NCBI GenBank assembly: GCA_002733885.1
Contig: NVXJ01000017.1
Location: 31,443 to 66,920 of the forward strand
DNA length: 35,478 bases
Direction of reading: 5' to 3'
Source: Arcobacter sp.
Lineage (GTDB): Bacteria; Campylobacterota; Campylobacteria; Campylobacterales; Sulfurimonadaceae
Within the stretch, counting starts at the first letter, position 1; every line of letters begins with the position of its first letter. Shown here piece by piece: positions 1-35,478 of the stretch. The position numbers and the translations under genes are program-made. A model generated the notes under the pieces. The model ran no database searches. It saw only the letters and a program-made list of their open reading frames with translations, and was not told where the DNA came from.

Positions 1-674
1 TTAGATACTACCGCATAATAAGTAAAGGTAGAATAAGGAAGGTTTTCTTCATAAGAATCAACACCTTCTTTTGTGGCCACTTTTAAAGAAAAATCCTTTA
101 AGTTAGCCATTTGACCTTCAGCCGAAAACACAACAATATTATGTTGATTGTCATATTGGGATGTTTTATAGTCTAAGACTTTAAACTTATTTGCAAGCAC
201 ACTTGAAAAGTCTTTTTCAGGATTAAGTCTAACTGTTTCAATAAACTTACCCTTAAGTGTTTCAGACATGGAATCTTGAAGTCCTGAAAAGACTAGTGTA
301 GTCTTAACATTTGGAATTCTTACTCTTGAACCGATAACTTGAAAATAAAAGGTATCATAAAAATAATGTTCTTGAATATGACGTTCTTTATCCTTAGCTA
401 AACGGCGTATCCCCATCGCTGAAGAAAAAGTATAATTAAGGCTTTCATAATCTTTTTGAGCAGAAAGAGCCTTAATGGTTATAGTGAAAATCTGACCCTT
501 GAAAAGTTTTTTTGGAAGGTTTACATATGATTGATATAAGAGTTTTGCTTCGATAGCAGGTTTTTCTTCTAGGGTGTTATTATCTTCAAAGCTAGAAAAA
601 CCAGTGCTATGACTTGTATTTGTATCTGCTTGGCAAAAGGAAATAGAAAAAAGAAAAAGAAGGAAAAATCGCAT
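1..674 (-). CDS. Periplasmic protein downstream of purQ, partial
   Basis: The reading frame is open from an ATG at 674 to the left edge of the window, giving 224 codons with the C-terminus missing. It starts MRFFLLFLFSISFCQA, a signal peptide with a likely cleavage after CQA, so the product is probably periplasmic. The rest is beta-rich and polar (for example GQIFTITIKAL and VRIPNVKTTLVFSG) with no motif I can name. The ATG directly abuts the purQ stop codon, so it is translated in the pur transcript. In Campylobacter jejuni a periplasmic protein of unknown function also follows purSQ, and this is probably its counterpart (known order, recalled). No function is assigned. Confidence 0.8.
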   Translation of the reverse strand, partial: MRFFLLFLFSISFCQADTNTSHSTGFSSFEDNNTLEEKPAIEAKLLYQSYVNLPKKLFKGQIFTITIKALSAQKDYESLNYTFSSAMGIRRLAKDKERHIQEHYFYDTFYFQVIGSRVRIPNVKTTLVFSGLQDSMSETLKGKFIETVRLNPEKDFSSVLANKFKVLDYKTSQYDNQHNIVVFSAEGQMANLKDFSLKVATKEGVDSYEENLPYSTFTYYAVVS

Positions 675-1346
675 CTACGCGAAGAACCCTTCTAGCATCT
701 TAATACCATCATCAGAAGCAAGGATAGATTCCATTGCGCGTTCGGGGTGAGGCATAAGTCCAAATACATTTTTGGCCTTATTACATACACCAGCAATAGC
801 GTCAACCGAGCCATTAGGATTAGAAATATTTCCATTTTCATCCGTATAATGAAGAAGCACTTGATCATTAGCATAAAGCTCTTTTCTACCCTCTTCATCA
901 ATGAAGTAGTTTCCATCATGGTGAGCGATAGGGATATTCACAACATCATTTAGGCCTAGTTTAGCTAAGAAAGTGTTGTTATTATTAGCCACTTTTAGAT
1001 GGTGATGCTTAGAAATAAAGTGAAGACCCTCATTACGCTTAAGCGCGCCAGGAAGAAGACCTGCTTCTGTAAGTACTTGAAAACCATTACAGATACCAAG
1101 AACATTACCACCCTTGTTAGCGTGAGCCACAACAGCTTGCATAACAGGAGAAAAACGAGCAATCGCACCTGAACGAAGGTAGTCTCCATAGGAAAAACCA
1201 CCCGCAACAACCACTAAGTCTGTGTCATCAGAAAACTTAGTTTCTTTGTGCCATACTATCTCTACTTCAGCGCCTAGCCTCTTAAAAGCATATTCAGTAT
1301 CATATTCACAGTTTGTACCTGGAAATTGAACAACGACAACTTTCAT
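675..1346 (-). CDS. purQ: Phosphoribosylformylglycinamidine synthase, glutaminase subunit PurQ
   Basis: PurQ releases ammonia from glutamine and passes it to PurL, which converts FGAR to FGAM in step 4 of purine synthesis. The 223-residue length is normal for the stand-alone subunit. The class I amidotransferase triad is visible: nucleophile Cys86 in GICNGFQ, and His200 and Glu202 in MPHPERA. The conserved GGFSYGDYLRSGA stretch (49-61) is also present. The start codon overlaps the purS stop by one base (TAATG), so the two are translationally coupled. PurL is not in the window. Confidence 0.97.
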   Translation of the reverse strand: MKVVVVQFPGTNCEYDTEYAFKRLGAEVEIVWHKETKFSDDTDLVVVAGGFSYGDYLRSGAIARFSPVMQAVVAHANKGGNVLGICNGFQVLTEAGLLPGALKRNEGLHFISKHHHLKVANNNNTFLAKLGLNDVVNIPIAHHDGNYFIDEEGRKELYANDQVLLHYTDENGNISNPNGSVDAIAGVCNKAKNVFGLMPHPERAMESILASDDGIKMLEGFFA

Positions 1347-1588
1347 TACTTAACTAGCTCGATTTCATAATCTTCGATTACTGTATTTGCAAGAAGTGAT
1401 TCACACATCTCAGTAACTTCTTTTCTAGCAGCTGTCTCATCTGTTGAAGTCAATTTTAAGATGATTTGTTTACCAACACGAACGTCTTCAACACCTTCGA
1501 ATTTTAAAGAGTCAAGAGCGTGATGAACCGCCTTCCCCTGAGAATCTAGTACGCCTGCTTTTAACGAGATGTTTACAATTGCTTTCAT
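1346..1588 (-). CDS. purS: Phosphoribosylformylglycinamidine synthase subunit PurS
   Basis: PurS is the small 80-residue subunit that holds PurQ and PurL together in the three-part FGAM synthase. The N-terminus MKAIVNISLKAGVLDSQG matches the family pattern, in which a beta strand leads into the D-x-Q-G segment, and the central GVEDVRVGKQI is also typical. An AAGGA ribosome binding site lies just upstream. It overlaps purQ by one base. In C. jejuni purC lies between ctpA and purS; here the 90-bp gap to ctpA holds only a hairpin. Confidence 0.95.
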   Translation of the reverse strand: MKAIVNISLKAGVLDSQGKAVHHALDSLKFEGVEDVRVGKQIILKLTSTDETAARKEVTEMCESLLANTVIEDYEIELVK

Positions 1589-1619
1589 GTGTTTCCTTAT
1601 TTTCTTGTTTTCTTAAAAT

Positions 1620-1652
1620 AAGTCTTGGGAATGATTTACCAAGACTTTTTTT
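1620..1652. terminator. Hairpin terminator between ctpA and purS
   Basis: The inverted repeat AGTCTTGG (1621-1628) and CCAAGACT (1639-1646) has a 10-nt loop. On the plus strand seven T residues follow (1646-1652). On the minus strand, where ctpA and purS are transcribed, the stem is followed by a weaker TATTTT tract. It therefore looks bidirectional. It would end or attenuate the ctpA transcript before purS, which would then need its own promoter or depend on read-through. Confidence 0.65.
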
Positions 1653-1678
1653 CTAATACTTGTTTTGGGGCTAGGTTA

Positions 1679-3007
1679 TTAGTTGCCTTTCATAATCTGT
1701 AATGCCTTACTGATACCTACTGCTTCTTTAAGTTGAAAATCTTTTTTAAGATTTTCTTCTGTAATAATATTTTTATCTTTTTTAACTTCTTCTTTTTTAA
1801 CTTCTTTTTTGCCATCTACCTTAGCCAATTCACCTTCTAGGTGTTTTTTAAGGTCTGCTTCTTTAATAACAAACTCATTTTCATAAGTTTTTAATTCACC
1901 TAAATGTACTTCAACATCGGGTTTAACACCAACAGCTTGAATGGTACGCCCACTTGGAAGGTAATACCTTGCAATGGTTAATTTAATGGCCTCATCTTCT
2001 GTAATAGGAAGGATGACTTGAACCGAACCCTTACCAAAAGTATTTTCACCTACAATGACTGCACGTTTATGATCTTGTAAGGCGCCTGCAACAATTTCAG
2101 AAGCAGAGGCTGACCCCTCATTTACAAGAACAACAATAGTTTGCTTAGAATACGTTCCTGAAGAAGAAGCGCGGTATATCTTTTCTTCTTCCTTATCACG
2201 TCCTTTTTGAGAAACAATAATACCTTCTTCTACAAAAAGATCAACAAGACCAACAGCCTGGTCTAATAAACCGCCAGGGTTGTTTCTAAGGTCAAGAATA
2301 ATACCCTTGTTTTTATTTGCAGACTTAGAGAGCTCTTTTTTTACACCTTCTACAACTTTTTTATCAAAGCTTGTAACACGAAGGTAAAGAATATCATCAC
2401 CAATCTTTTTTGCATAAACAGACTGTATTTTAATGGTACCTCGAATAATATCTATACTTAAGGGTTTAGGCTCATGTTTACGAACAATGGTAAGGTTAAT
2501 AGCTGTGCCTTTTTTCCCACGCATAATACTAACAGCGTCATCAATAGTCATACTAAGGGTTGACTTGTCATTGATTTTTAAAATAATATCACCAGATTTT
2601 AAGCCAGCCTTATCTGCTGGTGTTCCTTCAATAGGTGCGATAACGGTAAGGGCACCATCTTTAATACCAACCGTAATTCCAAGACCACCAAACTCACCAT
2701 TAGTTTGAATTCTCATGCTTTCAAAATGTTTAGCATTTAAAAAAGTTGAATGGGCATCAAGGTTAGATAGCATCCCACTTAGGGCCTTATCCATAAGTTC
2801 TTCAATCGTAACAGGGTCTACATTATATTTTTCAACGAGACCTAAAACCTTAGTGAATTTTGCCAAAGATTGAAGTCTCGACTGTTGAACAGAAACTTCA
2901 TCTGAGCTAGGGATATTTTCTTTTGCAAAGAGAGAAGGGGTGAGAAGTAGGGCCCCAGCAAGAGCGGTTGTAAGGAAACCAATAGTAATAAACTTATTCT
3001 TTTTCAT
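1679..3007 (-). CDS. ctpA: C-terminal processing peptidase (S41 family) with PDZ domain
   Basis: This periplasmic serine protease cleaves proteins near their C-termini. It has 442 residues: a signal peptide (1-28), a PDZ domain around 100-180 (GLGITVGIKDGALTVIAPIEG, then the GLKSGDIILKI carboxylate-binding loop) and the S41 protease core up to about 370. The Ser/Lys dyad is Ser301 in GSASASEIVAGAL and Lys326 in TFGKGSVQ, with the usual 25-residue spacing. The tail (395-425) is a lysine- and glutamate-rich low-complexity linker. On the minus strand a TATAAT box at 3045-3040 could be its promoter. CtpA next to the pur genes matches the C. jejuni order. Confidence 0.95.
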   Translation of the reverse strand: MKKNKFITIGFLTTALAGALLLTPSLFAKENIPSSDEVSVQQSRLQSLAKFTKVLGLVEKYNVDPVTIEELMDKALSGMLSNLDAHSTFLNAKHFESMRIQTNGEFGGLGITVGIKDGALTVIAPIEGTPADKAGLKSGDIILKINDKSTLSMTIDDAVSIMRGKKGTAINLTIVRKHEPKPLSIDIIRGTIKIQSVYAKKIGDDILYLRVTSFDKKVVEGVKKELSKSANKNKGIILDLRNNPGGLLDQAVGLVDLFVEEGIIVSQKGRDKEEEKIYRASSSGTYSKQTIVVLVNEGSASASEIVAGALQDHKRAVIVGENTFGKGSVQVILPITEDEAIKLTIARYYLPSGRTIQAVGVKPDVEVHLGELKTYENEFVIKEADLKKHLEGELAKVDGKKEVKKEEVKKDKNIITEENLKKDFQLKEAVGISKALQIMKGN

Positions 3008-3114
3008 AGAGTATGCACTTATTTTAAATTTAAAAACTGATTATACACATATGTGACTGAAAACTATATTAGAGGTCTTTTAATTTCATTTTTCGAGGCT
3101 TGAAAACTATATAC

Positions 3115-3143
3115 TTGACAGTAAGTGACTAAAGTTGTATAAT
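3115..3143 (+). promoter_or_regulatory. Consensus sigma70 promoter of clpB
   Basis: The sequence has TTGACA at 3115-3120, a 17-bp spacer, and TATAAT at 3138-3143. Both hexamers are perfect matches to the sigma70 consensus at ideal spacing. Transcription would start near 3150, leaving a leader of about 27 nt with an AAAGGA ribosome binding site at 3165-3170. A full -35 match is unusual in Campylobacterota, where -35 boxes are poorly conserved. I see no CIRCE element (TTAGCACTC-N9-GAGTGCTAA) overlapping it. Confidence 0.85.
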
Positions 3144-3176
3144 ATCATCTATATCAAGGTTACTAAAGGATAAATA

Positions 3177-5741
3177 ATGAAAAATATTTTTGAAAAACTA
3201 ACACATCAGATGACAGAAGCGATAGAATCTGCCATTTCTCTTGCCTTACATAATAAAAATGCAGAGGTTCAAAGCCTACATTTTCTGTGGGGACAACTCA
3301 CAAACTCAAATTCTGTCTTATCTCAAGTCTTTAATAAGATGAACATCGATAAAACAGCCATAGAACTAGACATTAAAAGTGAAACGAACAAGCTTCCTAC
3401 AAGCTCATCTTTGACCAAGGAAAGTATCCGTTTAAGCCGTGACTTTACTCAGAGTTTAGAAGTAGCAGAGTCTTGGATGGTTCAAAATGGTGATAGTTTT
3501 ATTGCTGTTGATGCCTGGGTATTAGCCAATATCAAACATGAACCTCTTAAGTCTATCTTGGGAAAATATATAGACCTAATGGAGCTTACTAAAAACTTAG
3601 AAGGCTTAAGAGGGGGACAAAAGATTGAATCTCAATCTGCAGATGAGACCTTAGAAAGTTTATCGAAGTATGGCATTGATTTAACTGCAGCTGCGGCAGA
3701 AGGAAAGTTATCTCCTGTTATTGGGCGTGATGATGAGATTAATAGAATGATGCAAATTCTTATCCGCCAAAGTAAAAATAATCCTATTCTTTTGGGTGAA
3801 CCAGGTGTTGGTAAAACTGCCTTGGCCGAAGGCTTAGCCACACGTATTGCTAATGGCGAAGTACCTACAAGTTTAAAAAACAAGCGTCTTATCGCCTTAG
3901 ATATGAGTGCCTTGATTGCAGGGGCTAAGTATAGAGGAGAATTTGAAGAACGCCTTAAAGCAGTCATTGACGAGGTTAAAGAAAGTGGAAATATCATTTT
4001 ATTTATTGACGAGATTCATACTATCATAGGTGCCGGGGCAAGTGAAGGGTCTATGGATGCGGCAAATATCTTAAAACCTGCTCTTGCAAGAGGGGAACTT
4101 CATACTATTGGAGCAACCACGCTTAAAGAGTATAGAAAGCATTTTGAAAAAGACACAGCCTTACAAAGACGTTTCCAACCCGTTGATGTGCCTGAACCAT
4201 CAGTCAATCAAACCCTTCAAATTCTTCGTGGATTAAAAGAGCGATTAGAAACACATCATAATGTAAGCATTACGGATGCAGCCCTTATTTCAGCGGCAAA
4301 ACTTTCAGATAGGTATATTGCAGACAGATTTTTACCTGATAAGGCTATTGACCTTATTGATGAGGCTGCGGCTGAACTGAAGATGCAAATTGAATCAGAA
4401 CCCCATGTTCTTTCTAATGTAAAACGTCAAATTTCTGAACTTCAAGTTGAAAAAGAAGCCTTAAAAATGGAAGAAAGTAAGGCCAATACAAAACGTCTTG
4501 AAGAGGTTGCCAAAGAACTAGCAGACGCTCAAGAAACACAAAGGTCTTTAGAAACACAGTTTGGAAATGAAAAAGCTGTTTTTGACAAGATATCTTCTAT
4601 TAAAAACGAGGTAGAATTTAAAAGACGTGAGGCTGAACAAGCTAAAACTAATGGAGACTTTAATAAGGCCGCAGAAATTGAATATAGTGATATTCCTTCC
4701 CTTGTTGAGGCTGAAAGCACGCAGCAAGAAATATGGGCTAAGATGCAAGAAGAGGGCACCCTACTTAGAAATTCAGTAGATGAAAATGCTATTGCCTCTG
4801 TGGTAAGTAAATGGACAAAAATTCCTGTACAAAAGATGTTACAAGGAGAAAAAGATAAAATTTTACATATTAAAGATGAACTTGATAAGGAAGTAATAGG
4901 TCAAGAAAAGGCCACCTTTGCAATATCTCGCGCCATTAAACGAAACAAGGCAGGCTTGTCTGATAAGGACAGACCTATTGGCTCATTTTTATTCTTAGGC
5001 CCAACGGGTGTGGGTAAGACACAAACAGCTAAGACCTTAGCCAAGTTTTTATTTGATAGTGAAGATTCTATGGTGAGAATAGATATGAGTGAGTATATGG
5101 AAAAACACTCAGTTTCTCGTCTTGTCGGGGCTCCTCCTGGGTATGTGGGTTATGATGAGGGTGGACAGTTGACAGAGGCGGTTAGACGGAAACCTTATAG
5201 TGTTATCTTGTTAGATGAGATAGAAAAGGCCCATCCGGATGTGTTTAATATCTTGCTTCAGGTCTTAGATGATGGACGCTTAACGGATAACAAAGGCGTG
5301 GTGGTTGATTTTACAAATACCATTATTATACTAACCTCAAATATTGCCTCAGATAAGATTATGGAAGGTGCTGATGACGAAATAGTCTTAGGTGAATTAA
5401 AATCACACTTTAAACCTGAATTTTTAAACAGACTTGATGATATGGTTGTGTTTAATCCTTTAGGCTTAGAACAGATTGAGGGAATTGTAGAGATATTTTT
5501 TGCACAAATACAAGAAAAAGTATCTGAAAGAAATATAAGCCTAAGTCTTAGTAAAGAGGCTATAGCCTTTATCGCTAAGTCAGGTTTTGACCCTGTGTAT
5601 GGGGCAAGACCTCTTAAAAGAGCCTTATATGAGTTGGTTGAAGACAAGCTAGCTGACCTTATCTTATCGGGTGAGATAGAAGAAGGTTCAAGTATTGAGT
5701 TTGTGATGCAAGGAGATGAATTTTCTGTACATATACACTAA
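3177..5741 (+). CDS. clpB: Disaggregating AAA+ chaperone ClpB
   Basis: ClpB is a hexameric ATPase that pulls proteins out of aggregates together with DnaK. The 854 residues match the family (E. coli 857). In order there are an N-terminal Clp repeat domain (about 1-145), NBD1 with Walker A GEPGVGKT (207-214) and Walker B FIDE (276-279), and a charged coiled-coil middle domain (about 400-525). NBD2 follows, with Walker A GPTGVGKT (608-615), the arginine-finger/sensor region and [15 protein letters not shown] near the end. The YRGEFEERL segment and the NBD2 GYVGYDEGG pore loop are intact. It appears functional and sits under its own strong promoter. Confidence 0.98.
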
Positions 5742-5768
5742 TGACACAATTAGGTCACGAATTTTTAG

Positions 5769-5774
5769 TATAAT
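5769..5774 (+). promoter_or_regulatory. Possible -10 box right before the cytochrome gene
   Basis: A perfect TATAAT ends six bases before the ATG at 5781. There is no purine-rich ribosome binding site in between (only GAGATT). If this box is used, transcription begins at or next to the start codon, giving a leaderless mRNA. Leaderless transcripts are known in Helicobacter and Campylobacter. The gene could instead be read through from clpB. Confidence 0.4.
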
Positions 5775-5780
5775 GAGATT

Positions 5781-6128
5781 ATGAAATTATTAATCTTATT
5801 ATTTGCACTTACTTTAGCCCTTCTTTCTTGTACAGGTGACTGTCTCACCTGTCACCCAAACCTTGTCCCTACTATTAATGAAGATGAACGACATAAGCCG
5901 ATGTTGACCTGTATTAATTGTCATTCTGCTAATCCAAACTCTATGGCTGATTGTGGTTCTGACTGTTTTGCCTGTCATCCAATGAGTAAAATTAATGGCT
6001 TAGGTATTAAGGAACATGATGTAATTCAAGGATGTAGAGACTGTCATGTGAAGATGAAGGAAGAACTTTTTGGTATTCCTACTAAGGGACAGTCAACTCT
6101 GAAAGATGCATTGTTTCAGTTAGATTAA
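5781..6128 (+). CDS. Small tetraheme c-type cytochrome lipoprotein (predicted)
   Basis: The 115-residue product has a lipoprotein-type signal (LALLSC, lipidated Cys17) followed by four CxxCH heme-binding motifs at Cys21, Cys44, Cys62 and Cys85. Histidines 38 and 79 could be distal ligands. The first heme motif lies only four residues after the lipidation site, so the domain would sit close to the membrane. Such proteins usually carry electrons in periplasmic respiratory chains; the partner here is unknown and no terminal reductase is nearby. The last 47 bp overlap the 3' end of the convergent minus-strand gene. I cannot name a family beyond multiheme cytochrome. Confidence 0.8.
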   Translation: MKLLILLFALTLALLSCTGDCLTCHPNLVPTINEDERHKPMLTCINCHSANPNSMADCGSDCFACHPMSKINGLGIKEHDVIQGCRDCHVKMKEELFGIPTKGQSTLKDALFQLD

Positions 6129-7110
6129 GGTCAATTTGAGAAAGGTTAGCATCCTTAGAAATAAATGCCTTTTCAATAATAAACTCTTGTGAATCAAGAA
6201 GGCTTTTATCTTCATTTAAAAGTACAATAATCCAATTTCCAAGATAGCTATCTTTATTTTTAATACTCTTAAACATCCAGGTTCTATATCTTGAAGCTGG
6301 ATGTATGGTTTGTTCTCTTCTTAGTACTTTTTGTAAGTCTTTGTTTATCCAATAGTAGATGACTTTCTCTTTTCTCTTCACCTGTGTAAAGTCTAAAAAA
6401 CAAGCCACTTGAGGATCACTAAATGTAAAGCTTTGAGTTACTTGTACGGCCTGCCTGCTTTTAACATCATGTGAAACGAGCATTTGCATTAAGTTTCTCT
6501 GTTTTTTTGTAAAAGAAAACTTGCCCTCTTGAAATAAGAGCTCTTTTTTATTGTCTTGTAGGATGATAGTCTTGTCTTGGTTTGAAAGACTAAGGGTGTA
6601 GTGTTCTTTGATGTCTTTTATCTTATCTTTGTTAAGGTCTTTTATTTTCCAGCTAAGAGACTCTTTTAAACAAAGACTACACCTTGTTTGTTCTTTAAAA
6701 GAACGTGTATAAAGGGATACAACCTTATAATCATGCAGTTGTATGATTGAGCGTGTAGTAAGCTTATACTTGTCTTCTTGTACTTCATTAGAAAATATTA
6801 TTTCTGAAACCCCATCATGATTTAAGTCTATAATTTCATAATCAAAAGAAAAACTTGAAATGAATTCTGCTTCTTCAAGGTCTGGTCTAACGAGAACAAG
6901 AGCTTTTTTTATAATAGCATCTTCATTATCAAAAACAATATGGGTTAAAAAGGCACGTTCATTATCTAATAAATAGACCTTGTCCATCTTCGTAATTGAA
7001 AAACGACTTTGACCAAGCCAACGTTTTATTTTTTTATGGTTTGGTTTAGCGGCTTGCAAAGAGATAGCAAGTAGTAAAAGTAGAGGAAGGAAAAGATGAA
7101 TATTTTTCAT
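6082..7110 (-). CDS. Secreted protein of unknown function with calcium-loop-like motif
   Basis: This 342-residue protein has a clear signal peptide (MKNIHLFLPLLLLLAISLQA). It contains DLNHDGVSEIIF (95-106), of the DxNxDG type found in calcium-binding and FG-GAP/VCBS-like loops, and a weaker second copy, DLNKDKIKDIKE (158-169). A CSLC pair sits at 144-147 and could be a disulfide or metal site; it is not a heme motif because no His follows. The 3' end overlaps the convergent cytochrome gene by 47 bp. I do not recognise the family; a periplasmic beta-propeller-like fold is a guess. Confidence 0.75.
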   Translation of the reverse strand: MKNIHLFLPLLLLLAISLQAAKPNHKKIKRWLGQSRFSITKMDKVYLLDNERAFLTHIVFDNEDAIIKKALVLVRPDLEEAEFISSFSFDYEIIDLNHDGVSEIIFSNEVQEDKYKLTTRSIIQLHDYKVVSLYTRSFKEQTRCSLCLKESLSWKIKDLNKDKIKDIKEHYTLSLSNQDKTIILQDNKKELLFQEGKFSFTKKQRNLMQMLVSHDVKSRQAVQVTQSFTFSDPQVACFLDFTQVKRKEKVIYYWINKDLQKVLRREQTIHPASRYRTWMFKSIKNKDSYLGNWIIVLLNEDKSLLDSQEFIIEKAFISKDANLSQIDLNLTETMHLSELTVP

Positions 7111-7186
7111 TGTTAAAATTTACCTGGAAATGTTATTTTTTGAAAGTATAGCTAAAAGAAAAAAGTTTTAGCTATATAAAGAAGAA

Positions 7187-7717
7187 TTACACGTATAAAA
7201 GTTCTTCAGCCTTATCCAAGTGTTTCATCATTTGTTCTAAAAATCTTTGGGCATGAGATAAGATCTCTTGGGTCTGTTTAAAGGGATCAATCTCTTTAGC
7301 TAAGGCCTTATCTACACCATTAGTAAGACCATGTTTAACAAAATTTAAAAGATTATTATCCCCCTTGTCTTTAATAGGAGCAAAAATGTTTGTAATATCA
7401 CTGGTAAGTTTATTAATAGGTTCTTTTAAAGACGAACCCTCATTTAAACCTTCAATAAACCTGTCAATATTAGGTTGAGCAATTTTTAAAAAGGCATCAA
7501 TCTCTTTTCTGTCTTGAGCATCTATACCATTACCCTCATAATGAAAAGAAAAAGACTCTAAGGAAGAAAATGAAAAAGACTTTCCATCCTTGTTCGAGCT
7601 ATATTCTAAAGATTTTTCATTATTAAAATCAAGTTCAATCAAGTCACCACTACTTGTTCTTATATCAATTGAAAGAGAGTGCTGTGAGTAAGCACTTAAG
7701 GCTGTATTTACGTTCAT
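7187..7717 (-). CDS. Conserved hypothetical protein, DUF5610-like
   Basis: This 176-residue protein is acidic and soluble, without signal peptide or membrane segment. The segment NGIDAQDRKEIDAFLK (63-78) followed by IDRFIEGL resembles the core of proteins annotated as DUF5610, but I cannot confirm this by eye alone. The C-terminal half is helical. The ATG follows directly after the right arm of a palindrome (7719-7753), and its ribosome binding site lies in that arm. Function unknown. Confidence 0.7.
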   Translation of the reverse strand: MNVNTALSAYSQHSLSIDIRTSSGDLIELDFNNEKSLEYSSNKDGKSFSFSSLESFSFHYEGNGIDAQDRKEIDAFLKIAQPNIDRFIEGLNEGSSLKEPINKLTSDITNIFAPIKDKGDNNLLNFVKHGLTNGVDKALAKEIDPFKQTQEILSHAQRFLEQMMKHLDKAEELLYV

Positions 7718-7718
7718 A

Positions 7719-7753
7719 ATATACTCTTTATATAATATTTATTAAGAGTATAT
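7719..7753 (-). promoter_or_regulatory. Palindrome over the ribosome binding site of the gene at 7717
   Basis: ATATACTCTT (7719-7728) and AAGAGTATAT (7744-7753) form a perfect 10-bp inverted repeat with a 15-bp AT-rich spacer. On the minus strand the second arm contains AAAGAG, the only ribosome-binding-site-like sequence before the ATG at 7717. In RNA the hairpin would mask it; as DNA the palindrome could be an operator around a TATATAA -10 box. It could also be part of the terminator of the upstream M6 protease gene, though there is no U tract. Confidence 0.5.
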
Positions 7754-7778
7754 CGTCTTTTTTTGAGAAAAGTGTAAT

Positions 7779-9155
7779 TTAGAGATGAAGGTCTATATGC
7801 ATAATGGACCCACTAGAAGATATATTACTAATTGAAATATTTGTAGAGGTGTTGTTATAGAGATTTGTATTTGCAGGGGTACTTATTGGCGTTAATACAC
7901 CTGTATAAGTTGGAGAAATATTACCAGCATAAAAAAGGTTTGTTCTATTACCTTGATTACCTGCTGTGTCTAAATGAAAACCATCGGCTTCTTCGAGGTC
8001 AACTAGTTTATTATTTTCATTTTGGTTAGTTGTTTTTGATTCATCTATATGCCAGATGGCTAAACCACCATTAAAGACTGCATGATCAAGCATAAACAGG
8101 CCTGCGTCATAGCCATACTTGGAACGATTTTCTATAAGAAAGTATTCCTTTGTATCTTGTGTGTTTATTCTAAGTACTTGGTGTCCTAATTGTTCTGTTT
8201 CAGTTATCAAAATATTATTACTACTAATATTGATATCACTTTTTATTAAAAAACCTGACTGAAATTTAGACCAAGCTGACATATGAACGGGCGTAGCCCC
8301 TGGATCTTCATTAACTTTTAACCCCCATGAACCAGAACCCATAAGTCCAAACCCACCAATACCTTCAGAACTACCATCTGTATCATATAAATCAGGTAAT
8401 AAAAAAGCCCCATGTCCTAGTTCGTGGGCCATAATCCCAATACTTGCATAATTACCTCTTGCATCAAAATAAAAATGTCGTTCGCCAAAAACGGTGTAGG
8501 TACCAGAACCACATTGCATGATAGAAACAGAATCAAAATTTTGCCCATTAATACAAGATTGATGTGCCCAAATTCCTGGCATTAAGCCTGTAGCTTGTTC
8601 TCCTCCTGCCGTTATAAACATGATTTGTAATTCGTTTTGTTCAATTATCCCATTAGTATTAGTGTCAAAAGCTGAAAAATTTATATTTGCATCAGCAATA
8701 CTTAGTGCTGGAATCGCAATGTCGGTATCAAAATTACCAATACCATTATCTGGAAAAGTAGGTGAAGGATTGGGATGATTTACGCCAAGGTCTACTTGGA
8801 TAATACCATCATTATTAGAATCACCTCCTGTTTCAAGTGCAGGAGAAAAAGAAAATGTATTTTGAGAGACCTCTAGAAAATAATTATTCAGCTGACCTTG
8901 TGCTATACCAAACAGCTGTTGTGACCATGAAGTCTGAGCCTGGGATATCTTTATATCATTGAAGTCAACAAGAATTACTACTAGCGGAATTTGTGAAGAT
9001 GCAAGAGGTGCTTCTAATAAGTTTATAGAAATAGTTTCGGCTGGTAAGTTAGTTTGTGCATTATTAGCATCAGGTTGGGCCGGTGTATCATCACTACCCC
9101 CACCACCACATCCAATAAGGAAAAGTGTAAAACATATAATAATAAATAATTTCAT
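7779..9155 (-). CDS. M6-family (immune inhibitor A-like) metalloprotease lipoprotein
   Basis: The 458-residue protein has a lipobox LIGC with lipidated Cys16 followed by a glycine run, then a flexible linker. The zinc site is HELGHGAFLLPDLYD (244-258): His244, Glu245, His248 and a downstream Asp, as in peptidase family M6. The FGLMGSGSWG segment (269-278) is typical of the M6 Met-turn region. Two acidic loops, DSNNDGIIQVD (112-122) and DTNTNGIIEQNEL (164-176), look like calcium-binding loops. It should be a secreted or outer-membrane-anchored protease. An AGAGGGAT ribosome binding site supports the ATG at 9155. The gene stands alone. Confidence 0.9.
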   Translation of the reverse strand: MKLFIIICFTLFLIGCGGGGSDDTPAQPDANNAQTNLPAETISINLLEAPLASSQIPLVVILVDFNDIKISQAQTSWSQQLFGIAQGQLNNYFLEVSQNTFSFSPALETGGDSNNDGIIQVDLGVNHPNPSPTFPDNGIGNFDTDIAIPALSIADANINFSAFDTNTNGIIEQNELQIMFITAGGEQATGLMPGIWAHQSCINGQNFDSVSIMQCGSGTYTVFGERHFYFDARGNYASIGIMAHELGHGAFLLPDLYDTDGSSEGIGGFGLMGSGSWGLKVNEDPGATPVHMSAWSKFQSGFLIKSDINISSNNILITETEQLGHQVLRINTQDTKEYFLIENRSKYGYDAGLFMLDHAVFNGGLAIWHIDESKTTNQNENNKLVDLEEADGFHLDTAGNQGNRTNLFYAGNISPTYTGVLTPISTPANTNLYNNTSTNISISNISSSGSIMHIDLHL

Positions 9156-9228
9156 AAATATCCCTCTATATCTAACTTTATTGTAAGATGCCTTGCCTTA
9201 ATACTTGGTTGAAAACAGTGCCTAGTTT

Positions 9229-9234
9229 TATAAT
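9229..9234 (+). promoter_or_regulatory. Possible -10 box for the DUF2860-like gene
   Basis: TATAAT lies in the gap between the divergent protease and outer-membrane protein genes, about 79 bases before the ATG at 9313. No good -35 match is visible, which is usual in this phylum. An AAAGGA ribosome binding site lies at 9302-9307. Another AT-rich box closer to the gene could be used instead. Confidence 0.3.
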
Positions 9235-9312
9235 CAAGAACTACCTGTTAGCATATATTCAGTTGAAAATAAGAAGAACTTTCCTATTATTTGTCAAATG
9301 TAAAGGATAGAT

Positions 9313-10371
9313 ATGAAAATTATAAAAAGTATAGTTATAGCTTCATTACTTGTAAGTTCAACAATGGCAATAGAACCCATTGCAAAAGAAGCCGGCTGGA
9401 GCGGATTTATTGTTGTAGGAGCAGGGCATCTTGTGTATAAAAATAATGAGATAGCGGGAAATAGACTTGTAGATGTAGAAGATAAGACCATTGATGATTT
9501 GGGCTCGGCTTCTTCACAAACTACAGCAATTCCTGTACTGACAGGGACGGTACGTTATACCCTTGAAAACAAAAAAACAGAGATTTTTCTAGGTAATAGT
9601 TTGGAAGACTTTTTACGTATGGATGCTACGCTTGCCTTAGGTGTACGTCATGATTTTGAAAATATTGGTGTTTTAGGGATACGCCTATTAGCCAGTGCTA
9701 CTCCAACAGATGTTTGGGAAGACCCTTTTGTAACAGGTACAGACCGTACATCTACAGAACGTTCTTCAGCTGGATTTGGATTGAAATGGGAACGTATTAT
9801 GGACAGTAATTTTGAGCTTGATATTCGCGCAAGGAATGTTGAATTTGATAAAGATTTAAATGGACAAGCCCTTGTAAATACTGGACTCGCAGGAACTATT
9901 GTTCCTGGAGAAGAAAATAGTGGTGCACGTTATATCACTCAAGCCCAACAAAAACTATTAGAACGTGAAGGTTCATTGGTTTCTGCTGAAGTATTATATA
10001 CATGGAAGATGAAGAAATCACATATACTCATACCTTCATTTAAATATTTAGTAAATGACAGAGATGGTGATGCTAGAGATAGTGCTGAAAATGAAGTAAA
10101 GATTACCTATATTTTTGCCGATGCTAAATGGTTAGTAGCCACCTCTGTTTATGCAGGATTCTCAAAGTATGATGAGAAAAATCCTATTTATAATGAGTAT
10201 CAAGATAGCAAAACTTACGGAGGTGGTATAAATATGACCTATAAAAAACCTTTCGGTTTGGAAAACTGGGGAATAAATGCTTCTGTCGCGGCAATTAATT
10301 CAGATTCTGATATTGGATTTTATGACACTAGTTTATTTATTACTTCTTTGGGACTTCTTTATAAATTTTAA
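9313..10371 (+). CDS. Outer-membrane beta-barrel protein, DUF2860-like
   Basis: The 352-residue protein has a signal peptide (MKIIKSIVIASLLVSSTMA). After that comes EAGWSGFIVVGAGHL, the GWSG-x-GAG start that I associate with DUF2860 proteins. Alternating polar and hydrophobic strands run to a C-terminal LGLLYKF; a terminal aromatic residue is the usual BAM targeting signal of outer-membrane barrels. The substrate, if it is a channel, is unknown. The gene is monocistronic and followed by an insertion-sequence-like relic. Confidence 0.8.
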   Translation: MKIIKSIVIASLLVSSTMAIEPIAKEAGWSGFIVVGAGHLVYKNNEIAGNRLVDVEDKTIDDLGSASSQTTAIPVLTGTVRYTLENKKTEIFLGNSLEDFLRMDATLALGVRHDFENIGVLGIRLLASATPTDVWEDPFVTGTDRTSTERSSAGFGLKWERIMDSNFELDIRARNVEFDKDLNGQALVNTGLAGTIVPGEENSGARYITQAQQKLLEREGSLVSAEVLYTWKMKKSHILIPSFKYLVNDRDGDARDSAENEVKITYIFADAKWLVATSVYAGFSKYDEKNPIYNEYQDSKTYGGGINMTYKKPFGLENWGINASVAAINSDSDIGFYDTSLFITSLGLLYKF

Positions 10372-10400
10372 TATTTAAAACAGATACTATTCTGTCTTAA

Positions 10401-10451
10401 AAGGGCACCTCTAAAAATCCTATATTCACTCAGAGACTTAGAGATGCCCTT
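10401..10451. mobile_element. 51-bp miniature relic with insertion-sequence-like ends
   Basis: AAGGGCACCTCTAA (10401-10414) and TTAGAGATGCCCTT (10438-10451) are inverted repeats matching at 13 of 14 positions, separated by 23 bp. The left arm with its continuation (about 25 bp) matches the sequence at 34005 with only three differences, so this is a dispersed repeat and not just a terminator. TTAA flanks both sides (10397-10400 and 10450-10453). It is best read as the two ends of a DDE-type insertion sequence with the middle deleted, or a tiny MITE. As RNA it is a strong hairpin and may now terminate the convergent genes on either side. Confidence 0.6.
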
Positions 10452-10458
10452 AAACCTT

Positions 10459-11316
10459 CTATCGACTCACCATTCTTAATTCCATACTTTCATGCATAAA
10501 TATATGACTTAAATAAATCACAAACAAAAGTGGAAAAAATATACCCACAAAGGGGATTAGGGTTAACATATACATAAGCAGAGTACGAAGACGGATCTGA
10601 TTTCCTACCATCACCTTAATTTGTTGATACTCTTTTTTAGTATTGATACTAGAACCTACATCAAAAACTAACATCTTATGAAAGAAATAATACGCGGGAA
10701 TATTAAAGGCAATGATATTAAACAAGGGAATAAAATATAAGGGTATGAATACAATATATAAAATTATCATAATAAGAAGTGCCTTAAGGGTATACCAAAG
10801 TGTTCCTAAAAATGAACCATGCCCTTTTATCTCAAGGGGAGGGTAGTGTCGTGACTTTAGCTTAGCTACAACTAAGGGTGTGAAAAAGCCTACAATAATA
10901 ACAGCAATAATAACGGCTAGGATTAAGATAAAGTAACTCGCTATTAAAAAGATAAGCTTTTCTATAATCCAACGTAACCATGAGTACTCAAGCATACTGC
11001 TTAAGATGGCAGAACTTTGTAAGGACTCAAAAAGTGTCACTGGATTAATATCAAGAAAAGATGATTTGGTAGCATTTTCATCATAAGAAATATTAAATGA
11101 ACTTTCAGTGTGACTTGTTGTTGGGGTGGAATACTCAGTAGTGGTTTTTTCAATACGTACCGCGTTCATATTGTCATTAAGTGCTTGCATCCCATAAGCT
11201 AATACACCAAATAAGATGGCAAGTGTAATGAGCAAGGGCATAAGAGCAAGGCCGAGAAAGTAAGGGGTAAAAAAGTCTTTTACAGACAGGGCAAATAGGT
11301 TTTTTTGTTTAAACAT
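10459..11316 (-). CDS. EI24/CysZ-like integral membrane protein
   Basis: The 285-residue protein has membrane segments at about 18-42, 118-150, 172-210 and 246-270. The GxxFFxPLVVAKL stretch after the long second hydrophobic block and the NIPAYYFFHKMLVFDV segment (205-220) are typical of the EI24 family, which includes the E. coli sulfate transporter CysZ. A polar, Ser/Thr-rich insert at 43-115 is longer than usual. It is the last gene of a minus-strand run starting with the MCE module and follows the phosphoesterase gene by 14 bp. The substrate is not evident; no cysteine-biosynthesis genes are nearby. Confidence 0.8.
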   Translation of the reverse strand: MFKQKNLFALSVKDFFTPYFLGLALMPLLITLAILFGVLAYGMQALNDNMNAVRIEKTTTEYSTPTTSHTESSFNISYDENATKSSFLDINPVTLFESLQSSAILSSMLEYSWLRWIIEKLIFLIASYFILILAVIIAVIIVGFFTPLVVAKLKSRHYPPLEIKGHGSFLGTLWYTLKALLIMIILYIVFIPLYFIPLFNIIAFNIPAYYFFHKMLVFDVGSSINTKKEYQQIKVMVGNQIRLRTLLMYMLTLIPFVGIFFPLLFVIYLSHIFMHESMELRMVSR

Positions 11317-11330
11317 AAGGTATGGTCCTC

Positions 11331-12056
11331 TTAGGTAATGGTATAAACAGGAATTTCTGCTTGGGTATTGCGCTTAAGTTGGAAAGGTGAGGCATTTAGG
11401 CCTGAACTGACATATAAAAGTGTTTTTTCTTTTATATATAAACCCTTATAATAAGGTCTGTATTTCTTTAAAAACTTAGCAAAGGGATAAGCATCTGCAT
11501 TATGAGTATGGGCACTTAATAAGATATCTATGCGGTAGTTTTTTATAAGATTAATGTCATTAGGTTGATGTGCCATTAAAATAGTACTAATTTCTTCATC
11601 TAAAGAGCTAAAGAGTGCTTTAATAGGACGCTTATCTTTTTTACTAAGGGCTGACTTATTAGATAGGCCAAGGACTTGTAAGGGGGTCTCATTAATTATT
11701 AAATGGGCGCAGGCATTATCAAGGCAAGTGATATGTGAAAGAGCCAGCTCTCTTTTTAAGGCCTTTAAGCCAAAAAAAAAGTCATGATTTCCACTTACAT
11801 AATACGCAGGTGCATGTAAGCCTTTTAAGGCCGAGAGTTGTACGCGAAGCTTAAAGGCAAAACTCTTAATAATATCACCTGTAAACAAGACGAGGTCAGG
11901 ATGAAGTTCATTGATTTTAATAATAAGTTGATGTAGATAAGTAGGGTCTGTCTTTTTTGAGATATGCAGATCACATAAGTGCACAATTCGTAGCCCTTTT
12001 AAGCTGTCTGCAAAATTTCCTGGTTCAAGAGAGACTTCTTTAAAGGGAAAATGCAT
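11331..12056 (-). CDS. Calcineurin-like metallophosphoesterase
   Basis: The 241-residue protein carries the full two-metal site: Asp29 and His31 in CDLH, Asp61 in FTGD, Asn90-His91 in SGNHD, His163 in MAHQP, and His183 and His185 in SAHTH. The order and spacing are those of the YkuE/YaeI-like branch. In related enzymes the last motif is usually SGHTH; here Gly is Ala. There is no signal peptide or N-terminal membrane segment, unlike many YkuE proteins. The ATG follows directly on the stop of the YtfJ gene. The substrate is unknown; lipid A precursor or cyclic nucleotide activity cannot be told from sequence. Confidence 0.88.
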   Translation of the reverse strand: MHFPFKEVSLEPGNFADSLKGLRIVHLCDLHISKKTDPTYLHQLIIKINELHPDLVLFTGDIIKSFAFKLRVQLSALKGLHAPAYYVSGNHDFFFGLKALKRELALSHITCLDNACAHLIINETPLQVLGLSNKSALSKKDKRPIKALFSSLDEEISTILMAHQPNDINLIKNYRIDILLSAHTHNADAYPFAKFLKKYRPYYKGLYIKEKTLLYVSSGLNASPFQLKRNTQAEIPVYTIT

Positions 12057-12566
12057 TTAGATATTGTCTTGTATCAGTGAAATTAATTCTAAGATTTCTT
12101 CACTATTAAGCTTGCCTTTTTTAATAAACAAGACCTTTCCTTCTTTATCAAATAAAACAATGTTTGAACTATCATCTTTTAAGTCCCATTGCTTTACAAG
12201 GACAGACTGTAAGTCTTTAACATAAAGGGTATCAGGATATTTTTCTTGTTTAGCCTTTAGGCTTGAAGAAATGGCAAAGTTGGGTAACCAAGTAGCCGCC
12301 ATATTAATAATAGCAACAGAGGCGTATTTATTTCTATCAAAGGCTTGTTCTTTAAGAGCAATACTTACATGCTCATTCAACTCTTTTTCATCAGGGTCAA
12401 CATAAAAAAGTACATGTACCTTAGTTTTTAAAATATCAGAGGAGAAGGCCTTTCCCGAAATAATACCACCTGTATCTCCCTCAAGGATTAGGGGTGAAGG
12501 AAGCTTTCCCACTTCTAAAGCAAAGCCTAAGGCTAATACTGAAAATAATAGTGCTAAGTGTTTCAT
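12057..12566 (-). CDS. YtfJ family periplasmic protein
   Basis: The 169-residue protein has a signal peptide ending around residue 16. The order of segments follows E. coli YtfJ: GKVHVLFYVD-like strand, KELNEH, an FDRNKYASVAIIN strand, then a KEKYPDTLYVKD block, QWDLKDDSSNIVLFDKEGKV and a final helix ILELISLI. The fold is thioredoxin-like, but there is no CxxC, so it is not an oxidoreductase of the usual kind. It overlaps the DUF3137 gene by 4 bp and abuts the phosphoesterase gene. Function unknown. Confidence 0.85.
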   Translation of the reverse strand: MKHLALLFSVLALGFALEVGKLPSPLILEGDTGGIISGKAFSSDILKTKVHVLFYVDPDEKELNEHVSIALKEQAFDRNKYASVAIINMAATWLPNFAISSSLKAKQEKYPDTLYVKDLQSVLVKQWDLKDDSSNIVLFDKEGKVLFIKKGKLNSEEILELISLIQDNI

Positions 12567-13528
12567 GTCTTACTCCATAATTTTTCATTTAGTTTTAATT
12601 CTTCTATTATACCAATGGCAAGTTGAAGGGTAGTTATATATTCTTTAATAAGAGAATATTTGAGTAAAGATGAGAAAACAGTTGGCTCAAAAAGGTCTTT
12701 ATTATACGAGAGTGCAAGAAAAATATGATTGTTAACAAAGCTGATATGTAAGGGTACTTTGACACGTTTTTTATAATCAAGCAGTCTTTTCATCATAGAA
12801 TGCGTCAATATATATCGGGCTTCAATCTGATCTGTTCCATACACTACAAAGTGTTTTTCAAAAGCAGGGCTGTCCATTTTAATAAGTTCATCCCTGCTCA
12901 TATTTTTACTTTGTAGCCATGAGCCTATCACTTTGCCAAAACGTTTTTCTGCGGTATCGGGGAGAATGACAGTTTTTCCCTTAAAGGCTTTATTAAAATC
13001 AGCAACAAGAAAAAGACCTTGAAAAATAGTATGCCAAGAGCGTCTACCCTTAGAATCACGTGTTTCATACTGGGCGTGTACATCTGAAAAGACTAACTTT
13101 ACCTCGTCTAAGACTCCTTTAACAAGGTCATTCCCCTTATATCGGTCTATCCCCTTTGTAAAAATATTTGAGGCTCTAAATTGACTTTGAGGGATACATA
13201 AGGCCTTTGAATAATTTAAATTATTATCAATTTGTTTAATAAGGGGATGAATGATATTATCTTTAAATTCATGGGTATAGTCCTTACTCATAGACTTTTT
13301 AGCCCACATAAAGATAAGACCACCTATCAGTAGTGGTGCAAGATCTGTTTGGGAAAAAGAGTTAGTGTTAATAAAGATGAGGTAGCTAAGACTAAGGGCT
13401 AGGACACCAATGCTTAGGCCCACTAAAATAAGTTTTTTGGCCAAGGCCTGTCTGTCTTCTTCTAGTTTTTTAAGATCAGGATGAAGCTCATTATAAAAGA
13501 AGTCTGTTAGTGTACTTAAGGTTTTCAT
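12563..13528 (-). CDS. DUF3137 family membrane protein
   Basis: The 321-residue protein has two membrane segments close together (about 31-51 and 64-78) and a large cytoplasmic C-terminal domain. The motif TIFQGLFLVADFNKAFKG followed by TVILPD and EKRFGK is typical of DUF3137. The pairing with lemA is known in several phyla, and here the genes overlap by one base. Its biochemical role is not known. Confidence 0.88.
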   Translation of the reverse strand: MKTLSTLTDFFYNELHPDLKKLEEDRQALAKKLILVGLSIGVLALSLSYLIFINTNSFSQTDLAPLLIGGLIFMWAKKSMSKDYTHEFKDNIIHPLIKQIDNNLNYSKALCIPQSQFRASNIFTKGIDRYKGNDLVKGVLDEVKLVFSDVHAQYETRDSKGRRSWHTIFQGLFLVADFNKAFKGKTVILPDTAEKRFGKVIGSWLQSKNMSRDELIKMDSPAFEKHFVVYGTDQIEARYILTHSMMKRLLDYKKRVKVPLHISFVNNHIFLALSYNKDLFEPTVFSSLLKYSLIKEYITTLQLAIGIIEELKLNEKLWSKT

Positions 13529-14082
13529 TAGCTCTTAAACAGCTCTTTCACATTTACATTTTTTCCTTCAGCCTCAAGGGTCTCAAATACAGCCTTACGA
13601 GTATAGTACATCATATTTGCCATGAAATTAGTTGGAAACATCTCTATAGTGTTGTTATAGTCCGTCACGGCTTGGTTATAAGCACGCCTTGCTGCAGATA
13701 TCTGCGCTTCAACCTCAGTAAGGGTACGTTGTAGGTGCATGATGTTTTCATTAGCTTTTAACTCAGGATAATTTTCAACCGCAACCATAATAGAACCAAG
13801 GGCACCTGACATCTTTTGGTCAAGTTCTATCTTTGTTTCATTTGCTATATTTGGCTTCATAGCTTGAGCACGCCATTTGGTTATTTTTTCTAAGAGTTCT
13901 TTTTCATGGGACATATATTCTTGGACAGAAGAGATGAGGTTAGGTATGAGGTCAAAACGTTTTTTAAGCACCACATCAACAGAAGAAAAGATATTTTCAA
14001 CTTGATTTTTTCGTGATATCAAGGTGTTGTACATTAAAACTAAGATCAGTCCCACAATGCCTAAAATAATTAATACTGTCAT
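13528..14082 (-). CDS. lemA: LemA family protein
   Basis: The 184-residue protein has one N-terminal membrane helix (2-20) and the long coiled helical LemA domain. Family landmarks are visible: YNTLISRKNQVENIFSSVDV, the KKRFDLIPNLISSVQEYM block, YPELKANENIMHLQ and RAYNQAVTDYNNTIEMFPTN. Bacterial LemA function is poorly defined. It starts a four-gene overlapping set (lemA, DUF3137, ytfJ, phosphoesterase). Confidence 0.95.
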   Translation of the reverse strand: MTVLIILGIVGLILVLMYNTLISRKNQVENIFSSVDVVLKKRFDLIPNLISSVQEYMSHEKELLEKITKWRAQAMKPNIANETKIELDQKMSGALGSIMVAVENYPELKANENIMHLQRTLTEVEAQISAARRAYNQAVTDYNNTIEMFPTNFMANMMYYTRKAVFETLEAEGKNVNVKELFKS

Positions 14083-14118
14083 GAAAATCCTTTTTGTTTG
14101 AAGTTTATTATAGCTTTT

Positions 14119-14787
14119 TTATTCAGAAGTTAAAACTTCTATTTTAGCTTGAATACGAAGTTTTTTAGTTGTGTCCTTTTCTCTAGAGGCTTGCAATTTT
14201 AACCACGAGATAAGGGGATGCTTATAGCCTGAAAAAGAAAGTTCTTTAATGAGCAGAGAGATGTTTTCTTGAGTGATAAAGTCACGTGAAAGTGAAGAAG
14301 AGATGACTTTAGAAGATAAGGGCCTTATATTTTTAAGTATTTTGTTAATACCTTCAGCATTTTTTTTCTCTAAGGCATAGGCAAAACCTTGGTATTGTTG
14401 AGGCAATAAATTAATATCTTTTTCTTGAAGTGTAGAATTTAAAAAAGAAAGATAAGCTTCTTGAGAAGCATTAGGCTGAATTATTAGTAAGGATCTGGCA
14501 TTTTTACAGTTTTGAAACTTTAAGACACATACTTGCATGGCGCATTGAGTGAGTTCTATATCAATAAGTACTTTTAAGTCAGCGGATTGTTTAGCATGCC
14601 TTCTAGCCTGTCTTAAATCTATCCTTGCATGGGATTCTTTTGCTTGTAAAAAATGACTTTGGTAGGTCTGTGTCATATTTACAGCATTATATTGCCATTT
14701 ATTTTTTGGCTGAGAAGTGGAACATGAGGATAATATAAGTACACAAAGTAAGGCTAAAATATTATTGAGATTAAGGAAGTTCAACAT
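14119..14787 (-). CDS. Lipoprotein of the MCE transport operon
   Basis: The 222-residue protein has a lipobox LSSC with lipidated Cys22. The mature part is helical and rich in Lys and Gln, with an RQARRHAKQSADL segment and a Cys-containing stretch (Cys82, Cys87 and Cys93 approximately). It overlaps the MCE gene by 17 bp and is the fourth gene of the module, the position taken by an accessory lipoprotein in the C. jejuni Iam locus. It does not resemble PqiC or MlaA. A role in the envelope-spanning lipid transport path is inferred from position only. Confidence 0.75.
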   Translation of the reverse strand: MLNFLNLNNILALLCVLILSSCSTSQPKNKWQYNAVNMTQTYQSHFLQAKESHARIDLRQARRHAKQSADLKVLIDIELTQCAMQVCVLKFQNCKNARSLLIIQPNASQEAYLSFLNSTLQEKDINLLPQQYQGFAYALEKKNAEGINKILKNIRPLSSKVISSSLSRDFITQENISLLIKELSFSGYKHPLISWLKLQASREKDTTKKLRIQAKIEVLTSE

Positions 14788-15706
14788 TTTCTTCTCCTTC
14801 CTTTCCTAATAATGCATTAACCTTATTTGATAGCTCACCCATCTCATCAATAAGTACCTTCATCTCATCTTTAAAGTAGTTAATGTCTTGATCAGATTCA
14901 GCTAAGGCTTGAACTGTTTTATCCATGAGTCTTAGTTTATATCGCAGGTCTTTTAAAATTTCATTTCCTTGTTTTATACCCGTTGAGGCAGGCTGAATGA
15001 GATCTTGTCGAAATTCACTTACCCCATCATCAGCATTTTTTATGATGGAATGTAGGTCGCTAAGTACGAGGTTAAGATTATGTAAACTCTCATCCAGTTC
15101 TTTAGCAGACCTTTGATCTCCGGTAACAGAGGCTAATAAGCTTGGGGCCTTTGAAAGTTTTGAAGAAAAGTTCTCAACATTATGCAGGGCCTTTTGAAAA
15201 CTTTGATTATTATCAGTGAGTGAATTACTAAGAAAATGAATATTTCCAACGATATTTTGAAGCTCAGAAATAATAGGTTGTATATTTGAGATAGCTTCAT
15301 TGATACCATCTTTAATCTGCATACGTAAGACTGCACCTTCGGGAAGAGGGGGCTTGTTCATGGATGAGTTCAGCGTTATTTTGGCCTTTCCAATAAGAGG
15401 CTTTTCTAAGATAAAACGTGATCCTTGACGTACCCACTTTGTATTATGTTCAGGTATAGAAAGAGAAATGATAACCTCACCTTTTTCATTTAAGCCAAGG
15501 TCACTTACCTGCCCAATCTCAAATCCAGAAAATAATATAGGCATCCCTTTTTCAATTTCTTCTGCATTATGTGCAATAAGTTTGTACTGCTTATGGGCTT
15601 CAAAGGCACCTTTTTTTTCAATAACATAAAGTAAGGTAACAAGAATAAGAAAAGAGCTTAAGAGTATAAAGATACCAACACTTGTTAATATTTTTTGATT
15701 AGGCAT
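14771..15706 (-). CDS. MCE domain protein (MlaD-type substrate-binding subunit)
   Basis: The 311-residue protein has one N-terminal membrane helix (8-30) and an MCE domain at about 38-115. It starts YKLIAHNAEEIEKGMPILFSGF and includes IGQVSDLGL and the PLIGKAKITL strand. A long amphipathic helical tail (130-311) follows. MCE proteins form hexameric rings that bind and shuttle lipids in the periplasm. A strong GAGGGGGG ribosome binding site precedes the ATG. It overlaps the ATPase-like gene by 22 bp and the lipoprotein gene by 17 bp. Confidence 0.92.
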   Translation of the reverse strand: MPNQKILTSVGIFILLSSFLILVTLLYVIEKKGAFEAHKQYKLIAHNAEEIEKGMPILFSGFEIGQVSDLGLNEKGEVIISLSIPEHNTKWVRQGSRFILEKPLIGKAKITLNSSMNKPPLPEGAVLRMQIKDGINEAISNIQPIISELQNIVGNIHFLSNSLTDNNQSFQKALHNVENFSSKLSKAPSLLASVTGDQRSAKELDESLHNLNLVLSDLHSIIKNADDGVSEFRQDLIQPASTGIKQGNEILKDLRYKLRLMDKTVQALAESDQDINYFKDEMKVLIDEMGELSNKVNALLGKEGEENVELP

Positions 15707-16116
15707 TTTCCCCCCTCATAATAAGCTTGCATGTGTTTAAGGTCAATGATATGAACACGGTGTATGTCAATCTTTAATTTTTCCATAGTACTTAGAATTA
15801 AGTCCACATTCAGGTGTTCATCTAGTAAATGAAAAGGTTGTTCTATAATAATTTTAGCATCTTTAAGCATATTTGCTCGAATTAGTTGAGTAAGAAATTT
15901 TTCTTGTGCATTACAGCTAATATAACGATAAGAGGCAATATGACTTAAATTCAAGGCTTTTAAGGCAAGTAAGGCCTTTTCTTGCGCCTGTGTAGCACTT
16001 AGTCTTTCATGTGTTTGCGAAATTAGCATAATGTTTTCAAGCATACTTAGATTAGATAAGAGGGGTGTTTGACTTGAAACGAAACTGACCAAGGTGTCAT
16101 CATAGTTTTTTTCCAA
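15685..16116 (-). CDS. Degenerate ABC ATPase of the MCE operon, no Walker A
   Basis: From the TTG at 16116 this gives 143 residues; MlaF-type ATPases have about 250. The order of parts is still that of an ABC protein. A Q-loop-like FVSSQTPLL (12-20) is followed by SNLSMLENIMLISQ. The signature position reads ISCNAQ instead of LSGGQ, Walker B is KIIIEQP (88-94) instead of LLLDEP, and IIDLKH stands where VTHD is expected. There is no Walker A. The same frame is open upstream to 16245, inside the permease gene, and that part (GDIIINSVHVS) still resembles an ABC protein. The real start is therefore unclear: a TTG with no ribosome binding site, or an AUU codon near 16176 behind AGAGGTGAT. It cannot bind and hydrolyse ATP in the usual way; it may be a structural remnant or a decaying gene. 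Confidence 0.65.
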   Translation of the reverse strand: MEKNYDDTLVSFVSSQTPLLSNLSMLENIMLISQTHERLSATQAQEKALLALKALNLSHIASYRYISCNAQEKFLTQLIRANMLKDAKIIIEQPFHLLDEHLNVDLILSTMEKLKIDIHRVHIIDLKHMQAYYEGGKCLIKKY

Positions 16117-16151
16117 AAAGCTATGAAGGTCTTGAGATGATTCATAAAGAC

Positions 16152-16937
16152 TTACATGTACTGAATTAATAATAATATCACCTCTATGCTCATAATTGTT
16201 ATGATGAGTTTTACCATGCCGTTTAACACGGCAATAGGAATACCGCTATAAGACATATCCGCATTAAGACCAGAATATATAGGTATGAGTATAACAAAAA
16301 AACCAAAGAGAAGATTTTTTATAAAAAATAGGGAAATATCATATAAACTAATGGCATGGATAAGGGTGCGAATGTATAAGTCCAAACCTGTTTCAAAAAA
16401 CAAAAGAAGATATAAATAGCCACTTAAAAGCATAATGATACTAAGTAAGGAAGCCAGTAAGACAGTAGAAATAAGGCCTGAAATAATACGAGGTAAAAAG
16501 AGGTATTCTATAATATTTATATTAAAAGCCTTAAGGGTGTTTAACTCCTTAGATACCTTCATCACAGCAATTTCTGTATTAATAGCCGCACCTGAACGTA
16601 GTGCTAGTAGAAGGACTGTCATAAGGGGTGCAAACTCATTAATAACTAAGGCAATTAAGATATTTCCTATATGATCTTCCAATCCATAATCTAAGGCTAA
16701 ATGAACAATTAAAGCGATAAATACAGAACCAAAAACAAGGCCTGTAATAAAGAGCATAGGAAGGATTTGAACGGAGGTAAAGTAAATCTGCTTTACTAAG
16801 ATTGTTCGCGTTGCTGAATTATAAGAGTTTTTTGAAAATAGTTTAAAAAGACACAAAAAAGTAAAATATAAGGCTTCTTTAAAAATAAAAAAGAGCTTGA
16901 ATGTTTTAAGCCCGATAGCTTGAACAAAGCTATTCAT
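16152..16937 (-). CDS. MlaE-type ABC permease (MCE operon)
   Basis: The 261-residue inner-membrane permease has several hydrophobic segments and the family core RSGAAINTEIAVMKVSKEL, matching the RSGSAI-AEI-MKV consensus of MlaE proteins. I place the start at 16937 because AAGGAG (16946-16951 on the complement) sits at the right distance; a longer frame from 16988 has no such site. The C-terminus is normal for the family, so the overlap with the downstream ATPase frame comes from the ATPase side. It corresponds to the permease of the C. jejuni Iam pair. It should pair with the MCE protein to move lipids. Confidence 0.92.
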   Translation of the reverse strand: MNSFVQAIGLKTFKLFFIFKEALYFTFLCLFKLFSKNSYNSATRTILVKQIYFTSVQILPMLFITGLVFGSVFIALIVHLALDYGLEDHIGNILIALVINEFAPLMTVLLLALRSGAAINTEIAVMKVSKELNTLKAFNINIIEYLFLPRIISGLISTVLLASLLSIIMLLSGYLYLLLFFETGLDLYIRTLIHAISLYDISLFFIKNLLFGFFVILIPIYSGLNADMSYSGIPIAVLNGMVKLIITIMSIEVILLLIQYM

Positions 16938-16987
16938 AGCATTTTCTCCTTGCATTTGGTACTTGAGTAATGAGTACTTATACACCA

Positions 16988-17027
16988 AGCTACGTCAGTA
17001 GCTACTATTGTTCTTGTCATAAGAACA
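16988..17027. promoter_or_regulatory. Two adjacent palindromes in the divergent mlaE/acyP promoter region
   Basis: AGCTAC-GTCA-GTAGCT (16988-17003) and TGTTCTT-GTCAT-AAGAACA (17009-17027) are perfect inverted repeats with 6- and 7-bp arms and 4- and 5-bp spacers, five bases apart. They lie just upstream of a TATAAG box on the minus strand, near where a -35 region of the permease operon would be. They could be operators or, if transcribed, two small hairpins. No known regulator is recognised. Confidence 0.45.
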
Positions 17028-17072
17028 TGTTATCATAACTTAGAGCAATAAAAAAGTAGAGGAAATTTTATC

Positions 17073-17342
17073 ATGCTAAATTATCAATTTATAATTTCAG
17101 GTAAGGTTCAAGGCGTTTGGTACCGAAAAACGGTATCACAAAATGCAAAGAAGAAAGGTTTTAGCGGTTATGTTAAAAACCTTGCAGATGGAAGAGTTGA
17201 AGCGGGTGCTTATCTAAAAGATGATGAATTTGCCTTATTTATTTTAATCTTAGAAAAAGGTTCTTCAACTTCCAGAGTAGATAATATAGAACAGTTTGAA
17301 GCTAATGAAGAATTTAGTGGAGAGTTTACTATCAGAGACTAG
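17073..17342 (+). CDS. acyP: Acylphosphatase
   Basis: This small cytosolic enzyme hydrolyses acyl phosphates. It has 89 residues, the usual size. The phosphate-binding loop GKVQGVWYRK (10-19) holds the catalytic Arg18, and Asn36 in GYVKNLADGRVE is the second catalytic residue. An AGAGGA ribosome binding site supports the start. It is transcribed alone and divergently from the MCE operon. Confidence 0.95.
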   Translation: MLNYQFIISGKVQGVWYRKTVSQNAKKKGFSGYVKNLADGRVEAGAYLKDDEFALFILILEKGSSTSRVDNIEQFEANEEFSGEFTIRD

Positions 17343-17375
17343 AAAGATACGCTGGCTAGAACTTATGCACGAAGT

Positions 17376-17561
17376 CTATTTGTTAAAGCCTTTACGCATC
17401 CCTTGTGACATCTTTTGAAACCTTGTTTGGGGCACATCTTTTTTAGCCTCAGTCTGGGTAGAATATCCTGTAGGCAGTACTAAGGCCAAGAGAATAAAAA
17501 TAAGGGAAAACAGAACAGAAGAAAGAATAGTTAAAACAAGTTTTAGTTTAAAATCAAGCAT
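17376..17561 (-). CDS. Small single-pass membrane protein
   Basis: The 61-residue product has one hydrophobic helix (about 8-30) followed by a basic, polar tail ending in MRKGFNK. An AAAGGA site at good spacing precedes the ATG, and the gene begins 21 bp after the caspase-like gene ends, so it is probably co-transcribed. I recognise no family. It may be a partner of the upstream protein, by position only. Confidence 0.6.
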   Translation of the reverse strand: MLDFKLKLVLTILSSVLFSLIFILLALVLPTGYSTQTEAKKDVPQTRFQKMSQGMRKGFNK

Positions 17562-17582
17562 CTCATTCCTTTATAATGTATT

Positions 17583-19367
17583 TTACTTTTCACGTAGAAG
17601 TCTAAAGCCAATATTATAAGAAGTGAAGTCATTTACATTAGCTCCACGATGTGAAAGAGTTATCTCCTCAGGTGTTGAAAACCATGATCCCCCTCGAATG
17701 ACTTTTAAAAGCTCTTCTTCAGGCTCTAAGCTGTAATTATCACTATAAGAATTAGCACACCATTCCCAAACATTGCCTGTTACATCATGTAAGCCCCAAG
17801 CATTTGGAATTTTTTCGCCAACATCATGAGTCAGGCTATTTGAGTTTGTTTTAATCCAGGCATAATCATGGGCATTTTCAGGGTATTGACTTCTCCAAAA
17901 GCTTTTCTTAATCGTTGAAGCATCTTCATCTCCCCAATAATACCTTGTTGAAGAACCTGCTTTTGCCGCATATTCCCATTCTTCTTCTGTGGGAAGTCTA
18001 TAAACCTTAGCTGTAACATCGCTTAACCAAGCCGCATACGCGGTAGCATCATCCCAAGTGATACCCACAACAGGTTGGGTGTCTGTGGTCCAATTTGGAG
18101 GTAACATTCTTTTTTGTTTACTGATACGAAGATATTCTTTATATTCAATATTAGTGACTTCAAAACGACCTATGTAAAAGTCATTTTCAATATTAACCAT
18201 ATGCGAAGGAGCCTCATCTTCATTATCATGATCCGAACCCATCATAAAACTACCTGCCTTGATTAAGACCATCACGGGTTCAATAAAGCGAGCATTTTCT
18301 CGGGATATGCGTTTTTCTTCTACTAAGGCAGCTGTAAGTAAGGCTTCTTCTTTTTCTTTTTGTATTTCTAAAAGCTTAGTCTCTTGCGCCTCTTCTTTAA
18401 GTCGTTTTTTTTCTTCTTCTTGTTTCAATCTCTCTAACTCTTTTTTCGCTTCGTCATTCTTATTTGATTTTTCTTCAAGTTCTTTTTGCTTTTTTAAGGT
18501 TTCATCTGCCTTCCTAGTAAGCACTTGTGTATCAAGTTTTGCCTGCTTAGTATGTTTACCATTTGCATAGGTGCTGAGGTAATGAGCATAGGCAGTAAGA
18601 GAACCAAGCTTTAAGGTCTTCATCCAAAGTTTTTCTTCCTTGTCTTCAAGTTTATTAGGGATATTAAAATAAAAATCTTGTGAAGATAAGTGAATAAAAC
18701 TTTGAGGATACCGTTTTTTAAAGGTTTTAAACCCTTCATTATTTGAAAGACCATTTAGTGATAACATAGCCAAAACCTTAGTGGTAAAAGGATAAGGTTT
18801 AACGGTTTTATTAGGTTTTGTTGAGAGAATGATATCTGTGTTTTTATCAGAGTCTATAGGGGCTATTCCTAGCTTTCTAGCACGAAATCTATCCCCAAAT
18901 GGGTTAGCATAACTTGAATCAATGATAATGATATTTAAACGAGAGTTCATCTTATCCATCTTGCTGGTAATAGCTTCAAGATTAATGGCCTCATATAAAA
19001 CATGATAGTCACTTTCAATGGAAGCTTCAATGGGAATAAGATAGTTTCTTTCTTTGACCTGTATCATATGTCCAGCAAAGTAAAAAAGAGCAATGCCATT
19101 AGGCTTAAGACTGGCCTTGAATTGGCGTAAACCCTTAATAATATCTCGTTTACTTGCATCTTCTTTATAAATGACTTCAAAGTCATGGTTTTCTAAAAAT
19201 GTCTTCATCTTACGCCCGTTCTCGATGGCGACAGGAAGTGGTGAATCGTCATAGTCACCATTGCTTATGATATAAGCAACTCTTGTTTCTTTTTCTAATG
19301 TTTGTATAGAAAGTTTATTTGCATGTAGCAAGGATAGTACGGATATAAAAAGTAAAAAGTAACGCAT
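17583..19367 (-). CDS. Caspase-like (inactive) and SUMF1-like fusion protein
   Basis: The 594-residue secreted protein has four parts. First is a signal peptide (1-16). Second is a caspase-like (peptidase C14) domain, about 25-235. Third is a charged coiled coil (about 285-350) preceded by a YLSTYANGKHTKQA motif. Fourth is a SUMF1/FGE-like domain (363-594) with YRLPTEEEWEYAAKAG, GLHDVTGNVWEW and IRGGSW. In the caspase fold His100 is kept (FAGHM), but the usual DACR motif reads DSSY (150-153), so the catalytic Cys is Ser152. The FGE-like domain has only Cys537 and lacks the two active-site cysteines. It is therefore more likely a binding or scaffold protein than an enzyme. Proteins with this domain order occur in many bacteria. 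Confidence 0.88.
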   Translation of the reverse strand: MRYFLLFISVLSLLHANKLSIQTLEKETRVAYIISNGDYDDSPLPVAIENGRKMKTFLENHDFEVIYKEDASKRDIIKGLRQFKASLKPNGIALFYFAGHMIQVKERNYLIPIEASIESDYHVLYEAINLEAITSKMDKMNSRLNIIIIDSSYANPFGDRFRARKLGIAPIDSDKNTDIILSTKPNKTVKPYPFTTKVLAMLSLNGLSNNEGFKTFKKRYPQSFIHLSSQDFYFNIPNKLEDKEEKLWMKTLKLGSLTAYAHYLSTYANGKHTKQAKLDTQVLTRKADETLKKQKELEEKSNKNDEAKKELERLKQEEEKKRLKEEAQETKLLEIQKEKEEALLTAALVEEKRISRENARFIEPVMVLIKAGSFMMGSDHDNEDEAPSHMVNIENDFYIGRFEVTNIEYKEYLRISKQKRMLPPNWTTDTQPVVGITWDDATAYAAWLSDVTAKVYRLPTEEEWEYAAKAGSSTRYYWGDEDASTIKKSFWRSQYPENAHDYAWIKTNSNSLTHDVGEKIPNAWGLHDVTGNVWEWCANSYSDNYSLEPEEELLKVIRGGSWFSTPEEITLSHRGANVNDFTSYNIGFRLLREK

Positions 19368-19451
19368 GAAGGCCCCGTGAAGATATAAATAAGTTTTATA
19401 TTACACCCACTGAGCTTAAGAATAAATTGTAGAGGCGCGCTTAAATGTTAT

Positions 19452-19976
19452 TTATATTAATTGACCATTTTTTACATACTTATCAAGTAGTTTCATATTT
19501 TTCATGACACGCTTGTAATAAGGGCTGTTCGAAAATCCACCGTTGTAGCCGCTAATCATATTAAAGTAGTGCTTACGACTCTTTTTTAATATAGTTAAAT
19601 AATAAGCTGAAATTTGTGCAGATGTTTTTACATCTGTTAAAAGTTTATTAGCAATTTGAGCATCACTAAGGGTGTTAATCCACTTGAGTGTTTTAATACG
19701 AGAAGAAATATAACGGGCGGTAGCTACTTGAATTTGCATGGTCCCTAAAGAAGCCTTCGTAATAATTATGCCTTTTTTAAAGTCACCAATGATATTCTTG
19801 CCTGCAGAACTTTCAGTTAAACAAATAGCCGCGAGTGTGTTTTCGTAGGTTTCACCCTTATAGTCTGGTATAGTACGTGCTACATCTCTAACTGTTTGTA
19901 AGACTTTAAGTTGCTCTGGTGTAAGTGCAAAAACCTGAAGTGCAATAAATAAAAATAGAATTGAAAATCGAATCAA
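19452..19976 (-). CDS. Lytic-transglycosylase-like (SLT fold) periplasmic protein
   Basis: The 174-residue protein has a signal peptide (1-17). SLT landmarks are present: catalytic Glu55 in CLTESSAGKN, SLGTMQIQ (76-83, replacing the common GLMQI) and SGYNGG (142-147). It should cleave peptidoglycan glycan strands in the periplasm. The start is a TTG at 19976, chosen because AAGGGG lies at the right distance upstream and no ATG is in frame nearby. It is smaller than Slt70 and close to the size of dedicated or specialised lysozyme-like enzymes. Confidence 0.82.
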   Translation of the reverse strand: MIRFSILFLFIALQVFALTPEQLKVLQTVRDVARTIPDYKGETYENTLAAICLTESSAGKNIIGDFKKGIIITKASLGTMQIQVATARYISSRIKTLKWINTLSDAQIANKLLTDVKTSAQISAYYLTILKKSRKHYFNMISGYNGGFSNSPYYKRVMKNMKLLDKYVKNGQLI

Positions 19977-20262
19977 ATATACCCCTTAAGAATAAAACGT
20001 GAAATTATACAAAAATAAGTTCAACTTATCTATTTAATAATTTTACTAAATGATTCACTTAAGTAAACGAAGGGTAAACACTCTGAAAAGCCTTGAGTAA
20101 TGGAAACATGAGCTTAAGTTTATTTATGAATATTAGAGAAATTTCTTAAGAATACTGAAATATTAGACTTTTCTTTAAGTTTAGAAAATAAAAAAAACTG
20201 CTTTTTGTCGCTTTTAGTTTACAAAAAGTAACATTATAAGCTTGAATTAGGAAAAATATAAG

Positions 20263-20769
20263 ATGAAAATACAAGTGTTCCTTTTCATTGTCTTTACTTC
20301 GAATCTTTTTTGTGCAGAGATTGTTGCCATGTTGAAAGGGATTGAAAATAACCATAAGATTCATATGATGTATAAGAACCAGCCCTTTATATGTAAGTCT
20401 TATGGGATTGAAAGCATAAGTGAACTTGTTATTAGAACAGATGTTAACAGCACTTGCGTGAAGCACTTAAAAAGTTTTAGGCGTTCTCATCCTAAAGAGA
20501 AGTATTTTGCTCAAAATATTTTACATGTTCAACAACAATATACAGTAGAAGCTATAGGGTCTTTATGCTTATTACATCTTTCAAGTGGACATTCTTTAAG
20601 TGAAGCCCTTATAGAAGAAGGTTATGCTCGTATACCTTTTACGCTAAGGTATGAAGATTTTTTATTAGAAGACAGATTTAAAAGAGCTCTTCAAAGAGCC
20701 AAAAGCACAAAGGCTGGAATGTGGTCAGATGCAAATGTAAGAAACTGCTTTTTAGTAGTACCGAAGTAA
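20263..20769 (+). CDS. Secreted staphylococcal-nuclease-fold protein, catalytic residues lost
   Basis: The 168-residue protein has a signal peptide (1-18). The C-terminal half follows the SNase pattern: SLSEALIEEGYARI, FKRALQRAKSTKAGMWSD. The N-terminal barrel aligns with KIHMMYKNQPFICKSYGI where SNase has a TVKLMYKGQP-FR-L-VDTPE segment. On that alignment the DGDT calcium site is ENNH, and the positions of Arg35, Glu43 and Arg87 are not conserved. It is thus probably not a nuclease. Four cysteines (in FICKS, STCVK, SLCLL and RNCFL) may form disulfides. A close TATAAG box and AGGA site precede the ATG. Confidence 0.75.
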   Translation: MKIQVFLFIVFTSNLFCAEIVAMLKGIENNHKIHMMYKNQPFICKSYGIESISELVIRTDVNSTCVKHLKSFRRSHPKEKYFAQNILHVQQQYTVEAIGSLCLLHLSSGHSLSEALIEEGYARIPFTLRYEDFLLEDRFKRALQRAKSTKAGMWSDANVRNCFLVVPK

Positions 20770-20788
20770 GAAATTTTTTAAAAATGTA

Positions 20789-20810
20789 CTTAACTATTAA
20801 GAAGCTTTTT
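20789..20810 (+). terminator. Possible terminator after the SNase-like gene
   Basis: CTTAA (20789-20793) and TTAAG (20797-20801) form a short stem with a three-base loop, followed after four bases by TTTTT (20806-20810). It lies 20 bp after the stop codon. The stem is AT-rich and weak. Confidence 0.35.
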
Positions 20811-20862
20811 AATCACGCTGGCTAAGGCTCTTAAAAAAACTATTCGCTAGTAAGGTACACCC

Positions 20863-20900
20863 AGAAGCAAAGCGGACTTTAGAGAAGCGTAGCGGAGTTC
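20863..20900. repeat. Short GC-richer imperfect direct repeat in an intergenic gap
   Basis: AGAAGCAAAGCGGACTTT (20863-20880) and AGAAGCGTAGCGGAGTTC (20883-20900) match at 14 of 18 positions with a 20-bp period. They sit in a 220-bp gap between convergent genes, in a stretch visibly richer in G and C than its surroundings. No open frame of note covers it. It may be a remnant of a dispersed repeat or of a lost gene. Confidence 0.5.
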
Positions 20901-20989
20901 ATAAAAGAAGCCGAGGCTGTTTAGGGAGTAAATCTTTATTCAATAGCATTTAGGAAGTACTGTTGTGTAAGTGTTACTTAGAAAGATTA

Positions 20990-21280
20990 CTACTCGCTTG
21001 TTAAATAGACCCAAAATTCTTTATGCGTTTTTCCTTGGTTAAGAAAGTAAATCTGTAAGATAGCCACTCTATATAAGGTAAGTAGCATTTTTGCAAAGGG
21101 AATAAGGATGGTTAAACGGATAAAGGCTGATTGTTCTTTTTCACCCTTTGTTTGCATCATTTCTTGGATACCAATGATATTACTAAGGTATAAACCAAAT
21201 AAAAGTGAAAAAACGAAATTTAAAATAATGCCAAAAAGGACATAAGCCATAAGCTCTTGTTCAAACATACCTGCGATCAT
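20990..21280 (-). CDS. Small membrane protein of unknown function
   Basis: The 96-residue protein has a strong hydrophobic helix (about 11-37, AYVLFGIILNFVFSLLFGLYL) and a second moderately hydrophobic stretch (about 54-80). The C-terminus is HKEFWVYLTSE. An AAGG site precedes the ATG at 21280; an internal ATG five codons in is an alternative start. It is read in the same direction as ppa, 85 bp downstream of it. Family not recognised. Confidence 0.6.
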   Translation of the reverse strand: MIAGMFEQELMAYVLFGIILNFVFSLLFGLYLSNIIGIQEMMQTKGEKEQSAFIRLTILIPFAKMLLTLYRVAILQIYFLNQGKTHKEFWVYLTSE

Positions 21281-21328
21281 TGTATAACCTTGAATTGTGA
21301 ATATTTAAAATTATAACCAATTAATGAA

Positions 21329-21353
21329 AAGAGCTTGATAAAAGCGAACTCTT
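21329..21353 (-). terminator. Possible terminator of ppa
   Basis: On the minus strand AAGAG, then TT and a loop, then AA, a bulged G and CTCTT form a stem of about seven pairs just after the ppa stop. It is followed by TTC rather than a long U run. The structure is plausible but weak. Confidence 0.35.
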
Positions 21354-21365
21354 AATTAAAAGTTT

Positions 21366-21884
21366 TTAGTTGTAATTGTTAATTGCTTCTTGTAAAATTT
21401 TTGTTGCTACTGCCTTGTTTTCAAAGCCTTGAACCTTTACCCACTTGTTGGGTTCTAACATCTTATAGGTTTCAAAAAAGTTTTTTATCTTGGCAAGGGT
21501 ATGTTTAGGAATATCTTCTAAGTCTTTGATCTCATCAAAACTTGGGTCTATCTTTGAAGTGGGTACCGCTAAAAGTTTCTCATCAATGCCAGATTCATCT
21601 TCCATTACTAAAACGCCAACTAAACGACATTCAACCACACAGCCTTCGCACATTGCATAAGGTGTTAAAATTAAGATATCAGCAGGGTCCCCGTCTTGTG
21701 AAAGGCTTTGATTGACAAAACCATAATTAGCCGGATAAACCATAGAAGAATGAAGAACCCTGTCTAATACAAGTGCGCCGCTTTCTTTTTCAATCTCATA
21801 CTTAATGTTTGAACCGCAAGCAATTTCTATAATAGCTTTAACATTATCAGGGTTCTCACCACAGTCAATTTTGTTTAAAATCAT
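21366..21884 (-). CDS. ppa: Inorganic pyrophosphatase (family I)
   Basis: This soluble cytosolic enzyme hydrolyses pyrophosphate to phosphate and so pulls biosynthetic reactions forward. It has 172 residues, normal for bacterial family I. The signature DGDPADI (64-70) provides the magnesium-binding aspartates. YEIEKESGALVLDRVL and YPANYGFVNQ are the substrate-binding segments. The start is ATG with a GGAGA-type site. It is divergent from oadG, separated by 239 bp that hold promoters for both. Confidence 0.97.
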   Translation of the reverse strand: MILNKIDCGENPDNVKAIIEIACGSNIKYEIEKESGALVLDRVLHSSMVYPANYGFVNQSLSQDGDPADILILTPYAMCEGCVVECRLVGVLVMEDESGIDEKLLAVPTSKIDPSFDEIKDLEDIPKHTLAKIKNFFETYKMLEPNKWVKVQGFENKAVATKILQEAINNYN

Positions 21885-22091
21885 CTTCTCTCCAAAGGAT
21901 AAGTAAGCATAAAAAGGTATCTTATGCTTCTGCTTGAAAGTGAGTTATGGTATCAAAATAAAATTTAAAAAGATATCAACTTTAAATAAAACAATATTGT
22001 AGTGATATAGAAGAGGATAAATTGTAACAAAGAGATAAAAATATATTTTACTTTTATAACTTACATAAGATTTTAAACATCTTTACACTAA

Positions 22092-22097
22092 TATAAG
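22092..22097 (+). promoter_or_regulatory. Possible -10 box of the oad operon
   Basis: TATAAG (22092-22097) lies 26 bases before the oadG ATG, with AGGGAA as ribosome binding site at 22115-22120. No clear -35 box is seen. Confidence 0.35.
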
Positions 22098-22123
22098 CCA
22101 AACTATTTACAAAAAGGGAAAAG

Positions 22124-22354
22124 ATGGAAAATCTTGTTTTCGAAGGTTTCAAATTTATGGCTTTAGGAATGGGGACAGTGTTCTCATTTTTAATTATTAT
22201 GATTGCAGCAATGAATCTACAATCGTATATTATTCATAAGTTTTTTCCTGAACCAATACCTACTATTCCAGGTAGCACTAAAAAAAATAATGATAAAGCA
22301 AAAATTGCCGCTATCTCAGCCGCAATACAGCATCATAAAAATGTCAAAGGTTAA
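22124..22354 (+). CDS. oadG: Oxaloacetate decarboxylase gamma subunit
   Basis: The 76-residue small subunit anchors the decarboxylase complex. It has one membrane helix (about 9-31, with GMGTVFSFLIIMIAAM) and a polar tail. The family is short and variable, so recognition relies on the GMG-x-VF motif at the start of the helix and on position directly ahead of oadA (2-bp gap) and oadB. The tail here is short and lacks the long Pro/Ala linker of some homologues. Confidence 0.9.
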   Translation: MENLVFEGFKFMALGMGTVFSFLIIMIAAMNLQSYIIHKFFPEPIPTIPGSTKKNNDKAKIAAISAAIQHHKNVKG

Positions 22355-22356
22355 TA

Positions 22357-24138
22357 ATGGCTAAGAAGTTTATTGATATTATGGACACAACCTTTAGAGA
22401 TGGATTCCAATCTGTCTTTGGTGGTCGTGTTTTAATGGATGATTTTTTTCCTGCAGTTGAAGCAGCGAAAGAAGCGGGGATCACTCACTTTGAATTTGGA
22501 GGCGGAGCACGTTTCCAGTCTTTATATTTTTATTTAAATGAAGATGCATTTACAATGATGGATCGTTTCCGTGAAATCGTTGGACCAGACGCTAACCTTC
22601 AAACCCTAGCTCGTGGTGTAAACACAGTAATGTTAGACACAGGTTCCCGGGAACTTGTAGATATGCACGCTAAACTTTTCAAAAAACATGGAACAACGAC
22701 TATTCGTAACTTCGATGCTTTAAATGATATTGAAAACCTTAAGTACTCAGGTGAGCGTATTGCCCACCATGGTTTAAAGCATGAAGTTGTTGTAACTATG
22801 ATGGACTTACCACCAGGATGTTCAGGGGCTCATGATGTAGACTTTTATGAGGGAAAATTAAGAGAAATTCTTGACTCAGGAATTCCTTATGATTCTATCT
22901 GTTTTAAAGATGCCTCAGGTACTTCTAATCCTAAGAAAGTATATGAGACTATTAAAATGGCTCGTAAGTTAGTTCCTGAGGGAACGCATTTACGTCTTCA
23001 TACACATGAAACTGCGGGTGTTTCAGTTGCTTGTTATTTAGCAGCCTTAGAAGCAGGTGTTGATGGTATTGATATGGCAGCAGCGCCAGTTTCAGGTGGA
23101 ACATCTCAGCCTGATATCCTTACTATGCTTCACGCAACTAAGGGCTCAGACTTTGACCTTGGTGGTTTAGAGATTGAAAAAATATTAAATTATGAAAAAG
23201 AAGTAGCGAAGGGTCTTGAAGATTATTTCATGCCTCCTGAAGCAACTATGGTTTCTCCTCTTATCCCTTTTTCACCAATGCCAGGTGGTGCACTAACGGC
23301 TAATACTCAGATGATGCGTGATAACAACATTTTAGAGCGTTTCCCTGAAGTAATTGAGGCTATGCGTGAGGTTGTTGAACGTGGTGGTTATGGTACATCT
23401 GTAACACCTGTTTCTCAGTTTTACTTCCAACAAGCCCTCAACAATGTTATGCAAGGTCCTTGGAAAGCAATCGCTCCAGGTTATGGAAAAATGGTTCTTG
23501 GTTATTTTGGAAAGACGCCTGTCGCTCCAGACCCAGAAATCGTAAAAATTGCTTCTGAAAAGCTTAAGTTAGAGCCAACTACAGAAAATGCAATTGATTT
23601 AGCAGACAAAGATGAAACTAAATCATTATCATATTGGAAAGCTAAGCTAGAAGAAGAAAATATTGAAACAACAGAAGAAAATGTTTTCATCGCAGCTGCT
23701 TGTCAAGAAAAAGGTATCACTTTCTTAAAGGGTGAAGCCGTAGTTAATGTTAGAAAAAAATCAGATATGCCAACAGAAGGAAGTGAAATGAGTTCAGGTT
23801 CATATACAGTAGTAGTTAACGGAGAAAAGTTCAGCGTTCAAGTTGCTGAAGGTGACGCAGATATTCAAGTAACTGCAGTAAATGGTGAGTCAGTTAAGAC
23901 ATCTCTTCCTTCTACAAGTGGTGATACAGAAGATATTAAAGCATTACTTCCAGGTTCAGTTTGGAAAATTGTTGCTAATCCAGGTCAGTCAGTTCAAGAA
24001 GGCGATGTGATTTTAATCTTAGAATCTATGAAAATGGAAATTGATGTTATTGCGCCTCATGGTGGAGTTATTCAATCAATCAACGTAGCAACTAACGACA
24101 CCGTAGTCGAAGGTCAAGTCGTAGCAGTTATAGGATAA
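22357..24138 (+). CDS. oadA: Oxaloacetate decarboxylase alpha subunit, biotin-containing
   Basis: The 593-residue protein transfers the carboxyl group of oxaloacetate to biotin, releasing pyruvate. The N-terminal carboxyltransferase TIM barrel begins DTTFRDGFQS and includes LHTHETAG metal ligands and FKDASG. A conserved carboxylase domain follows (about 300-460). The biotinyl domain is at the C-terminus with biotinylated Lys559 in LESMKMEI. In Campylobacterota this type has also been annotated as pyruvate carboxylase subunit B; adjacency to oadG and oadB supports the decarboxylase role. A Ser/Thr/Gly-rich linker precedes the biotin domain. Confidence 0.96.
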   Translation: MAKKFIDIMDTTFRDGFQSVFGGRVLMDDFFPAVEAAKEAGITHFEFGGGARFQSLYFYLNEDAFTMMDRFREIVGPDANLQTLARGVNTVMLDTGSRELVDMHAKLFKKHGTTTIRNFDALNDIENLKYSGERIAHHGLKHEVVVTMMDLPPGCSGAHDVDFYEGKLREILDSGIPYDSICFKDASGTSNPKKVYETIKMARKLVPEGTHLRLHTHETAGVSVACYLAALEAGVDGIDMAAAPVSGGTSQPDILTMLHATKGSDFDLGGLEIEKILNYEKEVAKGLEDYFMPPEATMVSPLIPFSPMPGGALTANTQMMRDNNILERFPEVIEAMREVVERGGYGTSVTPVSQFYFQQALNNVMQGPWKAIAPGYGKMVLGYFGKTPVAPDPEIVKIASEKLKLEPTTENAIDLADKDETKSLSYWKAKLEEENIETTEENVFIAAACQEKGITFLKGEAVVNVRKKSDMPTEGSEMSSGSYTVVVNGEKFSVQVAEGDADIQVTAVNGESVKTSLPSTSGDTEDIKALLPGSVWKIVANPGQSVQEGDVILILESMKMEIDVIAPHGGVIQSINVATNDTVVEGQVVAVIG

Positions 24139-24143
24139 TATAA

Positions 24144-25472
24144 ATGAAGTTTTTAGTAAATTTAATTCTTCTTGCTGTTTTTACTCTTGGGCTTAATGCC
24201 TCAGAACACGCAGCAAGCACAGAAGTAGCAAGTGCAAGCACTCATAAAGAAGAGACCTATAAGTCTCAATCTATGGGTACAATGGTTGTTGGTTTTTTAA
24301 AATCAACAGGTGTTTACGCGATTATGAATCCTAATCCAGAAGAAATGAACGCTCATGGTCAAGAGATGAGTGACTTTCATAAGTCTTGGGGTCGTGTGAT
24401 TATGATCATCGTGACTTTTTTTCTTTTCTACTTAGCCATTGCTAAGGGATATGAACCACTCTTACTTCTACCAATAGCATTTGGTGGACTTTTAGCTAAC
24501 ATTCCCGTGGCTAACATCGCAGGACCTCATGGTTTCTTAGGTGTTATTTATGAAATGGGTCTGGCCAATGAGATGTTCCCAATTCTTATTTTTATGGGTG
24601 TTGGAGCGATGACGGATTTTGGTCCGCTTCTTTCTAATCCTAAGACAGCACTTCTTGGTGGAGCGGCTCAGTTTGGTATTTTTGGAACACTTGTTGGTGC
24701 GGTTGCGCTTTCTGAGTATACCGATGTATTTGACTTTACCCTTCAACAAGCTGCCGCAATTTCGATTATTGGTGGAGCGGATGGACCTACTTCTATCTTT
24801 ATTGCCACGCGACTGGCCCCTGAACTTTTAGGAGCCATTGCGGTTGCTTCGTACTCCTATATGGCCTTAGTCCCGATTATTCAACCTCCTATTATGAAGC
24901 TTCTTACTACGGACAAAGAACGTCGTATTAAAATGGTTACTAAGCGTCATGTTACACGTTTAGAGAAACTTACCTTTCCTATCTTGGTTCTAACACTTGC
25001 TATTGCAGTGCTTCCAGAATCTACACCACTTATTGGTGCCTTTATGTTTGGTAACTTTGTAAAAGAATCAAGTGTGGTTGAGCGTCTTAATGACACTTTA
25101 CAAAATGGTCTTATCAACATCGTAACTATCTTCTTAGGTCTTGGTGTTGGATCAAAGTTAGCAGCGGATCAATTCTTAGTATTTGATACCCTTGCCATTC
25201 TTGTTCTTGGTCTTACTGCCTTTTCGGTAGGAACAGCAGCGGGTGTTTTAATGGCAAAGGCTATGAATCTATTCCCAGGTTCAAAAATCAATCCACTCAT
25301 TGGTTCAGCAGGTGTATCTGCCGTTCCAATGGCCGCTCGTGTTTCTAACAAGGTTGGTATGGAGTATGACAGAACAAACATGCTTTTAATGCACGCTATG
25401 GGTCCAAATGTTGCCGGTGTTATCGGTTCAGCAGTTGCGGCTGGTGTTATGATTTCAATTTTCGCTAAATAG
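24144..25472 (+). CDS. oadB: Oxaloacetate decarboxylase beta subunit, sodium pump
   Basis: The 442-residue integral membrane protein decarboxylates carboxybiotin and exports sodium ions. It has many hydrophobic segments from about residue 85 on. Family markers include [12 protein letters not shown], which carries the essential Asp, and the [20 protein letters not shown] segment near the end. An N-terminal stretch of about 75 residues (signal-like, then Ser/Glu/His-rich) is a typical extension. It starts 5 bp after oadA. The complex makes a sodium gradient from oxaloacetate. Confidence 0.96.
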
Positions 25473-25474
25473 AT

Positions 25475-25507
25475 ATCCTTTCGCCCTTGGGCGAAGCCTT
25501 TAAGGAT
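25475..25507 (+). promoter_or_regulatory. Hairpin with CUUG tetraloop between oadB and the MliC-like gene
   Basis: TTCGCC (25480-25485) and GGCGAA (25490-25495) form a six-pair stem capped by CTTG. An outer pair, ATCCTT (25475-25480) and AAGGAT (25502-25507), could enclose it; the outer right arm is the ribosome binding site of the next gene. No U run follows directly, so it looks more like an attenuator or translation-control hairpin than a classical terminator. Confidence 0.5.
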
Positions 25508-25512
25508 TTTAT

Positions 25513-26112
25513 ATGAAAACTATCTTCTTTTTATTTTTCTCTTTTTCGCTTCTTTTTTCTCAGACCTTTGTTTATGAATGTCAAAATAATAATAATTTCA
25601 TCTTAGAAATTCGAAAGAATGATGCTTGGCTTTTTACTAAAGATATATCTATGTCTTTATCAAGAGTCACTTCTACCTCAGGTGAGAAGTATGAAAAAGA
25701 GGGGGTGGTCTTTTGGTCCCAGGGATATGAGGCTATGCTTGATACGCCTACAAACAAGTATAGACAATGTGCTAACAACAGATATAAGGCTGTATGGGAA
25801 GATGCTAAGCTTAGGGGAAATGATTTTAGAGCGGTTGGAAATGAGCCTGGTTGGTATTTAGAAATAGGTGAGGGTGGTAAAAGAACACTTCTTGTAACGG
25901 ATTATGGTTCTGAAAGATATGAGCTACGTCTTGCTAGACCATATACCTCTGAAACGAGCCGTAGCACTCGGTATAGAATTAAAGGCTTTCTTGATATCTT
26001 GATTGAAGCCAGAAGATGTCAAGACTCAATGAGTGGACATAGTTTTGAGTCTAGAGTTACTGTGAAGATAAATGCTAAAACATATAAGGGCTGTGGAAAA
26101 GCCTTACATTAG
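25513..26112 (+). CDS. Secreted MliC-like plus COG3650-like two-domain protein
   Basis: The 199-residue protein has a signal peptide (1-17). Residues 19-87 resemble the MliC lysozyme-inhibitor fold: FVYECQNNNNF, TSTSGEKYEKEGVVFWSQGYEAML and a closing Cys86 that would pair with Cys23. Residues 104-197 (FRAVGNEPGWYLEI through YKGCGKALH) resemble the COG3650-type domain, with Cys169 and Cys194. The two are often found joined in lipoproteins; here there is no lipobox, so the protein is soluble in the periplasm. It might protect peptidoglycan from lysozyme. Its start lies in the hairpin that follows oadB. Confidence 0.75.
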   Translation: MKTIFFLFFSFSLLFSQTFVYECQNNNNFILEIRKNDAWLFTKDISMSLSRVTSTSGEKYEKEGVVFWSQGYEAMLDTPTNKYRQCANNRYKAVWEDAKLRGNDFRAVGNEPGWYLEIGEGGKRTLLVTDYGSERYELRLARPYTSETSRSTRYRIKGFLDILIEARRCQDSMSGHSFESRVTVKINAKTYKGCGKALH

Positions 26113-26116
26113 AATT

Positions 26117-26521
26117 TCACCACTGAATTCTTTGGCTATTTGGCATACCAAAGTCAATGTTCATTCCATCACAAACATGGTGATTTTTAAAGTCAGTCTT
26201 TGTGGCTTCGAGCATGCCGTCCATAGCTGAACCCTTTGAACATTCTTTCAGTTGAACAATCGCGGGGTATGACATCACCTCATTTGAAAAACGAATGGCT
26301 CTTTCTTGGGCCTTGTCTCTTTGTTTATTTTTACACATATCTTCAACCTCTTTTTGAACACTAAAAGACTTTTCTTGTAAGCCGGCCAAGGTATTAAAGT
26401 CAATCTTAGCCATGCAGGCTTGAATCTTTTGCATATCTTGCATCATATCTTCCATATCTTGAGTACCTTGGGCAAAGATTATAGAAGATATTAAAAGTAT
26501 GGCTGCTGAAAATTTTATCAT
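26117..26521 (-). CDS. Periplasmic four-cysteine protein in the put operon
   Basis: The 134-residue protein has a signal peptide (1-17). The mature part is helical and Met-rich at first (DMEDMMQDMQ), with cysteines at 36, 63, 94 and 117 that could form two disulfides. It ends in a Trp. Its ATG overlaps the putP stop by 4 bp, so it is translated with putP. Short proteins of this layout occur in many proteobacteria, but I know no function. Confidence 0.7.
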   Translation of the reverse strand: MIKFSAAILLISSIIFAQGTQDMEDMMQDMQKIQACMAKIDFNTLAGLQEKSFSVQKEVEDMCKNKQRDKAQERAIRFSNEVMSYPAIVQLKECSKGSAMDGMLEATKTDFKNHHVCDGMNIDFGMPNSQRIQW

Positions 26522-27996
26522 TTGTTTTCCTTACTCAGTAGTGTTTGGACTTCCTCAAAGGTGTTTTGACTATCTACGCTTATCTTTGTCGTCCATTTTG
26601 ATATCAGTAGTATAGCTACAAAGGCAAAGATAAAACCAGGCAATAATTCATAAAGTTCAAAAATTCCTCCCTTTAGTTGTTTCCATACAATCACCGTAAT
26701 AGAACCAACCAACATACCTGAAATCGCACCGTATTTATTCATATTTTTATAATATAAAGAAAGGATAATAAGTGGACCAAAGGCCGCACCAAAACCTGCC
26801 CAAGCATATGAAACAAGAGAAAGTACAGATGAATTTTGATTTGTTGAGAGGTAAAGTGCAATCAAAGAAACAAGAATTACCGTAGTTCTACCTATCCATA
26901 CTAATTCCTTATCACTTGCCTCTTTACGTAAAACCGCGTGATATATATCTTGAGTAAGCACAGAAGAAGAGACTAAGAGTTGTGAATCTATGGTACTCAT
27001 AATGGCGGCTAAGATAGCTGCAAGTAAAAAGCCTGCTATCCAAGGATTAAAAAGAAGTTGCGTAAGGGTAATAAAGATTTTTTCGCTATCTTGTAAGGCT
27101 ACGCCATGAGAACTAACATAAGCAAGCCCAAAAAATCCTAGGCTTAAGGCTCCTATGACAGATATAATCATCCACGTCATCCCAATGGTTTTTGCGATAG
27201 GAATGTCAGAAGCATTTTTAATAGACATAAAACGCACTAAGATATGGGGTTGTCCAAAATATCCCAGACCCCAGGCCATAAGAGAGATAACCCCTATAAA
27301 GGATGTCCCTGTAAGCATACTAATATGTGAAGGGTCAATGGAGGCAATAATACGAAGTCCTTCACTGATGCCACCTATTTCATATATAACCACTAAGGGT
27401 GTAATAATAAGGGCTAACATCATTAAAATACCTTGAATGAAGTCTGTCCAAGAAACCGCGTTATAACCACCTAAAAAGGTATATGAGACGATAATGAAAC
27501 TTCCTAGAAGAAGAGAGGTCATATAAGGAAGCCCAAAACTGGCTTCAAAAAGCTTGGCGCCACCTACTAAACCTGAAGAGGTATAAAGGGTGTAAAAAAG
27601 TAAGATTACGAGAGCGGTTACTACTCTAAGAAGATTGGACTTGTCTTCAAATCTTTTTGAGAAATACTCAGGAATGGTAATGGAGTCATCTAAATGATGG
27701 GTATATACACGTAAGGGCTTGGCTACATAATGCCAGTTTAAATAAGCTCCTATAATTAAGCCAATGGCTATCCAAGCCCCAACAAGCCCTTCTGAATACA
27801 TTAGTCCAGGTAAGCCTAAAAGCAACCATCCACTCATGTCAGAAGCACCTGCACTTAAGGCTGTTACACTAGGGGAAAGACCACGTCCACCTAAGATATA
27901 ATCACTAAGATTTGAGGTTTTAAAATAAAAATAAAAACCTATACCTAGCATTAAAACAATGTAAGAAAAAAACGAGATAAGAAGGGGTGCTTCCAT
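26518..27996 (-). CDS. putP: Sodium/proline symporter PutP
   Basis: The 492-residue SSS-family transporter brings proline in with sodium. It has about 13 hydrophobic segments. Landmarks include LGGRGLSPSVTALSAGASDMSGW at the first sodium/substrate site, WGLGYFGQPHILVRFMSI and the AILAAIMSTIDSQLLVSSS segment with the Ser-Thr sodium ligands. Its start abuts the putA stop. The sodium gradient could come from OadGAB. Confidence 0.95.
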   Translation of the reverse strand: MEAPLLISFFSYIVLMLGIGFYFYFKTSNLSDYILGGRGLSPSVTALSAGASDMSGWLLLGLPGLMYSEGLVGAWIAIGLIIGAYLNWHYVAKPLRVYTHHLDDSITIPEYFSKRFEDKSNLLRVVTALVILLFYTLYTSSGLVGGAKLFEASFGLPYMTSLLLGSFIIVSYTFLGGYNAVSWTDFIQGILMMLALIITPLVVIYEIGGISEGLRIIASIDPSHISMLTGTSFIGVISLMAWGLGYFGQPHILVRFMSIKNASDIPIAKTIGMTWMIISVIGALSLGFFGLAYVSSHGVALQDSEKIFITLTQLLFNPWIAGFLLAAILAAIMSTIDSQLLVSSSVLTQDIYHAVLRKEASDKELVWIGRTTVILVSLIALYLSTNQNSSVLSLVSYAWAGFGAAFGPLIILSLYYKNMNKYGAISGMLVGSITVIVWKQLKGGIFELYELLPGFIFAFVAILLISKWTTKISVDSQNTFEEVQTLLSKENK

Positions 27997-30900
27997 TTAA
28001 AAATCCTTTTGTAAAGCTTTTATACCAAGGTTTCCATACCTATGATAAGAATGAGAGATACTTTGTTCTTTATAATAATGCATAAGCTCAATTCGACCAT
28101 GTTCTACGAAAGGTTCGCAAGAAAGGTATACATTTTCTTTTACAAGTAAATGATAAAGTTTAGAAGAGATGGCCTTTTTACTTAGAAAACGGATAACTTC
28201 ATATTTAAGGGCTATCTGTAAAAACCCTTTTTCATCTGTTTGGATAAGGGTGTCTTCCTTATCCATAAGAATATGTATCTCTTTTATTTCTTTAAAGTCT
28301 GGTTCTAGGCAAATATTAAGGTGAGACCCCACCATTTTTATGGCCATTATACTAGCAAGTACCTCGCAAAGTTTATCTTCTTTAGTAATACGGAGTAAAA
28401 CAGACTTCCTTGGTAGATAAAGGGAAATGTTAGTTTCACCCCTAAGTTCTTGATATTCATGTTCAATAGTAAACTCTTTATCTATCCAGTAAGCAAAACC
28501 TGAGGCAACATGAAGGGCTTCTAAGATGTCTGAAGATTGATTACTTAAGTTTTGAATCTTATCTAAATAAGGATGACTTAGCTGTTTATTATCCCCACTT
28601 GAGCGGATATTTATAAACTGAGAAACATAATTTAGTCCACCTGCTTTTTTACCTGAACCAAGAGCAGACTTTTTCATTCCACCAAAGGGCTGTCTGTTTA
28701 CAATGGCCCCTGTTGTAACACGGTTTATATAAAGGTTTCCAGCTTCTATAGTGTTTTTCCATATTTTTATTTCTCTCTCATCTAAACTTTGTAAACCTGA
28801 GGTAAGCCCGTATCCTGTTTCATTTACAATATCTATGGCGTCTTCTAAATTTTGTGCACACATAACAGAAAGAACAGGTCCGAAGAGTTCATTCATATGA
28901 CTAAAGTCTCCCCTTTGTGTTCCCCATCTAATGCAGGGTCTTAACATATAGGGATTGTCTTGAGCAAAACTTGGTTCTAAGAGCCAGGTTTCATTTTTAT
29001 CAAGAAAGTCCAAGGCCTTAGAAAGTTTAGCTGAAGGAAGTGAAGACAGGGTAGAAATAGAATTTTTAAAATCCCAAACACTGCCCACATTTATAGATTG
29101 ACTTGCATCCAATAACATCTGCTTAAACTTCTTATCTTCATATACTTCTTTTTCTAAGACAAGTAAGGAGGTCGCAGAGCATTTTTGACCTGAGTTACCA
29201 AAGGCTGAATCAATAACATGTTTAATAGCTTGTTCTTTATCTGCCATAGCCGTAACAATGGTGGCATTCTTTCCTCCTGTTTCAGCGCTAAGGTGTATAT
29301 CTGGCCTTGTTTGTTTAATAGCATAGGCAGTTTGTTCGCCTCCTGTAAAGATAACAAAATCAATTTTTTTAGAAGGAATTAAATATTTATTTGCCTCGTC
29401 TCCTGAGATTAGAAGAAGCTGAAGGGTGTTTTTACTTACACCCGCTTCCCAAAAACATTGGCATAAACGGTAAGCACAAAGTGCGGATTCAGAGGAAGGC
29501 TTTAAGATAACACTGTTCCCCGCGCATAAAGACGCTGCAATACCACCCACTGCAATGGCAATGGGAAAGTTCCATGGACTAATAACTAAACCAAGTCCCT
29601 TAGACTCAAGACGTATCCCTTCAAGGTCTAAAAATTTCTTAAGGCTAAAGGGATAGAAATTTAAAAAGTCTATGGCCTCTGAAACTTCTACATCTGTTTG
29701 AGTAAAGACCTTTCCTACCTCTGCCGCAGCTATACCAATAAGGTCAGCTCTTGCCTTTTTAAATTCATCAGCAACCCTCATTAAAATCTCTTGCCTTTGT
29801 TCAAATTCTAGTTCTTTCCAATCACCTTGTTTTGAAACCTCAATAGCTTTTAAAATATCTTCTTTACCTGCCTTGGTATAGCTTCCCACTAAAGAATTTT
29901 TACCAAAAATAGACTTATCAAAAACATCAATCTTTAGTCCATGTTTGAGTTCTTGTCCTTCAACTACACTGTAGGCCTTAAACCCATCCATCTTAAAAAT
30001 ATTTTCCCATTTGTCTTTAATATCATCTGCCCATAATTGGTTTTGAGGAAGACTAAAGTCAGTATCGCTTTCATTTGAAAAGATATACTTCTCAGACGCT
30101 TGGTGCTTTGGTGGCGTATGGTCTCTGTCTTGGGTTCGAGTAGATTTTAAGGGAAGGTTGTCTAAAAGTTTAAGAGAATCATCAAAAGATTTTTCTAAGG
30201 TTCTCCAGGCTTGTGTATCCACACTTAGGTTAAAACTGTGCCTTAAAAAGTTTTGCTCAGCGGTATTTTCGTCAAAGCGTCTTACAAGGTAGGCAATGGC
30301 ATTAGTAAAGGTTTCTTTAGTAGAAGTAGGGGCATATAAAATGACATTTATATCATCTTCTTTTAAGGTCTTATAAGCAGCCTCACTCATCCCCTCAAGC
30401 ATCTCAGCAGTGTAATATTTCTCTAATCCTCTTTGTCTTGCAAGGGTCTTCGCTAAGGCTTGGTCGAACAAGTTATGTGAGGCCACGCCTATATGAACAT
30501 AAGGTGCAACTTCTATATCTAAAAGATAGTCCATAAGTAATTTATAATTAGCGTCTGTTTGGGCCTTATCTAAGTAAGTGACACAGGGCCAGTTTCTAAG
30601 GCTCGCTTCTGTTAATTCCATTTCTTGATTTGCGCCCTTAACAATACGAACCTTTATAGGAGAACCCCCTTTTTCGACTCTGTCTTTTGCCCAAATAACC
30701 AGATTCTTTAAATGAGACAAGGTGTCAGGCAGGTAGGCTTGTAAAACAATGCCTGCATATAAGGGTAAAAATTCCTTCTTGGTTAAGATACTTTTAAAAA
30801 CATCAAGGGTTAAGGCAATGTCCTTATATTCTTCCATGTCTAAGTTTATAAACTTAAACTCATTTTGAGAAGATGCATTAATAAAGGTACTTTTCATAGC

Positions 30901-31530
30901 TTGGGCATAAATAGGTTCAAGTGCCTTTATAAGCATAAGGACATTATGCTCGTGTGCATGAATAATAATCTGAGAATAAAGGGTGGAAACCTTTATAGAA
31001 AGATAATTTATATTAGGGTTTTTCAAGATATCTATATATTTTTCTTGACGCGCAGCCGCTTCTTTTTCTCCTAAAACAATCTCTCCTATAACATTAATAT
31101 TTACCCGAGTTCCTTCTGTTTGGCGTTTTTGGAGATGTTTTTGAAGAAAATTATCTTCGGCCTTGATAACTAAGGCAGACACATCATTTCTAAGATAAGA
31201 AATGAAAATAGGGATAGAGATAGAGCTAAGATAGATACCAAGATGTCTAAATAACCAAATTAAAAATTCTTCAAAAAATGAAAAGAAGTCGGTGTTTTCA
31301 TACTTTGAAAAAATATATTCTAGTTGATTGGCTGAACGCTGTGTATTGTTTGCTCTAAAGCTTTGATCTAAGAGCTCAATTAAAAAAATCTTATTCATGG
31401 GATTTTTCAACATTTTAATCATCATCTCATGAAAACGTTTTTCTTCTTTTTCGCGACTGCATTGAATGCTTTCTTGCCATTTATAAGCAAGGGAAATTAC
31501 TTCATTATAGCTTGCTTTAGAAATCTTCAC
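27997..31530 (-). CDS. putA: Bifunctional proline dehydrogenase / glutamate-semialdehyde dehydrogenase
   Basis: PutA oxidises proline to P5C with FAD and then to glutamate with NAD. It has 1177 residues: a helical N-terminal arm (about 1-130), then the FAD-binding barrel (about 130-480) with VRIVKGANQEMEL and proline-binding Arg417-Arg418 in YLVRRFDEN. The aldehyde dehydrogenase domain (about 520-1000) follows, with VISPWNFPIAIAVG, the general base in LSAETGGKNA and catalytic Cys784 in SGQKCSA. The extra C-terminal domain (about 1010-1177) fits type B PutA. There is no N-terminal ribbon-helix-helix domain, so it should not act as a repressor. The start codon is GTG with AAGGG upstream. Confidence 0.96.
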   Translation of the reverse strand: MKISKASYNEVISLAYKWQESIQCSREKEEKRFHEMMIKMLKNPMNKIFLIELLDQSFRANNTQRSANQLEYIFSKYENTDFFSFFEEFLIWLFRHLGIYLSSISIPIFISYLRNDVSALVIKAEDNFLQKHLQKRQTEGTRVNINVIGEIVLGEKEAAARQEKYIDILKNPNINYLSIKVSTLYSQIIIHAHEHNVLMLIKALEPIYAQAMKSTFINASSQNEFKFINLDMEEYKDIALTLDVFKSILTKKEFLPLYAGIVLQAYLPDTLSHLKNLVIWAKDRVEKGGSPIKVRIVKGANQEMELTEASLRNWPCVTYLDKAQTDANYKLLMDYLLDIEVAPYVHIGVASHNLFDQALAKTLARQRGLEKYYTAEMLEGMSEAAYKTLKEDDINVILYAPTSTKETFTNAIAYLVRRFDENTAEQNFLRHSFNLSVDTQAWRTLEKSFDDSLKLLDNLPLKSTRTQDRDHTPPKHQASEKYIFSNESDTDFSLPQNQLWADDIKDKWENIFKMDGFKAYSVVEGQELKHGLKIDVFDKSIFGKNSLVGSYTKAGKEDILKAIEVSKQGDWKELEFEQRQEILMRVADEFKKARADLIGIAAAEVGKVFTQTDVEVSEAIDFLNFYPFSLKKFLDLEGIRLESKGLGLVISPWNFPIAIAVGGIAASLCAGNSVILKPSSESALCAYRLCQCFWEAGVSKNTLQLLLISGDEANKYLIPSKKIDFVIFTGGEQTAYAIKQTRPDIHLSAETGGKNATIVTAMADKEQAIKHVIDSAFGNSGQKCSATSLLVLEKEVYEDKKFKQMLLDASQSINVGSVWDFKNSISTLSSLPSAKLSKALDFLDKNETWLLEPSFAQDNPYMLRPCIRWGTQRGDFSHMNELFGPVLSVMCAQNLEDAIDIVNETGYGLTSGLQSLDEREIKIWKNTIEAGNLYINRVTTGAIVNRQPFGGMKKSALGSGKKAGGLNYVSQFINIRSSGDNKQLSHPYLDKIQNLSNQSSDILEALHVASGFAYWIDKEFTIEHEYQELRGETNISLYLPRKSVLLRITKEDKLCEVLASIMAIKMVGSHLNICLEPDFKEIKEIHILMDKEDTLIQTDEKGFLQIALKYEVIRFLSKKAISSKLYHLLVKENVYLSCEPFVEHGRIELMHYYKEQSISHSYHRYGNLGIKALQKDF

Positions 31531-31584
31531 TAGTGCCCTTAGTTTTATATTGTTATATTGTTATATTCTATCTTAGTGCCCTTA
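31531..31584. repeat. Nested short repeats in the putA promoter region
   Basis: TAGTGCCCTTA occurs at 31531-31541 and again at 31574-31584. Between them TTATATTG is repeated in tandem three times (31545-31568, the last copy ending in C). On the minus strand the nearer copy holds the putA ribosome binding site (AAGGG), so the outer copy is a duplicated ribosome-binding-site segment. The AT-rich triplet lies in the likely -10 region of putA. Confidence 0.6.
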
Positions 31585-31600
31585 AGGCTTTCTTCTTTTA

Positions 31601-31609
31601 TGTTATACT
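31601..31609 (+). promoter_or_regulatory. Extended -10 promoter next to the PAS gene start
   Basis: TG-T-TATACT (31601-31609) is an extended -10 element ending seven bases before the ATG at 31617. No ribosome binding site lies between. Transcription should start at or one base before the ATG, giving a leaderless mRNA. Confidence 0.5.
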
Positions 31610-31616
31610 CCATTAG

Positions 31617-32435
31617 ATGAAAAATATTATAAATGCTTATAAATTGATACAAACCATTGTAGATACACAAACAAATTTAGTCGTTCTTATTGAAGATGAA
31701 AAGCCTATTCTAATGAATAAGGCTTTTAAAGATTTTTTAGGGCTAAGTTCTTTTGAACAATACACACAAGACTCTGGCTCTTTTACAAATAACTTTGTGC
31801 CACATCCTTCTTATTTTAATGCAGACAAGGTAGAAGAAGGAAAAACTTGGATTGAAAGTTTAAAGGCCTTAGATGAGAAGGATAAGATAGTAAGTATGTT
31901 GAGTAAAAACCATGAGCTACGCGCTTTTAGTGTTAAACTTGATGATACACATGAACAATATACCGTACTTTCTTTAGAAGATATTTCGGCTAATCTTATT
32001 AAGCGTATTATGATAGAAAATGATATGAATATGGATAAAAGCTCAGGTGCATATACTAAAGATTATTTTTTACATACGGCTGAAATACTTCAAGATGGGG
32101 CGGCTTATAATGAAAAAGACATTGGTCTAAGTATGATCAATTTTTTTGATGTGGATGCGCAGGACTTAGCCCTTTGTGTTAAGAATATTAAGGATGTAAT
32201 AAGAGAAAATGACATCTTAGTAAAATGGTCAAAAAACACCCTTCTTTTAGCCTACCTTACAGATAAAAAAGATAATGCCATCATTTTTACAAGTAAGATA
32301 CATGCCCTTATGCAAGCTAAAAATGCCTGCACGGTGATAGCCCTTGTTAAAAAAGGTGAAAAGATTCCAAATGTTATTCATAAGATGAAAACATCCCTTA
32401 ATGAATTAAATGAAAATGAAATGAAAGTGCTATAA
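31617..32435 (+). CDS. PAS domain protein with degenerate GGDEF domain
   Basis: The 272-residue cytosolic protein has a PAS-like N-terminal domain (about 12-126) and a C-terminal domain (about 138-265) that follows the GGDEF fold. KSSGAYTKDYFL stands where D-LTGL-NR-YF is usual, and IRENDILVKWSKNTLLLAYL stands where R-D-laRyGGDEFl-lL is usual. The GGDEF motif itself is replaced by WSKNT (204-208), so it should not make cyclic-di-GMP. It may be a sensor or binding protein. The start has no ribosome binding site but an extended -10 box just ahead. Confidence 0.78.
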   Translation: MKNIINAYKLIQTIVDTQTNLVVLIEDEKPILMNKAFKDFLGLSSFEQYTQDSGSFTNNFVPHPSYFNADKVEEGKTWIESLKALDEKDKIVSMLSKNHELRAFSVKLDDTHEQYTVLSLEDISANLIKRIMIENDMNMDKSSGAYTKDYFLHTAEILQDGAAYNEKDIGLSMINFFDVDAQDLALCVKNIKDVIRENDILVKWSKNTLLLAYLTDKKDNAIIFTSKIHALMQAKNACTVIALVKKGEKIPNVIHKMKTSLNELNENEMKVL

Positions 32436-32469
32436 AAATACTCTTAATAAAAATCAATAAAAATTTGAG

Positions 32470-32475
32470 TATAAT
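32470..32475 (+). promoter_or_regulatory. Possible -10 box of the CNNM/CBS gene
   Basis: TATAAT at 32470-32475 lies 34 bases before the TTG start at 32510, with AAAGG (32495-32499) as ribosome binding site. No good -35 match is visible. Confidence 0.5.
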
Positions 32476-32509
32476 CACACAATATTAAATATCTAAAGGC
32501 TTTTACTAC

Positions 32510-33550
32510 TTGGACTTGCTACTACTTTATTTTTCCCTAGCTATTGGGATATCCTTTTTATGCTCTATCTTAGAATCTGTACTTTTATCAACAAATATGT
32601 CTTATGTTTCTGTTTTACAAAAAGAACGTCCTAAAGTAGGACGGCTTCTAAGAACACATAAAACAAATATTAATACTTCTATTGCCTCTATTCTAATTTT
32701 AAATACTATTGCCCATACTCTTGGTGCGGCAGCTGTTGGTGCCCAAGCTGAGGCTATTTTTGGTTCAGCAGCTATGTTTTATATTTCTATTATTTTAACC
32801 TTTGCCATACTCTTTCTTTCAGAAATTATTCCTAAGACTATTGGTACCTTATATTGGAAAGAGTTAGCCCCAGCTTCGGCCTACACCATACAGGTGTTTA
32901 TATGGATTACTTATCCTATTATCTTAATGACACTCTTTGTAACTAATCGAATTTCTAAAGGCAAGGCCAGTATTAATGCCTTAACCAAGGCCGAACTCTT
33001 GGAAAGTGCCTTGATGAGTGAAGATGATGGGATTTTAAAAGAAAATGAATCTGATATTATTGAAAATATTTTATTACTTGATGATGTCAAAGTAAAAGAT
33101 ATCTTAACCCCACGTTCTGTTGTTTTTGCCCTTGAAGGTAATAAAAGCATTAAAGAAGTGATTGAAAATGAAGATCTTTTTCGCTTTTCACGGGTGCCTG
33201 TATATGAAGACAGTATTGACAATATAACGGGTGTTGTAATGACGAAACAGTTATTTAAACATGCCTTAAAAGATGATTCTTTACAAATGAAGAGTTTGGA
33301 AAAAGAAATTTTTAAAATTAATGAAAATGTTCCTGTTTCTAAGGCCTTAGACCTATTTATCAAGAAAAAAGAGCATATGTTTTTAGTGGTAGATTCTTAT
33401 GATCAAACTGAAGGAATTATTACACTTGAAGACTGTGTTGAAACAATTCTTGGTGTTGAAATTATGGATGAAAGCGATAGCATTGAAGACATGCGTGCCT
33501 TTGCAAAGCAAAAGATGAAGACAAAACGTAAGGTTGCAGAAAACCAGTAA
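32510..33550 (+). CDS. CNNM (DUF21) and CBS-pair membrane protein
   Basis: The 346-residue protein has a DUF21 membrane domain (about 1-145, with ESVLLSTNMSYV and FLSEIIPKTIGTLYWKE) and a CBS pair (about 190-320, with VKDILTPRSVVFAL and GIITLEDCVETILGVEI). Such proteins bind ATP-Mg through the CBS pair and export magnesium or relate to CorC. The usual C-terminal CorC_HlyC domain is missing; the protein ends in a short basic tail. The start is TTG, chosen by the AAAGG site and lack of a suitable ATG. It lies downstream of the PAS gene. Confidence 0.9.
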   Translation: MDLLLLYFSLAIGISFLCSILESVLLSTNMSYVSVLQKERPKVGRLLRTHKTNINTSIASILILNTIAHTLGAAAVGAQAEAIFGSAAMFYISIILTFAILFLSEIIPKTIGTLYWKELAPASAYTIQVFIWITYPIILMTLFVTNRISKGKASINALTKAELLESALMSEDDGILKENESDIIENILLLDDVKVKDILTPRSVVFALEGNKSIKEVIENEDLFRFSRVPVYEDSIDNITGVVMTKQLFKHALKDDSLQMKSLEKEIFKINENVPVSKALDLFIKKKEHMFLVVDSYDQTEGIITLEDCVETILGVEIMDESDSIEDMRAFAKQKMKTKRKVAENQ

Positions 33551-33571
33551 AAAGGCTAAACCCTTTTACTG
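33545..33571 (+). terminator. Stem-loop over the stop codon of the CNNM gene
   Basis: CAGTAAAAAGG and CCTTTTACTG pair over ten bases with one bulged A and a short loop. The stop codon lies in the left arm. The following bases are AAAATCATCTTTT, so a U run is missing. It may be a weak terminator or a stabilising 3' hairpin. Confidence 0.4.
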
Positions 33572-33600
33572 AAAATCATCTTTTAAATACTTACTTCTTA

Positions 33601-33957
33601 TTATTTACGAGCATTAGCAATACGCTGGAGCATTTCTTCTAAATTTCCTGTTGAACGAACTTCTACTACACAATATACGACAGAGTGTAAGGCAACATAT
33701 TGCAGATAAACGCTAATGTCTTCACAATTACTGGTTTTCATATTCTCTTTTAGTCTTTCGTTTTGTAAGGGTGTTAGCTCAAATTAAATTTTTATAGATG
33801 CTTCATCTCTTGTTTCACCTGTAGCAGTAAGGTTGAACTCTTGTATTTTTAGTGCAACTACGTTTACATAAGTAGAAATATCATCAAACCCGTTTTCTGA
33901 CATTCTAGATTCAATAGTTTCTTTTTGAGAGGGAGTTATTTTAAAATTTATATTCAT
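33601..33957 (-). pseudogene. Tandem ribbon-helix-helix-like gene with an in-frame stop
   Basis: From the ATG at 33957 the frame codes 57 residues, meets TAA at 33784-33786, and continues open for 60 more residues to a TAA at 33601-33603. The halves are related: INFKITPSQKETIESRMS-ENGFDDISTYVNVVAL and FELTPLQNERLKENMK-TSNCEDISVYLQYVAL. Each looks like a strand and two helices, as in ribbon-helix-helix DNA-binding proteins (inference). The stop falls in the strand of the second copy, where the first has Asn; one base change from a Lys codon (AAA) explains it. The rest is undamaged, so decay is recent or the break is tolerated. No toxin-like partner is adjacent. Confidence 0.65.
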
Positions 33958-34004
33958 AGTTTACCTTTAAAATTTTTGTGCGCCATCATATTGTAAATTC
34001 ACTT

Positions 34005-34032
34005 AAGGGCATCTCTAAAAACCCATTTGAAA
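34005..34032. mobile_element. Solo insertion-sequence-like end
   Basis: AAGGGCATCTCTAAAAACCC (34005-34024) is the same sequence as the left end of the 51-bp relic at 10401, with two differences over these 20 bases. It is preceded by CTTAA, like the copy there. No second end or transposase is found. The following 60-odd bases up to the helicase may also derive from the element. It lies about 90 bp upstream of the helicase gene. Confidence 0.5.
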
Positions 34033-34099
34033 TTTTTGTGTAGTAAAATTACAACCTCATATAAAGCAAAGTTCCCTTATAATGCGCTAAAGGACCTGA

Positions 34100-35332
34100 A
34101 TGCCATTTTCACATTTTAATCTATCATCTTCTCTTCAACACAAGATAAAACTTAAAAACTTTACAAAACCAAGCCCTATACAAGAAAAAGTGATTCCCTT
34201 AGTCTTAGAAAGAAAAGATGTGATGGCAAAGGCACAAACAGGTAGTGGAAAATCGGCTGCTTTTATCTTACCTATAGTCAATATACTAGCTAATGATGAA
34301 AAAGAAGGAAAGGCAAAGATAAGAGCCTTGATTTTAACACCTACAAGAGAGCTAACTTCTCAAGTAGCCCAAGACTTTGAATACTTTTTACCAAAGCGTC
34401 TTAAGGTTGTTAGTGTTGTTGGTGGGGAGCAGTTGGGTGCTCAGATGATAGCTATTCAAAAGGGATGTGATATTGTAGTCGCAACCTCAGGGCGTTTGCT
34501 TGAGATTATTGATAAGGGACAGATAAACCTTTCTAGGGTTGAGTTCTTTGTTCTTGATGAGGCTGATAAGATGCTTGACCTTGGTTTTGCACAAGAACTG
34601 TCCCTTTTACTCAAGAGCATGCCTCTGACACGTCAAAATCTTATGTTTTCAGCAACCTATCCTCCTAAGGTTTTAAACTATACCTCTTCAATAAGCTCTA
34701 CAGCTCTTGAAGTAAGTATAGAAAATGAAGAAGCTACAGTAGGCAGTATTAGACAAAGAGTAATAAAGGTAAATAGTGATAATCGTGGTCCCTTGCTTAG
34801 ATACTTAATAGAAAATGAGAAGTATGAGCAAACCTTAGTTTTTATGGGAAGTAAGAGAGCCGCACATAATATTGCTACAAAGTTTAGGAAGTATGGGTTT
34901 AAGGCTGAAGCCTTTCATTCTGACCTAGACCAAGAAGAGCGAAACTTTACCCTTAATCTTTTTAAAGATAAGAAGGTAAAGGTACTATTTGCAACGGATA
35001 TTGCAGCAAGAGGATTAGACATAGACAATATCTCTTGTGTGATTAATTTTGACCTTCCTCGTTCACCTAATGATTATATTCATCGTATTGGACGTACGGG
35101 CAGGGCAGGGGCAAAGGGCTTGGCTGTCTCTTTTATAGATCATGTTAGTCAAGAACACTTTAAATTAATTGAAAAACGCTCAGGTATTAAACTTGAAAGA
35201 GAAGAAATAGAAGGTTTTGAACTTACGGGAGATACCCCTACAAAGATTAAAGGCCCCGCACCTCTTAAGGGTAAGAAAAAAAGTAAGAAAGACAAGCTAA
35301 GAGAAGAAGCCTTAAAAAATAAGGAAAAATAA
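34100..35332 (+). CDS. rhlE: DEAD-box RNA helicase, RhlE type
   Basis: The 410-residue ATP-dependent RNA helicase carries all motifs in order: Q motif (PSPIQEKVIP), motif I AQTGSGKS (45-52), PTREL (81-85), DEAD (153-156), SAT (184-186), VFMGSKR, TDIAARGLDI and HRIGRTGR (328-335). A short Lys-rich tail (380-410) is typical of RhlE, which acts in ribosome assembly and RNA turnover. AAAGGA lies five bases before the ATG. Other DEAD subfamilies cannot be fully excluded. Confidence 0.92.
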   Translation: MPFSHFNLSSSLQHKIKLKNFTKPSPIQEKVIPLVLERKDVMAKAQTGSGKSAAFILPIVNILANDEKEGKAKIRALILTPTRELTSQVAQDFEYFLPKRLKVVSVVGGEQLGAQMIAIQKGCDIVVATSGRLLEIIDKGQINLSRVEFFVLDEADKMLDLGFAQELSLLLKSMPLTRQNLMFSATYPPKVLNYTSSISSTALEVSIENEEATVGSIRQRVIKVNSDNRGPLLRYLIENEKYEQTLVFMGSKRAAHNIATKFRKYGFKAEAFHSDLDQEERNFTLNLFKDKKVKVLFATDIAARGLDIDNISCVINFDLPRSPNDYIHRIGRTGRAGAKGLAVSFIDHVSQEHFKLIEKRSGIKLEREEIEGFELTGDTPTKIKGPAPLKGKKKSKKDKLREEALKNKEK

Positions 35333-35478
35333 TTTTTTTCTTATGAGCTATCCCCCTCATATAATACCTTTTATTTTCTACTGTTAAATTGCATTAGAGT
35401 AACAAATAACTTTAATATTACAATAAGTTATATATTTTATAATATTTTTTGTTTTATTAAGATATACTCCACTTTTTA

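Follow-up and report, generated by a model that had tools for sequence, protein, structure and literature searches.

A homologue of ABC nucleotide-binding domains (NBDs) without Walker A, here called the pseudo-NBD, is encoded between the genes of an MlaE-type permease and an MCE protein in a 35,478-nucleotide stretch of Arcobacter sp. DNA (the window, i.e., the whole stretch analysed), and it is probably a fixed, non-catalytic second subunit that docks on the permease or locks it without ATP, in an ABC-MCE lipid transport system that is distinct and comprises four genes. More tentatively, these loci may represent a class of MlaE-type MCE transporters, found in Campylobacterota and Syntrophales, in which the ATPase has been permanently replaced by a structural pseudo-NBD, lipid moves without ATP and the dose of the subunit is set by a conserved, embedded AUU. 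Hydrolysis of ATP by paired NBDs is the defining feature of ABC transporters; if the proposal is true, an MlaE-MCE channel works without an NBD carrying Walker A and the signature.

The operon and its ATPase-like subunit

On the minus strand of the window, the genes for the permease, the pseudo-NBD, the MCE protein and a lipoprotein-like protein form one operon in which all frames are open:

16152..16937, minus strand: MlaE-type permease, 261 aa, ATG start (PF02405, E 1.2e-45)
16179..16184, minus strand: Shine-Dalgarno sequence GAGGTG of the pseudo-NBD, within the permease codons for Glu-Val
16171..16173, minus strand: putative ATT (AUU) start of the pseudo-NBD, 5 nt after GAGGTG and 19 nt before the permease stop
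15685..16173, minus strand: pseudo-NBD (Walker-A-less ABC nucleotide-binding-domain homologue), ~162 aa plus stop
14771..15706, minus strand: MCE (MlaD-like) protein, 311 aa (PF02470, E 3.2e-7, above the gathering score)
14119..14787, minus strand: fourth gene, lipoprotein-like, 222 aa, all-helical, with lipobox Cys22

The open frame of the pseudo-NBD (15685-16245, minus strand, 186 codons) overlaps both the permease gene, which stops at 16152, and the MCE gene, whose ATG lies at 15706. The initial annotation had described an MCE system with intact permease, MCE protein and lipoprotein and a frame of 186 open codons overlapping both neighbours, and the coordinates, the open frames and the matches to PF02405 and PF02470 agree with it. 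The MCE protein has a single MCE domain followed by a long helical C-terminus, and its gene was found at 56 of 60 orthologous loci; the fourth gene accompanies the pseudo-NBD at 54 of 60. In the alignment of fourth-gene homologues the lipobox Cys22 is invariant, and the AlphaFold2 model of the product (pLDDT 94.6) is helical throughout and TPR-like, with neither a Pfam family nor a significant PDB relative found by the Pfam search and the PDB fold comparison. Close after the operon and on the same strand lie LemA, DUF3137, YtfJ-like, metallophosphoesterase and CysZ/EI24-like genes (10459-14082, minus strand), an adjacency not kept at other orthologous loci. A further gene of the window (17583-19367, minus strand) encodes a fusion in which a caspase-like domain (PF00656) is joined to a formylglycine-generating-enzyme-like domain (PF03781), with DSSYANP at the usual catalytic Cys motif (D-A-C-R) and a remaining His (FAGH); to judge from these residues, the caspase-like part may also be catalytically dead.

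A motif search of the pseudo-NBD frame in the window found no G....GK[ST], no SGG[QM] and no VTHD; the Walker B stretch reads KIIIEQP and the signature stretch SCNAQEKF. Among 90 aligned homologues, both the Walker A P-loop GxxxxGK[ST] and the LSGG[Q/M] signature are absent (0/90 each), the H-loop region has no conserved His, and the column of the catalytic Glu holds R/T/Q/S/K and other residues, Glu not being among them. The Walker B Asp is retained in 46 of the 90, often in Syntrophales, and the window protein has Glu there. This reading of the motifs confirms the earlier description of a catalytically dead ATPase with no Walker A, EQ for DE, no LSGGQ and no VTHD. What the 90 proteins do share are the invariant P37, N47 and R99 and the nearly invariant L38, N41, I51 and A100, and the best-conserved residues sit in the post-Q-loop and helical-subdomain region. 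In ABC transporters this face of the NBD meets the coupling helix. The coupling-helix segment of the permease, TEIAVMKVSKELNTL, is present and in register with canonical MlaE, its residues being family-specific; the coupling helix is the part that binds MlaF in MlaFEDB (PMC7790496).

The pseudo-NBD is predicted to have an ABC nucleotide-binding-domain fold (AlphaFold2 with 66 homologues in the alignment, pLDDT 93.5, pTM 0.89). In a Foldseek comparison against the PDB the top 50 matches to the model are all ABC NBDs (LptB 4p31, E 5e-8), and the MlaF structures 6xgz, 6z5u and 6xbd are among the matches (query TM 0.66-0.76). Sequence-profile matches to ABC ATPases in the PDB reach E 2e-9, and hhalign against the canonical MCE ATPases of relatives gives a probability of 90.5 (E 1.3e-6); in Pfam, four of 66 members match ABC_tran weakly and the window protein does not match, and in NCBIfam the window frame matches ABC ATPases below threshold, beginning at the Q-loop region. 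A pseudo-NBD profile detected 23 of 397 sampled Campylobacterota genomes at 131-209 bits in a first scan, whereas ordinary ABC ATPases reached at most 52 bits, and by this separation in sequence the pseudo-NBD is a family of its own, homologous to ABC ATPases. The protein had been taken for an N-terminally cut ATPase; this description does not hold, as the fold is compact and complete, with ~162 residues from the first beta strand, and the AUU start is conserved. The family is unknown to Pfam, and ordinary gene callers will miss or truncate a gene with an AUU start inside an overlapping gene. Literature searches turned up neither work on MlaE in Sulfurimonas nor a description of an MCE NBD lacking Walker motifs.

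With the permease as query among 100 relatives, ~19 orthologues (38-75% identical) were distinct from ordinary MlaE permeases (22-28%), and the next frame encoded the same Walker-less protein beside every one that was read. The pseudo-NBD profile was also positive in 13 of 395 Desulfobacterota genomes (two of them already counted), and the loci read there have the same frame and the same start signal. In a permease search of named genomes, the pseudo-NBD follows the permease at 79 of the best 80 of 118 matches (the contig of the 80th ends too early); the hosts of these 80 loci are Sulfurimonas, Sulfuricurvum, Sulfurovum and relatives, together with Syntrophus, Smithella, Syntrophaceae and other deltaproteobacteria. 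Altogether the pseudo-NBD was found at every orthologous locus of readable length, flanked by an MlaE-type permease and an MCE protein (94 non-redundant loci and about a dozen more); these counts of taxonomic spread are lower bounds from the two phyla sampled, Campylobacterota and Desulfobacterota, and many loci come from metagenome-assembled genomes with doubtful names. In the permease tree, six canonical MlaE rows split from the pseudo-NBD-linked permeases (SH-aLRT 100), and within the pseudo-NBD-linked clade the rows of Campylobacterota, with the exception of one unplaced row, lie apart from the deltaproteobacterial rows. Three labels in this tree, "Methanosarcina", "Myxococcota" and "Pseudomonadota", were kept out of the evidence on spread; they probably reflect mis-binning or outdated naming of syntrophic deltaproteobacteria.

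Three other genomes of the same genus deserve mention. At locus L008 (genome G001) a frameshift near position 2030, either a sequencing error or a real lesion, interrupts the permease, and the pseudo-NBD is intact. Two genomes without the pseudo-NBD system have tandem canonical MlaE permeases (G003:C58:90452-93364 and G004:C10:216495-219453).

Energisation of the permease

The window's genome (G000, 100% complete) has a single MlaE permease. In comparison with Campylobacterota MCE ATPases, no ABC ATPase of this genome exceeds 112 bits (an FtsE-like protein scores 137 bits against a Syntrophales one); MCE ATPases score at least 154 bits among themselves. No MlaF/MceG-like ATPase was found in this genome or in three relatives (G001, G005 and G017), the best match reaching about 105 bits, whereas true ones reach 150-363, and no canonical MCE permease was found in the same three relatives. 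The top ABC proteins of the window's genome were read by eye as candidates for an orphan MlaF and were rejected, since they resemble other kinds of transporter (TauB/NrtD-, MacB-, ModC-, FtsE-, PstB-, LolD-, ZnuC- and LptB-like). The initial annotation had considered that the ATPase might be encoded elsewhere and had proposed a search for a second intact MlaF/IamA-like gene; none turned up in the window's genome, and the four genomes named above do not support the suggestion. Of the genomes with the pseudo-NBD system outside the window's genus, most also have a canonical MCE system. In one further genome (G022) a canonical MCE ATPase lies at a contig edge and its permease is missing, probably owing to an assembly gap. 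The window's genome also contains a LetB/PqiB-like frame of 897 residues in which several MCE domains occur (G000:C11:16270-18615, L189-L192), and a non-ABC MCE system is thus probable in this genome.

These results bear on the strongest alternative, namely that the energy reaches the permease in trans from an ABC ATPase, either unrelated or shared, and that the pseudo-NBD serves as a subunit for regulation or assembly. MceG, which powers and stabilises both Mce1 and Mce4 of M. tuberculosis (PMC9947336), offers a precedent, and so does the canonical MCE system held by most operon-bearing genomes outside the window's genus; we nevertheless regard this alternative as rather unlikely, because an MCE-type ATPase is missing from the window's genome, with its one MlaE permease, and from the three relatives. 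From the ABC mechanism it also follows that pairing with another NBD would leave every ATP site incomplete, since the pseudo-NBD contributes neither Walker A nor a signature, and for this reason we favour docking or locking without ATP. A general ABC ATPase (FtsE-, LolD- or LptB-type) could transiently replace the pseudo-NBD and, in genomes that also have a canonical MCE system, the ATPase of that system could serve both. In genomes with both systems the pseudo-NBD might instead serve the canonical MCE transporter as an MlaB-like regulator, and such coexistence is found in many genomes; this is improbable, however, as the pseudo-NBD always shares an operon with a permease and an MCE protein of its own and is present without a canonical system too.

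For the favoured reading, docking or locking without ATP, we infer a mechanism in which the pseudo-NBD would dock on the cytoplasmic coupling helix of the permease, as MlaF does in MlaFEDB, and would hold the permease dimer or regulate it, neither binding nor hydrolysing ATP. The permease-MCE channel would then move its presumed lipid cargo without ATP hydrolysis by a cognate NBD, either down a lipid gradient or driven from elsewhere. Among the options raised by the initial annotation, operation without ATP appears to be the best supported of those left. The direction of lipid transport by Mla is still disputed (PMC7790496), and the pseudo-NBD system, if it works as proposed, would be a natural test of both the energy need and the lipid direction in MCE transport.

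An AUU start inside the permease gene and selection on the frame

No ATG, GTG or TTG opens the conserved pseudo-NBD protein, and in 68 of 94 non-redundant loci none occurs from the upstream stop to residue 10. The codon at the conserved start is ATT in 86 loci, ATC in seven and, in one (L009), CTT followed by ATG one codon later. It is preceded, at the same place in nearly every locus, by GAGGTG and five bases, and the permease stop lies 19 nt downstream of the ATT in 87 of 94 loci. The bases of this signal encode Glu-Val-x-Ser-Leu in the permease, and their codons depart from expectations drawn from each permease's own codon usage: Glu is GAG in 94/94 (expected 40.4), Val is GTG in 90/92 (expected 18.8), Ser is TCA in 89/90 (expected 11.6) and Leu is TTR (TTA/TTG) in 87/87 (expected 27.4). 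The synonymous freezing is confined to these four codons, the Leu codon of the spacer being free (commonest codon 42%), and TCA TTA is kept even in G+C-rich genes (GC3 0.9-0.95). In the window there are three tandem ATT codons, so that the exact start is uncertain by one codon, conservation favouring the middle one; the 24 open codons 5' of the ATT merely overlap the permease, and with the ATT agreed on by homologues (16173-16171) the protein begins precisely where the predicted fold has its first beta strand.

The simplest reading is that the pseudo-NBD is translated from AUU, as it appears to be from the conserved Shine-Dalgarno sequence and start codon, the permease codons frozen there and the absence of both an ordinary start and a slippery site. 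Part of the reason for AUU rather than AUG may be that AUG at this place would require Cys or Trp in the permease. By analogy, AUU would lower the expression level of the pseudo-NBD, conserved staphylococcal AUU starts with an extended Shine-Dalgarno sequence giving about 10% of AUG expression (PMC13009471).

If a -1 ribosomal frameshift extended the permease at its C-terminus by the pseudo-NBD, this would account for the missing ATG/GTG/TTG start and for the frame of the pseudo-NBD, which is -1 with respect to the 3' end of the permease gene, but we consider it very improbable: an X_XXY_YYZ heptamer is absent from the overlap save in two loci at its far end, 27 loci have a stop in the pseudo-NBD frame directly 5' of GGT, L009 has its ATG one codon later, and the frozen bases are those of the Shine-Dalgarno sequence and of the codon five bases on, while the spacer varies. 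A 433-aa open frame at L182 is fusion-like in appearance. An apparent permease-NBD fusion at L181 (418-aa open frame) was rejected, since the open frame merely crosses the permease in another frame.

The pseudo-NBD frame is open in all non-redundant loci, and of about a hundred loci only one has a stop (L178, one TAA in the end region of the frame). The median dN/dS is 0.166 (Nei-Gojobori, outside the overlap, for pairs with dS<2 among 154 pairs), and no orthologue with an intact Walker A occurs among about a hundred orthologous loci. As judged by these comparisons, the gene is under old purifying selection and functional; it is not a recent pseudogene, because it is conserved in two phyla with a median dN/dS of 0.17 and has no intact orthologue. 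The view that the frame is a decaying pseudogene of an MlaF-like ATPase, for which the loss of all catalytic motifs, the want of an ordinary start codon and a length below that of MlaF could be cited, is refuted by the shortened frame shared by about a hundred loci, the low dN/dS, the invariant start signal and the confidently predicted compact fold. The initial annotation had argued against random decay, rightly in view of the same dead subunit in more than 100 relatives at a dN/dS of ~0.17, and had allowed that the system may be losing function, which the two-phylum conservation, the same low ratio and the lack of an intact orthologue contradict; the orthologue and dN/dS comparison it had suggested revealed no signs of a pseudogene.

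Comparison with known systems

Conserved genes with AUU starts include infC, pcnB of E. coli and staphylococcal cvfC1 (PMC13009471 and its references). The pseudo-NBD resembles them in its putative AUU start with a strong, extended Shine-Dalgarno sequence conserved between species, and differs in that this AUU is embedded in the upstream gene, which the frame overlaps, and is conserved over two phyla. Leaving infC aside, it may rank among the AUU starts with the broadest conservation. The infC of the window's genome (L184) has no ATG near its 5' end, its likely start being TTG after CGAGGT.

As a transport system, the operon resembles MlaFEDB and the Campylobacterota MCE ABC transporter in its MlaE-type permease with a coupling-helix segment, its MCE protein and a gene of predicted NBD fold, ATPase-like, between the two. 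Unlike MlaF, the pseudo-NBD has no Walker A, catalytic Glu, signature or H-loop, measures ~160 instead of ~250 aa and appears to start with AUU; unlike in MlaFEDB, the fourth gene encodes an all-helical lipoprotein, and the permease belongs to a clade of its own (SH-aLRT 100, six canonical rows). The norm of ABC-MCE systems of the Mla type is a functional cognate ABC ATPase, whereas here it is absent from the operon, and the MlaF/MceG type is absent from the window's genome. In being an MCE system whose energising ATPase need not be a dedicated subunit, it recalls Mce1 and Mce4 with their shared MceG, whose motifs are intact and whose ATPase activity is needed (PMC9947336). In contrast to the MceG systems, the window's genome has no MceG/MlaF-like ATPase and encodes a dead NBD in its place. 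MCE transport without an ABC ATPase occurs in LetAB/YebST. It also occurs in PqiABC, with the components PqiA, PqiB and PqiC (PMC10897342). PqiABC and LetAB, however, use PqiA/LetA-type membrane proteins, whereas the window permease is a true MlaE (PF02405). Heterodimeric ABC transporters keep a degenerate-site NBD despite its lost catalytic residues and retain one complete composite site with Walker A. The pseudo-NBD system differs from these degenerate-site heterodimers in that its operon has a single NBD gene, which has lost both Walker A and the signature.
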